Assembly: GCA_958295945.1 (NCBI GenBank)
Contig: OY282386.1
Coordinates: forward strand, 2,369,864-2,433,863
Reading direction: 5' to 3'
DNA: 64,000 nucleotides
Origin: Candidatus Poribacteria bacterium
GTDB lineage: Bacteria; Poribacteria; WGA-4E; WGA-3G
The position numbers and the translations under genes are program-made. The notes beneath the pieces were generated by a model. The model made no database searches, was not told where the DNA came from, and was given only the letters and a program-made list of their open reading frames with translations. Positions 1 to 64,000 of this stretch are shown here, piece by piece; within the stretch, counting starts at the first letter, position 1, and every line of letters begins with the position of its first letter.

Positions 1-1152
1 ATTACTGATTTTATCATCAGGTAGTCTGTCATCGTTAGGTAGATTTGCCCAATAGAAAAGCGATATTGCGCCGTTCTCAATGAAGTTATACTGTGCAATG
101 AATGTGATGCGCCTTGCGGCATCACCTAAGACTGACCTATCGGGATCAAATAAACCATACCTTCCTGCTACTGATAACTGCGGTAAAACACGATATTTTG
201 CCCCAACATAATATCCTTTTGAGTCAACTTCTTCTGATGAAAATGAGCCAACCTCACCACTATTACCAAAGTTGAATTCACCTTCTAAACTTAACCCAGC
301 ATAAGACGCAGTTACAAATGCCCCAATAAGTCGTTCCCAATCTTCATCTGGATTCTCAAATTTGCCAGAGAGACCAGTACGAATTGGACCGAATTGGCCT
401 CCAATAGTTCCAAGCACTCCATTTGCCTGTGTGTTTCCGGCGTTAAATAAAGCCCCATTATAGAAGACTTTCCCGTAGCTGCCGCCGAGTTCAACTCCAA
501 CATCCCGTTTATTTGATCCGAGATCGTAACCTTCACGAACAAGTATATTATGATCTTTTTGCTTGATTCCAAACGGCAAACGGAATTGTCCTACTTTCAA
601 GTATAGATGTTTTGGTATTGCCTCCACCGTCGCGAAAGCATTTAAGATAGAACCAAGATTATTAGACAGAGTTAACCCAACATGATCTGAAGCCTGTGCA
701 TTAAAAGTAACTTCAGCCTGCATCAGAAAGAACCTGTCAACTGATGAATGGCAGGAATTACATCCAGCAACTGCACCACCCTCTACATCTTCGTGTATGT
801 TGTTAATATAAGCAGTCTGCAAATCCAGAGATGTAGTAAGCTGCTTAACTACTTCCATTGATTCTTCCGAGACTGCTTCCATATCAAAATCTTCAGGGAA
901 TTCAAAGTAGTTTTCTTCAAAAATCTCTCCGACTCGATTTCGTGGACCGCCTCCAGCTGGATCAATGTGGCAGAAAGTACAATCCTTGTTCAGTTCAGCT
1001 GCAAACTCTGGTCGTGCTTCTACAGACATAGACCCGAAAGAAAAAATTGAGGTATAAGTGATGAAAGTATATACAATCAAACTTTGTATTGATTTAGGTA
1101 GAATAATTTTATAGAATAGTCGAAACCCATTTCTATAATATGGTATTTTCAT
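1..1152 (-). CDS. Di-heme cytochrome/porin-like outer-membrane protein (partial)
   Basis: The open frame runs from the ATG at 1152, preceded by an AAAGGAG ribosome site, to the left edge, so the C-terminus is missing; 384 residues are visible. An N-terminal hydrophobic stretch (about residues 22-40) looks like a long signal peptide. Two CxxCH haem-c motifs follow, CTFCH at 58-62 and CNSCH at 131-135. From about residue 143 the sequence becomes alternating beta-strand type, with segments such as KVGQFRLPFGIKQ that resemble phosphate-selective or carbohydrate porins (OprP/OprO-like). I infer a periplasmic di-haem domain joined to an outer-membrane barrel, which could pass electrons to or across the outer membrane. 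It lies 53 nt downstream of the cytochrome P460 gene and is probably co-transcribed with it. The family assignment is from pattern only. Confidence 0.7.
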   Translation of the reverse strand, partial: MKIPYYRNGFRLFYKIILPKSIQSLIVYTFITYTSIFSFGSMSVEARPEFAAELNKDCTFCHIDPAGGGPRNRVGEIFEENYFEFPEDFDMEAVSEESMEVVKQLTTSLDLQTAYINNIHEDVEGGAVAGCNSCHSSVDRFFLMQAEVTFNAQASDHVGLTLSNNLGSILNAFATVEAIPKHLYLKVGQFRLPFGIKQKDHNILVREGYDLGSNKRDVGVELGGSYGKVFYNGALFNAGNTQANGVLGTIGGQFGPIRTGLSGKFENPDEDWERLIGAFVTASYAGLSLEGEFNFGNSGEVGSFSSEEVDSKGYYVGAKYRVLPQLSVAGRYGLFDPDRSVLGDAARRITFIAQYNFIENGAISLFYWANLPNDDRLPDDKISN

Positions 1153-1205
1153 AAGCAATCTCCTTTATAACCTATAGTGTGTGTTGCAGATACCTGCGAT
1201 AATTA

Positions 1206-1787
1206 CTAATCAAGTAAGGTAAAGACATAATCTTTATCTTCAACTCTGGCATGGCACCCCCAGCATGTCGCACCTGATGCGAGAACACTAAAGTCATCAT
1301 CTGGAGTATTTCGGGTATATTCAATGAATTCCCAATCGTTGTGATCTGGATCACTCCCTGCTTTCTTCCGCATGATTGCGATGAGTCCGATATAATCCTT
1401 ATTGGGGCGAGATGCTTCTTTAACGACAATGCTGCCATCAGGATATGGAAATTGTTGTTCACCATCTGGGGCGATATTATCCCGCTCCTGGTTGACGTAT
1501 ACATTCTTTGTGCCGTTATGTGGATCACCACCTGCGACAGGAGGAATCGGTTCTGCGTTTAATTTTAACCATTTGTCATATCCTGCGGTATCATCAGGAA
1601 GGCCAGGAAGTGCAGCTGCGGGTTCATCTGTACCCTGTTGAGAATCATCTTTCTCTTCAGTTTGTTGAACGATATCGTCTAACTGCTTTTCTTCTACACA
1701 AGAAGTGATTACAAAAGATGGAATCAACATAATAGCAACGACGAAAAGATAACGTAGGTTGATTTGGTCTAATTTTTTGATATACAT
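1206..1787 (-). CDS. Cytochrome P460-family lipoprotein
   Basis: This 193-residue protein has a lipoprotein signal with lipobox ITSC (Cys30), an acidic low-complexity linker to about residue 60, and a C-terminal domain ending in a CWGCH haem motif at 175-179 followed by the closing motif DYVFT. The CxxCH near the C-terminus followed by D-x-VFT, plus the upstream FPYPDGSIVVKE segment, matches the cytochrome P460 family as I know it. Family members oxidise hydroxylamine or NO, or act as small electron carriers; which applies here cannot be told. It is the first gene of a two-gene unit with the di-haem porin-like protein, and a plausible promoter lies just upstream. Confidence 0.75.
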   Translation of the reverse strand: MYIKKLDQINLRYLFVVAIMLIPSFVITSCVEEKQLDDIVQQTEEKDDSQQGTDEPAAALPGLPDDTAGYDKWLKLNAEPIPPVAGGDPHNGTKNVYVNQERDNIAPDGEQQFPYPDGSIVVKEASRPNKDYIGLIAIMRKKAGSDPDHNDWEFIEYTRNTPDDDFSVLASGATCWGCHARVEDKDYVFTLLD

Positions 1788-1816
1788 TGTTAATCTCCTA
1801 ATTCTAATCTGTCTTT

Positions 1817-1845
1817 AGTATAAACTATTAAGACAATGTTAGCAA
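1817..1845 (-). promoter_or_regulatory. Sigma70-like promoter for the P460/porin unit
   Basis: On the minus strand, TTGCTA (1845-1840), a 17-nt spacer and TATACT (1822-1817) lie about 30 nt before the P460 start codon. The -35 box is a partial match, the -10 box is good and the spacing is ideal. It is seen by motif only. Confidence 0.5.
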
Positions 1846-1948
1846 TTTATTAATCAAATTCACTTTATAGAATGTTAACGTTTAAATCAAAAAATATCTT
1901 ACAATGAACAATAATGTCTGATTCTGAAATTACTAAATTCCTTTTTTG

Positions 1949-1977
1949 TTGTCTTTCAAACTTCGTTACTGTATTAT
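1949..1977 (+). promoter_or_regulatory. Sigma70-like promoter for ftsY
   Basis: TTGTCT, a 17-nt spacer and TATTAT lie about 66 nt upstream of the ftsY start codon, in the divergent intergenic region shared with the P460 gene. This is motif evidence only. Confidence 0.5.
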
Positions 1978-2043
1978 ATGATATGCAATCATTCATACCA
2001 AATTTATTGGGTATAAAGAATATAAGGCATAAAGGAGAAATGG

Positions 2044-3051
2044 ATGCTCAGAAACCTATTTAAAGGTGGTGACAAAAACAGCATTGAACCAGAAAATGAA
2101 AAAAATAAAGAAAGTTGGTTCAATCGTCTAAAGTCCGGTTTAGCGAAAACACGCAACAGTTTTATCTCTCAATTATCAGGTCTACTTCGTGTAGGAAGAA
2201 AAATAGATGAAGAATTAATGGAGGAAATTGAAGAAATCTTGATCCAGGCTGATGTCGGAGTTGATACGACTCTGACATTGATGGATAATGTCAGAGAGAC
2301 TGTCAAGGAAAAGGCATTAGGAGATTCATCTGAATTGGAAACTGTCATAAAAGATGAGGTAATGAAACTACTTGGTGAGGATGTGCCATTAAACCTTAAT
2401 GGTGAACCACCCTATACAATATTAGTTCTTGGAGTTAATGGTGCTGGGAAAACTACAACGATAGGTAAACTTGCCAGTCGTTTCCATGCAAATGGCAACC
2501 GTGTGCTTGTTGCCGCAGGAGATACGTTCCGTGCAGCTGCTGAGGATCAATTGGCAATTTGGTGTGAACGTGCTGGAGCAGAACTGATACGAGGCGGTGA
2601 AAAAGCAGATCCAGCATCAGTCGTTTTTGATGCAGTTCACGCTGCCAAAACCAGAAACGTGGATGTAATGATTGTAGATACTGCTGGAAGACTCCATACG
2701 AAGAAACCGTTGATGGACGAATTATCAAAAATTGGACGTGTAATGGGTCAAGCACATAACGGCGCACCCCATGAGGTATTACTTGTTATTGATGGAACTG
2801 TAGGACAAAACGCTTTGATGCAGGCGAAAATCTTTAATGAAGCTGTGCCGATTACAGGTGTAGTTGTAACAAAATTGGATGGTACCGCAAAAGGTGGGAT
2901 TGTGATTGCGGTGAAATCTGAACTCGGTGCACCAGTGAAACTCATTGGTATCGGTGAGAAACTTGATGACTTACGTGATTTCACAGGTGAAGATTTTGTT
3001 GAGGCATTATTTACTACTGAGGATACTGTGGATACAACACAATCGTCATAA
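2044..3051 (+). CDS. ftsY: Signal recognition particle receptor FtsY
   Basis: FtsY is the SRP receptor GTPase, which docks ribosome-nascent-chain/SRP complexes at the Sec translocon on the inner membrane. The 335-residue protein has a short charged N-terminal segment (1-35), the helical N domain (about 36-120) and the G domain. The P-loop GVNGAGKTT is at 130-138, followed by DTFRAAAEDQL, DTAGRLHTKKPL, TKLDGTAKGG and the closing GIGEKLDDLRDF motif, all typical of FtsY rather than Ffh. The start is the ATG at 2044, just after AAAGGAG; an ATG 4 nt earlier opens only a tiny frame. The acidic A domain is much shorter than in E. coli. It is transcribed alone, divergent from the P460 gene. Confidence 0.97.
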   Translation: MLRNLFKGGDKNSIEPENEKNKESWFNRLKSGLAKTRNSFISQLSGLLRVGRKIDEELMEEIEEILIQADVGVDTTLTLMDNVRETVKEKALGDSSELETVIKDEVMKLLGEDVPLNLNGEPPYTILVLGVNGAGKTTTIGKLASRFHANGNRVLVAAGDTFRAAAEDQLAIWCERAGAELIRGGEKADPASVVFDAVHAAKTRNVDVMIVDTAGRLHTKKPLMDELSKIGRVMGQAHNGAPHEVLLVIDGTVGQNALMQAKIFNEAVPITGVVVTKLDGTAKGGIVIAVKSELGAPVKLIGIGEKLDDLRDFTGEDFVEALFTTEDTVDTTQSS

Positions 3052-3104
3052 AATTAACATCTGATATCTACGATTTCAAAGTTCTTTCTACCACATCAGT
3101 CTAC

Positions 3105-3135
3105 CCAACCTACCATACAGAAGATGGTAGGTTGG
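3105..3135. terminator. Perfect 12-bp hairpin between convergent ftsY and sigma-factor genes
   Basis: CCAACCTACCAT and ATGGTAGGTTGG form a perfect 12-bp stem with a 7-nt loop, between the 3' ends of ftsY and the sigma-factor gene. No T-run follows on either strand, so it is not a classical intrinsic terminator. It may act as a bidirectional 3' end or block 3' exonucleases. Confidence 0.45.
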
Positions 3136-3166
3136 ATAATGAATATTGTGTGCCTAACAAAGATTG

Positions 3167-3784
3167 TTATACATCAGATTCTTTCAGGTAAGGACGTAGA
3201 TGTTTCCGTAGGTTACGATGTGCATGGAACAAGTGTGCTTTGACTGTCCCATCTGACCTACCGACCTTTACAGCAATATCCTTTAACGACAATCCATCCC
3301 AGTGGCGTAGGATAAAGATTTGCCGTTGCTTGGGTGGTAGTTGACGAATCGCCTTTCGAATTTGGACTCTGAGTTCCTTATTCTCGGCAGCTTTAGCAGG
3401 TGAATCTGACCGTAAGTCTGGAAAATTAGCCATTGGCAATTCCTCAGATTCCTCAGATTCGTATACCATCACTTCCGAACGAGCCTTTTTCCTTAAAAAA
3501 TCAATACATAGGTTGAAAGTAATTCTGTATAGCCAACTATAAAACTGGCATTGACCTTTGAAATCTGACAATCCTTGATAAGCGCGTATAAACGCATCTT
3601 GTGTAATATCAAGTGCATCTTCATGGTTTGGGACAAAACGTTGAACTAACCGATACGTGCGTTTCTGATACCGAGTAAATAGCGTATCAAACACTGCCGT
3701 GTCGCCTTTCTGAAACTGTTCAATCAGATAGGCATCATCATCATTACAGGCAGGAGGAATACTTTCTTGACTGTGGGGCTGCAT
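3167..3784 (-). CDS. ECF-type RNA polymerase sigma factor
   Basis: This extracytoplasmic-function sigma factor carries region 2 (FDTLFTRYQKRTYRLVQRF, then EDALDITQDAFIRAYQGL and FYSWLYRITFNLCIDFLRKK) and region 4 (LPPKQRQIFILRHWDGLSLKDIA, then VGRSDGTVKAHLFHAHRNL). It lacks regions 1 and 3. I chose the ATG at 3784 because AAGAGGAG sits 4 nt before it; an in-frame ATG at 3802 lies upstream without such a site and would give 211 residues. No anti-sigma gene is adjacent. The upstream neighbour on the same strand is the MarR-fusion gene, 61 nt away, so they may be co-transcribed. Confidence 0.93.
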   Translation of the reverse strand: MQPHSQESIPPACNDDDAYLIEQFQKGDTAVFDTLFTRYQKRTYRLVQRFVPNHEDALDITQDAFIRAYQGLSDFKGQCQFYSWLYRITFNLCIDFLRKKARSEVMVYESEESEELPMANFPDLRSDSPAKAAENKELRVQIRKAIRQLPPKQRQIFILRHWDGLSLKDIAVKVGRSDGTVKAHLFHAHRNLRKHLRPYLKESDV

Positions 3785-3845
3785 GTTCTCCTCTTTTTTC
3801 ATTGACCATCAACTGAAAAACAGCGGGTCAGTGATATAATAGAAG

Positions 3846-4724
3846 TCATCGATTTTTTTGTTTATGGACTTTACTAAACCATCGTTTGTATCTATGACTA
3901 TCTTGTAGCATTTGTTGGAGAAGGATTAATTCCTCATCCTCATCATTACAAGGAGCATTTTCGGTTAATGCTAATAACTCCTCATATACTACTTTATCTT
4001 CATTTACAAGTGATGCCAGAAGATTATGGAAATCTTCGCCATGACCAAGTAATGAAAATAATTGGTTCGTATGATGAATCTCTTCAGAAGCTGCTTGGTT
4101 AAGGTATGCGGCAAGTTCGTGCTCATTCTGTTTTTCGGCGATCTTTGCAAGTATCAATCTAATACCAACGAGTTTGAGTTTTGCTTGAGCAAGTTCATCA
4201 AGTTCAGTTTCAAATTTTTCTTGCAAATGATCCGCATCGCGTGGATGCAGTTGTGAATAACTGGGCCACACTGGTTTTGCCATAACCTGTTTCAACTTTT
4301 TCAGACTCCCAATCAAATTATCTCTTTCTTCCTGTGAAAGTTGTCCAAATGTTTGTTCCCAAAATTCTACAGCGTATTGGACCCGTTCATTGAAGAGTTG
4401 TTCAGACTGGGGAGTCAGTTGAATATGTGCTCGTCTTCGATCTTCATCACATTTACAACGGATAACCCAACCGTGTTTCTCAAGTCTACTGACTAGACCA
4501 GAGACCGTATTGTGAGCAAGACCTAAATGCTCGCCTAACTCACTGACATACATACCAGATTCACGACCATACCAATGTAAGTGTTGTAAAGCATTGAATT
4601 GGACGACTGTCAGTCGACTGGGTACTATATCCTGAATAAACCTAGATTTGACTGCTGCTTGCGCATGATGCATCACACGCATCACAAAATCAATATCTCT
4701 GTTAAACTCCTGGTTTTTAGACAT
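3846..4724 (-). CDS. MarR-family regulator fused to a ferritin-like C-terminal domain
   Basis: Residues 1-150 form a MarR winged-helix repressor: SRLTVVQFNALQHL, the recognition helix AHNTVSGLVSRLEKHGWV (about 70-87) and the wing CDEDRRRAHIQLT. MarR proteins usually end near residue 150, but this one has 292. Residues 185-285 form four predicted helices with two rubrerythrin-like halves: GIRLILAKIAEKQNEHELA with SEEIHH (213-218), and VVYEELLAL with MLQDSHRYKRW. The repeated E/D-x-x-H pattern at 214-217 and around 277 suggests a di-metal or degenerate ferritin-like site, so this could be an iron- or oxidant-sensing repressor. The MarR part is confident and the ferritin-like part is inference. 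A strong promoter and a 12-bp palindrome lie upstream. Confidence 0.88.
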   Translation of the reverse strand: MSKNQEFNRDIDFVMRVMHHAQAAVKSRFIQDIVPSRLTVVQFNALQHLHWYGRESGMYVSELGEHLGLAHNTVSGLVSRLEKHGWVIRCKCDEDRRRAHIQLTPQSEQLFNERVQYAVEFWEQTFGQLSQEERDNLIGSLKKLKQVMAKPVWPSYSQLHPRDADHLQEKFETELDELAQAKLKLVGIRLILAKIAEKQNEHELAAYLNQAASEEIHHTNQLFSLLGHGEDFHNLLASLVNEDKVVYEELLALTENAPCNDEDEELILLQQMLQDSHRYKRWFSKVHKQKNR

Positions 4725-4758
4725 CTATCAAATACGTCCTAAATATGATATATAATCC

Positions 4759-4770
4759 GTCGTATACGAC
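4759..4770. promoter_or_regulatory. Palindromic operator candidate for the MarR-fusion regulator
   Basis: GTCGTATACGAC is a perfect 12-bp palindrome centred a few bases downstream of the -10 box of the regulator's own promoter. MarR proteins bind short palindromes overlapping promoters, so negative autoregulation is the natural inference. Only one copy was noticed. Confidence 0.5.
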
Positions 4771-4774
4771 ATAA

Positions 4775-4803
4775 ATTATAAACTAAATATTAGTGTGTGT
4801 CAA
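4775..4803 (-). promoter_or_regulatory. Consensus sigma70 promoter of the MarR-fusion gene
   Basis: On the minus strand a perfect TTGACA (4803-4798), a 17-nt spacer and a perfect TATAAT (4780-4775) lie about 50 nt upstream of the start codon. This is one of the two best promoters in the window. Confidence 0.8.
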
Positions 4804-4837
4804 ATTAAAATGTTGAAAAACACATTGTTTGACCGAA

Positions 4838-6574
4838 TTAATTGCTTCCTACCAGACGTTGCGCCTTCATCTTTCTCTTACGTTTAGACTTATTATTAGC
4901 CGGTTTTGTTCGGTTTTCTTTTGTTTTGTCTATCTGTTTCAGTTTCTTCCGTTTTTCATCCTCTAACTTTTGCTGTTGTTCTGCTTCGTATTCTGCATAA
5001 TTTCCGTTAAAAAAGTGCGTTTTCGTTCCCTCTTTTGTTCCCTCAAAAATCAACATTTTGGTCGTCAGATTATTCAGCAAATAACGGTCATGTGAAATAA
5101 CAAAAAGCGTTGCTGGAAACTGTGCAAGTGATTTCTCAAGTGCTTCACGTGCAGAAATATCAAGATGGTTTGTCGGCTCATCAAGAAGAAGGACATTAGC
5201 CTTTTCCAATAACAACTTCGCTAATTGAACGCGACTCTGTTCGCCCCCACTTAGATTCCCAATCCGCTTAAACACATCATCACCAGAAAACAGGAACTTT
5301 GCTAAATAACTTCGCACCTCAAAAGGTGTTTTTTCTGGACAAAGTTCAGAGACTTCTTCAAAGATTCCGTTCTCTGTGTTGAGACCTTCCAACTCTTGTG
5401 TGTAATACCCAAATTTGAGGGTGGGACCGACCCACATTTCACCTTGGGTAGGCTTTTCCTGTCCCAAAATCATACGGAACAAGGTAGTTTTTCCAATACC
5501 GTTCGGTCCAATTATTCCAACGACATCTCCACGGTCTACCTCAAAATTAAGACCCGTGAATAAAACTTTATCACCAAACTGTTTTCCAACATTATGACAC
5601 CTTAATATATCGTTTCCACCGCGCGTTCCTTGTGTAAAGTTCAGTGCCACTGTTGCTGCATCAGGTTTCGGTTTATCTATCTGTTCCAGTCGCTCTAATC
5701 TTTTCCGTCTCCCTTGTGCCTCACGAGTTCGCTGTCCTGCTATATTCCGATCAATAAACTTCTGTTCTTGTGCTATAAACGCTTGTTGCATTTTGAAAGC
5801 ACGCGCATCAACGAGTCGCTCAACATTCTTTATTTCAAGGTACTTAGAATAGTTACCACGATAGATATTGATTTCCGATTCTGCAAGTTCCCATACTTTC
5901 CTGACAACCTTATCTAAAAAATACCTGTCGTGAGAAACAACAAGCACACCACCTCTATATTCTGTATTGAGATAATTCTCTAACCACTGAATTCCATTAA
6001 TGTCCAGATGATTCGTTGGCTCATCAAAGAGCAGAAGATCGGGTTCTTCAAGAAGGAGTTTTGCTAGGGTTGCTCTACTTTTTTGACCGCCACTCAGAAC
6101 GTTAACCGGCAAATTGAAGTCTTGCTGGTGAAAACCTAATCCCCCGAGTACACGATTAATCCTGTGCTCATAGTCATATCCTCCCAGTCGTTCATGTTTT
6201 TCTTGAAGATGGGAATATTCTTGCAAGAGTTGAGGAGTTTCCTGAGACTCCATCTTTTCTGCAAGTATGAGCATTTTATCTTCTAAGTCAAGCCGTTCTT
6301 CAAAAACCTTGAGCATCTCCTGTTTTAAAGTACATCCACGGTCTAACTCAGGTTCTTGACTCAGATACCCTATACGGATACCTTTTGCTACAACAACATC
6401 ACCTTTAATGTCAGTGAGCATGCCTGCTATAATTTTAAGTAACGTGGTTTTCCCACATCCGTTACGACCAATTAGTCCAATTCTGTCTCCAGGCGCGATT
6501 GCGACAGAAATTTCATCCAATATTATGTCCGGGTCATAGCGTTTTGTGACTTCATTTATTGTAACTAATGACAT
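4838..6574 (-). CDS. ABC-F family ATP-binding protein (ribosome-associated type)
   Basis: Two ABC ATPase domains occur in one 578-residue chain with no membrane segment, the hallmark of ABC-F proteins, which act on ribosomes. Domain 1 has Walker A GRNGCGKTT (36-44), signature LSGGQKSR and DEPTNHLD. Domain 2 has GPNGIGKTT, LSGGEQSR and DEPTNHLD. A charged inter-domain linker with a QAFIAQEQKFIDRNIAGQRT segment matches the P-site tRNA interaction region of Uup/YdiF-like members, and a lysine/arginine-rich tail ends the protein. I cannot assign a subfamily. It is transcribed towards the MarR-fusion gene and separated from it by 113 nt. Confidence 0.93.
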   Translation of the reverse strand: MSLVTINEVTKRYDPDIILDEISVAIAPGDRIGLIGRNGCGKTTLLKIIAGMLTDIKGDVVVAKGIRIGYLSQEPELDRGCTLKQEMLKVFEERLDLEDKMLILAEKMESQETPQLLQEYSHLQEKHERLGGYDYEHRINRVLGGLGFHQQDFNLPVNVLSGGQKSRATLAKLLLEEPDLLLFDEPTNHLDINGIQWLENYLNTEYRGGVLVVSHDRYFLDKVVRKVWELAESEINIYRGNYSKYLEIKNVERLVDARAFKMQQAFIAQEQKFIDRNIAGQRTREAQGRRKRLERLEQIDKPKPDAATVALNFTQGTRGGNDILRCHNVGKQFGDKVLFTGLNFEVDRGDVVGIIGPNGIGKTTLFRMILGQEKPTQGEMWVGPTLKFGYYTQELEGLNTENGIFEEVSELCPEKTPFEVRSYLAKFLFSGDDVFKRIGNLSGGEQSRVQLAKLLLEKANVLLLDEPTNHLDISAREALEKSLAQFPATLFVISHDRYLLNNLTTKMLIFEGTKEGTKTHFFNGNYAEYEAEQQQKLEDEKRKKLKQIDKTKENRTKPANNKSKRKRKMKAQRLVGSN

Positions 6575-6598
6575 ATTTTAACTTGTTATGGGATGCCC

Positions 6599-7534
6599 TT
6601 AAGCATGTTTTAGTCTTATTGATTGCCAATTGGCACTTCGTTTAATCATTTCAAAATACTTATCGGCACTGCTTTCATCAGGATGACGGATATTAAATTG
6701 TCTAAATCTCCAGAATGCAACACATAAAGCTGCATAATGAACATAACTATCTAAACAGTCCCATTCACCATCTGTCAGTGGACGGTCTGTATTGTAAGCT
6801 TCTAAGAAAGCACCCACCGATGCAGTATCCAGTTGATGTTGCACCGTATAACAACATCCAATGATTGTCATAGCAACATCTATAAGCATTGTATCATAAC
6901 ACACTTCCTCAAAGTCAAGAATTGCAACCATTTTGTCCTCGTCAAAAAGGGTGTTATCTAAAAAAAGGTCTCCATGTAGTAATCCTGTCGGTAGCGGTTT
7001 GTCCAATTCAGGTCTTATCCACTCAAGTTCTGACTTAAGCCACGTTACAAAGGGATGTTCAGCAAACCGAGTATCTCTCACCTGTTTCAGAAATGGAGTA
7101 ATCTCAGTTACACCCATCGGGAAACATAGAAGTTCTGGAAGCGGAGGAATAGCATGCAGAGTTGCTAACGCATCTCCAATCTGAGTTGATACCTTCTGGG
7201 ACGGTTGTGGAGTGCCTCCATTCAAAAACGGATAAATCATAACATTGTAGTCATCGGAAATATAAAGTGCTTCGTCGTTTCTTTGCAAAATTGGGTATAC
7301 AGTAGGATATGAATGATTATGCAAATGATCCAATAAAGATACCTGTTTATGAAGTTGGTCAAGGTTTTTTTCATCACATATTTTAAGGAGAAATACACCT
7401 TCTGTCGTTATTACTTTGAAGTTGCTGTTACCATATCCACCGTGTATATCTTCCAACTTCACTGGTGTGCCAATCTCATAGTCCTTCAAAATCTTCGCGA
7501 GTTCTTCTGTGGTAAGGGTCGTATACTGTGGCAT
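6599..7534 (-). CDS. Homoserine kinase type II-like phosphotransferase
   Basis: This is a 311-residue aminoglycoside-phosphotransferase-fold kinase. The N-terminus (YTTLTTEELAKILKDYEIG, then the GGYGNSNFKV nucleotide loop) and the catalytic segment LLHGDLFLDNTLF followed by AILDFEEVCYDTMLIDVAM closely match ThrB2-type homoserine kinases, which phosphorylate homoserine on the way to threonine. The catalytic Asp and Asn of HGDLFLDN and the Asp of LDFEE are present. Choline or ethanolamine kinase-like activity is an alternative. It sits 24 nt upstream of the ABC-F gene with no threonine genes around it. The ribosome site is weak. Confidence 0.78.
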   Translation of the reverse strand: MPQYTTLTTEELAKILKDYEIGTPVKLEDIHGGYGNSNFKVITTEGVFLLKICDEKNLDQLHKQVSLLDHLHNHSYPTVYPILQRNDEALYISDDYNVMIYPFLNGGTPQPSQKVSTQIGDALATLHAIPPLPELLCFPMGVTEITPFLKQVRDTRFAEHPFVTWLKSELEWIRPELDKPLPTGLLHGDLFLDNTLFDEDKMVAILDFEEVCYDTMLIDVAMTIIGCCYTVQHQLDTASVGAFLEAYNTDRPLTDGEWDCLDSYVHYAALCVAFWRFRQFNIRHPDESSADKYFEMIKRSANWQSIRLKHA

Positions 7535-7621
7535 GTGATGATAATGAAATATTACATACGCGATTATTTTCTTAGCGTGACTTCTATTTTTAATGTTCTA
7601 ATGTCAGTGGTAAGGGAAAAT

Positions 7622-8785
7622 TCAAGAAATAGGATCTGAAAATAATTTTATCAAATCGTTCCAGTAACGTAAATGAATTGTTTTTATGTCTGTATTCTGT
7701 TTGTAGTCTAATTCCAGATTCTTTGAGTAGGTTTCTACAAAGAGTTTTGGATTACTTAACATCCGTAGGTAATACTTTATGGATGGAAGTATTCCATTGA
7801 CAATTACTTCACATCGGTGCATTCTATGAATTTTATCTATCGATTCATTTACCTCATCTACATCTTCAACGTTTGGTTCTGCCGTGGTTAATAGATAATA
7901 ACGTGTCACAGAAGTATTCATAAACTTTTGAAAAGATGCTTCTACAATACCTGATGAAATCGGGATGTTGTGTTTAATCTCAACGGCTTCAAAATACCCA
8001 CCGTCTTCGTTAAGGACTTCAATATCTCCTATTCCACCTGATTTGGTATCTGATGTAGTATGACTTTTCAATGGTGAAAGTGTTTTACTCTTATATCTGT
8101 CAATTGCAATTAACATTTCATATGCAGAAAAAACTGCCAATACAGGTAGACGCGAAGCACCAGCAACACCATAACTGATATTAAAATGTCGTTTCAGAAG
8201 ATTCACTATTCTTTCAATAGTTAATGTTTCGGTTTGTGGTATATTTGGAAATCCAGTGCTTTCAGATTCAAACAATCCTTTTTGGTAAATTGGACTGTTC
8301 ATCAAGTCAATCATGGAAATAAAAATTACACACAGAAACTTTTTTGGATCGGATTTGTTTTCTTCAATATCATTGAGGATATTAAGAAAAGCGTTTTTGA
8401 CAGATACATTTTGAATCCTTCCTGGATACTCAAGAGTATATGGATGTGCTTGCTCAAGTGAACGTGTCAACCATCCGCTGCCTCCCTTCATAGCAAACCT
8501 TTGAAACTTCTCGGCTATAAAAGGAGTAATGTGTACGGTATCAAATCCTCTACCAGAATAGCCATTTGTAAGTTCCTTCTTATGGTACCTGGTATCTTGC
8601 GCTGGATTCTCTATCTTCTTTACTAATGAAGTAATCAATACCGTTAGAACCGCTTTTTGAGATTCTGCATTTTTTACGATTGTATTTACCCATAGGTTCT
8701 GATCTTCAGTGAGTCCAGATTCAATAATTTGACTTGATTCCGCTAATTGATATATCTCTTCCAAAATCTCACGTACTTTATTCAT
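7622..8785 (-). CDS. Putative type II restriction endonuclease (SacI-like?)
   Basis: This 387-residue protein's gene starts inside the stop codon of the DNA methyltransferase gene (TAATG overlap), which points to a translationally coupled restriction-modification pair. A PD-(D/E)xK-type signature is visible: GIGDIEV with Asp254, then FEAVEIKHN with Glu269-x-Lys271. The segments NGYSGRGFDTV and GWLTRSLEQ remind me of the SacI-type endonuclease family, but this is memory and was not checked. Recognition sequence is unknown. Expression after the methylase, as the second gene, fits protection before cleavage. Confidence 0.72.
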   Translation of the reverse strand: MNKVREILEEIYQLAESSQIIESGLTEDQNLWVNTIVKNAESQKAVLTVLITSLVKKIENPAQDTRYHKKELTNGYSGRGFDTVHITPFIAEKFQRFAMKGGSGWLTRSLEQAHPYTLEYPGRIQNVSVKNAFLNILNDIEENKSDPKKFLCVIFISMIDLMNSPIYQKGLFESESTGFPNIPQTETLTIERIVNLLKRHFNISYGVAGASRLPVLAVFSAYEMLIAIDRYKSKTLSPLKSHTTSDTKSGGIGDIEVLNEDGGYFEAVEIKHNIPISSGIVEASFQKFMNTSVTRYYLLTTAEPNVEDVDEVNESIDKIHRMHRCEVIVNGILPSIKYYLRMLSNPKLFVETYSKNLELDYKQNTDIKTIHLRYWNDLIKLFSDPIS

Positions 8786-9813
8786 TATATTCCTTCAAAC
8801 ATATTCCTCATCTTTATCTCTGTTCCATCAACACGGTTCTTAGCAAATTCACAATATTCAGCATTTATGTCATACCCGACGTAATGTCTACCAAGTTTTT
8901 TACAAGCTACTGCTGTTGAACCCGAGCCCATAAAGGGATCAAGTACAACAGAACCATGAGGGGTGAGAAGATGTAAAAACTCTTCAATCAGATCAACTGG
9001 ATAGATAGCTGGATGTATATTTCCTTTTTCTGCCGCAACAGGTGTCTCAATCACATCTCTCTTGAGTCTATTACCATATATCCGTATAATAGTAAATCCT
9101 TTATTCTTAAGTTGTAATGTCCTTCCTCCCATCTGTCCTCCAAATGGGGCAGCGTGAATTCCACGAATTTTCATACGAAAACTTTGTGTTTCACCTCGTT
9201 TGACTTCTTGAATTGCCTCTGCTAATTCAAGTCGCGCACTTGCTTTCTCCGCTTCAGATAACTCAGATTCCTCTATGAGTTCAAAATATCGTTGTCCAAC
9301 TTTCGTGTTTGTCTTCTTTTGCGATTTCTGAATAGTACTTGGTTCTGCTAAAAAAGCTTTCGTGTCGTAAAAATAGTTATCGGATTTAACAAAATGGAAA
9401 AACGGTTCAGTACTACTTACAAGACGGCGTTTAAACTGACGTGGAGTAGGATTCTTTTTTACCCATGTAATTTCATTAACCAATCTAACTAATTCTGTAT
9501 TTGTTGCAGCAAGCGCAAAACGATATGGAACAAGAAGCAAACTACTGTCTTGATATTTGTCTCCTATATTGAAAACTAAATTACCATCATCTTTCAAAAC
9601 ACGTACACACTCTCGGAAAAGACAAATTAACTTATCAATGTATTCATCAACATGACTTTCATTTCCCATTCCACCACCGTAATCACGCTGTTGAAAATAT
9701 GGAGGAGAGGTAATTACTAATTGAATGCAGGAATCGGGCAATTGCCGAATTAATTCTTGATTATCCCCGCACAGTATCTGGTCAATCGGTATGTTACCAT
9801 AAAGATAAGACAT
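8785..9813 (-). CDS. Type II DNA methyltransferase (N4-cytosine/N6-adenine, beta-class order)
   Basis: The catalytic motif IV TSPPYFQQRDYGG is near residue 36 and the SAM-binding motif LDPFMGSGST is near residue 291, an order typical of beta-class amino-methyltransferases. SPPY with RDYG favours N4-cytosine methylation, although N6-adenine is possible. I chose the ATG at 9813, which has GGAG about ten bases upstream; a TTG 36 nt earlier extends the frame but has no support. The product is 342 residues. It is followed, with a one-base overlap, by the putative endonuclease. Confidence 0.88.
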   Translation of the reverse strand: MSYLYGNIPIDQILCGDNQELIRQLPDSCIQLVITSPPYFQQRDYGGGMGNESHVDEYIDKLICLFRECVRVLKDDGNLVFNIGDKYQDSSLLLVPYRFALAATNTELVRLVNEITWVKKNPTPRQFKRRLVSSTEPFFHFVKSDNYFYDTKAFLAEPSTIQKSQKKTNTKVGQRYFELIEESELSEAEKASARLELAEAIQEVKRGETQSFRMKIRGIHAAPFGGQMGGRTLQLKNKGFTIIRIYGNRLKRDVIETPVAAEKGNIHPAIYPVDLIEEFLHLLTPHGSVVLDPFMGSGSTAVACKKLGRHYVGYDINAEYCEFAKNRVDGTEIKMRNMFEGI

Positions 9814-9895
9814 TCTATAAACTCCAATTTTACGATGAATACAAGACAAACGTGTTGTATGTGTTACTTTTCAAGAGATGAAACGTAAAGACCCG

Positions 9896-10429
9896 CTATT
9901 CTGGTTCAAGGTCCTCAAACAAGAGCATAAAATCTGGCAAGTCACGAAAACTATCAAACGCTTCATCCATTTGTGCTGCGGTCAGTGTAGATTTATCCAC
10001 CCGAATTGATTGACGAAGTGAAAGAATCGATTTCTCAATATAAATAAGTTTTCTATCTGACCCTAATGCATTCTCAGCCTTCACTGCATAGGCTACGGCA
10101 AGATTATAGTATGCTTTTGCAAAATCCGTATCCAGTTGTGTTGCGCGCTCCCACACAATGATTGCTCTGTCAAGCTCACCCATATTTCCATACACTGAAC
10201 CCAAATTGTAATGAGGAAGTGCCCAACGTGGTTCATTCTCAATAGCTAATTTAAATTCTGTAATGGCTTGTAATAGGTCACCTGCTTTCGCATATTCAAG
10301 TCCCCAATTGTCATGTCTACGTGCTACTTCATTTGGATCGGGAGTATCGGTGTTTTGTGAATATGGAATACTTTTCGGACCGCACCCGAATAGGAATAAA
10401 GCAAAGCTAAACAATATTATATATCGCAT
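9896..10429 (-). CDS. TPR-repeat lipoprotein
   Basis: This is a 177-residue protein with a lipoprotein signal (lipobox LFGC, Cys16) and at least two tetratricopeptide repeats: DNWGLEYAKAGDLLQAITEF and LGSVYGNMGELDRAIIVWE, then a third partial repeat. The start has GGGGTGAG just upstream. It is the last gene of a TPR/WD40/TPR unit. TPRs mediate protein-protein contacts; the partner is unknown, with the WD40 protein encoded next door being the obvious candidate. Confidence 0.82.
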   Translation of the reverse strand: MRYIILFSFALFLFGCGPKSIPYSQNTDTPDPNEVARRHDNWGLEYAKAGDLLQAITEFKLAIENEPRWALPHYNLGSVYGNMGELDRAIIVWERATQLDTDFAKAYYNLAVAYAVKAENALGSDRKLIYIEKSILSLRQSIRVDKSTLTAAQMDEAFDSFRDLPDFMLLFEDLEPE

Positions 10430-10471
10430 GTCTCACCCCACATATCATACAATATGTTGTGTGAATGATAT

Positions 10472-12862
10472 TTATTTTTCTGGAACTTCCCAAAGAAAAA
10501 TAGTTCCATCATATAAACTTGTGCTTGCGAGATAACTACTATTCTTAGAAAACACCAGAACATTTATGTTCCATTTATGCCCTTTATACTTAGCGACATT
10601 TTTGCCAGTCTTCGTATCCCAAACCTGAATGTTGCCCCCCGCATCACCACTTGCGACATAATTGTCATCTGGAGAGAATGCTAATTTGCAAATAGCATGC
10701 TTATGACGTGTTTTGATAATTCTAACACGTTTATCCTTAATGACATCCCACAATTGGATTTCTTTCTCATCTATCGCAACTGCTAAGGTTTCTCCCCTAT
10801 AATCAAATACCATACCATGTATATTAATATTGTGAAATATCGCAAATACTTTTTCAAGCATGTTTTTGTACATATTAAGTGTAGCAACACGTTCATTAGT
10901 GTTAGTATCCCACAAATAAACTTCGTTGTCACGACCAAACATATCGTTGGTGGCAAGTAAACTTCCATCAGGTATAAGTGCCATCGCACCTTTTGCTGAA
11001 CTATATGCATCCTTCTTGAGTAAACCTATACGATTCCGCGTAGTAGAATTCCATATCTCAATATGATTCTCTTCTCTATTTTTAGTTGCAAATGTGTTAT
11101 ATTTTGGAGAATGGACATAGGCAGGATAAGTAATACTTGTACCATCGTCAAAACCAGATGATCCAGTGTTAGCATTCAAATTAATTCGGGTATTATCTGT
11201 AGAAATCTTTCCCCCCGTGGTAACATCCCACTGAATTGTGGATCCAAATCCAATTGTCGTCAGTTTCTTGTTATCTGTGGTAAATGTAATACCTTCTATA
11301 TTCACTTTTTCTGTTGAGATTGTGTGCCGAAGTGTACCACTAACTGTATCCCACAAATGAATCCTGCCAGAACTCCCACTTACCAATGTCTTTCCATCAT
11401 CACTAAATACTAATGCAGTGAACTTGTTAGTATAACCTGTGGTAAGTGTGCGCATCTGCGTATCAGTTTTCGTATTCCATACATCAATTGTAGAATTATC
11501 ATTAGCAGTAACAAGAACAGAACCATCATAAGATAACAGTTGTTTGCTTGGTGAAATAACGTCTTGATCGTCTAATGGATGAACTGATGCAATTTCACTT
11601 TGCGTAGTTATATCCCAAATCGTATATCTCGGTCTATTTAGGACATTTCCTTGATTATCATAACTTTTTCCTTTCCTTAAATATAACGTTTTACCATTTC
11701 CAGAAAACTTTACTTCTGAAATAGATGCATATTCTGCAATTTGATGTTTGTCAACCATATCCCAAATATCACATCTACCATAACTGAAACCACTATGTAC
11801 AAACAGAGCAATAGTCTTACTATCACTTGAAAACCTTGCATCCACCCACCATGGGAGTGCTGCCAGCTGCTCACCTGTTTCTGCATCCCATAACTCAGTG
11901 GGACCACTTGTCCCTGACGCTCCATCCCATCTTGGTATCTTATAACTGCTTTTGCTTACAAGCAATTTACCATCTGGTGAGAATTTCAACGAACCTATCC
12001 ATTTCATCGGTTGTTTTTCTAATGTTCTACGGAATGAAATCTGCGGGTTCAAATTGTATTGTATAGGAAAAGGTTTACCATCATCTCTAAAGTTTGAAGG
12101 AATATGTTGTTGCACATCTTCATTTTTCAATCCTGGTGGAATTGCTTTGAAGACGATTGGTTCTTGTTTTTGACCTACCTTCAAAAAAGCATCTTCATTT
12201 GTTTGGGGCACAAGCGTTCGTATCAGTTTATGTGTCCGTCCATCTTGGATGCTAACGGTACCGTCATGATTTGCGATAGCATAAGTAACAGACCCCGTAT
12301 CGTCAACTACACCATCTACCGCCCGGTGCCAAACGTCCCATTTTATTCTAATTTTAGATGCTTTTGGATTCGTTGTATCCAACAGTTTTCCAGTAGAGAT
12401 ATCCCAAAACGAGAAGGTAACTTTCCAATTCAGAATAACGAGTGTTTTTTCATCTTCTAATAACTTCAATGATTTGAACGAGGAATCGTTGCAATTAAAG
12501 GTATTCAATAGTTTCCTATTTTCCACATTCCAAACATAACATTTCTTCTCACCTGTGGTATGAACAAGTGTTGTTCCGTCAGATGAAAATGTGAGTAATC
12601 CATTTAAATCATTGTCTTTTCTTAGGATAACGTTTTCTTTTCCAGTGTTCATATCATAAATTCTTACGCCAGTAGAACTTGCAACTGCCAACTGAGTCCC
12701 ATCGGGTGAAAGTTGCATATCGGTTATCACACCTTTGCCAAGACGCGCTTTCGCACCATCAGGTAATTTCCATTGTGCAGTTTCTTGTGCAATGATATTC
12801 GGACAATATAGCAATGATACAATAAGTAGTGTAAAACACAGCCAACTTTTTAGGATTTTCAT
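10472..12862 (-). CDS. Secreted WD40-repeat protein
   Basis: This 796-residue protein has an N-terminal signal peptide (residues 1-25, ending CPNIIAQ) and WD40-type repeats along its whole length, recognisable as ..SPDGT.LA.A..D..I.VWD..TGK (for example LTFSSDGTTLVHTTGEKKCY, LAFSPDDNYVASGDAGGNIQ, LWDTVSG, VWDTKTGK). There are enough repeats for two seven-bladed propellers. No catalytic motif is seen. The start has GGAGGTGAAGT directly before the ATG, and that site overlaps the end of the upstream TPR gene. It is a likely periplasmic or surface scaffold, working with its two TPR neighbours. Confidence 0.88.
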   Translation of the reverse strand: MKILKSWLCFTLLIVSLLYCPNIIAQETAQWKLPDGAKARLGKGVITDMQLSPDGTQLAVASSTGVRIYDMNTGKENVILRKDNDLNGLLTFSSDGTTLVHTTGEKKCYVWNVENRKLLNTFNCNDSSFKSLKLLEDEKTLVILNWKVTFSFWDISTGKLLDTTNPKASKIRIKWDVWHRAVDGVVDDTGSVTYAIANHDGTVSIQDGRTHKLIRTLVPQTNEDAFLKVGQKQEPIVFKAIPPGLKNEDVQQHIPSNFRDDGKPFPIQYNLNPQISFRRTLEKQPMKWIGSLKFSPDGKLLVSKSSYKIPRWDGASGTSGPTELWDAETGEQLAALPWWVDARFSSDSKTIALFVHSGFSYGRCDIWDMVDKHQIAEYASISEVKFSGNGKTLYLRKGKSYDNQGNVLNRPRYTIWDITTQSEIASVHPLDDQDVISPSKQLLSYDGSVLVTANDNSTIDVWNTKTDTQMRTLTTGYTNKFTALVFSDDGKTLVSGSSGRIHLWDTVSGTLRHTISTEKVNIEGITFTTDNKKLTTIGFGSTIQWDVTTGGKISTDNTRINLNANTGSSGFDDGTSITYPAYVHSPKYNTFATKNREENHIEIWNSTTRNRIGLLKKDAYSSAKGAMALIPDGSLLATNDMFGRDNEVYLWDTNTNERVATLNMYKNMLEKVFAIFHNINIHGMVFDYRGETLAVAIDEKEIQLWDVIKDKRVRIIKTRHKHAICKLAFSPDDNYVASGDAGGNIQVWDTKTGKNVAKYKGHKWNINVLVFSKNSSYLASTSLYDGTIFLWEVPEK

Positions 12863-12865
12863 ACT

Positions 12866-13813
12866 TCACCTCCGCCACCAACTCTTTTTCTCTTGATAGG
12901 AATCAAGTAGTCTTGAAATAGTCTTGTCTTTCTTATCTATACTCAATACTTTTTTACATGCATCAATCACGTGTTGTTTAACTTTATCATCATCGGTTTG
13001 TTGACTGAAGTGGTGAAAAACATGTGCAGTCGCTGTGTAGTATGCAATGTGATCTATCTCTGATGGCACTTCAGTAGGGAGTTCCTTTATTGACTCCAGT
13101 GCTTCATTCCACGACTCAAGTGCAGCATAACAGATAATTTTCTGATATTGCGGTGTGAGTTTATCACTATCCAACCAATATGCTTGCTCATAACATGTGA
13201 TAGCATCTTGGTAGACTTCATTGTCAACATGCAATTTTGCAAGTGTTGTATAGAATGCATACAAACCACTGTCAGCGATAGTGTATAGGTCTGCCCCTGA
13301 ATTCTCAAGCCAATCTCTTTCTATTAGATATTCAATAGCAGAATTACGTTCCTGTTCTGTAATACTCATATCGGTAAGCAGATGTTTGGCTACAGCAGCA
13401 TTTGGAAATATTTTCGTCCGGCTTTTCATCAACGGATACGCTTGAACTGGTTTGTCCATGCCAATCAGTTTAATACCCGTAGCAATACGAAACAGTGAGA
13501 CAATTTGGTCACTATTCTGCCGTGACATCTGGTCGGCTATTTCCTCTCTATTTTCCGTGAAGTGTAGATTTAGCGATTCAATTGCATCTCGTATGTCCGA
13601 ATTTTCTGGATTTAGTTGGTGTGCTTGAGATAAAAACCGTTGAGCTGCAAAGAGTTCTCTCCATTCACGATAGATTCCGCCAAGTCGGAAGTTCGCATCA
13701 GCAAGTGTTAAGGTATCATTCTCTGTTCTGATAACATTTTCGTAGTCCTGAATTGCTTCTGCGATGTTTCCTTCAGATTCTAAACTCTTTGCTTGTTGGA
13801 GAAAATTTGACAT
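12866..13813 (-). CDS. TPR-repeat protein
   Basis: This 315-residue, mostly helical protein has several degenerate tetratricopeptide repeats (AKSLESEGNIAEAIQDYENV, ANFRLGGIYREWRELFAAQR, AKLHVDNEVYQDAITCYEQA, then ALESWNEALESI). No signal peptide is seen, so it is probably cytoplasmic, unlike the other two products of the unit. It is the first gene of the TPR/WD40/TPR operon, 3 nt upstream of the WD40 gene. The function is not recognisable. Confidence 0.82.
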   Translation of the reverse strand: MSNFLQQAKSLESEGNIAEAIQDYENVIRTENDTLTLADANFRLGGIYREWRELFAAQRFLSQAHQLNPENSDIRDAIESLNLHFTENREEIADQMSRQNSDQIVSLFRIATGIKLIGMDKPVQAYPLMKSRTKIFPNAAVAKHLLTDMSITEQERNSAIEYLIERDWLENSGADLYTIADSGLYAFYTTLAKLHVDNEVYQDAITCYEQAYWLDSDKLTPQYQKIICYAALESWNEALESIKELPTEVPSEIDHIAYYTATAHVFHHFSQQTDDDKVKQHVIDACKKVLSIDKKDKTISRLLDSYQEKKSWWRR

Positions 13814-13856
13814 ATAAGTTATCTCAAATACAGTGATTTGGTTTCGTTCTCACAAT

Positions 13857-13961
13857 TTATAGTCGATTTTGAATTTACTTGAACACTCTGCATCGGCGAG
13901 GTTAGGAAACATCGCCTACCGTAGGGCGAAAGTGTCAACTTATATTTATAATTCACTATAA
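13857..13961. repeat. MITE-like repeat, copy 1
   Basis: This 105-bp element has ends TTATAGT/ACTATAA and imperfect inverted arms, and contains GGCGAGGTT-AGGA-AACATCGCC, a palindrome followed by TACC. It is about 94% identical to copy 2 at 14204-14308 in the same orientation. It carries no ORF. The intergenic region 13814-14313 holds essentially only these two copies and about 240 bp of AT-rich spacer. Confidence 0.75.
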
Positions 13962-14203
13962 TTTTTACTTGTTTTTTTAGTTTTTTCTGCATAGTGTTCT
14001 CGTTATTGTTATAATGTGGGTTTATGACGGTATTTTGTCTTGACTGAATTTTGAAAAAACAAGTAAATAGGGAATTTTTTTTATTAATTGTTCATTTTTT
14101 GGACAGTTCTTGGTACTGTTTTGCAGTGTCTCTCTGTTCTATTTTACAGTTCGTGATATTCTATTCCTCGCTTCATCGTGGTTTATTATGTGATTTTTGT
14201 GTA

Positions 14204-14308
14204 TTATAGTAGATTTTGAAAGGACTTGAACACTCTGCATCGGCGAGGTTAGGAAACCTCGCCTACCGTGGGTCGAAAGTGTCAACTTATATTTATAATT
14301 CACTATAA
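14204..14308. repeat. MITE-like repeat, copy 2, abutting the holB 3' end
   Basis: This is the second copy of the 105-bp element, with a perfect central palindrome GGCGAGGTT-AGGA-AACCTCGCC. It ends 5 nt from the holB stop codon and could serve as its transcript end. Six substitutions separate the copies, several of which fall in or beside the palindrome. Confidence 0.75.
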
Positions 14309-14313
14309 TGACA

Positions 14314-15273
14314 TCATCTTCCTTGTATCAATTTGATACACATAACTTCCAAGGTAATTGTCTTAGAAACATTGATTTTTTGAAGCAATGACTTCGTTTG
14401 AAGGACAGTTTTTATCGCGCGTTGGAGTCTGATATGGGAATATCGGGGTGCAAGTGTTTGCAGTCTATCAACTGCATCAATGTGGGTGATCATTTCTTTC
14501 GGTGCACCTTGTTGTACCAGAAGTAGATCACGATACCACGTGACTAATTCGTCTAATCTATCCAAATCCTTTTCAAATTGTTCGGCTAAACGGAAGGCAG
14601 CAATTAGATCTGTTTCATCTAATATCTCAGGCACTTCTTGACTATCACCAATGCCTTTCTCAACAAGCGTTATTGCTTTCCCAACAATTCCACGAGACAA
14701 TATGGCAGCATTAGTCGCATCTTCTTTATTTGTAGAAAAATTGTCTACCAATGCATTGGCTAATTCTTCTGTTGGCATCGGGTAAAAAGTGAGTATCTGC
14801 GACCGAGAACGAATTGTTGGCAGCATAGCATTAAGGTTTTCTGTTAGTAGGATTATTGTTGATGCTGCAGGTGGTTCTTCAAGTGTTTTGAGAAGGGAAT
14901 TGGCTGTATAAACATTCATCTTCTCAGTGTTGGCAATAATATAGATTTTCCTTGGACCTTCCAGTGGTTGATACGAAATTCGCTGCTGCATTTCTCGAAT
15001 TTGGTCTATCTTGAGTTGGGCACCATCGGGACGGATGATTTGAAGGTCAGGATGGTTACCACTTTTTATCTTGCGACAAGCACGACACGCAGCACAAGGG
15101 ACAGATGCTTCATCACTCTCACACAATATAAGATTTGCAAAGAATAATGCAACTGTCTCTTTACCTGCTCCCTGCTCACCTGCAAAAAGGTACGCACCAG
15201 CAACCCTTTCCGATTTTACTGCGTTCTGAAGTTGTGATATGATGTTCTGATGTCCGATAATAGTGTTTTGCAT
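14314..15273 (-). CDS. holB: DNA polymerase III subunit delta'
   Basis: This is a 319-residue clamp-loader AAA+ subunit. It shows GHQNIISQLQNAV, a P-loop variant FAGEQGAGKETVA, a zinc module (CESD..CAACRACRKIKSGNHPD), DQIREMQQRISYQPLEG, the sensor region EKMNVYTANSLLKTLEEPP and the arginine motif TIRSRSQ. The SRC-type finger appears here as IRSRSQIL. The full helical collar domain follows. The ATG comes directly after the tmk stop codon (TAA|ATG), so the two replication genes are coupled. Confidence 0.93.
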   Translation of the reverse strand: MQNTIIGHQNIISQLQNAVKSERVAGAYLFAGEQGAGKETVALFFANLILCESDEASVPCAACRACRKIKSGNHPDLQIIRPDGAQLKIDQIREMQQRISYQPLEGPRKIYIIANTEKMNVYTANSLLKTLEEPPAASTIILLTENLNAMLPTIRSRSQILTFYPMPTEELANALVDNFSTNKEDATNAAILSRGIVGKAITLVEKGIGDSQEVPEILDETDLIAAFRLAEQFEKDLDRLDELVTWYRDLLLVQQGAPKEMITHIDAVDRLQTLAPRYSHIRLQRAIKTVLQTKSLLQKINVSKTITLEVMCIKLIQGR

Positions 15274-15915
15274 TTATACTGATATGTGTTTAGATTTTGT
15301 CATCTGTATTCTTTTTTCTGCTTCTGCCACGAGAATATTATGAATGGTATCTGGACCAAGTTGTGCATCAACTAATGTAACTCGGTTTGGTTCCAATTTT
15401 GCAACTGCTAAATATCCTTCTCTCACTTTCTTGTGCAAGGATAGTGTTTCATGTTCAAGTCGTGTAAGTGGTTCGTCAGAGTCACGTTTGCGTTGCAGTC
15501 CTATCTCTGGTGGTAAATCCAGTAGAAATGTAATGTCAGGTTTTAATCCATCTGTTGCAATCTGATTTACCTGTTCAACAATCTGAAGATCAATCCCTTT
15601 CCGGTATCCTTGGTAAGCAATAGTCGCATCACTGAATCTATCACAGATGACAATTTGCCCAGCATTCAATGCCGGTAAAATAAGTTCAGAGACGTGCTGT
15701 GATCGTGCGGCAGCTATCAGCAACAATTCAGTTGTAGCAGAAATTGTAGAGGCAGTTAAAAAGATGTCGCGTACCTGTTCCGATACTGGAGTGCCACCCG
15801 GTTCCCGTGTAACAATCACATCATCTCCGAGTGCATCCGCTAATCGGTGTATTTGAGTAGTTTTACCTGCGCCTTCAACACCTTCAATTGTGATGAAAAA
15901 ACCTTTATGCTTCAT
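15274..15915 (-). CDS. tmk: Thymidylate kinase
   Basis: Tmk phosphorylates dTMP to dTDP. The P-loop IEGVEGAGKTTQ lies near the N-terminus, followed by the DR-type motif VTREPGGTPVSEQVR, ICDRFSDATIAYQGYRKG and the lid region LPPEIGLQRKRDSDEPLTRLE. I chose the ATG at 15915 (213 residues), which places the P-loop at the usual distance from the start; a TTG at 15981 would add 22 residues that look unrelated to the family. Neither start has a convincing ribosome site. It is contiguous with holB. Confidence 0.93.
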   Translation of the reverse strand: MKHKGFFITIEGVEGAGKTTQIHRLADALGDDVIVTREPGGTPVSEQVRDIFLTASTISATTELLLIAAARSQHVSELILPALNAGQIVICDRFSDATIAYQGYRKGIDLQIVEQVNQIATDGLKPDITFLLDLPPEIGLQRKRDSDEPLTRLEHETLSLHKKVREGYLAVAKLEPNRVTLVDAQLGPDTIHNILVAEAEKRIQMTKSKHISV

Positions 15916-16026
15916 TGTATTAATAATATCATGTAGGACGTTATGTATCAAGTCAAATTCAGTATGTAAAGTTTTTGGCAAAACATCCCAGTCACCATTG
16001 TAGTGTCAAATCAAGTAATCAACGGT

Positions 16027-16047
16027 ATGAACGCCTTTTGGCGTTCC
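16027..16047. repeat. Short perfect hairpin upstream of tmk
   Basis: GAACGCC-TTTT-GGCGTTC forms a 7-bp stem in the intergenic region between tmk and recJ. It is one of a row of palindromes in this 555-bp stretch. Confidence 0.5.
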
Positions 16048-16055
16048 CCGGGTAT

Positions 16056-16190
16056 GAATGCCATAATGAAGATTAATTTATTAATTCGGTGATTTTGGAG
16101 AAAGATCCAGTGCGGTTCGGAAACCGCGCCTACCGAGTTTGGGAAAATAAGAATTACCGAATTATTTTCTTAATCTTCATAAGGCATTCC
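16056..16190. repeat. MITE-like inverted-repeat element
   Basis: Arms of roughly 40 nt, beginning GAATGCC and including ATGAAGATTAA and AATTCGGT, are inverted around a centre that itself holds GCGGTT-CGGA-AACCGC followed by GCCTACC. The centre shares its loop and CGCCTACC tail with the 105-bp repeats at 13.9 and 14.2 kb. No ORF is present. Confidence 0.65.
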
Positions 16191-16256
16191 CCGTGTGGCA
16201 TTTGGCGGGTATGAATGCGCTTAGACGAATACGCGTTTGGTATTCGCCATGATTCC

Positions 16257-16323
16257 CCTGGTCTCTGTGCCCCGCCATTCCTTGTCCTGTTAGGCAACGG
16301 GCGGGCACAGAGACCCGCCCCTA
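16257..16323. repeat. Palindromic repeat with GGTCTCTGTGCC arms
   Basis: A left arm GGTCTCTGTGCCCCGCC (about 16260-16276) is repeated inverted as GGGCGGGCACAGAGACCC (about 16299-16316), followed by CCCTAC. It is GC-rich in an AT-rich setting and non-coding. Confidence 0.6.
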
Positions 16324-16380
16324 CAATTCATGGTGAGAAGTTAGTGACAAGATCTTTACACACCCGAAGATGAGATTACA

Positions 16381-16409
16381 TTGACTTTTGATACATTCCA
16401 TGATATATT
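16381..16409 (+). promoter_or_regulatory. Sigma70-like promoter for recJ-rsh
   Basis: TTGACT, a 17-nt spacer and TATATT lie about 60 nt upstream of the recJ start codon, just after the repeat cluster. Confidence 0.6.
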
Positions 16410-16470
16410 AAATTTACCAGTATAGTTGAACTCTGTATTGGAATTAACACACACAAGAGATTAAAATTCA

Positions 16471-19044
16471 ATGAGACAACAGCCTCCTAAAATATGGAAA
16501 TACCAGAACCCAGATATAGATACGAGTCTTACGTTTGCAGCGGAATTCGGCATCCCGCCACTTGTAGCACGTTTACTCGTAAATCGCGGTATAAAAACGG
16601 TTGAAGATGCGAGAACATATCTCTATCCGACTTATGCTGACCTTCACTCTCCCTTTGACATGGCAGATATGGCAAAAGCAATTGAACGAATTCGCATCGC
16701 TATCAAAAATGGTGAGAATATATATATATATGGAGATTATGATGCTGATGGCACAACTGCAACTGCACTATTGGTCAATGCATTTCAACATATTGATTTT
16801 CCAGTCAAATACTACATCCCGCATAGGTATGAAGAAGGATACGGTCTAAATGATCAGGCGATTGAAGAGATCAGCGAGAAAGGATGTAAATTGTTGATTA
16901 CTGTTGACTGCGGAATAACTTCAATTAATCAAGTTAAATACGCGAATGAACTTGGCATGGATGTAATACTCACTGACCACCACCAACCCCCCGAAAGCGA
17001 CCCTCCTCCTGCTTATGCAATTATTTCACCGAAAGTTCCAGGAAATGAATATCCTTATACTGAACTGGCTGGCGTTGGATTAGCTTTCAAAGTTGCACAA
17101 GGATTAATAGAAGATGAGGCGTATCTTACTTCATTGCTTGATCTCGTTGTGTTAGGTACAGTCGTTGACCTCGCACCACTTACTGGTGAAAACCGCACGT
17201 TAAGCAAACTTGGATTAGACGAAATCAGTAAGCAAAGTCGTATCGGAATACGCAAATTGTGTAATGCCGCTAAATTTCCTAATAACACATTAGATGGACA
17301 GGCTTTATCATGGGGATTGGGACCTCGTATAAACGCAGCTGGACGAATGGATACCGCAAAAAAGGTTGTTGAACTCTTAACAACTGACTCAGCTGAAACT
17401 GCTGAGAAACTTGCCCACCAATTAGATGCATGTAATCAGGAACGAAAAAAAATTGAAAAAAACATACAGGAAAAAGCCAATGAAATACTCAGAATGGATG
17501 AAAACCTTGATGAGTATAAAGGGTTAGTCGTAGCAAGTAGTAGGTGGGATCCACAAGCAAAAGGAGTCGTAGGGATTGTAGCATCACGTTTGCTTGAGCA
17601 GTATTATCGTCCGATCTTCGTACTTGTGATAGATGGCGATGAAGCAACTGGTTCAGGACGATGTATAGAGGGAATGAATCTCGCTGATAGTTTGAATAGC
17701 TGCTCACACCTTCTCATGAAACATGGTGGACACAAAGCCGCTGCAGGAGTTACACTAAAGACAGAGAATCTCAACAAATTTAAGAAGGCATTCAACGAAT
17801 TCGCTTGTGAACATCTTGTGGAAACTGACCTAATACCAAAACTTGCATTAGATTTTGAAACAAATCTACAAACCCTTACGTTACAAACTTTAGAACAGTT
17901 CTCAATATTGGAACCATTTGGCTTAAAAAATCCGTCACCACGCTTCATTAGCAAGAGTCTTTCAATTGAAGGTCCACCTTCATTGATTGGAAAAGAAAAA
18001 ATACATCTCTCAATGAGAGTGAGTGATGGCTCATCAAAACTGAAAACAATTGGTTGGCGGAAATCTGAACACTTCACAACATTTAGTCGACCAGACATTT
18101 CAATAGATATGGCATATTATCCTCAAATCAATGAATATAATGACTCTCGCACTGTCCAACTTATTCTTGAAGAATTTCGGGTCCGTGAAAGATCGCCAAA
18201 TCAAACGGTTTTTCCACCCAGTGATTTTCCTTCATCTGGAAGAGTCGTTGACTCAAGAGACAAAGACAAAAAAGAATATCTCTTAGGTTTGCTCAATAAC
18301 AACAAAAAGTGTATAATATATGTACATAGTCCAGAAAAAATTGATCAATTGTTAACACATGTTATACCTGAACATGCAGAATCTGTAGGTAGACACGACC
18401 ATACAACAGTGTTGGAAGATGAAATCAAACTATTGGAAAAACTCAAGGGTGGTGAACTTGTCGCAGTTGTCTCTTCAGATATCATATCAGAATCTGCAAT
18501 AGATACTATTCCTGATTTAGAGCATGTTATATTCTGTCACTTAACAAAGCAATCTGCGGATTTTCTCTCTCGAAGTAAACCAGCTGCCAACACACAAAAT
18601 ACGACATTGCTACATCTCCTATACAATAGTAAAACGGATGTACAGTTACTACAGGATAGATTAAACGAGACGGTTCCTGATAGAAAGTTCCTTACACTGC
18701 TCTACCAACAATTGAAACAGTCCGCTGGAACTAACTATATTGGTGTTGACTCACTTACCGAATCCTTTACTGATATTTCAAAACAGGTGATCAACACTGG
18801 ACTCACAATCTTTGAAGAGTTAGGTTTTATTGAAAACAAAACTGAATCTGATAAACATCTTGTAAAGATACTTCCTTCAGAAAAAAAACAATTGAACAGA
18901 TCAACAACTTATCTTAAATGTGAATGGTTGCAGCAGAACAGTCAAGATTTTCTAAAATTCCAGTTACAAGAGAATAGTCGTCAAATTTGGGAGCGAATTA
19001 AAGATGAGTGCGGAATCCCTAATACAGATTATTCAGAAACATAA
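16471..19044 (+). CDS. recJ: Single-stranded-DNA-specific 5'-3' exonuclease RecJ
   Basis: RecJ degrades single-stranded DNA 5' to 3' in recombination and mismatch repair. The DHH phosphoesterase motifs are visible: GDYDADGTTATAL (88-100), VDCGITS, LTDHHQPPE and the central VVLGTVVDLAPL. The DHHA1 domain ends in CSHLLMKHGGHKAAAG. The protein has 857 residues against about 580 in E. coli. The extra C-terminal 270 residues, after the OB-type region, resemble the extended RecJ of Firmicutes in position but show no motif I recognise. The last 41 nt overlap rsh, suggesting coupling. Confidence 0.95.
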   Translation: MRQQPPKIWKYQNPDIDTSLTFAAEFGIPPLVARLLVNRGIKTVEDARTYLYPTYADLHSPFDMADMAKAIERIRIAIKNGENIYIYGDYDADGTTATALLVNAFQHIDFPVKYYIPHRYEEGYGLNDQAIEEISEKGCKLLITVDCGITSINQVKYANELGMDVILTDHHQPPESDPPPAYAIISPKVPGNEYPYTELAGVGLAFKVAQGLIEDEAYLTSLLDLVVLGTVVDLAPLTGENRTLSKLGLDEISKQSRIGIRKLCNAAKFPNNTLDGQALSWGLGPRINAAGRMDTAKKVVELLTTDSAETAEKLAHQLDACNQERKKIEKNIQEKANEILRMDENLDEYKGLVVASSRWDPQAKGVVGIVASRLLEQYYRPIFVLVIDGDEATGSGRCIEGMNLADSLNSCSHLLMKHGGHKAAAGVTLKTENLNKFKKAFNEFACEHLVETDLIPKLALDFETNLQTLTLQTLEQFSILEPFGLKNPSPRFISKSLSIEGPPSLIGKEKIHLSMRVSDGSSKLKTIGWRKSEHFTTFSRPDISIDMAYYPQINEYNDSRTVQLILEEFRVRERSPNQTVFPPSDFPSSGRVVDSRDKDKKEYLLGLLNNNKKCIIYVHSPEKIDQLLTHVIPEHAESVGRHDHTTVLEDEIKLLEKLKGGELVAVVSSDIISESAIDTIPDLEHVIFCHLTKQSADFLSRSKPAANTQNTTLLHLLYNSKTDVQLLQDRLNETVPDRKFLTLLYQQLKQSAGTNYIGVDSLTESFTDISKQVINTGLTIFEELGFIENKTESDKHLVKILPSEKKQLNRSTTYLKCEWLQQNSQDFLKFQLQENSRQIWERIKDECGIPNTDYSET

Positions 19045-21136
19045 CCCTGAAGCTGAAACAGACTTTGACTACCTCAAAATGTGTTACAGTTTTGCCGAGT
19101 ACGCACATAGAAGACAGTTGCGTAAGTCCGGTGATCCTTATTTTATGCACTGTGTGAGGACTGCAGAAATCCTCGCGCAATTGCGTTTGGATATTGACAC
19201 GATCTGCGCAGGATTGATGCATGATGTGTTAGAAGATACAGGTGTAACGCGGGTTGAAATGGAGGATAAGTTTGGGAAGAATATCGCACATTTAGTCGAA
19301 GGCGTTACAAAAATCGGACGCTATAAATTCAGTGGCGGTAAACGGAAGCGACAAGCTGATACCTACAGAAAGTTATTGTTAGCAACTGCTGAAGATATGC
19401 GCGTTATCTTGATAAAATTAGCTGACCGCCTTCACAATATGGAAACATTAGAACACTTATCCGCAGAACAGCAACAACGCATTGCTAAAGAGACACTTGA
19501 AATATATGCACCTATTGCTCACAGACTTGGTATTTGGTCTATAATGAGTCGTCTTGAAGATATGTCGCTCAAATACCTTCTCCCCGATGTGTATAGAGAA
19601 ATAGCAGACTTGCTAAAAGATAAATTGGAAGAACGACAAACCTACTGCAAAAAAATGGAAGCAGTAATTCATGCAGAGCTTAAGAAACACGGAATCATCG
19701 CAAATGTCAGGGGACGAACAAAACATATCTATAGCATCTACCAAAAAATGCATCTTAAAGGCACACCATTTAAGGATATTTGTGATTTAGTAGGACTTCG
19801 CGTCATTGTTGAAGATGACTGGCACTGCTATAATGCACTTGGTGTATTACATCTAAGATGGGGGTACCTACCTGATCGACTACGAGATTGGATCGGACAA
19901 CCAAAAAAGAACGGATACCAATCACTTCACACCACGATTTTAGATCGCGGAAACCCGATAGAAATTCAAATTCGAAGTAAAGCAATGCATCAAGTCGCGG
20001 AGCATGGCATTGCAGCACATTGGAGCTACAAGGAAGGTGTTCCTACAACCAAGGAAGCATTATCTATATTCGCCAATTACAAAGAAATGCTTGAGGACAT
20101 TCAAGAAACACAAGATGTTCCCGGTCAATTCATTGAATCAATGAAATTGGAACTATTTCAGGATGAAGTCTATGTTTTCACTCCCAAGGGAGATATTCAT
20201 GCCCTCCCAGCAGATTCAACTGCAATCGATTTCGCTTATAAAATTCATACGGATATAGGAAACACTTGTTGTGGTGCCGAGGTTAACAATATCCTTAAAC
20301 CGATACGCGAGCCACTACAGAATGGTGATCGTGTAAACATACTAACGAACCCTAAGAGTTCTCCAAGTCGATCATGGATCCGTTTCGTGAAAACTGCTAA
20401 TGCTCGTTCCAAGATACGACACTGGTTTCGTGATAAAGACAAAGCTGATGCTATTGAATTAGGAAAGACATTCCTCAAAGCGGAACTGGAAGTATCATAC
20501 CTGAATGCAAGTAATTATATGAAATCTCCTAAACTACTTGAGATCACTCAACAACTTGGATTTCAGGATATAGAGGAGCTATATATCCAAATTGGCAATG
20601 GGAATGCATCCGCAACGCAAGTTGTAAACCTGTTAAGACCGGAAAAGGAAAAAGACACGGAAGAAGTTAAGGTACCGAAACGCAAAGAAGTTCCAATCCA
20701 ACTGGAAAACGGTATTGACTTAGGTATGGTACGTCCAATGAAATGTTGTAACCCAATTCCTGGTGATGACATTATAGGATATCTGACGCGTGGACGTGGC
20801 GTGTCTGTGCATAGAACTGGATGTGTTCGCTTATTGGACGAACCTGAACGGTTCATTGCCGTTAATATGTTTGCTGAAGAAGGGGTGATTTATCCAGCAC
20901 AAATTTATGTTGAATGTGATGATAAACCGGGTATGTTGGGAGAAATAACAACTGCAATCGCACGCTTCCACGTTAACATCCGATCAGGAAACTTCAATGC
21001 TGCTAACAAAACAACTATTGTTGACTCAGCAAATGATTATTTCACATTGGAGGTAACAGGTGTGACTCAGTTGAAAGAGGTAATGGATACAATTAAAGGA
21101 TTAGATGGGGTGGATAGGGTCGTCCGAAAAATGTAA
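19004..21136 (+). CDS. Bifunctional (p)ppGpp synthetase/hydrolase (RelA/SpoT family)
   Basis: This is a full-length, 710-residue RSH protein. The HD hydrolase domain has YAHRRQLRKSGDPYFMHCV and HDVLEDT (73-79), intact for ppGpp hydrolysis. The synthetase domain has RTKHIYSIYQKM, the region FKDICDLVGLRVIV and GYQSLHTTI, apparently also intact. The TGS domain follows (DEVYVFTPKGDIHALPADST), then the zinc-finger/RIS region with CCNPIPGDDIIGY and a C-terminal ACT domain. It therefore looks bifunctional, as expected for the sole RSH of many bacteria. The ATG at 19004 lies inside recJ, with GGGAG about ten bases before it. Confidence 0.95.
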   Translation: MSAESLIQIIQKHNPEAETDFDYLKMCYSFAEYAHRRQLRKSGDPYFMHCVRTAEILAQLRLDIDTICAGLMHDVLEDTGVTRVEMEDKFGKNIAHLVEGVTKIGRYKFSGGKRKRQADTYRKLLLATAEDMRVILIKLADRLHNMETLEHLSAEQQQRIAKETLEIYAPIAHRLGIWSIMSRLEDMSLKYLLPDVYREIADLLKDKLEERQTYCKKMEAVIHAELKKHGIIANVRGRTKHIYSIYQKMHLKGTPFKDICDLVGLRVIVEDDWHCYNALGVLHLRWGYLPDRLRDWIGQPKKNGYQSLHTTILDRGNPIEIQIRSKAMHQVAEHGIAAHWSYKEGVPTTKEALSIFANYKEMLEDIQETQDVPGQFIESMKLELFQDEVYVFTPKGDIHALPADSTAIDFAYKIHTDIGNTCCGAEVNNILKPIREPLQNGDRVNILTNPKSSPSRSWIRFVKTANARSKIRHWFRDKDKADAIELGKTFLKAELEVSYLNASNYMKSPKLLEITQQLGFQDIEELYIQIGNGNASATQVVNLLRPEKEKDTEEVKVPKRKEVPIQLENGIDLGMVRPMKCCNPIPGDDIIGYLTRGRGVSVHRTGCVRLLDEPERFIAVNMFAEEGVIYPAQIYVECDDKPGMLGEITTAIARFHVNIRSGNFNAANKTTIVDSANDYFTLEVTGVTQLKEVMDTIKGLDGVDRVVRKM

Positions 21137-21140
21137 TGGA

Positions 21141-21353
21141 TTACACCTCGGACGACATGCGGGAGATCACTTTGGCGATTTTACCACTACGAATACAAGA
21201 CGTGCATACACGGACTCGCCTCGGTCCATGTTCGGTCATAGTCCGTACACGTTGAAGATTCGGTAGCCAGCGACGTTTCGTATGATGGTCTGATCCACTG
21301 ATTTTATTCCCAGTTCTCGGTCGTTTTCCACATAATGTACATACGCGTGACAT
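21141..21353 (-). CDS. rpmB: 50S ribosomal protein L28
   Basis: This 70-residue zinc-ribbon-type bL28 has CTLCGKRPRTGNKISGS, then the HHTKRRWLPNLQRVR core and a second CxxC (CTSC) followed by IRSGKI. Two CxxC pairs point to the zinc-binding form. I chose the ATG at 21353 because AAAGGAGG stands 7 nt upstream; an upstream in-frame codon would place that ribosome site inside the gene. It is convergent with rsh, 4 nt apart, and divergent from the lipoprotein gene. Confidence 0.95.
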   Translation of the reverse strand: MSRVCTLCGKRPRTGNKISGSDHHTKRRWLPNLQRVRTMTEHGPRRVRVCTSCIRSGKIAKVISRMSSEV

Positions 21354-21417
21354 TGAACGTCCTCCTTTCATATAATATGGAAATTAATACTTAAAGAATA
21401 TCACATTTGGAGGGGAA

Positions 21418-22455
21418 ATGCAAGTTTTTCTATCTAAACACCTGATTTTAACATCGTTACTTTTACTCTTTGTACTCCTTGGTTGTGGAACAGATGATGG
21501 AGACAATGTAGATACAAAAATGCCTGTTCAAACTGGCTCAAGTAATACTGGGGTTATTACAGGTACTGTTAAGGATTTCAACACTGACCTACCGATTTCA
21601 GATGCCGTTGTCAAATTCTTAGATAAGGAAGTAAAGACAGATACCGAAGGTAAGTTCACATTATCGGAAATCCCATACATAGAGAACCAAAAACTCATTG
21701 TTGAAGTCAAGTTTTATGAAACATATTCTAAAGCAATTACCTTGAACCAAAAACAATTGACTTTAAATATAACATTGACGCCTCTTACGGGTACAGTGTC
21801 TGGAACAGTTAAAGATGCACAGACCAAGAATCCAATACCGGGTTCAACAGTTAGTTTATTTGGAAAGGAAGTGAACACAGAAGCAGATGGAGGTTTTACT
21901 TTTTTCGACATACCTTATGCCGCAGAACTTGAAATAGCCGTTCTCGATCCTGATTACCAAACCTACACGCACAAATTTGTGCTTGACAAAGATCGGCACG
22001 TCCTACCAATTTCTTTAACGCCTTTGCATGATCCTACAGACGAATTGAATGCCTTTCTTGAGAACTTATCTGATCTGCTTGAATCGTTAGACTTTGAGAA
22101 TATACCGAAAATCCAATCTCTCTTTTCTGAATCTTATGTAGCCTCTGATGATCCCGTTACTACATTCGGTGTTGCATCAGGTGTCATCCCACCAAACTAT
22201 GAAAGTGTTGAACCTACATTCATCAATGTCTTTGAAAGTTATTCCCAACTGCAATTCGTATTTAAAGATAGAGAGATGACTATTACCCATGCACGAAAAG
22301 CAGCTATAGAACTATTGTTGGAAGTAGACTCAGTAAACGCAGAAGACGATGGTATGAGACATCTTGAAGCCAAGTGTGTATTTGAATTTCGTCGGGAAGA
22401 ATCGGAGTGGAAGATTGTATATTGGGAACTTCTGAATTTAGACATCCGGTTGTAG
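21418..22455 (+). CDS. Lipoprotein with two carboxypeptidase-regulatory-like domains
   Basis: This 345-residue protein has lipobox VLLGC (Cys23) and then two tandem Ig-like modules of the CarboxypepD_reg type: GVITGTVKDFNTDLPISDAV...TDTEGKFTLSEIP and GTVSGTVKDAQTKNPIPGST...TEADGGFTFFDIP. The C-terminal 130 residues (from about 215) resemble nuclear-transport-factor-2-like folds, ending CVFEFRREESEWKIVYWELL. The two repeats probably arose by duplication. The GGAGGGG just before the ATG supports the start. Its last 18 nt overlap the end of ksgA on the other strand. The function is unknown; it is probably anchored in the outer or inner membrane. Confidence 0.85.
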   Translation: MQVFLSKHLILTSLLLLFVLLGCGTDDGDNVDTKMPVQTGSSNTGVITGTVKDFNTDLPISDAVVKFLDKEVKTDTEGKFTLSEIPYIENQKLIVEVKFYETYSKAITLNQKQLTLNITLTPLTGTVSGTVKDAQTKNPIPGSTVSLFGKEVNTEADGGFTFFDIPYAAELEIAVLDPDYQTYTHKFVLDKDRHVLPISLTPLHDPTDELNAFLENLSDLLESLDFENIPKIQSLFSESYVASDDPVTTFGVASGVIPPNYESVEPTFINVFESYSQLQFVFKDREMTITHARKAAIELLLEVDSVNAEDDGMRHLEAKCVFEFRREESEWKIVYWELLNLDIRL

Positions 22456-23289
22456 TCTGTTTGCTAATGCGGCAAATTCCGCTATATCTAATGTTTCTGC
22501 ACGTCTTTCTGGTGCTATGTTTAGTTCAGTTAATGTTGTGGTCAGAGTCTCAACCGTAGCAAAGCGACGTAACGTGTTTTTAAGCATCTTTCTCCTTCCC
22601 CGAAATGCCTCTTTAACGACCCTAAAAAAGTGGACTTCATCATTCACAACAACTTTCGGTTCTTTAAGCATAGTTAGTTTTAGAAGAGCAGAATCGACTT
22701 GCGGAGTAGGATAAAAGTTCTCAGGTGCTAATCTCACAACTAATTCACTATCTGCATAATAGGATATACCGATTGTCAAAGCACCATAGTCCTTACCACC
22801 AGGTTTTGCCACTATACGCTCAGCGACTTCCCATTGCATCATTAATATACAATTATTTAGTAAGTTTGCATGGTTCAGGAGCTTCCACAAGATTGGAGTA
22901 GTGATGCCGTAAGGGAGATTAGCAATCACCTTTGGACGTGTGTCTTGTGGAATGATGGATGGGATTGGTATCTCAAGGATATCCGCATGGATTACATTTG
23001 TGATTTTGTTATTAGCAAATTGTGATTCTAATTCAGCATGTAATAACGGATCGATTTCTATCGCAATTACGGCTTTTGCTATCTGTGCTAATGCTGTTGT
23101 TAAGCACCCAAGTCCAGCACCAATTTCAACAACAACATCCGTTTGTGTTACTTCACCGGCATCAACAATAATGGATAAAACATCGGGGTTAATAAGGAAA
23201 TGTTGTCCTAATTGTTTTTTAGGGTATGTGCGATTTGTCCTGAAGAATGTTTGTGCATGTTGAAGAAGTGTCATTTGGGAATGGTTCAC
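22438..23289 (-). CDS. rsmA: 16S rRNA (adenine1518/1519-N6)-dimethyltransferase
   Basis: RsmA/KsgA dimethylates two adjacent adenines in the 3' hairpin of 16S rRNA. Visible motifs are KKQLGQHFLINPDVL, the SAM motif VVEIGAGLGCLTTAL, VIAIEIDPLL and the catalytic NLPYGITTPIL, then the C-terminal RGRRKMLKNTLR region. The 283-residue length fits the family. The GTG at 23289 has a modest GGAA upstream; an ATG at 23274 is possible. It ends in an 18-nt tail-to-tail overlap with the lipoprotein gene. Confidence 0.95.
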   Translation of the reverse strand: MNHSQMTLLQHAQTFFRTNRTYPKKQLGQHFLINPDVLSIIVDAGEVTQTDVVVEIGAGLGCLTTALAQIAKAVIAIEIDPLLHAELESQFANNKITNVIHADILEIPIPSIIPQDTRPKVIANLPYGITTPILWKLLNHANLLNNCILMMQWEVAERIVAKPGGKDYGALTIGISYYADSELVVRLAPENFYPTPQVDSALLKLTMLKEPKVVVNDEVHFFRVVKEAFRGRRKMLKNTLRRFATVETLTTTLTELNIAPERRAETLDIAEFAALANRLQPDV

Positions 23290-23348
23290 TTATTCCATTA
23301 CCATACTTTCATGATGTACATTCTCGTTGCAAAGGTTGCAAGCACGCG

Positions 23349-24548
23349 CTATTGTTCCGACAACCTAACAACGCGATCCAAAATTGCATTTGCTACTTCC
23401 CGTTTGGAAAGACGAGAAAGTTGCTCACAATTGCCTTTTTTATCCATTAGAGTGACTATATTCGTATCACTTGCAAAACCTGCACCTTCAGCGAGTAGGT
23501 CATTTGCAACTATGAGGTCACAGTTTTTACGAACTAACTTCTCTTTAGCATTTTCAAGGACATCATTCGTCTCTGCTGCGAAACAGACCGTCAACTGATG
23601 GTCTTTGATTTCTCCAAGTTTCTGTGCAGTATCCGGATTTTTCTCCAATGTGAGTGATAATGTGTCTGTATGTTTTTTTATTTTATGTGGTGCATATTCT
23701 GCTGGACGAAAATCTACAGGGGCAGCAGCCATGATGGCTATGTCGGTTTCATCAAACTTTTCAAGGACAGTCTCATGCATCTGTTGTGTTGTTTCTACAT
23801 AGGTGATATCAATCCCATTGGGTGGTGAGATTGTTACATGTCCACTAATCAATTGAACTGAGGCACTGCGATGTGATGCAGCTTCGGCGATGGCATATCC
23901 CATCTTTCCGCTTGACCCGTTGCTGATGAACCGAACAGGATCAAGATATTCGCGTGTTGCACCTGCTGTGACAAGAACACGTTTTCCCCGCAAATCTTGA
24001 CGGTATCCTAACAATTCACGTGTGCGCTGTAGAATAATATCCACAGAACTTAATCGTCCAATACCTTCATACCCACAGGCAAGATCACCGCTTTCTGGTT
24101 CAACGAATTCAATACCATGTCTACTGAGTTCAGATATGTTTTTTTGAACGATTGGGTTTTTATACATGTGTCCGTTCATCGCAGGAGCAACGAGTATCGG
24201 ACAGTGGACAGAGATAGCAACAGTAGAGAGTGCATCATCAGCGATACCGTTAGCCATCTTGCCGAGTATGTTTGCAGTTGCGGGAACAATAGCAAGCAAG
24301 TCTGTCCGATCAGCAAGGTCAATATGTGGCGGTTTCCAATCATCACTTGTTTCAAACAAATCAAGTAACACGGGATTCCGTGATAGCACTTGAAATTGTA
24401 ACGGATTTACCAAACGAGTAGCGTTTTCTGTCATTACAACATGAACAGATGCACCCGTTTTTACCAATTGACTGGCATAATCAAGTGAACGATGGATAGC
24501 AATTCCACCACTAACACCTAAAAGTATAGTTCGGTTTTTGAGTTCCAT
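23349..24548 (-). CDS. coaBC: Bifunctional phosphopantothenoylcysteine decarboxylase/phosphopantothenate-cysteine ligase
   Basis: CoaBC carries out two steps of coenzyme A synthesis. The N-terminal flavoprotein decarboxylase half (1-180) has GVSGGIAIHRSLDY, HIDLADRTDLLAIVPATANI, the APAMNGHMYKNP motif and ACGYEGIGRL. The C-terminal ligase half has GKRVLVTAGATREYLDPVRF, SNGSSGKMGYAIAE and the KIKK-type loop (HKIKKHTDTLSL), with FAAETND. Both halves look intact. It is 12 nt downstream of gmk, the same order gmk-coaBC seen in many bacteria (there with rpoZ between, absent here). Confidence 0.96.
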   Translation of the reverse strand: MELKNRTILLGVSGGIAIHRSLDYASQLVKTGASVHVVMTENATRLVNPLQFQVLSRNPVLLDLFETSDDWKPPHIDLADRTDLLAIVPATANILGKMANGIADDALSTVAISVHCPILVAPAMNGHMYKNPIVQKNISELSRHGIEFVEPESGDLACGYEGIGRLSSVDIILQRTRELLGYRQDLRGKRVLVTAGATREYLDPVRFISNGSSGKMGYAIAEAASHRSASVQLISGHVTISPPNGIDITYVETTQQMHETVLEKFDETDIAIMAAAPVDFRPAEYAPHKIKKHTDTLSLTLEKNPDTAQKLGEIKDHQLTVCFAAETNDVLENAKEKLVRKNCDLIVANDLLAEGAGFASDTNIVTLMDKKGNCEQLSRLSKREVANAILDRVVRLSEQ

Positions 24549-24560
24549 GGGAAGTATGGT

Positions 24561-25220
24561 CTACAATTCGTCTCTATTTGGAATTCCAAAAGAATCGATA
24601 AACGCGGAAGTTTCTTCAGGATTAATACGGAACCGTTCTGCAGAGATAATAGCTTGAATATTACTTATAGTCTGTTTCAATCTACCTTCATGGTTGACAA
24701 CACAATAATCGTACTGTGCAATTTGTCGTATCTCTGTTTTTGCAATCTCTAATCTGTTTTGTAGTTCTTCCTCAGATTCGGTTTTTCTTCCTCGTAGTCT
24801 TTTCTCCAAAGAATCAAGAGATGACGGTATCAGGAAAATCAGGATGCTTCTGACAGGTGTATACTCCTGGTTTTTGACTTGTAGTGCTCCGTTCACCTCT
24901 ATTTCTAAAACAGTATCCTTGCTGTCTTTTTGTGATGCTTCAATTTCAGATTTCGGTGTCCCGTAATAGTTGTCATGGTATTTTGCCCATTCTAAGAATG
25001 CATTTTGTTTGATCTGTTCCTCAAAAGTATCGCGTGTCAAAAAATGGTAATTCACACCGTCAACTTCATCAGGTCGTGCGGCGCGTGTTGTGGCAGAGAT
25101 TGAGAGTCTCAATGTATTATCCGCATCACACAATGCTTTGGCAACAGTGCTTTTCCCACAACCAGAAGGTCCAGAGATGACAAAAACTAAATTAGTATGT
25201 TTGAAAGGTGTAGAACACAT
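24561..25220 (-). CDS. gmk: Guanylate kinase
   Basis: Gmk converts GMP to GDP. The P-loop ISGPSGCGKSTVA, the GMP-binding segment SATTRAARPDEVDGVNYHF with FLEWAKYHDNYYGTP, and EIEVNGALQVK are clear. The lid region (RLRGRKTESEEELQNRL) is complete. I chose the ATG at 25220 over a TTG four codons upstream; neither has a strong ribosome site. It lies between the four-cluster ferredoxin (16 nt) and coaBC. Confidence 0.95.
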   Translation of the reverse strand: MCSTPFKHTNLVFVISGPSGCGKSTVAKALCDADNTLRLSISATTRAARPDEVDGVNYHFLTRDTFEEQIKQNAFLEWAKYHDNYYGTPKSEIEASQKDSKDTVLEIEVNGALQVKNQEYTPVRSILIFLIPSSLDSLEKRLRGRKTESEEELQNRLEIAKTEIRQIAQYDYCVVNHEGRLKQTISNIQAIISAERFRINPEETSAFIDSFGIPNRDEL

Positions 25221-25236
25221 TTCTATATTCAAAAAA

Positions 25237-25695
25237 CTAGTCTGCGGCTTCAGCGAGTTCTAATAACACAGGTGATTCGACTCGGATAGCATCTTTTATG
25301 CACACCTCTTCACATAACTTGCAGCCAACGCAATCTTTCGGTTTCACCAATTCACAGATCCCGAAGAAACTTTCAGCATGTTCACCTGTCTCTGGGTCTT
25401 TCAGTTCCAGACATTCCCACGGACAAATATGAACGCAGAAGTCGCATCCAGAACAGAGTTCTTCATAGATAACAGCAATTGGTCGATGCGTTGGACGACG
25501 AATAAATTTACACACATCGCCATATTGGTCACGGATTGCTTCTACCGGACAGACCATCCCACATGCGGTACAGTCAATACAGACATCTGGGTCAATGATG
25601 TGAAGCATATTGCGGTCCCCAGTGATTGCATCAACGGGACAGTTGGTTAAACATGCCATACATCCAATACATTCTTCAGTAATAAAATACGCCAT
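25237..25695 (-). CDS. Ferredoxin-type protein with four [4Fe-4S] motifs
   Basis: This 152-residue protein has four CxxCxxCxxxC motifs: CIGCMACLTNCP, CIDCTACGMVCP, CSGCDFCVHICP and CVGCKLCEEVC. It therefore looks like a fused double two-cluster (8Fe-8S-type) ferredoxin. The start is the ATG at 25695, with AGGAGGT 9 nt upstream; the frame is open 12 codons further up but those lie across the ribosome site. It probably transfers electrons in the cytoplasm. Its position 73 nt after the last of three putative selenoprotein genes, on the same strand, suggests a shared redox role, which is inference. Confidence 0.92.
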   Translation of the reverse strand: MAYFITEECIGCMACLTNCPVDAITGDRNMLHIIDPDVCIDCTACGMVCPVEAIRDQYGDVCKFIRRPTHRPIAVIYEELCSGCDFCVHICPWECLELKDPETGEHAESFFGICELVKPKDCVGCKLCEEVCIKDAIRVESPVLLELAEAAD

Positions 25696-25768
25696 AGTTG
25701 CGGCACCTCCTGATATGTTGTATTTTAACATATCAGCGAAGAAATGTCAAATTGTGTATCAAAGACAT

Positions 25769-27325
25769 TCATTTGCCCTTCACAGAAATAATGGCATGGA
25801 ACGCATTGATGTTTCCTTTGCCACTGAACCACGTACCTGTTGCCCCCATTCGAAAGACTTTACCTTTATCAAAGTTATATTCTATTTTTCCCTTCTGTCC
25901 GGTAGGAATATCCCACACAGAAGTCAGTGCCTGTGTTGGCATCCCATGTTTTGGTAACTCTGTGTCATGATCAAAAAGATCAAACGATCCACCACATATT
26001 GCATTCCCCATACGGATGTCAATTGTAAGGATACCACCATTCTCATAGGATGTCGTATCAATGGTAATCACATTGTAGTCTTGGTTTCCGTATTTAGGTG
26101 CGCGAAGTATGTGCAGCACTTCATCAGTCGGTTTTTCGTCATTGATAACAACATTAGCACCTGTTAATAACGGATCTGATGTGCTTGGATTGAAACCAGG
26201 GAATCTCACATCTATTGAGTCTTTCAGAAACGAGAGGTAGCCCTCCTCCTCAGTAATGTTCTTTTCATAACAATCATCAAAGAACTCATTCAAAGGTAGT
26301 TTTCCCATTACGTCAAGTTCAGGTGAAATAACTAAGCAATCAACTGGTGAATGTTCTTGCCAACCCTCCATAATTGCTTTTGCTAAAGGTTGCATTCTAT
26401 TGAAGGGTTTGACTAATTCCTTCCGTCTATTAGACATATAAGCGCGTTTTCTGGGTGTGCGTTCTAATTCAACATTCGAAACCCAGACATTAATAAAATT
26501 GTCATTCAGAAATTCTATTACTTTGTCATCCGAGAGGACACCTGCCCTCAATCCTTTGCCACTCCCTCAGCATGATTCATCCTTTAATGGTCCGTCTGTT
26601 GAGATGATATGAATGAGTTTGACCTGATCTTCTGACAACTCTATTGCCTTAAATGGAGAAACCCAATTAATTTGCTCTGATTTGTAGAAACATAATGTTA
26701 GCGTGCGTTCTGCTGTTTCTTGTGTAATCTCCTCTTTAAAATCAGTGTCTTGTAGTATATTTTCTGTTCCTGTTGTCAGTTCTATTTGAGAACAGAAGCC
26801 AGCGTCAGCACTGTCCCAGTTTATATCCAAATTCACTGTTCCTTCAGGAACGTACATCTTAAAGAAAGCAATCTGTTGATTATGTCTATCAACTATCAGG
26901 TTTCCAGCAAACTGTGAAGGTGTTAACCAACCACCATCTAATTTGAACTCCGCGTGAATACGAAACGCAATATCAGCATATCTATCATTGTAAGCGCGTA
27001 GACATGTCCATAAACCACGAGAATCTCCTGAATCAATGTGCATGTCCAAATTTGGCTCTGGATTCAACTGCTGAAGTAATTCCAACACACCCGTTTCCTC
27101 TATTTTCCAACACTCACCAACCGAAACCGATTCTGATGGTAGAAATGAACGAAAGATTGATGTCTGATATTGCTTTTCAGGTTCAACAACTTGCAAGTTT
27201 GCCAATGCTTCCCATTCTATATGAAAATGGGATAGTGTATGCTCAATAGGTGTGATAACACCTTTGATAGATACATTTCCATGATCCTTGAGATTGAGAG
27301 TGATTCTGTTAGATGGTATATCCAC
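25769..27325 (-). CDS. Putative selenoprotein, thioredoxin-like C-terminal domain (copy 3; in-frame TGA at 26567-26569)
   Basis: This is read as one 518-residue protein with Sec253 encoded by TGA directly after Cys252 (DESC-U-GSGKGLRAGV). Without recoding it would split into two frames of 252 and 260 codons. The downstream one would have to start at a TTG without a ribosome site, in the middle of a conserved block. Residues 1-210 form a domain I do not recognise (IEWEALANL, EPEKQY, CLRAYND, FRIHAEF, SQFAG). Residues about 215-300 look thioredoxin-like: INWVSPFKAIEL, KLIHIISTDGPL, the Cys-Sec pair, then LSDDKVIEFLNDNFINVWV. A third region with VISPELDVMGKLPLNEF follows. The GTG start has GGAG 9 nt upstream. 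It is the last of three tandem paralogues. Confidence 0.82.
26534..26549 (-). promoter_or_regulatory. SECIS-like hairpin of selenoprotein copy 3
   Basis: Seventeen nt after the TGA the mRNA can form GAGGGC-AGGU-GUCCUC, a 6-bp stem with a 4-nt loop whose second base is G. The loop begins 24 nt after the TGA. This agrees with what is known of bacterial SECIS elements, which are short, lie in the coding region just downstream of UGA and have a G in the first two loop positions. Confidence 0.7.
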
Positions 27326-27328
27326 TTG

Positions 27329-28867
27329 TTAATTCTCCTCTACAGAAATTTTTGCTTGATAGGCGTTTATGCTGCCCTTTTCGTTAGATGCCCATCCCAT
27401 GCCAACCAGTTTGTATATTTGTCCTCGTTCAAATTGATGTGTCATTTGACCAATTTCGCATGGATCATACCAACCTATGTCGTGTGCACCATCAAACATG
27501 GTACCATCTGGTCATTTATTATCAGCATCAAAGGATAGTTTATGCTCAGCATCAAGTAGAAAGAACGAACCGGACGCTTTATCGTTACCCAATTCTATAT
27601 CTATAGTCAGTGTGCCTTTGCTCTTAAATGCAGTCGTATCAATAACAGCAACGGTATAATCCTGATGTCCAAATTCTGGTGTGCGAAATACGTCTAACAC
27701 TGTCCGTGATGGATTATCGGGTGTGAGAACAATATTTCCTAATCCTGGGAGTTTTCCTGATAGAGAATCTTGAAGAAACAACAAGTAATTTTCACTTTCA
27801 AGCGTGCCGTCTTCACGTCTGTTTTCTCCAAGGTATTCATTGATCGGGACATGTCCTATTGCTTCAAGTTCTGGAGATATAATCCAAGAGTCGACTGGAC
27901 CTCTACGCCATTTATGACCGATGATAGTCCAAGCTAAGGGGTACACTTGTTGAAATCCCAATGTATCACGCATTTTTCTCAACTCAATAGTACGTATCCA
28001 TGTGTTGATATAATTTTCATTTAGATAATTGATAATTCTTTCATTGGAGAGGACAACTGCCCTCAAGTTTTTTCCGCTGCCTCAGCACGCTTCATCATCA
28101 AGCGGTCCATCTATAGACAATGCATGGATCGGTTTCTGATGTGCCTGTGCTAATTCTACTGCGTCCTCAAAGGGAACCCAGTTTATTTGCTCTGATTTGT
28201 AGAATTGTTTTATTAGTTTCTTTTCTGCTTCTTTTTGTGTAATAGATAAAGCAAATTCTATATCTTTCTGAATATCTCGCGTGCCACCATATAGTTCAAT
28301 TTTTGGACATACACCGGAAGCTGTACTATAGTAATGGTTTGGATCGTCTTTATCTTTTTTCCAATTAACATCAAACCATTTTCCTTCAGGAACACGCTGT
28401 TGAAAAGAAACGACATCCTGTTTGTTCCTGTCAATAATAAGATCTCCTGCAAAATGAGAAGGCGTGAACCATCCATCTTCTAATTGAAATTCCGCATGAA
28501 TGCGAAACACAATATGAGCATGTTGATCATTATATGCACGTAGACATGCCCACACCCCAGCGGAATCTCCAATATTAATATGCATATCCAGATTTGGGTT
28601 GGGATTCAATTGTTTGAGAAGCTCCAACACCCCATTTTCTTCAATCTGCCAACAATCACCGATAGCAACAGGATCATTGGGAAGAAACGCTTGGAAAACC
28701 GTTGTGTTATATTCTTTCTCTGGTGCGTTTACACACATATTCGCCAACGCATCCCATTCTTCATGAAAGTTTGGACGCATGTTTTCAATCGGTGCGATGT
28801 AGCCTTTGACTGTAAATTTTTTATTACTACTCAGATTAAGCGTGATTTTGTTTTGTAAAGTGTTCAT
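27329..28867 (-). CDS. Putative selenoprotein, thioredoxin-like C-terminal domain (copy 2; in-frame TGA at 28082-28084, second TGA at 27512-27514)
   Basis: This is a paralogue of the genes on either side, 512 residues if both TGA codons are read through. The first TGA encodes the conserved Sec262 after Cys261 (DEAC-U-GSGKNLRAVV). The N-terminal domain keeps EWDALAN, EPEKEYNTTVF, CLRAYND, FRIHAEF, then INWVPFEDAVELAQAHQKP leads into the Cys-Sec loop. A second in-frame TGA at residue 452 follows LSFDADNK; beyond it the homology to the C-terminus of the other copies resumes in frame (QFERGQIYKL, GSINAYQAKISVEEN). That site has no Cys or Sec in the other copies, so it is more likely a nonsense mutation or sequencing error. 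The ATG at 28867 follows the stop of copy 1 by one base, with GAGGA upstream. Confidence 0.78.
28049..28064 (-). promoter_or_regulatory. SECIS-like hairpin of selenoprotein copy 2
   Basis: Seventeen nt after the conserved TGA the mRNA can form GAGGGC-AGUU-GUCCUC, the same stem as copy 3 with one loop change that keeps G at the second loop position. Confidence 0.7.
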
Positions 28868-28868
28868 C

Positions 28869-30446
28869 TCAATTGTCCTCAACAAAAATCCTTGCCTTAA
28901 AGGCATTTGTGTTGCCTTTCTCACTTCTATAGTTACACCCTGTTGCACCCAACTTAAAAAACTGTCCTTGTTCAAAATGATACGTAAGTTGTCCGGTTTC
29001 ATTAGGTTCAAGCCACGTCCGTGCAAGTACCATGTCTTTCGTAACTCGTTCAGTTGTAGGTAGATCGTCGTCGCCATCAACTAAATAGAAATAGCCATCT
29101 GCATCGGCTCTACCAGTCTCAATATCAATAGTAAGCGTGCCACCATTTTCAAACGCTCTCGTATCAATTACGACTACGGTGTAATCAGCAAAACCAACTA
29201 CTGGTGACCGGAAAACATCCATGACCTCCTGAGCAGACACCTCACTGTACAGGATTATATTCCCCAACCCAGGCTGTTTTCCATCTAAACTATCCTTAAA
29301 AAATGTTAGGTAATACTCTTCTCTTAAGTGTTTATTAAGTTTAATATCGTCGTGAACTTCACTAATGGGTTGTCTACCCATCAATTTAAATTCCGGAGAG
29401 ATAACGAAGCAATCTACCGATGAGCCTTTTTTTGATCCTGTTTTCCATCCCTTGATAATCGCTTGTGCCAACGGATTGCTTGTGTCATAGGTTTTACCCT
29501 CGTGCTCACGTCTTTTAGCAATCGGTTCTCGTAAACTAATAATACGCCCTAAATCGGCATTGCCTACCCAGATATTGATAAAATTATTGTTTAAAAACTC
29601 AATGATATGCTCATTTGCCAGGACACCTGCCCTGAAGTGTTTCCCACTCCCTCAGCAAGACTCGTCGAAGAGCGGTCCATCTATTGAGATCGCATGGATC
29701 GGTTTCTGTTGCGCGGGTGCCATTTGCAGTGCTTCTTCCAGTGGTACCCAGTTAATTTGCTGCGATTTATAGAAGGAGCGTATCAATTTTTGTTCCACTT
29801 CTTCTTGTGTAATAGATTCTGTGAATTCAATATTTTGCACAACATCTTCTATTCCTGTCTGAAGTTCCATATTTGGGCAGAAACCTACATCCGTAATGTG
29901 TCCCTCCTCGTTTGGATCAATTTTCCATTTAGCACCAAAGTTTAGAGTGCCTTTAGGAAGGGACATCTGAAAATAGGCAACCGATCTTTTGATTCTATCA
30001 ATAACAAGATGTCCCGTAAACTGTGATGGCGTGAACCAACCGTCCTTTAGGTCAAATTGTGCATGGATGCGGAACACAATGTCCGCGAATTCATCGTTGT
30101 AAGCACGTAGGCATGCCCACAGTCCTTGAGATTCGGTTTTACGGTACTGCAAATCCGCACGCATACTCAGCGTTGGATTCGGATGAAATTGCTTCAGCAA
30201 CTCCAGAGCACCCGCATGCTCAATCTCCCAGGGCACACCGATAGAGACGGTTTCCTTAGGGAGGAAACCACAGAAAATTGAAATGGGATACTGTTTTTCT
30301 GGCTCAGCAACGCGCAGGTTTGCTAATGCATCCCATTCAACATGGAAGTTATAGGAAGTATACTCAATCGGAGCGATGAAACCTGTGATAGGGACTTTTT
30401 CATCACCGTCAAGACTAATCGTGATTTTTTCTCGTAAAGGACTCAT
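28869..30446 (-). CDS. Putative selenoprotein, thioredoxin-like C-terminal domain (copy 1; in-frame TGA at 29652-29654)
   Basis: This is the first gene of the tandem triplet, 525 residues with Sec265 after Cys264 (DESC-U-GSGKHFRAGV). The frame is open on both sides of the TGA. Downstream, the residues GVLANEHIIEFLNNNFINIWV match the same segment of the other copies although no start codon with a ribosome site lies near the TGA. N-terminal blocks VEWDALANL, EPEKQYPISIF, CLRAYND, FRIHAQF and SQFTG match too. The ATG at 30446 has GGAGAATCT directly before it. No signal peptide is seen, so it is probably cytoplasmic. I infer a redox enzyme using a vicinal Cys-Sec pair; the substrate is unknown. 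Confidence 0.82.
29619..29634 (-). promoter_or_regulatory. SECIS-like hairpin of selenoprotein copy 1 with compensatory pair
   Basis: The stem is CAGGGC-AGGU-GUCCUG. Compared with the other two copies the outer pair has changed from G-C to C-G on both sides, keeping the stem although the change alters an amino acid (Leu to Phe) on one side. Distance from the TGA and loop G are the same as in the other copies. Confidence 0.75.
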
Positions 30447-30548
30447 AGATTCTCCACAACAGAAATTAATCGTATCCACTTATACACATTTTTGGATGCA
30501 GTTTTGCTGATGTATGGGGAAAAGTGAAATGAGTTCTAAAGATAGATG

Positions 30549-30560
30549 CCGATTAATCGG
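30549..30560. promoter_or_regulatory. 12-bp palindrome in the leader of the selenoprotein operon
   Basis: CCGATTAATCGG is a perfect palindrome about 100 nt upstream of the first selenoprotein gene, just downstream (on the minus strand) of TATAGT at 30571-30566, a possible -10 box without a good -35. It could be an operator; this is inference from symmetry and position. Confidence 0.35.
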
Positions 30561-30628
30561 ACATAACTATATAAAAACAGATGTATTCAATAACACTGAA
30601 GTGGTTTCAGAATCTGCTGAGCTTATTT

Positions 30629-30889
30629 CTAAAGTTCTCTGTTCCATGCATCCCTTTCTGACTTGAGATAAGCATTGATATCTTCAACACTACTTCCCCA
30701 AGTACCTTTCATAGTCCCTCGCATTTTCTGAATCAAGTCTTTTTTCTCTTCTTTAGACAGTACAGTAGTGGCAGATGGGATTACTTTGACTTCAAGCTCA
30801 AGCTCTTGTCCATCAAGAAGATTGAGTGTGTCCAACGGTTCAATTACACCATTCTTGTAGGTAGCTCTAATTTTATTTGGTTGTGCCAT
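30629..30889 (-). CDS. DUF104-family antitoxin-like protein
   Basis: This is an 86-residue protein. The opening KIRATYKNGVIEPLDTLNL followed by DGQELELEV is the typical DUF104 (AF2212-like) signature, an AbrB-like small fold often found with PIN-domain toxins. A C-terminal tail (KGTWGSSVEDINAYLKSERD) resembles the end of VapB-type antitoxins. No PIN toxin is encoded beside it: the 182 bp on one side and 96 bp on the other are empty. It is therefore an orphan or acts on a distant partner. Confidence 0.72.
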   Translation of the reverse strand: MAQPNKIRATYKNGVIEPLDTLNLLDGQELELEVKVIPSATTVLSKEEKKDLIQKMRGTMKGTWGSSVEDINAYLKSERDAWNREL

Positions 30890-30985
30890 TTTTTTCCCTC
30901 CATTTAAATTTCTTGTGATTATACCTGACGCAGTTTAAAAAGATCCAAGTTGCAGAGAAATAGTTTGAATGAACAGGCTTTGTGG

Positions 30986-31576
30986 CTATTGTTGACCTAA
31001 GTTCTCAAAAGCAGTGATATCAGCTTCATATTGTAATGTCCACCCAATTTCATCGAGCCCGTTTAGCAGACAGTACTTCTCAAAATCACCGATCTCAAAC
31101 GTGTGTGTAGTGCCATCAGGACAGATAACCGATTGTTCCTCAAGATCGACCATTAACCGATACCCTTGAGTTTCTTGCGCTTCTTGCCTAAGTGATGCGA
31201 TAACGTCAGCAGGTAAGGCTATAGGCAGTATACCGTTCTTATAACAATTATTGCGGAAGATGTCTGCAAATGATGGTGCAAGAATTGCTTTGAAGCCATA
31301 TTGCTGCAATGCCCACGGGGCATGCTCACGGGAACTACCGCAGCCGAAGTTTGCACCAGCAATTAGAATACTTGCGTCTGCATAGCGTGGGTGGTTGAGT
31401 ACGAATTCGGGATTCGCATCACCATTTTCAAGATAACGCCAATCAAAAAATAAAAATTCACCGAAACCAGTTCTTTCAATTCTTTTAAGGAATTGTTTTG
31501 GGATGATCTGGTCGGTGTCTACATTAATCCGGTCAAGTGGGACGACAAGTCCAACGTGTTCTTTGAATGCTTCCAT
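30986..31576 (-). CDS. leuD: 3-isopropylmalate dehydratase small subunit
   Basis: LeuD with LeuC isomerises isopropylmalate in leucine synthesis. The 196-residue protein has [46 protein letters not shown] and [18 protein letters not shown], all diagnostic. A GGGAAAACAG stretch precedes the ATG. leuC is not in the window, and the gene lies at the edge of a mobile-element-rich island, so the operon may continue elsewhere or have been split. Confidence 0.96.
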
Positions 31577-31641
31577 ATTTCTGTTTTCCCTTCTCGGTAT
31601 TTCTTAACATTGTATGGTGAATTTGGATTTCATTAACAACT

Positions 31642-32210
31642 ACTATAGTTTGGACGATTTCTTCTGTATTTCGTGTTGAGTTCGGACGCATTTTCTATTT
31701 TCTACGAGTTTTGTCTGGGATCGTAACTCACAGAAAAAGTGAATTAAGCAGCCCCTTCAGGATGGAATGCTTATAGACAATGGTGAAACAACTCATAATA
31801 AATCCCAGCGGGATGATATGTGTCCAAATTAGTGTTTCTTGTCAAAGGGCGAATCGAGCCCACATACCGATCCTACAGAGCTCAAGAGATTGCACTAGTA
31901 GAGCGTCTACACTAAAATTATGAATTGCCAAAGAAATCGGGAATCGGAGTTCCCTCCTACAATGACAGAGCTATATTCAGTAGGAGCGATCTCCGAATCG
32001 CGATATTTACCCGCAAGATTAGTGTGGACAGTCTACTAGTGCTTTCTATAAACATATCTTCCCTATCAAATCAATGCCAATGAACTTTTGGCATTTAGCG
32101 GCACTGAAGATATTATTTGAATGATCTTGATGTATAATATCAATGTCCTTTGGGAATTCACTATGACTAAGTACCTTCAAACAAAGTCTAAAAATTGTCC
32201 AAACTATCGT
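31642..32210. mobile_element. Non-coding 569-bp element with IS-like terminal repeats
   Basis: The ends ACTATAGTTTGGACGATT and (inverted) ACGATAGTTTGGACAATT match each other in 16 of 18 positions and match the 19-bp terminal repeat of the IS at 33846-35124 almost exactly. No transposase frame survives. I read it as a MITE or internally replaced derivative of that IS. It holds the nested palindrome at 31892-32042 and explains most of the 740-bp gene-free stretch after leuD. Confidence 0.6.
31892..32042. repeat. 151-bp foldback (palindromic) repeat nested in the 569-bp element
   Basis: The 24-bp ends GCACTAGTAGAGCGTCTACA.. and their inverted partner match with three differences. Inner arms continue the symmetry (GAATCGGAGTTCCCTCCTAC against GTAGGAGCGATCTCCGAATC), so nearly the whole unit can fold back. 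It has no ORF. Confidence 0.6.
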
Positions 32211-32305
32211 ATGATTTTAACAGAATATAGATCTTTTTTCAAGTAAAAGATGTGCGAAATCAGAGGCATTCAATTGTCGATATTAGTTGTGCATATTCTT
32301 AATAT

Positions 32306-32341
32306 ATCAGATATAGCATGACTTCTCATGCTATATCTGAT
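32306..32341. repeat. Perfect 16-bp hairpin inside the ISAs1 element
   Basis: ATCAGATATAGCATGA and its exact inverted copy enclose the loop CTTC, about 48 nt upstream of the transposase start. It could limit transcription into the transposase gene from outside, as in other IS elements. Confidence 0.55.
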
Positions 32342-32389
32342 GGACATTACCTCAAAGTTCATATAAGCATTTATGCTTTGGAGGTAAAA

Positions 32390-32966
32390 ATGACAGAAAA
32401 AGATTCTCGCCACGGACTTAATAGATTAGCAGAAGTTCCTGATAAACGCAACCCGCGTGGAAAACGACATCCGTTATCTGCTATTTTAGGTCTTTCGGTG
32501 GGTTGCCATGATGTGTGGATATCGCCGTTATAGTGCTATCGCACAATGGGGACGGACGGACCCTCCCGAATTTGGGAAAGCACTTGGTTTCATGCATCCG
32601 AAGACACCTTGTGCCGCAGCACTCCATTATTGTTTCAACGATTTAGACATTGTTGCTTTAGAGCAAACACGCAGTGAGTGGGCAACCGATGTGTTCGCAG
32701 CTACGCAGGAAGACGATGAGAATGCGGTAGCGATAGATGGCAAAACCTTATGTGGCAGTCTCACGCAAGAGGCTCAAATCACACATCTGTTATCTGTTGT
32801 GACACATCAACTCGGTATCACACTCACACAGCGACCCGTGTCTGACAAAACATAAGAAATCCCTATTGCTTCACGCATCCTTGAAGCGTTTGATGTCGCA
32901 GGAAAAGTGGTGACAACAGAACCTAAAGAAGCACTCACACTTTTAGGAGCAAACTTCGACAATTGA
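32390..32966 (+). pseudogene. ISAs1-family transposase, frameshifted and truncated
   Basis: The ATG at 32390 follows GGAGGTAAAA. The N-terminal frame reads LAEVPDKRNPRGKRHPLSAI, typical of the ISAs1 (H-repeat) family, then shifts near 32505 to the frame reading MMCGYRRYSAIAQWGR, PPEFGKALGFMHPKTP and AVAIDGKTLCGS with the first catalytic Asp. A TAA replaces a codon at 32853, after which EIPIASRILEAFDVAGKVV continues, and the frame ends within the right terminal repeat. The central and C-terminal catalytic part is missing, so the element cannot move itself. Confidence 0.88.
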
Positions 32967-33103
32967 ATGCCTCTGTGTGCGAAATGGAAGTTGATTTTTT
33001 CTTGCAGATGTGTTATTCTTGTAACAATCGCATAATTATTATCCATAAGGTTTTTATATGTTGAGGTTAGCATCACCATTTCACAAGATCCTTATTAACT
33101 TTT

Positions 33104-33678
33104 ATGAGAAATGTCTTAGTTTTATCTTCAGGTGGTATTGATTCAACTGCTTGTTTGTCATATTACTTATCAAATGGTTACTCACCCTATGCTTTATGGG
33201 TAGACTATGGACAAGTTTCCAAAGTTCCCGAGTTAAAAGCGGTTAAAGCTGTAACGGCACATTTCAGTGTCCCACTAAAAATTATCAAGGTTCAAGGTTT
33301 TCAGGTAATATTGACCAAATCGGGAGACGAATTCCGTGGAAGAAATCTTCTCCTTGCTTCAATCGGGTTTGTTCGTTTTCTTTTTCTCATGGTCTGATTG
33401 CTATGGGAGTACACACAGGAACTAACTATCAAGATTGTTCAATCAAATTTCAAGAAAATATTGAAACTCTTGTACACACGTTGTCTGCTGGTTGTTTAAC
33501 AGTAGATTTTCCTTTTGGTATACTAACAAAATTAGATATTGCAGCATTTTGTAAGAAAAAAGATGTTCCTTTAAACCTTACATATAGTTGCTTACAAGGT
33601 GTAATTCCCCCATGTGGTGCTTGTTTCGGTTGTCAAGATCGAAAAGAAGTTATTTCTTATGAAAATACTGCAATCTGA
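33104..33678 (+). pseudogene. QueC-like (7-cyano-7-deazaguanine synthase) gene with a frameshift
   Basis: The first frame has the PP-loop VLSSGGIDSTACL and VDYGQ, then FRGRNLLLASIG. After about 33365 the reading continues in another frame: CSFSFSHGLIAMGVHTG, DCSIKF, and the zinc motif C-x8-PCGACFGCQDRKE. Together they give a complete QueC-type protein of about 190 residues, so a single indel, natural or from sequencing, separates the halves. QueC makes preQ0 for queuosine or for 7-deazaguanine DNA modification; QueC-like proteins also occur in defence systems. No other queuosine gene is near. Confidence 0.82.
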
Positions 33679-33892
33679 TGAAGTACAGCGAAGTTTTAAC
33701 GGTGAAAACCTACCTTTGTTTATCTATTCTTATTCAAGCAGAGGTATCCCTGAGATGGTAGAGCGGTTGAAAGATTCGCTTCCCCACGTTCCTAATTATC
33801 TTTTATCACTTTATGATTTTGAATATATTCTACCACCTAAGGTTAACTATAGTTTGGACAGTTTCATCCTGATAGGATTTCCAAACAGGTGA
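33659..33892 (+). pseudogene. 5' fragment of an unidentified gene, cut by an IS
   Basis: The ATG at 33659 overlaps the end of the queC-like gene. The frame encodes about 62 native residues (MKILQSDEVQRSFNGEN, then RGIPEMVERLKDSLPHVPNY) before running into the IS end at 33846, where translation goes on to a stop at 33892 in IS sequence. I do not recognise the family. The overlap suggests it was co-translated with the QueC-like protein. No continuation is evident right of the IS. Confidence 0.6.
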
Positions 33893-35124
33893 AAATTATG
33901 GTTTGTAAACACTTTTGTTCATCTATTTTTCTTAGAAATCACTACTTTTTTGTTATTTTTCTTAGAAATATCGTTGAAATATGTGCATCTGTTCAGTTTC
34001 AGGTTGGATGTTCACCTATTTCCCGATTATTCTTGAAGTTTTGATTTCTTTTGAAACTCGCAGAAAAGGACTTTTGTTGTGATCTGTGGCGAAAATAAGT
34101 GGTCATCAATCCGCGTGTTATATATTTTGCTTTATACCAATGCATATTTAGTGTCTGCAGCACATTTTCTAAATCAATAGGCATGTCGTTTACAGGTGTA
34201 TCTTGTTCAGCCTGTGTTGTTGTCTCAGTAAAAGCAAGTTGTGTGAGGCAGGTTGCGACAAAACTGAGTTGTGCGAAACGATTCAACCCTTATCAACAAC
34301 CATATCTTTATATGTCCGATATGGAATATGCACACGGTTCCCATAACGACGGGGTCTACCCCGTTTCTGTTTCTTCGGTTGTTTCGGTATATAAAAGAAC
34401 ACGGCATTTGTCCTTGTGCGGCAGAGAATGTGGTGCTTTTGCGAAAGGAGTTCTGTGAATACCGCACGCCTATTAAAGCCTCTGTTAAAGACGATAAGAC
34501 CACGTGGCATCGTAACACACAAGCGTTTCAGCACCGCAAAACTGTTGTCTCGTTTCTTATTCGGACACATCACGCGGGCAGCCAATGGAAACAGACGAAC
34601 GCCTTGTGGTGTTGGACAGAGCCATCCGATAGCACCGAACTGGTGTCCGTGTTTGAACTTGGGTTGGTTCTTGTTCCGTGTGTTATACCGAGTATTTCTG
34701 TAAAAGTGGGTGCCACATTGTTTCTTGCCATGCGTGGGAGAATCAGTTTCATCATAGACATAAACACCCTCACTGAAAGTCCTTTGCACTTGGCGTGTCA
34801 AAAAAGACGTGAGTTTATCAATAGACCACTTGCTACGAGAGAGAAACTTCGGCAGCGACCAATAGGTCCCTGATTGTTCTGTTGATAAATGGACTTGTGT
34901 CATAGTTCCACGATGTGGCGTCCTTATCAAACCACGAATAAAAGTTTGAAAATGATCGAAATTGTTATGCTTGAAGAGACTTCTATAATCTGATAACATG
35001 TGTTCAAAGCGGAGAAGAGGATTCATTAGAAACTTCCTTTCAAAATGCACTAAAAATATATCGAAAGGATACCCTCTTTTCTGCTTTTTGTCACTCAAAA
35101 AAATAAAACTGTCCAAACTATAGT
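33846..35124. mobile_element. Insertion sequence with ACTATAGTTTGGACAGTTT terminal repeats
   Basis: This 1279-bp element has perfect 19-bp inverted repeats at both ends, with one long transposase gene on the minus strand that is frameshifted. I could not find a clear target duplication. The same ends bound the 569-bp non-coding element 1.6 kb to the left. Confidence 0.82.
33999..35026 (-). pseudogene. DDE transposase (IS4/IS701-like), frameshifted
   Basis: The ATG at 35026 follows AAAGGAAG. The frame reads RFEHMLSDYRSLF, VYDETDSPTHGKKQCG (first catalytic Asp), GWLCPTPQGVRLFPLA, then LIVFNRGFNRRAVFTELL, where relatives usually have an Asp at the Asn of FNRG, and finally RTYKDMVVDKG. A TGA at 34283 ends this frame, and a shift of one base leads into LNRFAQLSFVATCLTQLAF and the C-terminal part ending at 33999. 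The family is assigned by general architecture only. Confidence 0.72.
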
Positions 35125-35191
35125 ATATAGTATATTGTAGATATACACATATAAAAACAAATTCAGGTAACAACTTTGTTATTTTCGTAAT

Positions 35192-36352
35192 ATGGTGGTT
35201 CAAATGAGTACGCTATATCTAAAGGGTTTTGTTAGAGATGTAAAATATAACCCATGTCTGAATCCAACAAAATATGAGATTTATAGTATATCGGATTTTG
35301 ATGTTAATGCTGCCAAGGCGTATGGGTTGATTAACCTGGGAACTTCAGAGAATAATCTAGCTTTTTCCAAATGGGTTTCACCGAAGCGAACACGCACATA
35401 TCCCTTTGCGAGAATATATAATACATATCATCTTAATTCGAAAAAAGTCACCATTATTCCGATTATCAAAGATGAAGGGGCAGGCACACAAAATAATGAT
35501 AGAATCAACTTTATTACCTTTTCATGGATGAATCTTCTGAACATCTATATTATATTGGCATACTACGAAAAAGCTGAAAGAAAAACTGGGACGACAGACC
35601 GAATTACTAATCAAATTCTAAATGCTGAAAGTGTTAATAACAAATTGGTTGAGGTAAGCAGCCATCAAGCAAGCGCGTTACATTGGAATACAAACCATTT
35701 TATGGCAGATTTTGAAAAGGTTTATTTGAATGCAGTTGAAAGTTACGAAAAAATAGCTCTTGCCGAAAGAGTTGCTATGCATGCCTCACAAGACCATTTA
35801 CAAAAACTTGAACAATTTAAAACGGATCATCAATTCTGTTTAGATGCATTCAAGAATGTCACTATTCCCGCCTCACAAGCTGCCGCACTTAGAGAATCAT
35901 TGACTATACATGTATTAGAATCTTTAGATGAAAATGCTAAAGGGGTTTTCACGATTTCAAATTATCTGGGTGGAGAGTATCATTTGACAGCTGATGAGGT
36001 CTATTGGGAGAATGATCAATTAGTTATCCAGGAGTCCAAGAATAGTAGTAAAAAAAAGTTTCCATCAGAAAACGATATTAAAGATGGGTTATTTAAACTC
36101 ATCCTTTTTGCAAATCTTGAACAAGTTGCGATAGGGAACAGTACCGATGTAGAATTTATTGTGCGACTAAAACTAATAGGAAATCTTAAGGGAACATTGT
36201 TCCTACCTAATGAAATGGAACAGATATCCCGATTTTGCATAGAAAATCGTTTGACACGATCACAACACAATACGATTAAATTACTTAACCAAGAAACGTT
36301 TGAAAACGAGAAATTAGAGATTTGGATTACAAGGTATAAATACCAACAATAA
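35192..36352 (+). CDS. Putative type II restriction endonuclease paired with a Dam-type methylase
   Basis: I do not recognise this 386-residue protein by family. It lies 5 nt before a DNA adenine methyltransferase gene, and a PD-(D/E)xK-like signature is visible: YHLTADEVYW (Asp268) followed by LVIQESKNSS with Glu281-x-Lys283. Both suggest a restriction enzyme. The ATG at 35192 is followed by another at 35204 with GGTGG before it, which may be the true start. The gene begins only about 70 nt from the right end of the IS. The specificity is unknown. Confidence 0.65.
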   Translation: MVVQMSTLYLKGFVRDVKYNPCLNPTKYEIYSISDFDVNAAKAYGLINLGTSENNLAFSKWVSPKRTRTYPFARIYNTYHLNSKKVTIIPIIKDEGAGTQNNDRINFITFSWMNLLNIYIILAYYEKAERKTGTTDRITNQILNAESVNNKLVEVSSHQASALHWNTNHFMADFEKVYLNAVESYEKIALAERVAMHASQDHLQKLEQFKTDHQFCLDAFKNVTIPASQAAALRESLTIHVLESLDENAKGVFTISNYLGGEYHLTADEVYWENDQLVIQESKNSSKKKFPSENDIKDGLFKLILFANLEQVAIGNSTDVEFIVRLKLIGNLKGTLFLPNEMEQISRFCIENRLTRSQHNTIKLLNQETFENEKLEIWITRYKYQQ

Positions 36353-36357
36353 TTATT

Positions 36358-37188
36358 ATGCGTAAGTTAGCAAAAAGTCCATTAAGGTACCCTGGAGGAA
36401 AATCTAGGGCGTTAAATCAGATTCTTCCACATATTCCACCGAGAATATCAGAGTTTAGAGAACCCTTTGTCGGAGGTGGTTCTGTCTTTTTTGCTGTGCG
36501 CAGTATTTTTCAAAACACAATTTCATACTGGATCAACGACCTAAATTACGACCTATACTGTTTCTGGAAACAGACACGGGACAATAATGTTGATTTAGTC
36601 CAAACATTAGTAGATACAAAAGCGAATAATAAGAACGGTAAAGTCCTATTTGAAGAATTAACACGTGCCAAGGATTTACTTAGCCAAAACAGGAAACTAC
36701 TACCGGAATTTGAACGGGCTGTTCGATTCTTTATTCTTAACCGAATTACATTCTCAGGTATAGTGGATTCAGGTGGCTATTCAGAAGCCGCGTATCAAAA
36801 GCGATTCACGGATTCATCTATTGAGCGAGTAAAGATGATTTCACCTTTTCTGTCTAGTGCTAAAATTACATGTGATGATTACTCTAAATCTCTTTTTCAC
36901 GACGGTGATGATGTCCTTATTTTCCTTGACCCTCCCTATTGGAAAGCTACCGAATCAAAGTTGTATGGCACAAGAGGCGCGTTACATACAACCTTTGACC
37001 ATATCCAATTTGCTGAAAACATGAAAAATTGTTCACACAAATGGTTGATTACTTATGATGATTCACCTATAATCAGGGATCTTTTTAGTTTTGCTGAGAT
37101 TCAAGAGTGGACCTTACAATACGGGATGAATAATTACAAGAGACGCACTGCCGCAAAAGGAAATGAGTTGTTTATCAAAAACTACTGA
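36358..37188 (+). CDS. DNA adenine methyltransferase (D12/Dam class)
   Basis: This is a 276-residue N6-adenine methyltransferase of the alpha class. It shows LRYPGGKSRAL near the N-terminus, the SAM motif FREPFVGGGSVFF, NDLNYDLYCFW, the helical target-recognition insert, then the catalytic LDPPYW and LITYDDSP. The C-terminal NNYKRRTAAKGNELFI is also typical of DpnM/Dam relatives. It follows the putative endonuclease by 5 nt, making a restriction-modification pair in the order R-M. Confidence 0.93.
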   Translation: MRKLAKSPLRYPGGKSRALNQILPHIPPRISEFREPFVGGGSVFFAVRSIFQNTISYWINDLNYDLYCFWKQTRDNNVDLVQTLVDTKANNKNGKVLFEELTRAKDLLSQNRKLLPEFERAVRFFILNRITFSGIVDSGGYSEAAYQKRFTDSSIERVKMISPFLSSAKITCDDYSKSLFHDGDDVLIFLDPPYWKATESKLYGTRGALHTTFDHIQFAENMKNCSHKWLITYDDSPIIRDLFSFAEIQEWTLQYGMNNYKRRTAAKGNELFIKNY

Positions 37189-37206
37189 GGATAATAGGAC
37201 CCTAAT

Positions 37207-38388
37207 TTGAACCAAGATATTCATACCTATTTTTTGCCACCACAAATTGAATTTGGAGAAGGTGCAATCGCAAATTTGGCTGAGCATGTTACGACTTGCG
37301 GTAGCAGGAAACCTTTCATCGTTAGTGATACGGGAATCCAGAACGCGGGTATATTGAGTCAAGCAACCGCACCGTTAGGAGCAGCGAATATACCTTATGT
37401 AAGCTATATTGACATTGAACCGAATCCCACGGACATTAGCATTACTCAAGGGGTGGAGGTCTATCAGGAGGAAAAATGCGATGTTGTCATCGCAGTGGGT
37501 GGTGGTAGTGTGATGGATGCTGCAAAGGCAATTCGCCTCTTGACAACGCACACACCACCATTAGAACCTTATTATGTTGATTCGGATCGTGCGAACAAGA
37601 TCCGAATCAACATGCCTCCTTTGATATGTGTGCCAACAACAGCAGGGACTGGTAGCGAAGTCTCTCAAGGTGCTATCATTACCGATACCTCGTTACAAAC
37701 GACAGACCGGTGGCGAAAGCGTGCTATCATAACACGTTTCAATATGTCAAATCTCGCGCTACTTGACCCAGTATTAACTGTGGGTATGCCGAAACCGTTG
37801 ACAGCGGCAACAGGCATGGATGCTATCACACACGGGATTGAGGCGTATGCCGCAACGAAATATCACCCAATATCAGAAGGCGTAGCATTGCAAGCTGTGA
37901 AGATGTTAGGAGCGAATATCCGCACGGCATACCATCAAGGAGATGACCTGAAGGCACGGGGTGAGATGTTGTTAGCATCGTGTATGGGAGCGTTTGCGTT
38001 TCAGAAGGGACTTGGGGCAGTCCATTCCATTGCACATCAGTTGTCAACAGACGCACCGATTCCACACGGTGTTGCGAATGCGATTCTCTTGCCGCCTGTG
38101 ATGGAGTTTAATTTGCCTCATGTGATTGACAAGTATGCTGATATTGCTGTTGCATTGGGTGTCAATGTGGAAGGGATGTCTAAAGGTGAAGCAGCATGCG
38201 CTGCGATTGACGAAATCCGTTCATTGAACGAGGAACTCAAAATGCCTACAGGTTTAGGAGCTGCGGGATTAGACAGAGATAAATTACCGAAACTTGCTGC
38301 CGATTCCATGCTTGACCACTGTCATAAATTTAATCCTCGGCTGTGCACAGAACAAGACATGCTGCATTTGCTTGAAGCTGCGTTCTGA
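37207..38388 (+). CDS. Iron-containing alcohol dehydrogenase
   Basis: This 393-residue group III alcohol dehydrogenase has the NAD-binding GGGSVMDAAKAIRLL, then PTTAGTGSEVSQGAIITD, the metal-ligand segments AITHGIEAYAATKYHP and LGAVHSIAHQLS, and PHGVANAILLPPVM. A C-terminal ALGVN...IDEIRSL segment completes the fold. The substrate (an alcohol, lactaldehyde or 1,3-propanediol-like compound) cannot be told. The start is a TTG at 37207, with AGGA about ten bases upstream. It lies 18 nt after the methylase and may be read with it, though its function is unrelated. Confidence 0.93.
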   Translation: MNQDIHTYFLPPQIEFGEGAIANLAEHVTTCGSRKPFIVSDTGIQNAGILSQATAPLGAANIPYVSYIDIEPNPTDISITQGVEVYQEEKCDVVIAVGGGSVMDAAKAIRLLTTHTPPLEPYYVDSDRANKIRINMPPLICVPTTAGTGSEVSQGAIITDTSLQTTDRWRKRAIITRFNMSNLALLDPVLTVGMPKPLTAATGMDAITHGIEAYAATKYHPISEGVALQAVKMLGANIRTAYHQGDDLKARGEMLLASCMGAFAFQKGLGAVHSIAHQLSTDAPIPHGVANAILLPPVMEFNLPHVIDKYADIAVALGVNVEGMSKGEAACAAIDEIRSLNEELKMPTGLGAAGLDRDKLPKLAADSMLDHCHKFNPRLCTEQDMLHLLEAAF

Positions 38389-38477
38389 TTTTACATACCG
38401 AAGAGGATAGGTAGAATGTTAAGGAAATAGGTTGTCTGATGATTTTTCAGATAATACCACGGTTAGTATTTCTTAGA

Positions 38478-38960
38478 TTATATATTATCCCAGTCAATTT
38501 CATCAAGGGTTTGGGTGGTAACCGCTTTCTCAAAAAGCGTATCCAGTTTAGCATGACTCCGCATTCCAGAAACCTTCTTGATAATTGGTTCTGGAACAGA
38601 TTCAAAACGAAGACTCAGTAGTTTTAAGAGGCTGTCGCGTTTTGCTCGTGTTTCACCTTTTTTCACCTTTTTTTCGCCTCTTCTTTCACTTAAAATTAGA
38701 CCCTGTTTCTGTCCTTGTTCAAATAAGTATTCAGCCATTGTCTGTGCCATGACAACTCCCTCCTCTCTAAAATTCGAATGTTGTACTTCTTGATGAACCA
38801 ACGTCTTCAACTCATCATGCTCTGCAGATGGACGACGGTGAAAAATCAGTAGATATAGATAGAAAATCGCCCTTCGCCACTGTCCTTTATCCTCAACATC
38901 AAGCGTATTTATATGCTTTGTAGCATCAATCAATGCCTTGCTAATTTCATCCTTAAACAT
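38478..38960 (-). CDS. Rpn-family (PD-(D/E)xK transposase-like) protein, N-terminally shortened
   Basis: The 160-residue product matches the C-terminal half of Rpn-type recombination-promoting nucleases: WRRAIFYLYLLIFHRRP, EEGVVMAQTMAEYLFEQGQKQG, then the DUF4351-like tail KRDSLLKLLSLRFESVPEPI and TLFEKAVTTQTLDEI. The N-terminal nuclease domain is absent, and no ribosome site precedes the ATG, so it may be a remnant rather than an active gene. Confidence 0.65.
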   Translation of the reverse strand: MFKDEISKALIDATKHINTLDVEDKGQWRRAIFYLYLLIFHRRPSAEHDELKTLVHQEVQHSNFREEGVVMAQTMAEYLFEQGQKQGLILSERRGEKKVKKGETRAKRDSLLKLLSLRFESVPEPIIKKVSGMRSHAKLDTLFEKAVTTQTLDEIDWDNI

Positions 38961-38981
38961 GTTTTTGTTAAATCAAGGTTA

Positions 38982-41195
38982 TTACGGTGTGAGGTGAATA
39001 GGCACAATCCAACCCATTGTATTGGCAGGTTTATAGGTATTATCTCGCAGATAATCTGAGGTGTGCCACAAACAAAGGCTGTTACCATCTCGCATCCAAA
39101 CAATAGAAGCGAGTTTCATAGATGTGCGGGCTACGGGGTATTTCTTGCCGTTATCCAAGTCGTACACCCAAACCTTCCACCGAAGTCCGGCACAATCTTC
39201 ACGTTCCAAATATGCCAACCGGTTTCCATTTGGTGACCATGCAGGAGCAGTGTGTTTGAGGATTTGGTGTTTTGTTGATTTGTTTGTAATCTCAACGAGA
39301 TGAAGCCGTTTATCAAGAACAGGGTCTTGGCGTATGCTACCAGAAACCACATACGCGAGGCGTTTCCCATCAAATGACCATTGCAACTGCCTGACACGTT
39401 GATGTTGGGTTGCGATCTGTTGCAAACGTTCACCCTCTATATTTTGGATACGTATTGCCGCATAAGAAACTGTACCGTTTCCTGCCGCTTGATCCTGTGC
39501 CTCCTCAAAAGCAAGTATATCTCCATTTGTCGACCAAGTAGGTGCTTGCATATAGGAATATGCATACCGAGATTGTTTGTATAGAACACGTGCTATTTCT
39601 CTGCCACCACTGCCATCGCTATTGATTCGATAAATAATATCATGTCCTTTTTCTCTTCGCTTGAAAGCCAATTGATTAGCAGTCGGCGACCATGCTGGGG
39701 CAGTGCCTTTGATCAGTTTCTTGATATGTCCCAACTCCCAATCGACAATATAGATATAACGTTCAACATCAACTTCAACCTCAACTGCTAACAAACGACT
39801 ATCCAGAGACCAAGAAACATGTGGATTGTAAAACGCGTCGGTATAAAGTTTTCTTGCTTGTTTCCCTTCCTTATCCATAATCCATAATTCGCTTGCCTTC
39901 CAATAACTCCCACTCAGGTCAGTCCTCTTTAGCATAGCGACGAGTTCACCATTTGGACTCCATTTTGGATATTCCGCACCTTCAACTAAATGTAACACAC
40001 GGGGTGTTCCACAATAGTTTGTGTTGAACATCATACCATCGGTTTCCTCAAATTGTCCAAAAGCATCTCTATTTATCCAGACCGCTTCTGTGTTGGGAAG
40101 TTCAACATTATACCAATCCCGTTCGGTTTGAACAATCGGTAGACTTGTGCCATCATTGAGGCGGTATAAAGGTGAAGTGTCCTCTTTTTCGGTAAATACA
40201 GGTGTATTATCTTGTGTAACGATACCGTGTTTACGTGTATCATCCGTAAGTTGTGAGCTTTCTGTTGCATTCGTAAATGCATATACTGAACCGTCTGTAG
40301 AGGAAATGTAAAGGATACCTTCAGAAACTGCAGGTGCAGCATCAACAGGACCGGCAACCTGATGTGTCCATTCTGTTGTCTTGCTGGTCATATTGATTGC
40401 ATGAATCTTTCCATCACGCGAACCGATATAAACGTAATCGTTTGCAATGACAGGATAACTCTCACTCGCGAGCGTAAAACTACGCCATAATTCAGCGTCG
40501 TAATTTGGTATAACAGGACGAAACTCTGCATTCGCACATCCGTATTCTACTCCGTTAATAGTGAGCATTCGTTGTCGTTCAGACTTGATTTTTCCCGTGA
40601 ATGCATCCAGCATATATATACGCGTACGATATGCGCCTGCGTAAACGATTCCATCAAATACAACAGTTGGTGAATCCATCCATCCCTTCGTCTCAAATTC
40701 CCATAACATATCACCTGTTTTGGCATCAAGTGCATATATTTTGTTGTCGCGTGTGTTAAAATAGACACGATTGCCCCATACCACTGCAGAAAATCGGATT
40801 GAACTGCCAGCATCAAAGACCCATTTTATACCCCATTCTTTGGCGTTTAGAGCATAAAGTTTTCCATCTGCAGAACCGATATAAAGGATACCGTTTGCGA
40901 TGACCGGAGATGCAGTTAGCGGACCACCAGTCTTAAATTGCCATACTAAGTTGAATGGAGGGTTAAGTTCCTGATCCGAACTCTTTCCAGAGAACTGTAG
41001 GTCGTGCATGAACATGTGCCAATCTTCAGGACGCGGCAATTCAACAGGTTCAACAACTTTAGGAGCAGCCGGTTTTGGGGATGACGGTTTGGATTTCTCC
41101 GGGCCCTCTTGCGAATTACAACCACATAGAAGTAGCAATGGTATGAAAAAAACTGTGAATGTTAAGAAGAGTCTGTGTTTTATGAGTTTGAGCAT
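38982..41195 (-). CDS. Lipoprotein with PQQ-like and TolB-like beta-propellers
   Basis: This 737-residue lipoprotein has lipobox LLCGC (Cys26) and a proline-rich linker. The first half is a PQQ-type propeller (WQFKTGGPLTASPVIANGIL, IGSADGKLYALNAK, DAKTGDMLWEFETKG). Near residues 310-380 an SH3b-like segment follows (DGTSLPIVQTERDWYNVEL). The second half is a TolB/DPP6-like propeller (PKWSPNGELVAM, APAWSPTANQLAFKRREKG, APAWSPNGNRLAYLERED). PQQ-ligand residues are not evident, so a binding or assembly role (as in BamB/TolB) is more likely than dehydrogenase activity. It is transcribed alone. Confidence 0.88.
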   Translation of the reverse strand: MLKLIKHRLFLTFTVFFIPLLLLCGCNSQEGPEKSKPSSPKPAAPKVVEPVELPRPEDWHMFMHDLQFSGKSSDQELNPPFNLVWQFKTGGPLTASPVIANGILYIGSADGKLYALNAKEWGIKWVFDAGSSIRFSAVVWGNRVYFNTRDNKIYALDAKTGDMLWEFETKGWMDSPTVVFDGIVYAGAYRTRIYMLDAFTGKIKSERQRMLTINGVEYGCANAEFRPVIPNYDAELWRSFTLASESYPVIANDYVYIGSRDGKIHAINMTSKTTEWTHQVAGPVDAAPAVSEGILYISSTDGSVYAFTNATESSQLTDDTRKHGIVTQDNTPVFTEKEDTSPLYRLNDGTSLPIVQTERDWYNVELPNTEAVWINRDAFGQFEETDGMMFNTNYCGTPRVLHLVEGAEYPKWSPNGELVAMLKRTDLSGSYWKASELWIMDKEGKQARKLYTDAFYNPHVSWSLDSRLLAVEVEVDVERYIYIVDWELGHIKKLIKGTAPAWSPTANQLAFKRREKGHDIIYRINSDGSGGREIARVLYKQSRYAYSYMQAPTWSTNGDILAFEEAQDQAAGNGTVSYAAIRIQNIEGERLQQIATQHQRVRQLQWSFDGKRLAYVVSGSIRQDPVLDKRLHLVEITNKSTKHQILKHTAPAWSPNGNRLAYLEREDCAGLRWKVWVYDLDNGKKYPVARTSMKLASIVWMRDGNSLCLWHTSDYLRDNTYKPANTMGWIVPIHLTP

Positions 41196-41296
41196 ATTAT
41201 AGAAAATGACTCACATCTAGAATTGTTGAAGTAACGGAAATTCATATTGATAATATAACATGTGGATAATTATATGTCAACGTCTGATCAGGTAGG

Positions 41297-42758
41297 GGGT
41301 GTGTAAAGTTTTTGCACAAGTCTAAATTTAGGTATTTGTTGTGATGTACATAGAAAAATGGTATCCTTTCCAAATAATCTTATAATCCAATAGGAGAGGA
41401 TACCGATGATTAGTATAACATTAGATCGTTGTGAAATCAAAGAGAATCAAGAAGCGTGTGAAAGTTTTGTAGAGGCAATAGATGCGATGGCTCAAGATAT
41501 TTTTTCTGAACCGGGTATATCATTGTCAGACGCAGAGTCTCGTGTCTTTGAGGGTTTTCGTCTAATACGCCAAAAGTTTTTAGAGTTGTTTTTATCTCAT
41601 CAAGCAAATGAGGAACCGAGTGAACCTGTAGATTGCCCTAAGTGTGGTCAAGTGTGTCGTCGCCGATATAAAAGAGAGCGTCGTATTACGACGCTCTGTG
41701 GTGTTATCCGTGTGGAGCGTTGGGTATACGGTTGTGCGGCGGGTCATTATCATGTGCTGTGGGATGATAAACAAAAGTTGATCGGTCAATGGACGCATCG
41801 TGTTGCTGAGGCGATGTGTCGTCTTGCGGCACGTCTTAACTTCAGAGAAGCAGCTGAGGAGTTGTCCTATCAAGGCATAAAAGTGAGTCATGAGACACTT
41901 CATCAAATCCTGGATGAGATGTCAGCAGGGGTGAATATCCCTGAACAAGTAGAAACCCAAAAGCTTGAAGAAAATCAGCGTTGGTATGTCCGTTGTGATG
42001 GATGTCGGACGAACTCCCCGGACGGATGGAAAGAAGTCCAAGCAGGGTGTGTTTACAGAGATTATCCGTTACCCCCAGATAGTTCTGGTGCGATATCGCG
42101 TGCCAGAACAACGAGTATTCGTTATGTAGCTTCTCGCGAGGGGGTTTCCTATTTTGGTAAAGAGTTGTCCAAGTTAGCGATAAACAGTGGTATCTATCAA
42201 GAAGATATTGATACCCAAGAGATTGTCTTTCTTGGCGATGGTGCTCCGTGGATTTGGAACATTGCGAAAGAGGACTTTCCGAATGCCGTTCAGATTGTGG
42301 ATCACATGCACGCCACATCTCATCTCTATAATGTTGCTAAAGTTGCCTTTGGTGAGACGGAGACGGAAGCTATTGACACTTGGATAAAAGAAACGGAACC
42401 ACTTCTTTATGATGGCAATATCACAGCAATTGCATCAAACATTCGTGCCTTAGCCACACAGCACCCTGAAGTGTCAGAGGTGTTAGAAAGAGAAGCGAGA
42501 TATTATGAAAAACATGCGAAGCGTCCGCAATATAAAGCATTTAGAGAAAAAGGCTATCAGATTGGTAGTGGCGTGATTGAGAGTGCTTGTAAACATGTTG
42601 TTGGGCAAAGATGTCCACAAGCTGCAATGAGATGGAAGAAACCGGGTATCAATGCCGTTCTCAAGATGCGGTGCCTGTTGAAAAATGGTGGATGGAATAA
42701 ATATTGGTATCCAGACGCAAAAGCCGCATAATCTCTTGTGCAAAAACTTTACACACCC
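41297..42758. mobile_element. ISKra4-family insertion sequence, copy A
   Basis: This 1462-bp element has perfect 24-bp inverted ends starting GGGTGTGTAAAGTTTTTG and an intact plus-strand transposase. No matching direct repeat flanks it (left CAGGTAGG, right AAAATAAA). It ends 8 bp from copy B. Confidence 0.85.
41406..42731 (+). CDS. ISKra4-family transposase (copy A)
   Basis: This 441-residue intact transposase has an N-terminal zinc region (CPKCGQVCRRRYKRE), RWVYGCAAGH, RLNFREAAEELSYQGIKVSH, the first catalytic segment (WYVRCDGCRTNSPDGWKEVQ), VFLGDGAPWIW, and the C-terminal GVIESACKHVVGQRC with GMRW-like AAMRWKKPG. The ATG has GGAGAGGATACCG upstream. It is about two thirds identical to the copy B transposase by eye, so the two are distinct elements, not recent duplicates. 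Confidence 0.92.
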   Translation: MISITLDRCEIKENQEACESFVEAIDAMAQDIFSEPGISLSDAESRVFEGFRLIRQKFLELFLSHQANEEPSEPVDCPKCGQVCRRRYKRERRITTLCGVIRVERWVYGCAAGHYHVLWDDKQKLIGQWTHRVAEAMCRLAARLNFREAAEELSYQGIKVSHETLHQILDEMSAGVNIPEQVETQKLEENQRWYVRCDGCRTNSPDGWKEVQAGCVYRDYPLPPDSSGAISRARTTSIRYVASREGVSYFGKELSKLAINSGIYQEDIDTQEIVFLGDGAPWIWNIAKEDFPNAVQIVDHMHATSHLYNVAKVAFGETETEAIDTWIKETEPLLYDGNITAIASNIRALATQHPEVSEVLEREARYYEKHAKRPQYKAFREKGYQIGSGVIESACKHVVGQRCPQAAMRWKKPGINAVLKMRCLLKNGGWNKYWYPDAKAA

Positions 42759-42766
42759 AAAATAAA

Positions 42767-44226
42767 GGGTGTGTAAAGTTTTTGGCATGAACATCATGCT
42801 GCTTTTGTATTTGGATACCAATATCTGTCCCAAGCCTTATTCTTTGACAAACATCTCCACTTTAGCACAGCATTGATGCCCGGTTTCTTCCATCTCATAG
42901 CTGCTTGTGGACACCTTTCTCCGACAACATGTTTACATGCACTTTCAATCACACCACTTCCAATCATATACCCTTTTTCTCTAAACGCTTTGGACTGCAT
43001 GCGGTTTGCATGTTTTTCAAAATATCTCGCTTCTCTTTCTAAACTCTCTGACACTTCTGGGTGCTGTGTGGCTAAGGCACGAATGCTTGAGGCAACTTCT
43101 GCGATGTTCCCATCATGCAGAAAACATTCTGTTTCTTTTATCCACGCTTCAAACAACTCCGTTTCTGTCTCTTCAAAAACAAGTTTAGCAACATCGGACA
43201 GATGAGATACGGCGTGTGGATAATCCACAATCTGAACAGCATTAGGAAAGTATTCTTTACAAAGGTTCCAAATCCACGCAGCACCATCTCCGATAAATAC
43301 AATCACTTGTGTATTTATATCTTTTTGATAGATGCCACTTTTTAGTGCTAACGCATACAACTTCTTACCAAAAGCGGCGGCATTTTGACGACCCGCAACA
43401 TACCGAATACTTTCTGTTCTCACACTCGGGGTTCCACCCGAAACAGGTTGTGGATAATCTCTGTAAATACACCCCACTTTCACCTCTTTCCACCCATCCG
43501 GAGAGTTCGTGTGGCACCCATCGCAACTCACATACCAACGCTGATTTTCCTTAAGTTCTTGAGCCTCTACTTGTTCACGGACATCCAAATCTTCTGACCA
43601 CTTACACACACTTTGATGAAGTCTCGTGTGACTCACTTCTATACCTTGATGAGACAACTCCTCTGATGCTTCCCTATAGTCAAGCCGCGCAGACAAACGA
43701 CACATCGCTTCAGCGACACGATGCGTGTATTGATCCGATAACTTCTGTTTGACTTCCCACGGGGCATGCCTATGTCCGTGTTCACAACAATACACCCAAC
43801 GCCTTGGACTTATTTTGCCACAAAGAGTTGTTAGATGTTTCGCACGCTTGCGTAATGGACGACAAGGTGCTGGACACTCTGGACATTCAACAGGTTCACT
43901 CTCTTTCTTACCTGCCTTTTTAGAGACACACATTTCTAAAAACTTTTGTTCTAAAGAACGAAATGCTTCAAAAACACGAACTTCAACATCATCTAAAGAT
44001 AAACTCTCGTCAACATTGATGTCTCCATAGAGATCGTTTACTTCTTCGACAATCTTTCTAAAATCATCTTCGCAATCGTTGCTTTCATGAACACTTAATG
44101 ATGGACTTGACATTGGTATCCTCTCCTAAAATTGTGATTTAATTTATTAGGTTAGGATACCATGTGTAGACATTCTGAGCAAGAACTCCATTCAAGGCAA
44201 TTTCATGCCAAAAACTTTACACACCC
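42767..44226. mobile_element. ISKra4-family insertion sequence, copy B, with 8-bp target duplication
   Basis: This 1460-bp element in the opposite orientation to copy A has inverted ends starting GGGTGTGTAAAGTTTTTGGC. It is flanked by the exact 8-bp direct repeat AAAATAAA (42759-42766 and 44227-44234), so its limits are certain. It lies 52 bp upstream of the argG start codon. Confidence 0.9.
42794..44113 (-). CDS. ISKra4-family transposase (copy B)
   Basis: This 439-residue intact homologue of copy A has CPECPAPCRPLRKRAK, RRWVYCCEHGH, LDYREASEELSHQGIEVSH, WYVSCDGCHTNSPDGWKEV, VFIGDGAAWIW and GVIESACKHVVGERC. GGAGAGGATACCA precedes the ATG. It is transcribed towards copy A, so the two genes are tail to tail. 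Confidence 0.92.
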   Translation of the reverse strand: MSSPSLSVHESNDCEDDFRKIVEEVNDLYGDINVDESLSLDDVEVRVFEAFRSLEQKFLEMCVSKKAGKKESEPVECPECPAPCRPLRKRAKHLTTLCGKISPRRWVYCCEHGHRHAPWEVKQKLSDQYTHRVAEAMCRLSARLDYREASEELSHQGIEVSHTRLHQSVCKWSEDLDVREQVEAQELKENQRWYVSCDGCHTNSPDGWKEVKVGCIYRDYPQPVSGGTPSVRTESIRYVAGRQNAAAFGKKLYALALKSGIYQKDINTQVIVFIGDGAAWIWNLCKEYFPNAVQIVDYPHAVSHLSDVAKLVFEETETELFEAWIKETECFLHDGNIAEVASSIRALATQHPEVSESLEREARYFEKHANRMQSKAFREKGYMIGSGVIESACKHVVGERCPQAAMRWKKPGINAVLKWRCLSKNKAWDRYWYPNTKAA

Positions 44227-44278
44227 AAAATAAATATGACTATTGCATATAATCTATAGTCGTGATATAATTCCGATT

Positions 44279-45520
44279 ATGAATATACAAGATTTACAAG
44301 GCAAAACCGTCGGGGCAGCAGTCTCTGGTGGACTTGATAGTTGCACTATAACGAAGTGGTTGGTTGATAATGGTGTCAACGTAATCTGTTTAACGGCAGA
44401 CCTTGGACAACCCGATGAACGAAACGTTGACGAGATTCGGGATCGGATGTTGGCGTGTGGTGCTAAAGAAGCGGTCCTCGTAGACGCAAAGGATGCCCTC
44501 GCTGAGGCAGGAATACGACTCATCCAATGCCAAGCGATGTATGAAGGAGGATACTGGAACACAACTGGCATTGCACGGCATGTTACTGTCAAAGCGTTGT
44601 TGCCAGAAATGGAAAGCCGTGGGATCTCAATTCTGACACACGGTGCCACTGGACGCGGGAATGATCAAGTCCGATTTCAACTTGCGACCAACATGCTTAA
44701 TCCCAATGTTGATGTTTATGCGCCGTGGCGTGATGCGGAGTTCCTCAAGGAGTTCGGTGGTAGAAAAGAGATGATAGATTTCTGTGAAGAACGCGGTCTA
44801 CCTATTACTGCTACCCACGAGAAACCATATTCAACAGACGCAAATTTGTTAGGGTTAACACATGAAGCTGGCAGGTTAGAGTCACTAAAAACTCCCGCAG
44901 GATTCATCACGCCAGGGATGGGTGTACACCCGAAAGATGCCCCTGATGATATAGAACACTTTAGTGTTTCTTATACACGTGGAACACCTGTTGAAATCAA
45001 TGGAAGTCCTTGTACACCTCTCATGAGTTTAATAGAAGCAAATCGGATTGGTGGTCGTAACGGAGTTGGAATCGGTATTCATACCGTTGAAAACCGATTT
45101 GTTGGAATAAAGAGTCGTGGTGTGTATGAATCACCAGGGATGGAACTTCTTGGTAGGTGTTATGAATACCTATTACAACTGATTATAGATAGACGTGCAC
45201 GAAAACTTTTTGAAGATATTTCCGTTAATGTTGCTGAACAGATATATCAAGGTTACTGGTTCGATTCCGCTACACAATCAATGTTAGCATCAGTTGAGCA
45301 GTTTACAAACTTAGCAAGTGGAACGATTACGGTTGCCCTCTATAAAGGGAATGTAGCATTTCATGCTGCAGGTGGTGTTCCGCATTCACTATATTCCGAA
45401 GAAACTGCCTCAATGGAAGACATTGGTGATTTTGATCATGCGGATTCAGAAGGATTTTTAGCAGTGCTGGGTGTCGGTGCACGTGCTGCTGCTGTTGCGG
45501 GACAGACAGAGGAGTTATAA
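44279..45520 (+). CDS. argG: Argininosuccinate synthase
   Basis: ArgG joins citrulline and aspartate in arginine synthesis. The ATP-loop is AAVSGGLDSCTITKWL; HGATGRGNDQVRFQL, YSTDANLLGLTHEAG and the C-terminal SRGVYESPGMELL are clear. The 413-residue protein starts at the ATG at 44279; an upstream TTG at 44243 would add 12 residues and has no ribosome site. The ISKra4 element ends 52 bp before the start, and TATAAT-like sequences (TATAATC at 44251, GATATAAT at 44265) in the gap suggest promoters formed or preserved after insertion. No other arginine gene is in view. Confidence 0.95.
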   Translation: MNIQDLQGKTVGAAVSGGLDSCTITKWLVDNGVNVICLTADLGQPDERNVDEIRDRMLACGAKEAVLVDAKDALAEAGIRLIQCQAMYEGGYWNTTGIARHVTVKALLPEMESRGISILTHGATGRGNDQVRFQLATNMLNPNVDVYAPWRDAEFLKEFGGRKEMIDFCEERGLPITATHEKPYSTDANLLGLTHEAGRLESLKTPAGFITPGMGVHPKDAPDDIEHFSVSYTRGTPVEINGSPCTPLMSLIEANRIGGRNGVGIGIHTVENRFVGIKSRGVYESPGMELLGRCYEYLLQLIIDRRARKLFEDISVNVAEQIYQGYWFDSATQSMLASVEQFTNLASGTITVALYKGNVAFHAAGGVPHSLYSEETASMEDIGDFDHADSEGFLAVLGVGARAAAVAGQTEEL

Positions 45521-45544
45521 GACTCGCCTGATTGACAACTCAGA

Positions 45545-46519
45545 TCACAAGCTGGCTAAATATTCTGCTAATGTTTGATTCTGATTGTCAGTCTGTTTTA
45601 AACTAGGAATGGACTTCTCAGCATTTCTTGATATACGTTCAACAATTTGTTCTGTACCATTTATGCCATCAAGTCTTGTTCCTCCCAATTCAATCAATGT
45701 ATTATTACCTACTGGTGGATTATCAAGGCAACTCGGATCAAGAACAAATAATGGTAGTTTCATATTAAGAGCGGTTTTTGCTGTGTTGAATGTTCCACTC
45801 ATTTTTCCTTGAGCGTCTCGTTCGGGACCTGATTCAATTACAACAACCGCTGTCGAAAGGGCACACACAAGTTTGTTCCGAAGCATCGCGTTGCGTGCAA
45901 ACCATTTGACAGATGGGTCAAATTGCGACACAACCAGAATATCTCGTTTCCAATCGTATTCCCTGAATATTTTTTTCTGATGTAATTCCTTAATTCCATA
46001 AGGTAGGACTAATGTCGTTGTCCCTTCTGCCTCTAACGCACCTAAATGAGCTACGGAGTCTACGCCTTTAGCATATCCTGAAACTATATTGAATTCTTTC
46101 CTTGCAAGTTCCCCAGCTAATTCTCTTGCAATGTGTGTTCCTTTGTTTGATACATTCCTTGAACCTACAATAGCAATACTGTTGTTTGACTTAAGCAAAT
46201 TTATTTGTCCTTTTACAAATAATATGGGTGAAATCTCAAGTAAATGATGTGGGTAATTGGAATGTCTTGGAAAGACAATTTCAACATCAGTTTCTTTAAG
46301 TTGATCATACTCCTCTGATATATCCTCTTTACGAATTCTCTCATTTAGGATTTTTGCCAACTCAGGGGATTGTGCTGTGAGTTCACTAGGGCTGCACGGT
46401 AACATTTCAGGTTCAAGTTTTTGTGTTTCCAATATATTAGCAACTGATATGAGAGACTTGGGTCCTATTCCAGGTGTTTTAAAGAGCCAAAACCAAAAGT
46501 AATCACTTGTTAACTGCAT
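45545..46519 (-). CDS. DprA/Smf-like DNA-processing protein
   Basis: This 324-residue protein has a Rossmann-type DprA core: SIAIVGSRNVSNKGTHIAREL, IVSGYAKGVDSVAHLGAL, TTTLVLPYGI, WFARNAMLRNKLVCALSTAV and VVIESGPERDAQGKMSGTFNTA. The N-terminal part holds a short helical KTPGIGPKSLISVA region. DprA loads RecA on incoming single-stranded DNA, but this copy differs from housekeeping DprA in the RNKLVCALS block and in lacking a C-terminal winged helix. It lies 32 nt after a ComFC-like phosphoribosyltransferase gene. DprA-like/phosphoribosyltransferase pairs are also reported in predicted conflict systems, so immunity is an alternative role. Confidence 0.85.
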   Translation of the reverse strand: MQLTSDYFWFWLFKTPGIGPKSLISVANILETQKLEPEMLPCSPSELTAQSPELAKILNERIRKEDISEEYDQLKETDVEIVFPRHSNYPHHLLEISPILFVKGQINLLKSNNSIAIVGSRNVSNKGTHIARELAGELARKEFNIVSGYAKGVDSVAHLGALEAEGTTTLVLPYGIKELHQKKIFREYDWKRDILVVSQFDPSVKWFARNAMLRNKLVCALSTAVVVIESGPERDAQGKMSGTFNTAKTALNMKLPLFVLDPSCLDNPPVGNNTLIELGGTRLDGINGTEQIVERISRNAEKSIPSLKQTDNQNQTLAEYLASL

Positions 46520-46551
46520 TTTTGTGTCCTTATAATCAGGGTATGTATATA

Positions 46552-47169
46552 TTAAAACAATATGTCCTCTTTGTATTTTCCTGACCGCGTTCGAGTTAAC
46601 GTTAGAACAAAGACAGATTTGACACCGCCTTGGTCATATAGTACTTTAGTAGCCTCAGTCAAAGTTGACCCCGAGTCATAAAGATCATCAAACAACATTA
46701 CACGACAATCCTTGTATTCTTGCGTGTGTACAACGAAAGCACCATGCATATTTTTACGTTTACTTTCGACATCAGTAAGATCTTTCTGTTGTTTCGTCTG
46801 TTTTGTTTTTATCAAGTAGTCTGTTCTAACTGATAGATTTAGGAGTTTCCCAATTTCTTGTGCAATTTCCGTAACAGGTTGAAAATCTCTATTTATATCC
46901 GATGGTGGAATGGGAATAATCGCCTTAAGATATGGGAGTATAAGGTATCCATCAACCGAAAATTGTTCTCGTACGTATTCTGCGGCAACTTCTGCTATCG
47001 GTAGAATTTTACCTCTATTATTTTGATACTTTACTTGATAAACCAATTCACCCATTTCAGTTCTATCCGTGTCATAAGCGCCGACCTGTGGACGACTTGA
47101 AGTAGAATGAATATCCAATGTCCTACCAGCACGCCAATTTCCATTTATATGCTGTGGATTAATATTCAT
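46552..47169 (-). CDS. ComFC-like phosphoribosyltransferase
   Basis: This 205-residue protein has the PRPP-binding motif RVMLFDDLYDSGSTLTEAT and the ComF-like opening GAYDTDRTEMGELVYQVKYQN. The IIPIPPSDINRDFQP and KQQKDLTDVESKRKNMHGAF segments are also typical of ComFC. The N-terminal zinc finger usual in ComFC is missing. It is the first gene of a two-gene unit with the DprA-like protein. The cognate reaction is unknown for this group. Confidence 0.85.
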   Translation of the reverse strand: MNINPQHINGNWRAGRTLDIHSTSSRPQVGAYDTDRTEMGELVYQVKYQNNRGKILPIAEVAAEYVREQFSVDGYLILPYLKAIIPIPPSDINRDFQPVTEIAQEIGKLLNLSVRTDYLIKTKQTKQQKDLTDVESKRKNMHGAFVVHTQEYKDCRVMLFDDLYDSGSTLTEATKVLYDQGGVKSVFVLTLTRTRSGKYKEDILF

Positions 47170-47183
47170 AATACCGTATTATT

Positions 47184-47211
47184 CCTATAGTCTACCTAAA
47201 GATACTGTCAA
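47184..47211 (-). promoter_or_regulatory. Sigma70-like promoter for the phosphoribosyltransferase/DprA-like unit
   Basis: On the minus strand TTGACA (47211-47206), a 16-nt spacer and TATAGG (47189-47184) lie close to the start codon at 47169, predicting a very short leader. Confidence 0.5.
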
Positions 47212-47389
47212 TGCTGTATGTAGTAAAAACATGATTGTAAATAAACACTTCTATAAACAAGAAGTATCTGTTATTCTGACATCACAATTTCGCTTCTACT
47301 GTAGTTTTTAAGAATACCATTACTTTTCATTAAATTCAACCTGATTTTCTATCATCATGATATACTTCAGAAATGTAACATTAGAGGAA

Positions 47390-49567
47390 CTATCTGAGTA
47401 TAATGATTTTCCCGATATTACTGGAAACCAAATCTTCCTGCGTTGCAGTAATCTGGTAGATATAGATACCGGGTGCGAGCAGGTTACCATTTTGGTTTGT
47501 ACCATTCCAAATAAACTGTCCCACACCAACCACCTCCTGGTGTTCTTCTTTATAGACCTTCTTTCCATTAGCAGTAAAAAGATCGAGGGATACAGTTTCT
47601 GCGGACTGAGATACAGAGAGTTGATAGTCAAACGTCATTTTTGATGTTTTAGGTCGGAAGGGGTTGGGAAATACACGGGTTTCTACAACGGCAAAAGCTT
47701 CAGGTTCAAGTTGTTCAACAGATAACTTGTATGATGCAACACTGCTATATCCATCATCTGATGATACTAAGAGATATAACGTCTGTTGTGTTGCAGGTTG
47801 GAATAGAATTTGGTATCCGAGTTCATCTGGGGCTTTTTCGCCAATTGCTATTATTTCGCCAGATGCAGTTAGGAGGGATAAGCGGTAGTTTTTGTCTTCG
47901 GGAATCTCTGTTAGTGTTATTCGAATTGTTTTACCACCTGCGGCTTGTACTTGATAGTAATCTTGTTTATCGGAAGCGTCGTATAGGAAGGAATAGTAAT
48001 CCTCACTGTAGTAGATTGGAAATGCGGTGTCTATGGTGTTGTTCGGTTCATAAGTATCACCAAAAGATACTAACATGGTCATGATTAACCCTTCAGGACC
48101 GATATTTGTGATAGATATACCAGAAGATTTTCCGTTGTTATCACTGCTGTTAGGTAAAGTGCTGGGTGTAAATGCTGTTTGTTCGTCATCAGCAGAATAG
48201 GCTGCACCTTCAGTAATAGTCCTAATGTCAATAAATCCTGGGTCATCAGGTGTGATACCGAAATGTTCGGGGTCATTAGGGTCTTCCAACCAAATTTGAT
48301 GACCAGCGTCATAACTTCCGACCGTGCGTACCTGTGTTTCATCAATGTGCCAAATAAGGATACCTGATTCGGGTAGATAGGTATCAAAAGTAGCACCAGA
48401 GGTCTTGTTTCGGTTTTCAATCAGGAAAAACTCTCTGTTAAGAGCTGTATTTGGTAATTGGAAATCATCACTAAAGGTTGTATATGCGTCCCGTGTAAGT
48501 GGAATATCGATTTTGAAGAGTTTATTTGTTTTGGGAGGCAGTTCAAAACTCGGAACGGATATCTGTCCAGTACGTGTGATATTAACCGGTTCAATCCATC
48601 CCAGTCTCCCATTTTCAGGCCGTGCATCAAAATCCCATTTGAGGTATCCCATGATATGACTTGGTGCCAATCCATTTCCAACATTACTGACCACTTCACC
48701 TTGGAAAGGTCCGAATTGCCCCATCAATCCCCATTTGTGGTCACGGGCATCTGTAATGTTTAATCCGTAAACATCAGGGGCACCGAAGTCGTGGAAGAAT
48801 TCATGGAAGTATATACCTAAGTGTGGTTTATCAAAACTAGGTTCCTCTCCGACAACGACCACTGTATCAACTCTAACACCGTCAACAACAACATTGACAC
48901 TTGGTGTTAGGATTGACCAAATATCATCTTCTTCACCTGAGGTAGCTTCATCATTTCCTGCATGTATTAGAAATAGATGATCAACGATTCCATCTTTATC
49001 ACGGTCATACTTTGAAAAATCAACAGTAGCATCAACCCCATGGCATGCTTCGGCGATGAGTTCTCGATATCTCGGAACGATTCTTAGACCTTCACCGTAA
49101 TATGTCATCGGCTTCTTGGCACGTACCCAAGTGTTGCCTGTAGGTAGCACACCTCCTGCCGGACCCGGTTGCACATCCATCTGTCCGTAAGAGTTTTCAC
49201 GGAAGTATGTTTTTAAGGAAGCTCCTTCTTCAGCAAACAAGTATTCGTTAAATTCAGCACTTGTACGTTGTCCAGGTTGGTCACTGAAGTCAATTTTTAT
49301 TGCGAGGACATATTCAATACCATCAGGTTGTACAATGCTCTGTGGTTTGGCATAGCAACATCCATCCAATGCTTGTTGATATTTTGAAAGACCTGAACCA
49401 GAACGCTGTTCAGTACCAGGTTTTGGATTCATTTCTCCGGTGACAGGATCAATGTCTAAATACAAATATGGACTGGGTGGGGCTGCAAATGATAAGGGTG
49501 ATAGCGTGAGGAGGCAGCCCAAACAGAAAAGGACTACAAGAGAATGCCTATTAATCAAATTCACCAC
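47390..49567 (-). CDS. Secreted M6-family metalloprotease with C-terminal sorting-type domain
   Basis: A hydrophobic signal peptide (LVVLFCLGCLLTLSPLSFA) precedes an M6 (immune inhibitor A-like) protease domain with the zinc site YFHEFFHDFGAPDVYG; DRDKDGIVDHLFLIHAGND and WGLMGQFG also fit. A bacterial pre-peptidase-like domain follows (EPNNTIDTAFPIYYSEDYYS). The last 90 residues form a FlgD-Ig/type-A-sorting-like domain (VFPNPFRP, LAPGIYIYQI). The start is uncertain: GTG codons at 49570-49562 are preceded by AGGA, whereas an ATG at 49603 has no ribosome site and overlaps the previous gene more. It is probably an exported protease. Confidence 0.88.
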   Translation of the reverse strand: MVNLINRHSLVVLFCLGCLLTLSPLSFAAPPSPYLYLDIDPVTGEMNPKPGTEQRSGSGLSKYQQALDGCCYAKPQSIVQPDGIEYVLAIKIDFSDQPGQRTSAEFNEYLFAEEGASLKTYFRENSYGQMDVQPGPAGGVLPTGNTWVRAKKPMTYYGEGLRIVPRYRELIAEACHGVDATVDFSKYDRDKDGIVDHLFLIHAGNDEATSGEEDDIWSILTPSVNVVVDGVRVDTVVVVGEEPSFDKPHLGIYFHEFFHDFGAPDVYGLNITDARDHKWGLMGQFGPFQGEVVSNVGNGLAPSHIMGYLKWDFDARPENGRLGWIEPVNITRTGQISVPSFELPPKTNKLFKIDIPLTRDAYTTFSDDFQLPNTALNREFFLIENRNKTSGATFDTYLPESGILIWHIDETQVRTVGSYDAGHQIWLEDPNDPEHFGITPDDPGFIDIRTITEGAAYSADDEQTAFTPSTLPNSSDNNGKSSGISITNIGPEGLIMTMLVSFGDTYEPNNTIDTAFPIYYSEDYYSFLYDASDKQDYYQVQAAGGKTIRITLTEIPEDKNYRLSLLTASGEIIAIGEKAPDELGYQILFQPATQQTLYLLVSSDDGYSSVASYKLSVEQLEPEAFAVVETRVFPNPFRPKTSKMTFDYQLSVSQSAETVSLDLFTANGKKVYKEEHQEVVGVGQFIWNGTNQNGNLLAPGIYIYQITATQEDLVSSNIGKIIILR

Positions 49568-50888
49568 CACATTTCCTGCATAGGATATAGAATTGAATGT
49601 CATCGGAATGTGCGTGTTGTTTGATAAGATCTACGGCTTGGTCCGGTAGGTTTTCCTCACATTTATGGCACTTGTAAAGCGAACCTTCATGTTTAGGGAA
49701 TTGTCTGATGTCTCCCCAGATGTCGTCAAGCCAATATTTGAATTCCCATGGAAACTCTGTCTCAATCGCTTTAGAAATTTCCACTGCATGCTGGATTAAT
49801 TTTCTGCATTCATCAAAGGTTGCGGGTTTATATGGGTGGGGTATAGTAAAGACAGGTACAGTGTTACCTTCAGTGGCATTTTGTGGATTAAACCGACGCG
49901 ACCGTGTCAATAAAATTTGATCTAATCGAGTTCCTGGTTCTCTACCCTTAGACCAGAGTCGATAGTATCCTTTACGTTTAATTCGGAAGTAACCGGGAGC
50001 AGACTTTCCCTCAGGGTCTGTAGATGTATCCCATATCCAACGATTCCATTTTGAGTCGTCGCCAGGTACAGCCCAAATTTTGATAGCATTCGGTCCACCA
50101 TCTTCATCCCAAGGATTCGGTTCAGCATCATCTATGCCAATCCAATACGAATCCTGACTGCCAGATTTATAGAAGGTGCGTATCCACACATACCATTTTC
50201 CCGTTCTTGGAATATAAATGTCATAAATAGCCCGTGCATTTCTTGTACTGTCAATTGCTCTTTTGTTGGAAGCTTCTTCGTCTTCAACGATGTTGACACC
50301 ATTATCAAAATGTAAAGCAGTTTCTGCTTCAACGATAAGAGTGTTTCTTGGAAGACGAATAAATTCCGGTTTCTTTTCTTTATCATCTCGCTCTCTTTCG
50401 CGTTCTTCTTCCTTTTTTTTCTCATCTTCTTCTTCGGGGATAGCATGTTCTGGTTCAGTGAAACTATTTCCAAAACGTTGGCATGCCCGTTGAAATTGTT
50501 TTTCTGTCAGGTTAGCATCGTAGAAACAGTCCCTGATACCTTTCTTCCAAAGATCAAGCAGAAGAAACATTGCCTTTATGTTGCCATCGGGCCGTTTCCG
50601 TGTGCCAACGACGATGAGCATGCCTGTGTCTTTAGAATGACTCACAAGGCATATATGTAGCGGATATTCGGGACGTGCCCCTCTTCTGCTACTGACGATG
50701 AGTGGACTGTAGTATCTGCAACGATTATCGCATCCGGGGATTTTGGCGCGTTTTGCACTACAACACTCGGGACAAATGATCAGATTGCCGAGTGCAGGAC
50801 ATGCGCGCTTGCCATTATTGGAACTGCAAGTACGGCACCTTTGTGTTTTGATACGTCTTTGTCTTGTAGGATGTCTCTGATGTCGCAT
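49551..50888 (-). CDS. Multidomain protein with zinc ribbons and a carbohydrate-binding-like module
   Basis: I do not recognise this 445-residue protein as a whole. An N-terminal cysteine-rich zinc module (CRTCSSNNGKRACPAL, CPECCSAKRAKIPGC) is followed by a domain with LHICLVSHSKDTGMLIV, then a highly charged stretch near residues 150-175. Residues about 185-310 form a CBM6/35-like jelly roll (VEAETALHFDNG, YDIYIPRTGKWYVWIRTF, DSYWIGIDDAEP). The C-terminal part has a second zinc ribbon (CHKCEENLPD, CRKCGGEFD). No signal peptide is seen. It overlaps the protease gene slightly and is on the same strand. Confidence 0.75.
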   Translation of the reverse strand: MRHQRHPTRQRRIKTQRCRTCSSNNGKRACPALGNLIICPECCSAKRAKIPGCDNRCRYYSPLIVSSRRGARPEYPLHICLVSHSKDTGMLIVVGTRKRPDGNIKAMFLLLDLWKKGIRDCFYDANLTEKQFQRACQRFGNSFTEPEHAIPEEEDEKKKEEERERERDDKEKKPEFIRLPRNTLIVEAETALHFDNGVNIVEDEEASNKRAIDSTRNARAIYDIYIPRTGKWYVWIRTFYKSGSQDSYWIGIDDAEPNPWDEDGGPNAIKIWAVPGDDSKWNRWIWDTSTDPEGKSAPGYFRIKRKGYYRLWSKGREPGTRLDQILLTRSRRFNPQNATEGNTVPVFTIPHPYKPATFDECRKLIQHAVEISKAIETEFPWEFKYWLDDIWGDIRQFPKHEGSLYKCHKCEENLPDQAVDLIKQHAHSDDIQFYILCRKCGGEFD

Positions 50889-50995
50889 GACTTACTGATT
50901 TTCTTTTCATTTGTTCGTTAAAAAGACACATTGAATGTGTAGGTAAGAGAATATCTGCTGTATATGAACGAACCTAAAACCGTATTATTCTTTGA

Positions 50996-53059
50996 TTATG
51001 CATTTGGATTATTTGGTCGGTTCACGAGGTCAGCAAGGTATTCAGCAATTTTGTCAGTTATCTGTTCTGCATCTACATCAGCAAAGTTAAAGAGTTCCTT
51101 TAACATTGGAGAAATTACACCTGTGTCAAGTAATGCATTAGCGAGTCGTCCCATGCTGCTTCGGTTGATACCACCTTGTCCATCATTGTTCCCCATATCA
51201 AGAATTTTGATATTATCAATTTTCTCAACAGGACGCATCATTTGTTCAACGATATCTGGTGCTTCATCAATCAGTTCAAGGATAGCCTCTTGAACGAGGA
51301 CTCGTTGTTCAGCGACATTGCGTGCTTCGTATTCAGCCATTTCGCCTTGTGCTTTTGCACGTGCTTCTGACAACACTGCATCTGCGAGTCGTTCAATCGG
51401 TTGTGCTTGTGCTTCTGCTCCGATGATTGCCACATCGCGTTGCCATTCTGCTTCTTTCGTCTTTTCAGTTGCAGTAACTTCAACTTCAGCCCCCATGCGT
51501 TCTGCTTCAGCAACAAGTTTTTCTTTCTCAGCAAGAGCGGTTAGCTGCTGTTTGTTGGCAACATCTATTTTTCTATCTTCATCGGTGATAGCGACACGGA
51601 GTTCTTGGTTGATCCGGGATTGTTCAACTGTCAACATCTTAGCAATTTCGGTGAGTTCAACAAATTTATTCTGATCAATCTGTGATGTTTCAACAACGAG
51701 GTTCTTTTCAATTTCTCGTTGTTGTACTTGTTGTTCTTGTGCTAACTTGGCGACTTGGACAGTCAATTCTCGTTCAACATCTCGTAATTGTACACCTTCT
51801 TCTTGTGCGATCTTGGCTTTTTCAACGAAGAGTTCTTTTTCTATCTCACGCACAGCAATTTCTTGTTCCTGACTAATTTTCTCCATTTGGACAGCGAGAT
51901 GCTGTTGTATTTCTGCGAGTTGAACGACTTTGGTTTGTTCAATCTGTGCTGTTTCAACGATAACGTTTTTCTCAATTTCCCGTTGTTCAACCTGTTGTTC
52001 TTGAGCGATTTTATCAGTCTGAACAGCTAATTCTTGTTCAATTTCTCTTAACTGTACACCCTCTTCCTGAGCGATACGAGCGCGTTCTACCTCAAGTTTC
52101 ATTTCATATTCGCGCTCTTGAATGCTCTGATCCATCTCATATTGGAATTTTATGGTTTCAGCTTCACGGTCAGCGGCATACATTGCGATATTTTTCTGCT
52201 GATCAGATTCACCCCATGCTCTGTCTTGTTCTTGTTCAAATTTTTGCAGATCCGCTTCAACGTGTATTTTTACGACTGCGACTTCTTTTTCTTGTTCAAT
52301 CCGTTCTTTTTCTCGTTCTGCATCTGCTGTAATTTCTGTGATTGCACGTATACCAACAGCATCAAACCTGTTGGTGGGATCTAATGTGCTTATCGGTGTT
52401 TGATCAACACGCACGATGGATACAGTATCAAGTGTCAAACCGTTATGAAGTTTTAGGTCACCCCCACATGCGTCTTTTACTTTCTCCGCGAACTCCTGTC
52501 TCTTTTGTAGTAAGTCTTGAATTTCACTTTCTGCAGCAACACTTCTTAAAGCACCGTCTAGCATGGGTTCAATCAACTCTCGGACTGTTTCTGGAGTCAG
52601 TGATTTATCACCGAGTGCTTGTGCAGCTTTTAATATATCAGTATTACTCCCATCCTCAATTGGTGTAACTTTAATATAAAAAACGACTTCAACATCCGCT
52701 CGGTTGAAGTCAACCGTAATTAAGGAATCGGATTGCTCTCGAAGTACTTCAAGGCGCATTGTGTTCAGTGAGATTTCCTTGACTTCATGGATAATGGTGT
52801 TGACCCAAAGACCGCTTGTTACAACGATCTTTTCCCTTGCCCCCCCAGTTCTGACCAATGCGACATCAGATTTTGGTTTTCGATAGCGTATAACCGAACC
52901 TATAAAAGCTGCTAATCCAGCAAGCAGAATAATCGCAATAACACCCATCCATCGCAGGACATTAGTTTCGTTGTTGCCATCAATCAATAGGTTGTACGCG
53001 TAATAACCGATTACACTTGCGAAAACAATAAATAGGATAACAGCAATAATGAGACGCAT
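50996..53059 (-). CDS. Flotillin/YqiK-like SPFH-domain membrane protein with hendecad repeats
   Basis: Two N-terminal membrane segments (about 2-25 and 37-58) precede an SPFH/band-7 domain (RYRKPKSDVALVRTGGAREKI through about residue 240), as in YqiK/FloT proteins that organise membrane microdomains. Residues 329-504 consist of eight exact-length tandem 22-residue units, each starting I/L-x-Q-E. Units 1-3 match units 5-7 better than they match each other, so an 88-residue block was duplicated. The rest of the coiled coil and a C-terminal region (VEKIDNIKILDMG, LLDTGVISPMLKEL) follow the family. AGGAG precedes the ATG. Confidence 0.92.
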   Translation of the reverse strand: MRLIIAVILFIVFASVIGYYAYNLLIDGNNETNVLRWMGVIAIILLAGLAAFIGSVIRYRKPKSDVALVRTGGAREKIVVTSGLWVNTIIHEVKEISLNTMRLEVLREQSDSLITVDFNRADVEVVFYIKVTPIEDGSNTDILKAAQALGDKSLTPETVRELIEPMLDGALRSVAAESEIQDLLQKRQEFAEKVKDACGGDLKLHNGLTLDTVSIVRVDQTPISTLDPTNRFDAVGIRAITEITADAEREKERIEQEKEVAVVKIHVEADLQKFEQEQDRAWGESDQQKNIAMYAADREAETIKFQYEMDQSIQEREYEMKLEVERARIAQEEGVQLREIEQELAVQTDKIAQEQQVEQREIEKNVIVETAQIEQTKVVQLAEIQQHLAVQMEKISQEQEIAVREIEKELFVEKAKIAQEEGVQLRDVERELTVQVAKLAQEQQVQQREIEKNLVVETSQIDQNKFVELTEIAKMLTVEQSRINQELRVAITDEDRKIDVANKQQLTALAEKEKLVAEAERMGAEVEVTATEKTKEAEWQRDVAIIGAEAQAQPIERLADAVLSEARAKAQGEMAEYEARNVAEQRVLVQEAILELIDEAPDIVEQMMRPVEKIDNIKILDMGNNDGQGGINRSSMGRLANALLDTGVISPMLKELFNFADVDAEQITDKIAEYLADLVNRPNNPNA

Positions 53060-53094
53060 GAATTTCTCCTATGGTTAAACACATTCAGATATAT

Positions 53095-54513
53095 TTATGA
53101 TTGGAACATAATTTCAATATTTTCGTTAGTCCTCTGACGTCCCTTCAAAGGTTGGCGTGGAGAGGTTTGCCAAGCAAGGTTCGCTAAATAACAGAGGCTA
53201 TTCTCAATGAGAGGTTTAGCGACTGCTGTGCGATGTGCATCCCGCGTATCTACTGCAAACCCAACGTAGTATCCTTCACCCCAGGGCAACACAATACTGA
53301 CAGCATCTCCATTATCTTCTCTGACAGCCAATTTCCTGTAACTTGGGTCATTCGTAACCCAATGGTCATCAGTAACTAAATTGTCTACATCAATTTTATG
53401 TGGCCATGTGAACATACCGGTTCTATTACCATCCTCTGTGATGGTTACGTTTGAATCGCTTGAGTTGGTTACAGTTATTGGATGACGGTCTACAGGTAAC
53501 CAGTCCCCTCTCCAGACAGGTTCAGGATGATGTACACCATCCGCAGGTACGATGTTGTTATCCATTGCGGATGCCCACACAATTCCGCCTTGACGGACGA
53601 ACTCTCTGATTTCTTCATCAGCATCTTCAACATAATATTCTCCATCGTGTCCCGGTCCATTCCATGTAAACCAGATGATATCGTAATTTGACAGAACTAT
53701 GTTAGATAGTTTTATAGCATTTTTGGGGTCACCTCGGTTATCAGGATTGTCATTTATTTTTACTGTCGTAAATTGAAATCTTAGTCCTTCAAGTGCAGCA
53801 AGTGACTCCAAAACGGCGGGTTCCCCTGTTAGATTATCACTAACTACAATTAAAACACGAAAAACACCTAATGGGACTATCTTGATGGAAGATATAATAT
53901 CAGAAAAAGATTGTGAGTTTGGTAGTGAACGAAGATTCCTGATGTTATGTTGGAATTGTCGTGAATCGAGGACAATATCAAACCTACGCCCCTCAAAATT
54001 CACATGTTCATATAAGATGATACGGCATCCATTGAACGGAAAATTCGGCCCGCGTTGAATACGTATAGAGGATATAATATCATTCATGCCAATTTCAAAC
54101 ATTGAACTGACATCACGGAGTATTACACTTTTGTTTCCGCTGAAATCTATGTCGCGAAACACTTCTATGATTATAGGAACCGATCCATATTCTGGAGGGG
54201 TCGGGTGTGCAGCAGGACTGAAACTTATTGACGAAATTGAGTCACCAAAATTGTATGGAATCTCATGAATGCTCGGATAGAATCCTGGTGCTAAAACTAA
54301 TCGTCTCCCGGCAAAACTTACGTGTTCATGAAATATTGCTTTGTAGTTAGGAGACGCATTGTAACTCGGTCCCTTATATATCTTGATTGAAGATACTACG
54401 TCTTGGGCACCAATTTCAATGGTATTTGGTACGGAATCAATAAGTGTTATCTTACGTCCATGATAGTTGACGTGTTCAAAGACTTCAACAACTAACCTTG
54501 GTCTGCTCGACAT
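53095..54513 (-). CDS. Beta-gamma-crystallin-repeat protein fused to a ThuA/GATase1-like domain
   Basis: Residues 1-215 hold four beta-gamma-crystallin Greek-key motifs, each starting like EVFEHVNYHGRKITL, IFHEHVSFAGRRLVL, EVFRDIDFSGNKSVIL and ILYEHVNFEGRRFDI and ending with an (I/V)SSI(K/R)I-type strand. Such motifs often bind calcium, although clear D/N-D/N-x-x-S/T-S ligand sets occur only as DVVSSI and DIISSI. Residues 215-450 resemble a class I glutamine-amidotransferase-like (ThuA) fold: FRVLIVVSDNLTG, YDIIWFTWNGPGHDGEYY, FVRQGGIVWASAMDNN. No signal peptide is seen. A perfect promoter precedes it, and GAAGGG lies before the ATG. Confidence 0.82.
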   Translation of the reverse strand: MSSRPRLVVEVFEHVNYHGRKITLIDSVPNTIEIGAQDVVSSIKIYKGPSYNASPNYKAIFHEHVSFAGRRLVLAPGFYPSIHEIPYNFGDSISSISFSPAAHPTPPEYGSVPIIIEVFRDIDFSGNKSVILRDVSSMFEIGMNDIISSIRIQRGPNFPFNGCRIILYEHVNFEGRRFDIVLDSRQFQHNIRNLRSLPNSQSFSDIISSIKIVPLGVFRVLIVVSDNLTGEPAVLESLAALEGLRFQFTTVKINDNPDNRGDPKNAIKLSNIVLSNYDIIWFTWNGPGHDGEYYVEDADEEIREFVRQGGIVWASAMDNNIVPADGVHHPEPVWRGDWLPVDRHPITVTNSSDSNVTITEDGNRTGMFTWPHKIDVDNLVTDDHWVTNDPSYRKLAVREDNGDAVSIVLPWGEGYYVGFAVDTRDAHRTAVAKPLIENSLCYLANLAWQTSPRQPLKGRQRTNENIEIMFQS

Positions 54514-54569
54514 AGTGTTGCCCTTCGCTGAAGGTCATAATATCTATATGTATCGGGTCATTGGTAAAT

Positions 54570-54598
54570 TATTATATCATTGATTTAAGGTATTGTCA
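54570..54598 (-). promoter_or_regulatory. Consensus sigma70 promoter of the crystallin/ThuA gene
   Basis: On the minus strand TTGACA (54598-54593), 17 nt and TATAAT (54575-54570), a full consensus match, lie about 57 nt upstream of the start codon. Confidence 0.8.
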
Positions 54599-54778
54599 AG
54601 GAAAAAGAGAATGTAATTGTCATTTGCACTTGACACTTGAGCAAGAATATGATAGTTTTACAATTAGGAGTTTATATATCTGACTATTATACGTAAGATT
54701 TTCAAATGTTCAATCAACATCGGAATTCAATAGTCTCCTGTTAAAATATTTTCCCTAACTCGGTAAAAGGTGGCACCG

Positions 54779-55651
54779 ATGCGTATTTACAGAATAATAG
54801 TCCTATTAGGTTTTTTGGGTATCAGTGCGTTGATTTTTTACTTTCTGATGAGGATGGAGGATACCGAAAGAAAGGAAAGAGCATCTGTTGTTGCGGTTGA
54901 ACTACCGTATACCTGGGTAGGCAATATTAACAAAACACCGATCACTGAACCTTCTGGAATTACCTATCATCCATTGCGAAAAACGCTGTTTGTTGCAGAC
55001 GATGGTGGGTTTATACATGAAGTCCATCCTGATGGAACGGCTATCAAGATGAAAGATTTTAAAGAACGGGACTTTGAAGGGATTACAACTCATCCGATAT
55101 CTGGATGGTTGTATGTTGTGGTTGAAGATGAGGAAGTGATTTTGGAGATAAATCCTGAAACACTTACTGTTCGGAGAGAATTTAAAATCAACCGTATTTT
55201 TGATGGCAAGCCGCTCCTGAAGGAGGGTGGTATGGGGGTAGAGGCGATTGCTTTTGTTCCTGATAAATCTCATCCAGAGGGAGGCACTTTTTGGATTGGT
55301 AATCAAACCTTTAATCTTAAACCGAGTGGTGAACGTTCAGTTGTTTGTGAAGTAGAAGTGCCTCTTAACTCCTCAGATGATAAGGTGTCCGAATGTACTA
55401 TCATCCGTTTCTTTGAAATGGATTTTGTAGATATTTCTGGACTCACGTACGATGCACGATCTGATTCTCTTGTGCTAATTAGTGATACGACAAATCTATT
55501 GGTCGAACTAAAACGCGATGGTAGCATGCTGCATAAATATCTATTACCGGGAAAAGACCAGGAAGGTGTCACGTTAGATGGACTCGGTTATATGTATATA
55601 TCGCAGGAAAACGGACAGATAATCAAATTAGCAGATAGTCGGCTGCGTTAG
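54779..55651 (+). CDS. SdiA-regulated/phytase-like beta-propeller protein
   Basis: This 290-residue protein has an N-terminal membrane anchor (IIVLLGFLGISALIFYFLM). A six-bladed propeller of the SdiA-regulated (PF06977-like) type follows: EPSGITYHPLRKTLFVADDG, EGITTHPISGWLYVVVEDE, VEAIAFVPDKSHPEGGTFWI, DISGLTYDARSDSLVLISD, and EGVTLDGLGYMYISQENG. The function is unknown; the family is periplasmic. The ATG at 54779 has AAAGGTGG six bases upstream; a GTG at 54770 would be in that site. Confidence 0.85.
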   Translation: MRIYRIIVLLGFLGISALIFYFLMRMEDTERKERASVVAVELPYTWVGNINKTPITEPSGITYHPLRKTLFVADDGGFIHEVHPDGTAIKMKDFKERDFEGITTHPISGWLYVVVEDEEVILEINPETLTVRREFKINRIFDGKPLLKEGGMGVEAIAFVPDKSHPEGGTFWIGNQTFNLKPSGERSVVCEVEVPLNSSDDKVSECTIIRFFEMDFVDISGLTYDARSDSLVLISDTTNLLVELKRDGSMLHKYLLPGKDQEGVTLDGLGYMYISQENGQIIKLADSRLR

Positions 55652-55652
55652 T

Positions 55653-55856
55653 TTATTCTGAATCAATAAGCCGCAACACAACCACCCCTGGCATCAAATC
55701 TAAAATCGGGTTGAGAGATGCATACTGTTCAGCTGTATACCCACAATCAACTCGCCACAGGACCTGAACATTCCCCTCATCATAGATTACCCCATTGGCG
55801 AGTTTATTGCCTTTATCATCTTCTAACTGAAAACTTCTGCGGCGTTTTTCGTCCAT
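55653..55856 (-). CDS. Small protein of unknown function
   Basis: This 67-residue product has a charged N-terminus (MDEKRRRSFQLEDDKGNKLA) and the segment VQVLWRVDCGYTAEQYASL. AAAGGTG lies six bases before the ATG. The frame sits neatly between two genes without overlap, ending tail to tail with the propeller gene. I do not recognise a family. Confidence 0.65.
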   Translation of the reverse strand: MDEKRRRSFQLEDDKGNKLANGVIYDEGNVQVLWRVDCGYTAEQYASLNPILDLMPGVVVLRLIDSE

Positions 55857-55912
55857 AACTACACCTTTGTATGATGGGTCGGTTAATATCTGTCAGGACT
55901 ATAATGCATACC

Positions 55913-56749
55913 TCACAATGTTACAAAGTCAGCCTCTACATTATGTGCAATCACACCAGCATCATGCCCACGGTTGAGCAGTTCTTGCACGGCTTTTCTT
56001 CCACTCTCACCATAATCCAAAGTATAATCATTTACATACATCCCAACGAATTTATCAGCGAGGTCAGTTTCCATATCCCTTGCATAAGTCATTGCATATT
56101 CAAGTCCGCGTTCACGATGGTCAAGTGAATATTGAATGCTTTGCTTTAGAAGAGATGTGATAGTACGAATTTTCTCTGAACCGAGATTGCGACGTATAAC
56201 GTTTGCCCCAAGAGGTAGTGGTAATCCAGTTTCATTATACCACCATTCGCCTAAATCGACTATTTTGTGGAGTCCTTCTCGGGCGTAGGTGAGTTGTCCT
56301 TCATGTATGATGAGACCCGCATCAACTTTTCCATCCTGCACGGCTTCAATAATCTGGTCAAATTGGTATGTTTCCGTTTCAACATCTGACTGGTAAAGTT
56401 TCATTGTCAGATATGCAGTGGTCATTTCTCCTGGTATTGCGACTCTTTTGCCTTTAAGATTATCTATCGGTGATTTTGATACGACAAGGGGACCATATTG
56501 ATCTCCGATACTTGCTCCACAAGGCATAAGTGCATAATCATTTGAAACATAGGCATACGCATGAACGGAAATAGCCGTTACTTCAAGTTCTGCGTCTAAT
56601 GCGCGTTTATTCAATGTCTCTATGTCTTCAATCACATGGACAATCTCATAAGGTGCGGTCTCAATATGTCCCTTCGCAAGTGCGTAAAACATGAAGGCAT
56701 CATCAGAATCTGGACTATGTCCAATTCTAATTATCTCTGTTTCTGTCAT
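55913..56749 (-). CDS. mqnD: 1,4-dihydroxy-6-naphthoate synthase-like protein (futalosine pathway)
   Basis: MqnD acts late in the futalosine route to menaquinone. The 278-residue periplasmic-binding-fold protein has the diagnostic GHSPDSDDAFMFYALA, LNKRALDAELEVTAISVHAYAYV split by a loop, YGPLVVS, VAIPGEMTTAYLT and GLPLPLGANVIRRNLG. Other members of the family (MqnA) share the fold but not the HSPDxDDAFM opening. AGGAGAACAGA precedes the ATG. No other mqn gene is in the window. Its presence fits anaerobic or low-potential respiration with menaquinone. Confidence 0.9.
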   Translation of the reverse strand: MTETEIIRIGHSPDSDDAFMFYALAKGHIETAPYEIVHVIEDIETLNKRALDAELEVTAISVHAYAYVSNDYALMPCGASIGDQYGPLVVSKSPIDNLKGKRVAIPGEMTTAYLTMKLYQSDVETETYQFDQIIEAVQDGKVDAGLIIHEGQLTYAREGLHKIVDLGEWWYNETGLPLPLGANVIRRNLGSEKIRTITSLLKQSIQYSLDHRERGLEYAMTYARDMETDLADKFVGMYVNDYTLDYGESGRKAVQELLNRGHDAGVIAHNVEADFVTL

Positions 56750-56802
56750 TCTGTTCTCCTACTATTATTGTTGTTTTTATTTGTTTGTGGTATCATAAAC
56801 TA

Positions 56803-57738
56803 ATGTCAACCAAGAAATACCTGTACCTCATGGCGATTCCGTTTCAACAGTCAGAACTGGTATCTGCAGAGTCAGTTGCTTTGACAGATGCTGCGCCGGA
56901 TGCACACGGCATAACAATATCAGATATATGTGTAGATGCACGCCGTGGTGCTCACCTGAAAAATTGCACAGAAATACTCTTCGAAACTTCAAGCGTCAGT
57001 GAACTCTGTGTGCATCTTCGTTCTGCCGATTTATATGCGGATGATTTTCGGGTCTCAGTGGTGAAAAAACCGCGATCTCTTGATGTTGACTCAATGGAAT
57101 TAGCACGAGAGATTGGTAGTTTCATTGGTGGCAAACCAAATCTATCATCTCCGCAAGTTGTCTTTCTTACCGTTGTTACATCAGAAAAGATATGGTTTGG
57201 TCGTGTCCTCTCAAACTCTGATGGAATTTGGCAAGAATATAATCAACGACCCTATGTCACTTCCAGTTCACTTCCTGCAAGGTTAGCCCTTACCCTTGTC
57301 AATTTGGTTGCCTCACCCGGAGAACACCTTCTGGATCCTTGTTGTGGTACAGGAACGATCGTAATGTCTGCAGCCTATTACGGCATCCGTGCATCAGGTG
57401 CGGATATCAATCCACGCATGGTTGGTGCTACAACTAAAAACCTTCAGCATTATGGTCTCAAGGCTGACATCCGATTAGAAGACGCACGAATTATAGAAGG
57501 TAAATTTGATGCTGTTGCCACAGATTTACCCTACGGTATAAGTCTTGTTAAGGACACTGTCGCAACAGCAGAGATACTTACCAATCTACGCACATGTTCA
57601 CCGAAAGCGGCATTTATTGATACTCGCGACATATCACAACAACTGATTGATTTGGGGTATCGGGTTGAGACGATAATCCCTGTCCCGAAGTTGCGACTTA
57701 TCCGGCGTATTTTTATTACCTCCAATGACGATCAATAG
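56803..57738 (+). CDS. Putative tRNA (guanine-N2)-methyltransferase (Trm11/TrmG10-like)
   Basis: This 311-residue protein has a C-terminal Rossmann methyltransferase domain: HLLDPCCGTGTIVMSAAYYG, ADINPRMVGATTKNL, then the catalytic AVATDLPYGISL. D-L-P-Y-G is characteristic of N2-guanine RNA methylases of the Trm11/TrmG10 group, which act on tRNA G10. The N-terminal 120 residues resemble a THUMP-associated region without clear motif. The ATG at 56803 is preferred to a TTG 18 nt upstream. It is head to head with mqnD and overlaps the GcvH-like gene at its 3' end by 7 nt. Confidence 0.82.
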   Translation: MSTKKYLYLMAIPFQQSELVSAESVALTDAAPDAHGITISDICVDARRGAHLKNCTEILFETSSVSELCVHLRSADLYADDFRVSVVKKPRSLDVDSMELAREIGSFIGGKPNLSSPQVVFLTVVTSEKIWFGRVLSNSDGIWQEYNQRPYVTSSSLPARLALTLVNLVASPGEHLLDPCCGTGTIVMSAAYYGIRASGADINPRMVGATTKNLQHYGLKADIRLEDARIIEGKFDAVATDLPYGISLVKDTVATAEILTNLRTCSPKAAFIDTRDISQQLIDLGYRVETIIPVPKLRLIRRIFITSNDDQ

Positions 57739-58163
57739 TCGTCTACATCTTCAAAGAAATCAGTTTCGGGTAAATATTCATCTTCGTCAATCTCTTCTTC
57801 TTCATAGTCTTCATAGTCTTCTAATTCCAGCAAAGAATCAAGTTCGTTTTGATTGTCAATGTTTATTTTACATATCCAACCATCGCCTTCTGGTATACTG
57901 TTCACAATATCAACATCATCTTCAATTGCTGGATTGACTTCATAAATTTCTCCGGCAACAGGTGCATATAGATAAAAGTTGCCACCAGTTTCGGTTTCAA
58001 TTCTGCCAATAATTTCACCTTGTTCGCATTCTTGCTCAGCAGAAACATCAATATAAATAATCTCGCCGTATATAAGCTTGGCACGTTCTGTGATTCCGAT
58101 TGTTCCTTCTGAGTCTACAACTTCAATCCATTCATGTGTTGTTGTATATTTCACTGTGCTCAA
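57732..58163 (-). CDS. GcvH-like protein lacking the lipoyl lysine
   Basis: The fold of the glycine-cleavage H protein is clear: STVKYTTTHEWIEVVDSEGT, IGITERAKLIYGEIIYIDV, then YLYAPVAGEIYEVNPAIEDD and GDGWICKI. In true H proteins the hairpin reads VESVKA with the lipoylated Lys; here it reads IETETG, with Thr59 where the lysine should be and no nearby Lys to replace it. A 40-residue very acidic tail follows (YEDYEEEEIDEDEY). I chose the TTG at 58163, because GGAGG stands 8 nt upstream and the product then begins as H proteins do; a GTG at 58193 is upstream of that site. It cannot carry lipoate in the usual way. Confidence 0.85.
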   Translation of the reverse strand: MSTVKYTTTHEWIEVVDSEGTIGITERAKLIYGEIIYIDVSAEQECEQGEIIGRIETETGGNFYLYAPVAGEIYEVNPAIEDDVDIVNSIPEGDGWICKINIDNQNELDSLLELEDYEDYEEEEIDEDEYLPETDFFEDVDDY

Positions 58164-58195
58164 AGTGTATTCCTCCGACAATAAAATACTCACAA

Positions 58196-58792
58196 TTATT
58201 CTGTTTCTGTAGTTTCAATACCTTTGATCTGTTCCTTAAAAGTAGTCAAATCTTTTTTCCGAATCTGAATTGTAATATTTGGGTTTGGGTCATATTCAAT
58301 GTTAATTACCTTTCCTCCTAAGCGTTTACATAGTATTACGACTGCCCCGATTTGAGGGAAAGAGACTTTTACTTGTAAGTTATGGTAAAAAGTGCGAGTT
58401 TCCAAGACAGCGTTTTCAAGACAGGTTTTTGCACAAGTACTGTATGCCCGAATTAATCCTCCGATTCCAAGATTAATTCCTCCATAATACCTTGCAACAA
58501 CGACGATAATATTGGTTAATCCTGTTGACCGAATTACAGCAAGAATAGGTGGCCCCGCAGTATTTGTCGGTTCACCTGCATCTGTAGCATATTCCAACTT
58601 TTCATCGCCGCTTCCAAGTCTATAGGCATAGCAGTAATGTGTGGCTTGACGCATCCGTGCTTGAACATCAGCAACAAATATCTTAACTGCTGCGCGGTTA
58701 TCTATTGAAGTTGCCTCTCCAAAAAACCTTGATTTTTTTACTGTATGTTTCGCCTCAGCAATTCCGGCGATTGTTTGGTAATCAGATGACAT
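58196..58792 (-). CDS. YigZ/IMPACT-family protein
   Basis: This 198-residue UPF0029 protein has VKKSRFFGEATSI, THYCYAYRLG, DAGEPTNTAGPPILAVI and the hallmark VVVARYYGGINLGIGGLIRAY, followed by the YigZ C-terminal ferredoxin-like domain. The family includes regulators acting on translation elongation or GCN2 in eukaryotes; the bacterial function is unclear. It lies just upstream of the GcvH-like gene on the same strand. Confidence 0.92.
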   Translation of the reverse strand: MSSDYQTIAGIAEAKHTVKKSRFFGEATSIDNRAAVKIFVADVQARMRQATHYCYAYRLGSGDEKLEYATDAGEPTNTAGPPILAVIRSTGLTNIIVVVARYYGGINLGIGGLIRAYSTCAKTCLENAVLETRTFYHNLQVKVSFPQIGAVVILCKRLGGKVINIEYDPNPNITIQIRKKDLTTFKEQIKGIETTETE

Positions 58793-58864
58793 AAAACTAA
58801 GACGTTATCAATACATTACGCATCTTTTAGCTATATGGTTTAACCTATTTTTGATAAACAACAT

Positions 58865-60019
58865 TTAGAAATCTTGACCAACTGAAAAAGAATATATAGA
58901 AGTGCCTTGAACAATATGAATACGCTCATCAGACGACACTACAGGTTTGAACTGTGGCGTGTATGCAACATTTATTAAGAAATTTCCTAACCGTACACCT
59001 AATCCTAAGCAAAGTCCTTCTGCTTTCCACGTCCGTTCCTCCATTTCAAACGTCAAATCATCCAAGAGATAGACAGAAGCATAACGGTTCTCTATATCTC
59101 TAAGATAACCTATTCTCCCACCAATTCGGTCATGATACCATATCTCCGTACCGATGTTAGCACGTGCTCCATCATGGAAAGGCGGATGAATATCTAATCC
59201 AAGGCGTAATGTAATGTTTGAAATATCTCGCCGATAGTTTACACCTACGATGAAATCACGGTGAATTGTGTCTGGAATAGAAGTATCAATGAATGATAAA
59301 CCGTTACTTAGGTTACGCATTACAACACCCAATTTTAGTGTGTTACCTATATGTTGAATGAGACCGATATTATATGCATAACCGCGACCAAAATGTTCTG
59401 CGCCAGATGTATCTGTAATCTTTGAACGTAACCACCGAGCGTCAAAACCGACGACGGTTCCACCTAAACAATTTATACCGTAACCAACACCGATTGCAAG
59501 GTTATTTTCCGGAAAGTTGTTTAAGGCTTTCCCTTGATGGTTAACACGGCGAAATGAACCCGCATGTGCAATTGAGAATGCAGCACCTAATGTACCGAAT
59601 TTTCCCATTGGAAATGCCCAATTCAATGTCTCAATCCCAGAGGCGCGCTGGTCAAATCTAATATAGTCCTCGTAATCCGCATTGAAGTTAGGTTTAGAAA
59701 GTAGTGCAACAGTACGTGGAAAACGTGTCATGTGAATGACAAACCTGTCTCCCGTTGCATTAGCTATGCCTGCAGGATTATTTCCAAGAGCGTTTGCACC
59801 CGCTGTGGCACCGACAAAACTACCACCCATGCCTCGATGCTCAGCACTAATCAACTGCCTAAGAAATCTATCTGCTTCTGCTGTTGTGTTTGTTTCTGAT
59901 AAGGATTCAGATGTGTTGACAAGACTGAAAATTAGAAGGATCGACCATACTATCAATAATACGATATAATCCTGTACAAAAATATAGCAAGTATTTATAG
60001 AATTCAATCTTTTTTTCAC
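58865..60019 (-). CDS. PorV/UPF0164-like outer-membrane beta-barrel protein
   Basis: The N-terminal signal (YIVLLIVWSILLIFSLV) precedes ...RGMGGSFVGATAGANALGNNP, the start typical of PorV/UPF0164 barrels (small residues, then NPAG). Strand-rich repeats follow (GVGYGINCLGG, LGVVMRNLSNG, LRLGLDIHPP, GGRIGYLRD), and it ends in a C-terminal aromatic strand, IYSFSVGQDF, with final Phe as in outer-membrane proteins. I chose the GTG at 60019 with AGGAGG ten bases upstream; an ATG at 60058 would put that site inside the gene. It may be part of an export machine, given the sorting-type domain on the protease at 47.4 kb, but no other component is visible. Confidence 0.82.
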   Translation of the reverse strand: MKKRLNSINTCYIFVQDYIVLLIVWSILLIFSLVNTSESLSETNTTAEADRFLRQLISAEHRGMGGSFVGATAGANALGNNPAGIANATGDRFVIHMTRFPRTVALLSKPNFNADYEDYIRFDQRASGIETLNWAFPMGKFGTLGAAFSIAHAGSFRRVNHQGKALNNFPENNLAIGVGYGINCLGGTVVGFDARWLRSKITDTSGAEHFGRGYAYNIGLIQHIGNTLKLGVVMRNLSNGLSFIDTSIPDTIHRDFIVGVNYRRDISNITLRLGLDIHPPFHDGARANIGTEIWYHDRIGGRIGYLRDIENRYASVYLLDDLTFEMEERTWKAEGLCLGLGVRLGNFLINVAYTPQFKPVVSSDERIHIVQGTSIYSFSVGQDF

Positions 60020-60118
60020 TGTAATGCTTCCTCCTGAGATAGGAATTGTTAAGGACATTAGAATAAGATTGTTGATGGAAATGTTATGGTAGTGTTAGTT
60101 TAATGGGTGTATAAATTG

Positions 60119-60514
60119 TTATGCGGTAGAACATAGTGTGACCTGTGCCACAGCGTAAACAGCGGTGTGTGAAAGACTTACATAGGTATTGACAATTCCA
60201 ATTTCAGATGCACACTGTTTGACTTTTCCGTGCAAAATGAGTGAAGGTTTACCAACAGAATCAGGACAAATTTCTACGTCCTGCCAGTTCATCCCAACTG
60301 TTAGTCCCGTACCAAGTGCCTTCAGAGTTGCCTCTTTTGCAGCGAACCGTGCTGCGAGCCTTCCATAACGCGTTGGTGTTTCACCACAATATTTAAGTTC
60401 TTGTGACGTATAGACACGGTGCTCAAACCTACTTCCCCATCTAAGAGAAAGTCGTTTAATCCGCTCAACTTCAATAATATCTATGCCAATTCCTTGAATC
60501 TTTTGTTGAAGCAT
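60119..60514 (-). CDS. acpS: Holo-[acyl-carrier-protein] synthase
   Basis: AcpS transfers the phosphopantetheine arm of CoA to ACP. The 131-residue protein has GIGIDIIEVERIKRL, the catalytic RLAARFAAKEATLKALGTGL, WQDVEI and VSLSHTAVYAVAQV, all present. The ATG at 60514 is preferred to the TTG before it. It is the last gene of the ftsH-folP-acpS series on this strand. Confidence 0.95.
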   Translation of the reverse strand: MLQQKIQGIGIDIIEVERIKRLSLRWGSRFEHRVYTSQELKYCGETPTRYGRLAARFAAKEATLKALGTGLTVGMNWQDVEICPDSVGKPSLILHGKVKQCASEIGIVNTYVSLSHTAVYAVAQVTLCSTA

Positions 60515-60538
60515 CAATTTAGGTGAGTTAGTAATACT

Positions 60539-61366
60539 TTATCTATGAAGAACATCAGTCATCCGCGCTGCACGGACGGTTTCTTTTACATCGTGAACAC
60601 GCACAATATCAGCACCATGAGCAATTGCCCAACACACAGTTGCAAGAGTTCCTTCTACTCTATCGGTTACGGGTAGATCTAAGAGACTACCAATAAAGGA
60701 TTTCCGTGATGTGCCTATTAAAATAGGTTTATTTAGACGTTTGAATTCTTCAAGTTTTTTTAATATTTCTAAGTTCTGATCGATAGTTTTTCCAAATCCG
60801 ATGCCAGGATCAATAATTATCCTGTCAGGGTCAATTCCATTTTGAGATGCATTGTCTATCCAATTCTCAAATGCGTTTTTCACCTCCTGCACAACATCCA
60901 CATATTTGGGGTTGAATTGCATAGTGCGGGGTGTTCCCTGCATGTGCATCAAAATGACACCTGCTTCCGTATCGGCTGCGATGCGTGCCATAGCATTATC
61001 ACCACGTAGTGCTGTAATATCGTTGATGATGTGTGCTCCAGATTCAATAGCCTGTTTTGCCACAACTGACTTAGTAGTATCAATTGAGATTAAGACATCT
61101 AATTGTTCAGAAGCAAGTGCTTTTATAATAGGCAACACCCGATCTAATTCTATGGATTCTGAGACCGGTTCCGCGCCTGGTCGTGAAGATTCCCCACCGA
61201 TATCAATTATAGTAGCACCAACTGCCACCATGTTTTTGGCGTGCGTAATCGCGTTGTCAAGGTTTAGATATACACCACCATCTGAAAATGAGTCTGGAGT
61301 AATATTGAGGACACCCATGATATGGGTGCTGTCGCCAAATTCGAGTTTTTTACCTCTGCATATCAT
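60539..61366 (-). CDS. folP: Dihydropteroate synthase
   Basis: FolP condenses p-aminobenzoate with the pterin diphosphate in folate synthesis. Motifs: [73 protein letters not shown] and GTSRKSFIG, with [14 protein letters not shown] at the end. The sulfonamide-target residues look normal. The start overlaps the ftsH stop codon (ATGA), so the two are coupled, an order (ftsH-folP) common in bacteria. Confidence 0.96.
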
Positions 61367-63282
61367 GTGAGGGGTCTTGTTGGCAACTGTGGCCGGGGAC
61401 CAAGGATTTCTTCAATCTCCTCGGTAATAAGTGTTTCACGTTCTAATAGGGCATCAGCAAGCATTTTCAAACCTTCAAGGTTCGACTCAATAATCTGTTT
61501 CGCGTTTTCATAGCATTCCATTACAATATCGTGCACTGCTTTGTCAATTGCAATTGCAGTCTGTTCGCTGTAATCTTGGTGAACCGCCAATTCTTTGCCG
61601 AGAAAAATCTGTTCGTCTCTTTTGCCATAGGTTAAAGGTCCTAATGGACTCATTCCCCATCGGGTAACCATATATCGTGCAAGTTGTGTCGCTCTTTCAA
61701 AGTCATTCTGTGCACCAGTCGTCTGTTCATCCAAGATAATCTCTTCTGCAACACGTCCCCCCATAAATACAATGATATCTGCAATAAGTTTCTTTCTATT
61801 GGGATTAATACGTTCTTCAAGCGGGAGGAGTGCAGTGAGACCGAGAGCTCTACCACGTGGTACGATTGTACATTTATAGTTCGGATCACTTTCGGGGACA
61901 AAGTGCGACAGCAGGGCATGTCCAGCTTCATGGTAGGCAGTGTTGCGTCTTTCTTGGTCACTAATGACTAAACTTCGACGTTCGGGCCCCATTAAAACTC
62001 GGTCTTTCGCTTCGTCAAAGCATGCCATGTCAATGTTTTCCTTATCCTCCCGTGCAGCGAGGAGTGCAGCTTCGTTCGCCATATTCTTAAGGTCTGCGCC
62101 TGAAAAGCCTGGTGTCGCTTTCGCTAAAATTTCTAAGTTGACATCCTCTGAAATTTTAAAAGGTTCTTTTGTGTGAACATCAAGAATGGCTTTTCTACCA
62201 CGAACATCTGGTAAATCAACGATGATCTGTCGATCAAATCTACCGGGTCTCAATAATGCTGGATCCAAAACATCCGGACGGTTAGTCGCAGCGATCATTA
62301 TCACTGTTTCTGATTCTTCAAATCCTTGCATTTGTACAAGGAGTGCGTTCAGGGTTTGTTCACGTTCATCGTGTCCTCCACCGATACCTGCTCCACGATG
62401 CCTACCAACAGCGTCCAGTTCATCAATAAAAATAATACACGGTGCGTTCTTCTTGCCTGTTTCAAATAGGTCTCTGACCCTTGAAGCACCTACACCAACA
62501 AACATCTCAACAAAATCGGAACCGCTGATACTGTAAAATGGAACTTCTGCTTCACCTGCGACTGCTTTAGCCAACATCGTTTTGCCAGTTCCAGGTGGTC
62601 CTACTAACAAGACACCTTTAGGTATTGTTCCACCGAGACGTTCATATTTCTTTGGTGCTTTGAGAAAATGGATAACTTCTTCAAGGGCATCCTTTGCTTC
62701 ATCAACACCAGCGACATCCTCAAAGGTTACCGGCTTTTCGTTTTCAGTGTGAAGTTTTGCCCGACTTTTCCCAAAGGAAAGGGCACGGTTGCCGCTGCCC
62801 TGCATCTGACGGGATAGGAAAATCATCAAACCCAAGAAAATCAATAACGGGACAACTGTAGTGCCAAACACAAGTAACCAGTCAGGGAAATTTGATCTGG
62901 GTTTGATATTATAACGGATCCCTTCATCTTTCAGTTTCTCCTGTAGTTTGTAATCTTCACTGGTGTCACGACTGGTTTTAAAAGTTCCATTCCACCTTTT
63001 ATGGGGATATATAGGGTTTTCAAGGGTCTGCTGTTCAAGAAGTCTATTCACTTTCTCCTTATGAAACTTACCTTCAACCCACTCGTCATCAAGAATAAGA
63101 TATCCTTCAAAAGGAATGCCTTGTTTATCTATGGATTCCTTAGAGATGTAGTCATGAAAATCGGATGTTGGCATCTCGTATACTTGGTCACCACGGTTGA
63201 TAATTTGGTAAATAGTAACAACAACAACCAATCCCAAGATAAACCACACGAACATGTTTTTTGTGTTCTTGTTCACAACCAA
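61363..63282 (-). CDS. ftsH: ATP-dependent zinc metalloprotease FtsH
   Basis: FtsH is the membrane-anchored AAA+ protease of quality control. The 639-residue protein has transmembrane segments at about 11-28 and 136-158 flanking a periplasmic loop, Walker A GPPGTGKT (228-235), [14 protein letters not shown], the SRH segment [20 protein letters not shown] and the zinc site HEAGH near residue 455, with [16 protein letters not shown] downstream. The periplasmic part is typical in length. It is the first gene of ftsH-folP-acpS and has a good promoter 160 nt upstream. Confidence 0.97.
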
Positions 63283-63355
63283 TCGCCTCGTTTTCTATAT
63301 CAAAGTTAATTGGACTTATTAGTATGCTGTAGACATCGGCATACATCAAGGATAG

Positions 63356-63372
63356 GTACTCAATTTGAGTAC
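63356..63372. promoter_or_regulatory. Palindrome in the ftsH leader
   Basis: GTACTCA-ATT-TGAGTAC is a perfect inverted repeat of 7-bp arms in the 160-nt leader of ftsH; a second one, GTATGC..GCATAC, lies at 63322-63344. They could be operators or RNA structures. The rest of the 520-bp gene-free stretch to 63802 shows only the promoters listed. Confidence 0.3.
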
Positions 63373-63449
63373 AATCAAGCCATTTTGTATCTTACTGTTT
63401 ACTCTGCGTCTGTTGATAGTGTAATATACGTCTAATTCTTTTTCAACAA

Positions 63450-63478
63450 ATTATAACACACTTTTTGCTAAATATCAA
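63450..63478 (-). promoter_or_regulatory. Sigma70-like promoter for ftsH
   Basis: On the minus strand TTGATA (63478-63473), 17 nt and TATAAT (63455-63450). Transcription would begin near 63443, giving a leader of about 160 nt. Confidence 0.65.
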
Positions 63479-63740
63479 CTGAATTTGAAAGAATCCTGTC
63501 CAAATCAACGTATAGACCTATACTCATGACATTTTGTTCGTAATGATTTGGTTAAGAGTTACATGCAAAAAAACACCAAAGACATCAATAGTTCGTTAAG
63601 GACGTTATGTTCATTTTCTATGTCTTTCCTATGTGACTTAAAAGTCGGGTTTACAAAGTTCTGCAGTAACAGATAACAGAGAATCCGATGATGATTAGAC
63701 ACAGCAATCCGTTAAGGACAATACTCAAAATAAATTTCAT

Positions 63741-63770
63741 TTGACAGTAACAAAATTCCCATGATATACT
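63741..63770 (+). promoter_or_regulatory. Sigma70-like promoter for the right-edge gene
   Basis: TTGACA, an 18-nt spacer and TATACT lie about 32 nt upstream of the ATG at 63803. Confidence 0.65.
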
Positions 63771-63802
63771 AAAGTCAATCATGTCTAAAGGAGGCATCTT
63801 CT

Positions 63803-64000
63803 ATGCGTAAAAAGATTCTTTTGACTGGTATTCTGTTGATAACAGTATTCTCTTATGCTTTAGGGCATCTAAGAGATGAAAATCTTCAGAATTTTCAATA
63901 TAACGCGGAACTTGTTTCTGTTGCCCCTATCGTAGATGGGTATCTTGATGACCCAGTGTGGGATGATGTTTTGCCTGCAAAACTAAAACAAGACATTCTT
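63803..64000 (+). CDS. Secreted protein with CBM9-like start (partial)
   Basis: The gene runs off the right edge; 66 residues are visible. A signal peptide (KKILLTGILLITVFSYALG) is followed by VAPIVDGYLDDPVWDDVLPA. The pattern P-x-(V/I)-DG-x-L-D-x-x-x-W is the opening of the CBM9-like/DUF5916-type carbohydrate-binding domain seen in many secreted proteins. AAAGGAGG precedes the ATG by eight bases. Confidence 0.75.
   Translation, partial: MRKKILLTGILLITVFSYALGHLRDENLQNFQYNAELVSVAPIVDGYLDDPVWDDVLPAKLKQDIL

Follow-up and report, generated by a model that had tools for sequence, protein, structure and literature searches.

The DNA analysed here, the window in what follows, is a stretch of 64,000 nucleotides from the genome of a sponge-associated bacterium (Candidatus Poribacteria bacterium, GCA_958295945.1 OY282386.1:2369864-2433863). 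Its minus strand carries, at 25769-30446, three genes in tandem, g3, g2 and g1, separated by gaps of 1 nt (g3/g2) and 3 nt (g2/g1); the Shine-Dalgarno (SD) sequences of g2 and of g1 each sit inside the end of the preceding gene, and the three genes probably form one operon. The cluster is flanked by housekeeping genes, namely those for guanylate kinase, a coaBC-type flavoprotein, a ferredoxin, and an aconitase C-terminal-domain protein resembling leuD. Its features, in order of transcription, are the following:

28869..30446, minus strand: g3, first gene of the cluster, predicted SELENON-like selenoprotein of 525 aa; start ATG at 30446, SD GGAG at 30452-30455, stop TGA at 28869-28871
29757..30446, minus strand: g3, N-terminal SELENON-homologous domain, residues 1-230
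29259..29759, minus strand: g3, predicted thioredoxin-fold domain with Cys-Sec, residues 230-396
29652..29654, minus strand: g3, predicted Sec codon TGA (U265, SCUG)
29619..29634, minus strand: g3, bSECIS hairpin CAGGGC-AGGU-GUCCUG
28872..29258, minus strand: g3, predicted C-terminal beta-sandwich domain, with no SELENON counterpart and, in relatives, shared with adjacent ECF sigma factors
27329..28867, minus strand: g2, second gene, predicted SELENON-like selenoprotein of 512 aa; start ATG at 28867, SD GAGGA at 28876-28880 within the end of g3
28082..28084, minus strand: g2, predicted Sec codon TGA (U262, ACUG)
28049..28064, minus strand: g2, bSECIS hairpin GAGGGC-AGUU-GUCCUC
27512..27514, minus strand: g2, second in-frame TGA, an Arg codon in the three closest orthologues (CGA, CGA, CGT)
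25769..27325, minus strand: g1, third gene, predicted SELENON-like selenoprotein of 518 aa; start GTG at 27325, SD GAGGAG at 27335-27340 within the end of g2, stop TGA at 25769-25771
26567..26569, minus strand: g1, predicted Sec codon TGA (U253, SCUG)
26534..26549, minus strand: g1, bSECIS hairpin GAGGGC-AGGU-GUCCUC

The initial annotation had placed in-phase TGAs at 26567, 28082 and 29652 and proposed translations of 512-525 residues; all three codons are found there, and with TGA read as Sec g1, g2 and g3 yield 518, 512 and 525 residues, alignable over their whole length. The read-through products share 48-49% identity with g1, and the DES/DEA-C-U-GSGKxxRAxVL block, with the motif DE(S/A)C-U-GSGK around the internal TGA, is free of gaps in the alignment. 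The TGA at 27512 went unremarked at that stage. A second Sec in g2 was considered at this codon and rejected, although a hairpin follows; judged by the three closest orthologues, which encode Arg there, this TGA represents either a nonsense change at a single base or a sequencing (base) error. If it were real, g2 would lose its last ~60 residues and may thus be truncated.

Both the N-terminal domain and the Sec-bearing thioredoxin domain of g1-g3 are, by sequence comparison, homologous to selenoprotein N (SELENON/SEPN1). The human query was a single eukaryotic sequence, whose identity was checked against the literature at eight positions, all in agreement: D80, M85, Y86, R291, Sec462 and R466, Gly at codon 315 (c.943, by arithmetic), and C108, numbered for the form that lacks the 34-residue alternative segment. 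The best blastp alignment to it reaches 33% over 327 residues (E 1.4e-43), another bacterial protein aligns with human residues 152-537, and hhalign with a bacterial profile gives a probability of 99.9 (E 4.6e-31, 322 columns). An HMM built from 72 bacterial sequences finds the human protein at E 4e-57, with none of 2000 shuffles listed, and each domain is significant on its own, the N-terminal one at human 252-370 (i-E 7.8e-26) and the Sec domain at human 399-515 (i-E 5.3e-29). The former had been described as a domain that could not be named, a statement that no longer holds. A phmmer comparison with the human sequence lists all 152 full-length bacterial proteins, in which R291, G315, Cys461 and R469 are identical throughout, Sec462 and H293 are kept in 151 each and N340 in 148, and the position of human R466 is occupied by Lys or Arg. 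Altogether, 49 human positions, spread over both domains, are retained by 95% or more of these proteins. The pathogenic positions R291, G315 and Sec462 are therefore conserved in the bacterial family; pathogenic missense changes are also known at G273, H293, N340 and R469.

SELENON, which occurs in animals and a few algae, has in common with the bacterial family the N-terminal and thioredoxin-fold domains (human ~152-587) and an SCUG motif with Sec, followed by G-S-G-(R/K)-x-x-R; in the window, SCUG is found in g1 and g3, and ACUG in g2. There are also differences. The EF-hand of animal SELENON is missing from the bacterial form, as judged by Pfam, and the alignment starts after it; the animal protein has a membrane anchor, one membrane-spanning segment near its N-terminus, and resides in the ER lumen, whereas the window proteins have no hydrophobic N-terminus; the bacterial form bears an extra C-terminal beta-sandwich without counterpart in SELENON; its recoding signal is a bacterial SECIS directly after the UGA rather than a SECIS in the 3'UTR; and, unlike SELENON, it comes in multiple tandem copies. 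Owing to the missing EF-hand, the proteins are named here SELENON homologues, not canonical SELENON, and, with EF-hand and anchor both missing, the calcium-sensing role of the animal protein need not apply to them. The animal protein is further characterised by a calcium-regulated redox action on SERCA.

The AlphaFold model has a mean pLDDT of 85 for the whole protein, and of 85 with a pTM of 0.83 for the Sec domain alone. As in thioredoxins, Cys-Sec in the predicted fold lies ahead of the first helix that follows the first core strand. Foldseek relates the predicted Sec domain, with probability 1.00 and modest TM-scores, to Thioredox_DsbH, DsbH, AGR3, Rp19 and the UAS domain of UBXN7; the C-terminal domain is predicted as a beta-sandwich with only generic structural matches. 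Thioredox_DsbH/DUF255 (PF03190) and DsbH are the best structural neighbours, the sequence match of PF03190 to the family being marginal (E 0.01 at best, in 2 of 36 members), and they are not known to contain Sec or the SELENON N-terminal domain. AGR2/AGR3, ERp18/Rp19 and the UBXN7 UAS domains have the thioredoxin-like fold in common with the bacterial Sec domain, at 12-21% identity over the aligned fold; they lack Sec and an N-terminal SELENON domain. Pfam and NCBIfam, searched with the window proteins and 36 family members, gave nothing credible and hold no model for the family, and neither the bacterial proteins nor human SELENON had a credible match by sequence in the PDB. Given that thioredoxin folds are widespread and that Foldseek also returns many distant matches for the Sec domain, the genes might encode a true selenoprotein of a generic thioredoxin-like family, its likeness to SELENON being convergence around the GSGK motif. 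This appears very improbable, for the N-terminal domain matches human SELENON by itself, without the active site, and the 49 shared positions extend over both domains.

As for the internal TGA, relatives were sought by a scan of genome contigs with patterns specific to the SELENON-like family, and the 75 loci kept are all from Candidatus Poribacteria metagenome genomes. Among the related genes covering the Sec site, 180 of 181 have TGA and the remaining one (L026) Ser, none has Cys, which would have served as an independent check on Sec at this site, and Cys directly precedes the site in all 181; some of these loci overlap on one contig or stem from related genomes, so that not all are independent, and 180 of the 181 nucleotide windows at the site are distinct. 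Such conservation is far beyond chance.

Each TGA is followed, 23 nt to its 3' side, by a hairpin with a 6-bp stem and a 4-nt loop, mostly AGGU or AGUU across the family, all six stem pairs being intact in 160 of 179 copies. The published limits for a bSECIS comprise an upper stem of 4-16 bp, a loop of 3-9 nt with G in the first two loop positions, a spacing of 16-37 nt and an energy of at most -7.5 kcal/mol (PMC13188914). With their spacing and loops, the hairpins of g1-g3 lie inside these limits; folds at the three sites reach -9.8, -10.5 and -16.2 kcal/mol, and the g1 hairpin is the centroid structure (-8.9), not the minimum-energy fold. In a shuffle comparison, the folding energy of two of the three window hairpins was not unusual. 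An Rfam scan of the cluster gave a single microRNA match, sub-threshold and meaningless.

Covariation was tested on 71 representatives with less than 80% identity to each other. Three stem pairs show changes on both sides, that is, compensatory ones; 96.5% of stem cells pair, whereas no slid version gets beyond 80%, and the observed covariation is reached by none of 500 shuffles and by none of the slides. Codon choice points the same way: within the hairpin, the Arg codon at +7 is AGG or AGA in 72 of 72 sequences (against 27% in the rest of these genes), and Leu at +11 is encoded by CTC in 69 of 72 (against 18%), a contrast that is still large although any probability drawn from these counts is inflated by the relatedness of the sequences.

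The window's genome, a single contig of 5.34 Mb, encodes the four components of Sec decoding whose presence the initial annotation had proposed to check: a tRNA-Sec (78 bits, anticodon UCA), selB ~50 nt away from it, selA, and a selD which carries one in-frame TGA of its own. In a survey of 85 Candidatus Poribacteria genomes, the family is present in 65 and tRNA-Sec in 73; tRNA-Sec was detected in 58 of the 65 family-bearing genomes, the other seven all being multi-contig drafts, and the four other single-contig family-bearing genomes (G080, G082, G083 and G084) all have both.

Because the TGA is conserved, the Sec machinery is encoded, and the hairpin fits the bSECIS model with compensatory changes and codon constraint, g1, g2 and g3 can be regarded with near certainty as selenoproteins, and the initial reading of them as such is strongly supported. 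It is extremely improbable that general or local recoding instead places Cys, Trp or some other amino acid at the UGA: readthrough by itself does not specify the inserted residue, yet a dedicated tRNA-Sec with a UCA anticodon and selB are present, the hairpin is within the bSECIS limits, and, since TGA ends g1 and g3 and Trp is encoded by TGG, general reassignment does not apply, as had been anticipated. It is just as improbable that the internal TGAs are ordinary stops, each gene being two separate genes or a decayed one, for, though TGA commonly serves as a stop in this genome and also terminates g1 and g3, 180 of 181 homologues keep it with an open, conserved frame behind, codon choice downstream is under RNA-level constraint, the full Sec machinery is encoded, and no homologue was seen with its halves as separate genes, the case that would have spoken against a selenoprotein.

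The reading preferred here, with a probability of about 0.93, is a probable operon of bacterial selenoprotein N homologues, in which Sec is inserted via the hairpin and SelB, and Cys-Sec most likely serves in thiol/disulfide (or peroxide) reduction. Machinery, recoding signal, homology and predicted fold are read from the DNA; from them I infer Sec insertion in the cell and a redox activity with its reductant and substrate. The hairpin 3' of each internal UGA would recruit SelB carrying Sec-tRNA(UCA), and Sec would go in at the UGA to give a full protein of ~520 residues, composed of a SELENON-type N-terminal domain, a thioredoxin fold with vicinal Cys-Sec immediately ahead of the active-site helix, and the added C-terminal beta-sandwich. 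The Cys-Sec pair may then cycle between the selenenylsulfide and the reduced form, disulfides or peroxides being reduced, presumably in the cytosol for g1-g3, whereas the signal-peptide paralogues found in relatives would act outside the membrane.

Across the 85 genomes, the family is limited to one order within Candidatus Poribacteria, with up to 18 copies per genome and exactly three (g1, g2 and g3) in that of the window; no relatives were found in plasmids, phages or viral contigs. In the family tree, the window's clade, devoid of signal peptides, stands apart from proteins with hydrophobic, signal-peptide-like N-termini, which form a separate clade, and from a small divergent group; rooting with human SELENON was dropped, its branch being too long to place. 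Many signal-peptide copies are adjoined by an ECF sigma factor that ends in the family's C-terminal domain (~125 residues, 143-168 bits), and one might guess at a sensing role for this shared domain. In the window's genome, no protein besides those of g1-g3 has it. WD40 proteins also adjoin many of these copies.

In 2007, selenoprotein N was described as confined to animals (PMC2375036); SelN was found in the sponge Amphimedon (PMC3473315), and later selenoprotein N was also detected in a few algae, almost exclusively in the Sec-containing form (PMC7539508). Table 1 of a 2026 inventory comprises 119 prokaryotic selenoprotein families, none SELENON-like; like the bacterial family, those catalogued have an in-frame UGA and a bSECIS, often a thioredoxin-like fold, and some a CU motif (PMC13188914). 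No paper joining selenoproteins and Poribacteria was found in the open literature, subscription papers and preprints lying outside this scope, so that an earlier mention is possible. Hence the suggestion that the family is undescribed stands in part: the kind of protein is a known one, being a SELENON homologue, and its occurrence in bacteria appears to be undescribed so far.

How SELENON came to be shared is a matter for tentative proposals. In animal SEPN1, the SECIS in the 3'UTR is assisted by a selenocysteine redefinition element that closely follows the UGA (PMC8967691). SELENON might be of bacterial origin and have been acquired by an early eukaryote together with its recoding hairpin; the bacterial SECIS, which follows the UGA at the equivalent position, would then be the ancestor of the redefinition element. 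This scenario is speculative and, on the whole, unlikely. Recent transfer from SELENON-carrying sponge hosts to their symbionts would agree with the presence of SelN in Amphimedon, with the enrichment of SelA/SelB in sponge symbiont bins (PMC5649159) and with the restriction of the family to a single order within Candidatus Poribacteria. It is nonetheless improbable, as bacterial paralogues diverge down to 28% identity, about the same as to human (mean 30%, best 34%), and use an in-frame bacterial SECIS; both facts argue for an old split.

To sum up, the bacterial homologues open the question of the origin of SELENON. The family has no Pfam or NCBIfam model, and its genes are at risk of being split by gene callers that take TGA as a stop. 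SELENON itself is a human muscle-disease protein whose enzymology is incompletely understood, and a search for its solved structure gave none; a bacterial homologue that is soluble, free of the anchor and available in many natural variants would offer a tractable route to structure and to Cys-Sec chemistry, and could help to read the pathogenic positions R291, G315, Sec462 and R466.

The selD gene of the window's own genome carries an in-frame TGA of its own, and its product is therefore probably itself a selenoprotein. This TGA and two other sites are as follows:

Locus L097 (genome C1:1975016-1975942): selD with in-frame TGA
Window 27512-27514, minus strand: second in-frame TGA of g2
L026:about 5423-6994: homologue with Ser-Glu at the Sec site

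In g2, the middle gene of the tandem SELENON-like (selenoprotein N-like) trio, the three closest orthologues have Arg codons (CGA, CGA and CGT) at the second TGA, which on this comparison is read as a nonsense change or an assembly base error. In the L026 homologue, TCA GAG replaces TGA GGG (Sec-Gly), yet the bSECIS hairpin sequence is still kept, the gene having, as its sequence suggests, either recently lost Sec or become an inactive copy.

Exported-looking WD40 repeat proteins repeatedly adjoin the separate clade of signal-peptide SELENON-like genes, at L070 and other loci:

L070:5093-6133: exported-looking WD40 repeat protein

In several homologues, at many loci (e.g. L025, L074, L017), a second copy of the C-terminal domain, which spans roughly positions 391-520 of the profile, follows the first within the TGA-read-through frame and may belong to the same protein. 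This domain also forms the C-terminus of ECF sigma factors adjoining SELENON-like genes, similar ORFs occurring in about 23 loci, such as:

L045:6804-8138: ECF sigma factor ORF with SELENON-like C-terminal domain
L028:7037-8362: ECF sigma factor ORF with SELENON-like C-terminal domain

The domain common to both protein types may possibly be a shared sensing module.

Follow-up and report, generated by a model that had tools for sequence, protein, structure and literature searches.

Tandem genes of a Poribacterium that probably encode bacterial homologs of selenoprotein N with a vicinal Cys-Sec pair

Within a 64,000-nucleotide stretch of a Candidatus Poribacteria genome (contig OY282386.1; termed the window), three head-to-tail, nearly abutting genes on the minus strand (25769–30446) likely encode Poribacterial homologs of the animal selenoprotein N (SELENON/SEPN1), in which UGA would be read as selenocysteine (Sec) and which would act as thioredoxin-fold disulfide reductases with Cys252 as the resolving cysteine.

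Gene array and predicted fold

Copy 1 (25769–27325, minus strand) starts with GTG and comprises 518 amino acids with TGA translated as Sec; its frame contains ...INWVSPFKAIELSEDQVKLIHIISTDGPLKDESC-U-GSGKGLRAGVLSDDKVIEFLNDNFINVW. It combines an N-terminal domain (residues 1–200; 26726–27325) partly common to SELENON (FRIHAEF...P.QF.G...N.D), a thioredoxin-like Sec domain (residues 214–374; 26204–26686) delineated by its structural match to DsbH, and a C-terminal β jelly roll (residues 384–516; 25778–26176) with a PliG/PPC-like fold. The TGA codon of Sec253 (26567–26569), assigned by frame conservation, is directly preceded by the TGC codon of Cys252 (26570–26572), and a bacterial SECIS (bSECIS) hairpin with the apical loop AGGU lies at 26534–26549, with 23 nt from UGA to loop. 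Copy 2 (27329–28867), recognized by its homology to copies 1 and 3, has its Sec codon at 28082–28084 within EACUGSGK and its bSECIS hairpin at 28049–28064; the corresponding elements of copy 3 (28869–30446) are found at 29652–29654, within ESCUGSGK, and at 29619–29634, all on the minus strand. The ATG of copy 2 (28867) lies one base past the stop of copy 3 (28869), and the stop of copy 2 at 27329 is followed by the start of copy 1 at 27325. Copy 2 shares 52% protein identity with copy 3 and 48% with copy 1. Each copy carries one TGA within D-E-[SA]-C-U-G-S-G-K, and the consensus given in the original prediction is indeed that of the three tandem genes, with C-U-G-S-G-K around the TGA. The genome, a single contig of 5,337,261 bp, holds exactly these three family copies. 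None of the three proteins yielded a significant match in Pfam and NCBIfam.

Copy 2 shows a second in-frame TGA (27512–27514, minus strand) late in its C-terminal jelly roll. This position is CGT (Arg) in both relatives having that stretch (L047, L141), no second SECIS was demonstrated for it, and either a truncation or an error in the sequence is the probable cause.

Cys stood in for Sec in the structure predictions. AlphaFold2 with 60 family members resulted in a mean pLDDT of 88.5, and the core (residues 1–378) with 47 diverse members reached a pLDDT of 91.6 and a pTM of 0.88. The computed Sec domain is thioredoxin-like in these models, as originally proposed: residues 214–374 match DsbH (2ju5; VIA Z 12.8, 126 aligned residues, RMSD 3.4), ERp19 (1sen; Z 11.6, 115 aligned, RMSD 2.3), AGR3 (3ph9; Z 11.4, 116 aligned, RMSD 2.4), 7tkv (Z 11.3, 122 aligned, RMSD 3.0) and E. 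coli thioredoxin (2trx; Z 9.0, 105 aligned, RMSD 2.7). DSSP analysis of the predicted core indicated a strand (237–243), a loop, C252, U253 and a helix (254–261), so that the structural check suggested at the outset places Cys252-Sec253 where the first active-site helix of the Cys-for-Sec model begins. Profile alignment to the CxxC proteins L151 (WCGYCK) and L152 (WCQECH) positions Sec over the first Cys and Gly256 over the second, whereas Cys252 falls over the Trp of WCxxC and Lys257 over the post-CxxC Lys in L151 and His in L152. The expectations that Sec replaces the first active Cys and that the second CxxC Cys is absent thus both hold, with Gly standing for the latter and the additional Cys taking the Trp position. 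The possibility that a second CxxC Cys is hidden elsewhere in the loop was rejected, as none is present.

The C-terminal residues 384–516 match PliG (4dzg; Z 12.3, 113 aligned, RMSD 2.8) and also resemble collagenase PPC and collagen-binding domains. Searching the PDB by sequence gave no match for copy 3, and the family profile gave one weak cohesin match (E 0.4).

Proposed chemistry of the Cys-Sec pair

Because the Cys-Sec pair is kept and is placed at the thioredoxin nucleophile site, a protein-disulfide reductase is the best reading of this family; taken alone, such an activity with a vicinal Cys-Sec intermediate, which we infer from the computed motif geometry, is favored by a modest degree. 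Sec253, in place of the first CxxC Cys, would attack a disulfide of a client protein, Cys252 would resolve the mixed selenenylsulfide to a vicinal Cys-Sec bridge, and an electron donor would then reduce this bridge. The N-terminal domain, as the putative SELENON-specific part, may hold or position the client, and the C-terminal jelly roll, of which a member has none, one or two, may determine binding or location. A set of paralogs, some of them exported and perhaps for different clients, would have arisen by tandem duplication.

A vicinal Cys-Sec redox pair is also present in the GCUG motif of mammalian thioredoxin reductase, where it is located C-terminally on a flexible tail, whereas the Poribacterial pair is predicted at the N-terminus of the thioredoxin helix. 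A passage of PMC12839072 likens the SCUG motif of SELENON to this GCUG motif. A Sec attack that is resolved by the neighboring Cys is consistent with the trapping of SELENON clients, since in SELENON mutants with this Cys changed to Ser the client stays attached to the Sec position, with C427S/U428C as client trap and C427S/U428S as control (numbering of another isoform; PMC7474598).

Alternatively, the same family might perform another chemistry, in which the vicinal Cys-Sec pair reduces hydroperoxides or binds soft metals, e.g. mercury. A Cys directly before Sec is shared with the bacterial SaoL, SaoC, HgcA, MbdU, KCU-star and Csac_0668 families, of which SaoL, HgcA and MbdU handle metals or organometals (entries in PMC13188914), and the strong variation in family size between genomes resembles that of detoxification genes. 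These are, however, other named families, none of whose NCBIfam models matched; disulfide exchange is favored by a thioredoxin fold that has Sec in the attacking place and by the SELENON trapping data in PMC7474598, and no metal gene recurs among the neighbors examined. We therefore regard this other chemistry as unlikely, though deserving consideration, and retain disulfide reduction as the preferred reading.

Relationship to SELENON, distribution and gene neighborhood

Animal selenoprotein N was chosen for comparison because it resembles the family in the Sec motif and in the FRIHAEF, P.QF.G and N.D blocks upstream of it. The query was a reconstructed stretch of human SELENON rather than a database sequence, its numbering anchored by published residues; with Sec set at 462 and without adjustment, Arg291, Gly315, Cys461, Gly463, Arg466 and Arg469 agree with the published variants and the SCUG motif, c.943G>A being codon 315 (passages of PMC8967691, PMC12839072 and PMC3541580). 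Family profiles matched this reconstructed stretch with E-values of 2.6e-45 and 2e-40 (space of one million) in two separate parts, the N-terminal domain with 62–66 bits and the Sec domain with 97 bits. No match was reported in 500 shuffles of the comparison, and all 192 members tested matched the reconstructed stretch at E<1e-3. From this computed similarity the Poribacterial family is very probably homologous to SELENON, and its vicinal Cys-Sec pair would therefore correspond to the SCUG center of SELENON; that such a pair is without precedent in a thioredoxin-like loop is thus not supported, the arrangement being that of animal selenoprotein N. The best match was exhibited by a subgroup reading TWGVFDDESCUASGK (33–37% over 223 amino acids for the six best rows), several members of which carry a hydrophobic head, and the deepest subgroup reads [VL]WG[AP]LDDESCUA[ND]GK.

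In common with SELENON, the family has the SCUG-type pair in a thioredoxin-like domain, the shared upstream domain, and two basic positions after Sec (+4, Arg/Lys; +7, Arg). Among the 47 diverse members, whose alignment, like that of 60 rows, was largely chosen through the CU pattern, Arg122, His124, Gly141, Cys252, Sec253, Lys257 and Arg260 are invariant and Asn165 nearly so, corresponding to Arg291, His293, Gly315, Cys461, Sec462, Arg466, Arg469 and Asn340 of SELENON, respectively. The positions of His293, Asn340 and Trp453 in SELENON are presumed. The variants W453, G315S and N340I were not found together in the open-licence literature. The SELENON disease sites Gly463, Arg466 and Arg469 fall on G/A, K/R and the invariant Arg (+7, 193/193), the first two being partly kept as similar residues, with mostly Lys at +4 and Ala at +1 in 22 of 193. 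Rooted at its midpoint, the family tree joins the human row to the W-G subgroups (100/99). Since this row is the sole eukaryotic one and its branch is long (1.72), no direction of transfer follows from the tree.

Several properties set the Poribacterial family apart from SELENON: a SECIS of bacterial type that lies within the coding region and not in the 3'UTR, many tandem paralogs that are not ER-bound, and a C-terminal jelly roll added in most forms. The EF-hand of SELENON was not found among the Pfam matches at E≤1 for the three window proteins and 47 core members, and calcium control is therefore probably absent. Nor did the bacterial proteins resemble a type II ER membrane protein, a hydrophobic N-terminal head occurring in 52 of 179 members whose 5' end is complete, and neither a head nor a membrane anchor being evident in the window copies. 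An obvious export signal is missing from most members, so that their setting differs from the ER lumen.

Could the likeness be convergent, with a DUF255/Thioredox_DsbH-type protein having independently gained an SCUG-like center? The original prediction had seen in the segment the order of a DUF255/thioredoxin_7-like domain, to which a distant tie stands, without any match at gathering score: PF03190 (DUF255/Thioredox_DsbH) is matched by five of the 47 members, at E 0.008 for the best of them (below the gathering score), and by none of the three window proteins at E≤1, and the fold matches DsbH (2ju5) and 7tkv. The order INWV...A...KPI and the frequent Lys after the active site are shared with such proteins, but CxxC is replaced by C-U-x-x-G and the Pfam matches are far from significant. 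Convergence of the active site fails to explain why the SELENON match also spans the non-thioredoxin N-terminal domain, which renders this explanation very improbable in comparison with homology to SELENON.

A protein search blind to the motif detected the family in 63 of 97 related genomes with up to 20 members per genome, its size differing strongly from genome to genome, and the 74 family loci of a named scan all belong to Candidatus or uncultured Poribacteria. Within the phylum, the Sec-domain profile detected members in 64 of 84 genomes: in all 58 of the taxonomic family of our genome, in 2/2 and 4/9 genomes of two other families of the order, in 0/3 of a fourth family, and in 0/12 genomes of the phylum outside the order. 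The 302 genomes outside the phylum yielded just two weak thioredoxin matches (G332, G379), which were rejected as relatives, being ordinary CxxC proteins; viral contigs and plasmids contained no relatives. Among members the C-terminal jelly roll is absent, single or double, and long members with two jelly rolls in tandem (e.g. L032, L030, L031) account for 25 of the 189 collected through the CU pattern.

A four-cluster ferredoxin gene (25237–25731) lies about 37 nt from copy 1 in the same direction and encodes a genuine multi-cluster protein, which could suggest a ferredoxin-dependent reductase whose Cys-Sec pair receives its electrons from this protein. The gene matches the window's own locus alone among 150 loci, many of which have short flanks; a conserved ferredoxin partner was accordingly rejected, and the donor role originally put forward becomes highly doubtful. 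A conserved operon partner was likewise rejected on the basis of 74 loci with antisense frames dropped. The recurrent neighbors in these loci, named by our own reading except leuD, are WD40-like (15), leuD (13), polysaccharide-deacetylase-like (13) and TolB-like (12) genes, with no conserved redox partner evident among them. WD40-like and TolB-like genes often share the strand of a family member at a distance of about 14 nt, some with signal-peptide-like starts (e.g. L085 4844–5998, L063 3929–5017). Upstream of the tandem array the window contains leuD (30986–31576, minus strand), as do 13 of the 74 named loci, which marks a conserved chromosomal site of the array. A small, presumably antitoxin-like gene (30629–30889, minus strand) with homologs in six other family loci separates leuD from the array.

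Decoding of the UGA codon and implications

The UGA of the family is almost certainly a Sec codon, as computed from frame, codon usage and hairpin; SelB and tRNA-Sec would read it, guided by the hairpin directly downstream. Among the matches listed in the motif-blind protein search, nearly all cross exactly one TGA. Since the lists of 189 and 202 members were gathered by the CU pattern, and include one chance frame of 74 amino acids in L064, C-U conservation is taken only from a pattern with both motif positions free: C-U, in the [SAG]-C-U-[GA] form of selenoprotein N, occurs in 177 of 178 family contexts and C-S in one, four further pattern matches (GTTEAR) having been left out as antisense chance matches. 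At one locus (L065 2646–4238, plus strand) CSESGK without TGA stands instead of CUGSGK, probably in a decaying paralog that lost Sec. A clean Cys-for-Sec version was not seen among the family members examined.

The codons +7 to +11 after the UGA are nearly frozen in their synonymous choice. All 193 contexts encode Arg(+7) by AGG/AGA, a choice made for 26% of the other Arg codons in 181 family genes; Ala(+8) is GCA in 175/175, Gly at +9 is GGT in 128/128, Val at +9 is GTT in 61/61, and Leu within this stretch is CTC in 185/193. In contrast, the invariant Gly(+3) uses four codons. The frozen codons form a hairpin, 23 nt from UGA to its loop, which reads AGGU in 123 and AGUU in 57 of 185. Standard pairs amount to 97.8%, whereas none of 500 shuffles exceeded 96.6% in a control that ignores relatedness, and 179 of 190 distinct sequences form a perfect hairpin in one of two registers, the remaining 11 lacking one pair. 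In ten sequences all seven pairs form in a register displaced by two, including four of the five deep-branch members, where the loop is GGUC. Published bSECIS criteria comprise a distance of 16–37 nt after the UGA, a G early in the apical loop and an MFE ≤ −7.5 (section of PMC13188914); the family shows 23 nt, AGGU or AGUU in 180 of 185 loops, and an MFE ≤ −7.5 for 175 of 190 hairpins vs 18 of 1204 control windows. Rfam SECIS models gave no matches within the window at gathering thresholds.

The genome encodes the Sec machinery, with tRNA-Sec (78.1 bits) adjoining selB (362.1), selA (611.8) and selD (361). Its selD (G000:C1:1975016–1975942, plus strand; L154) has an in-frame TGA, and SelD is probably itself a selenoprotein. 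A selB match above the cut-off is absent from five family-carrying MAGs of 73–83% completeness (G004, G010, G048, G053, G056), and a strong tRNA-Sec from some, e.g. G017, G038 and G052. That UGA is a stop and each copy an ORF pair or a decayed gene, as standard ORF calling suggests by splitting each copy at the TGA, is hardly credible and was rejected, as the protein is conserved on both sides of the UGA in scores of genomes, the frozen codons form a SECIS and the Sec machinery is complete.

Table 1 of a 2026 catalog of 119 prokaryotic selenoprotein families contains no family with such a motif and architecture (PMC13188914), and in NCBIfam no match was near significance. In the open-licence literature selenocysteine and Poribacteria co-occur, but neither a paper joining selenoprotein and Poribacteria nor the motif letters were found. 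New is thus a bacterial multi-copy SELENON branch with a bacterial SECIS, an added jelly roll and no EF-hand found. We take the Aq. in the name Aq.SelN to stand for Amphimedon queenslandica. SelN was described as animal-specific in 2007 (survey passage, PMC2375036) and as also present in a few algae in 2020 (survey passage, PMC7539508); the sponge Amphimedon has one (Aq.SelN, listed in PMC3473315), and Poribacteria are dominant marine-sponge symbionts (as stated in PMC3909097). The SRE of SEPN1 is the functionally characterized one according to a passage of Mariotti et al. We tentatively consider that animal SELENON may be shared with the window's order of Poribacteria through sponge-symbiont gene transfer and that the SEPN1 SRE may be a remnant of a bacterial SECIS, a possibility with the odds against it. 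The SRE idea is directly testable, as the bSECIS of the bacterial SEPN1 homolog occupies the corresponding position.

A large bacterial branch changes the evolutionary picture of SELENON. Loss of SELENON leads to congenital myopathy, and its chemistry is poorly known. Pure, active SEPN1 is called difficult to obtain in a passage of PMC7474598; a bacterial relative such as the window copies, without an evident membrane anchor, could be produced with Sec by a laboratory strain and crystallized.
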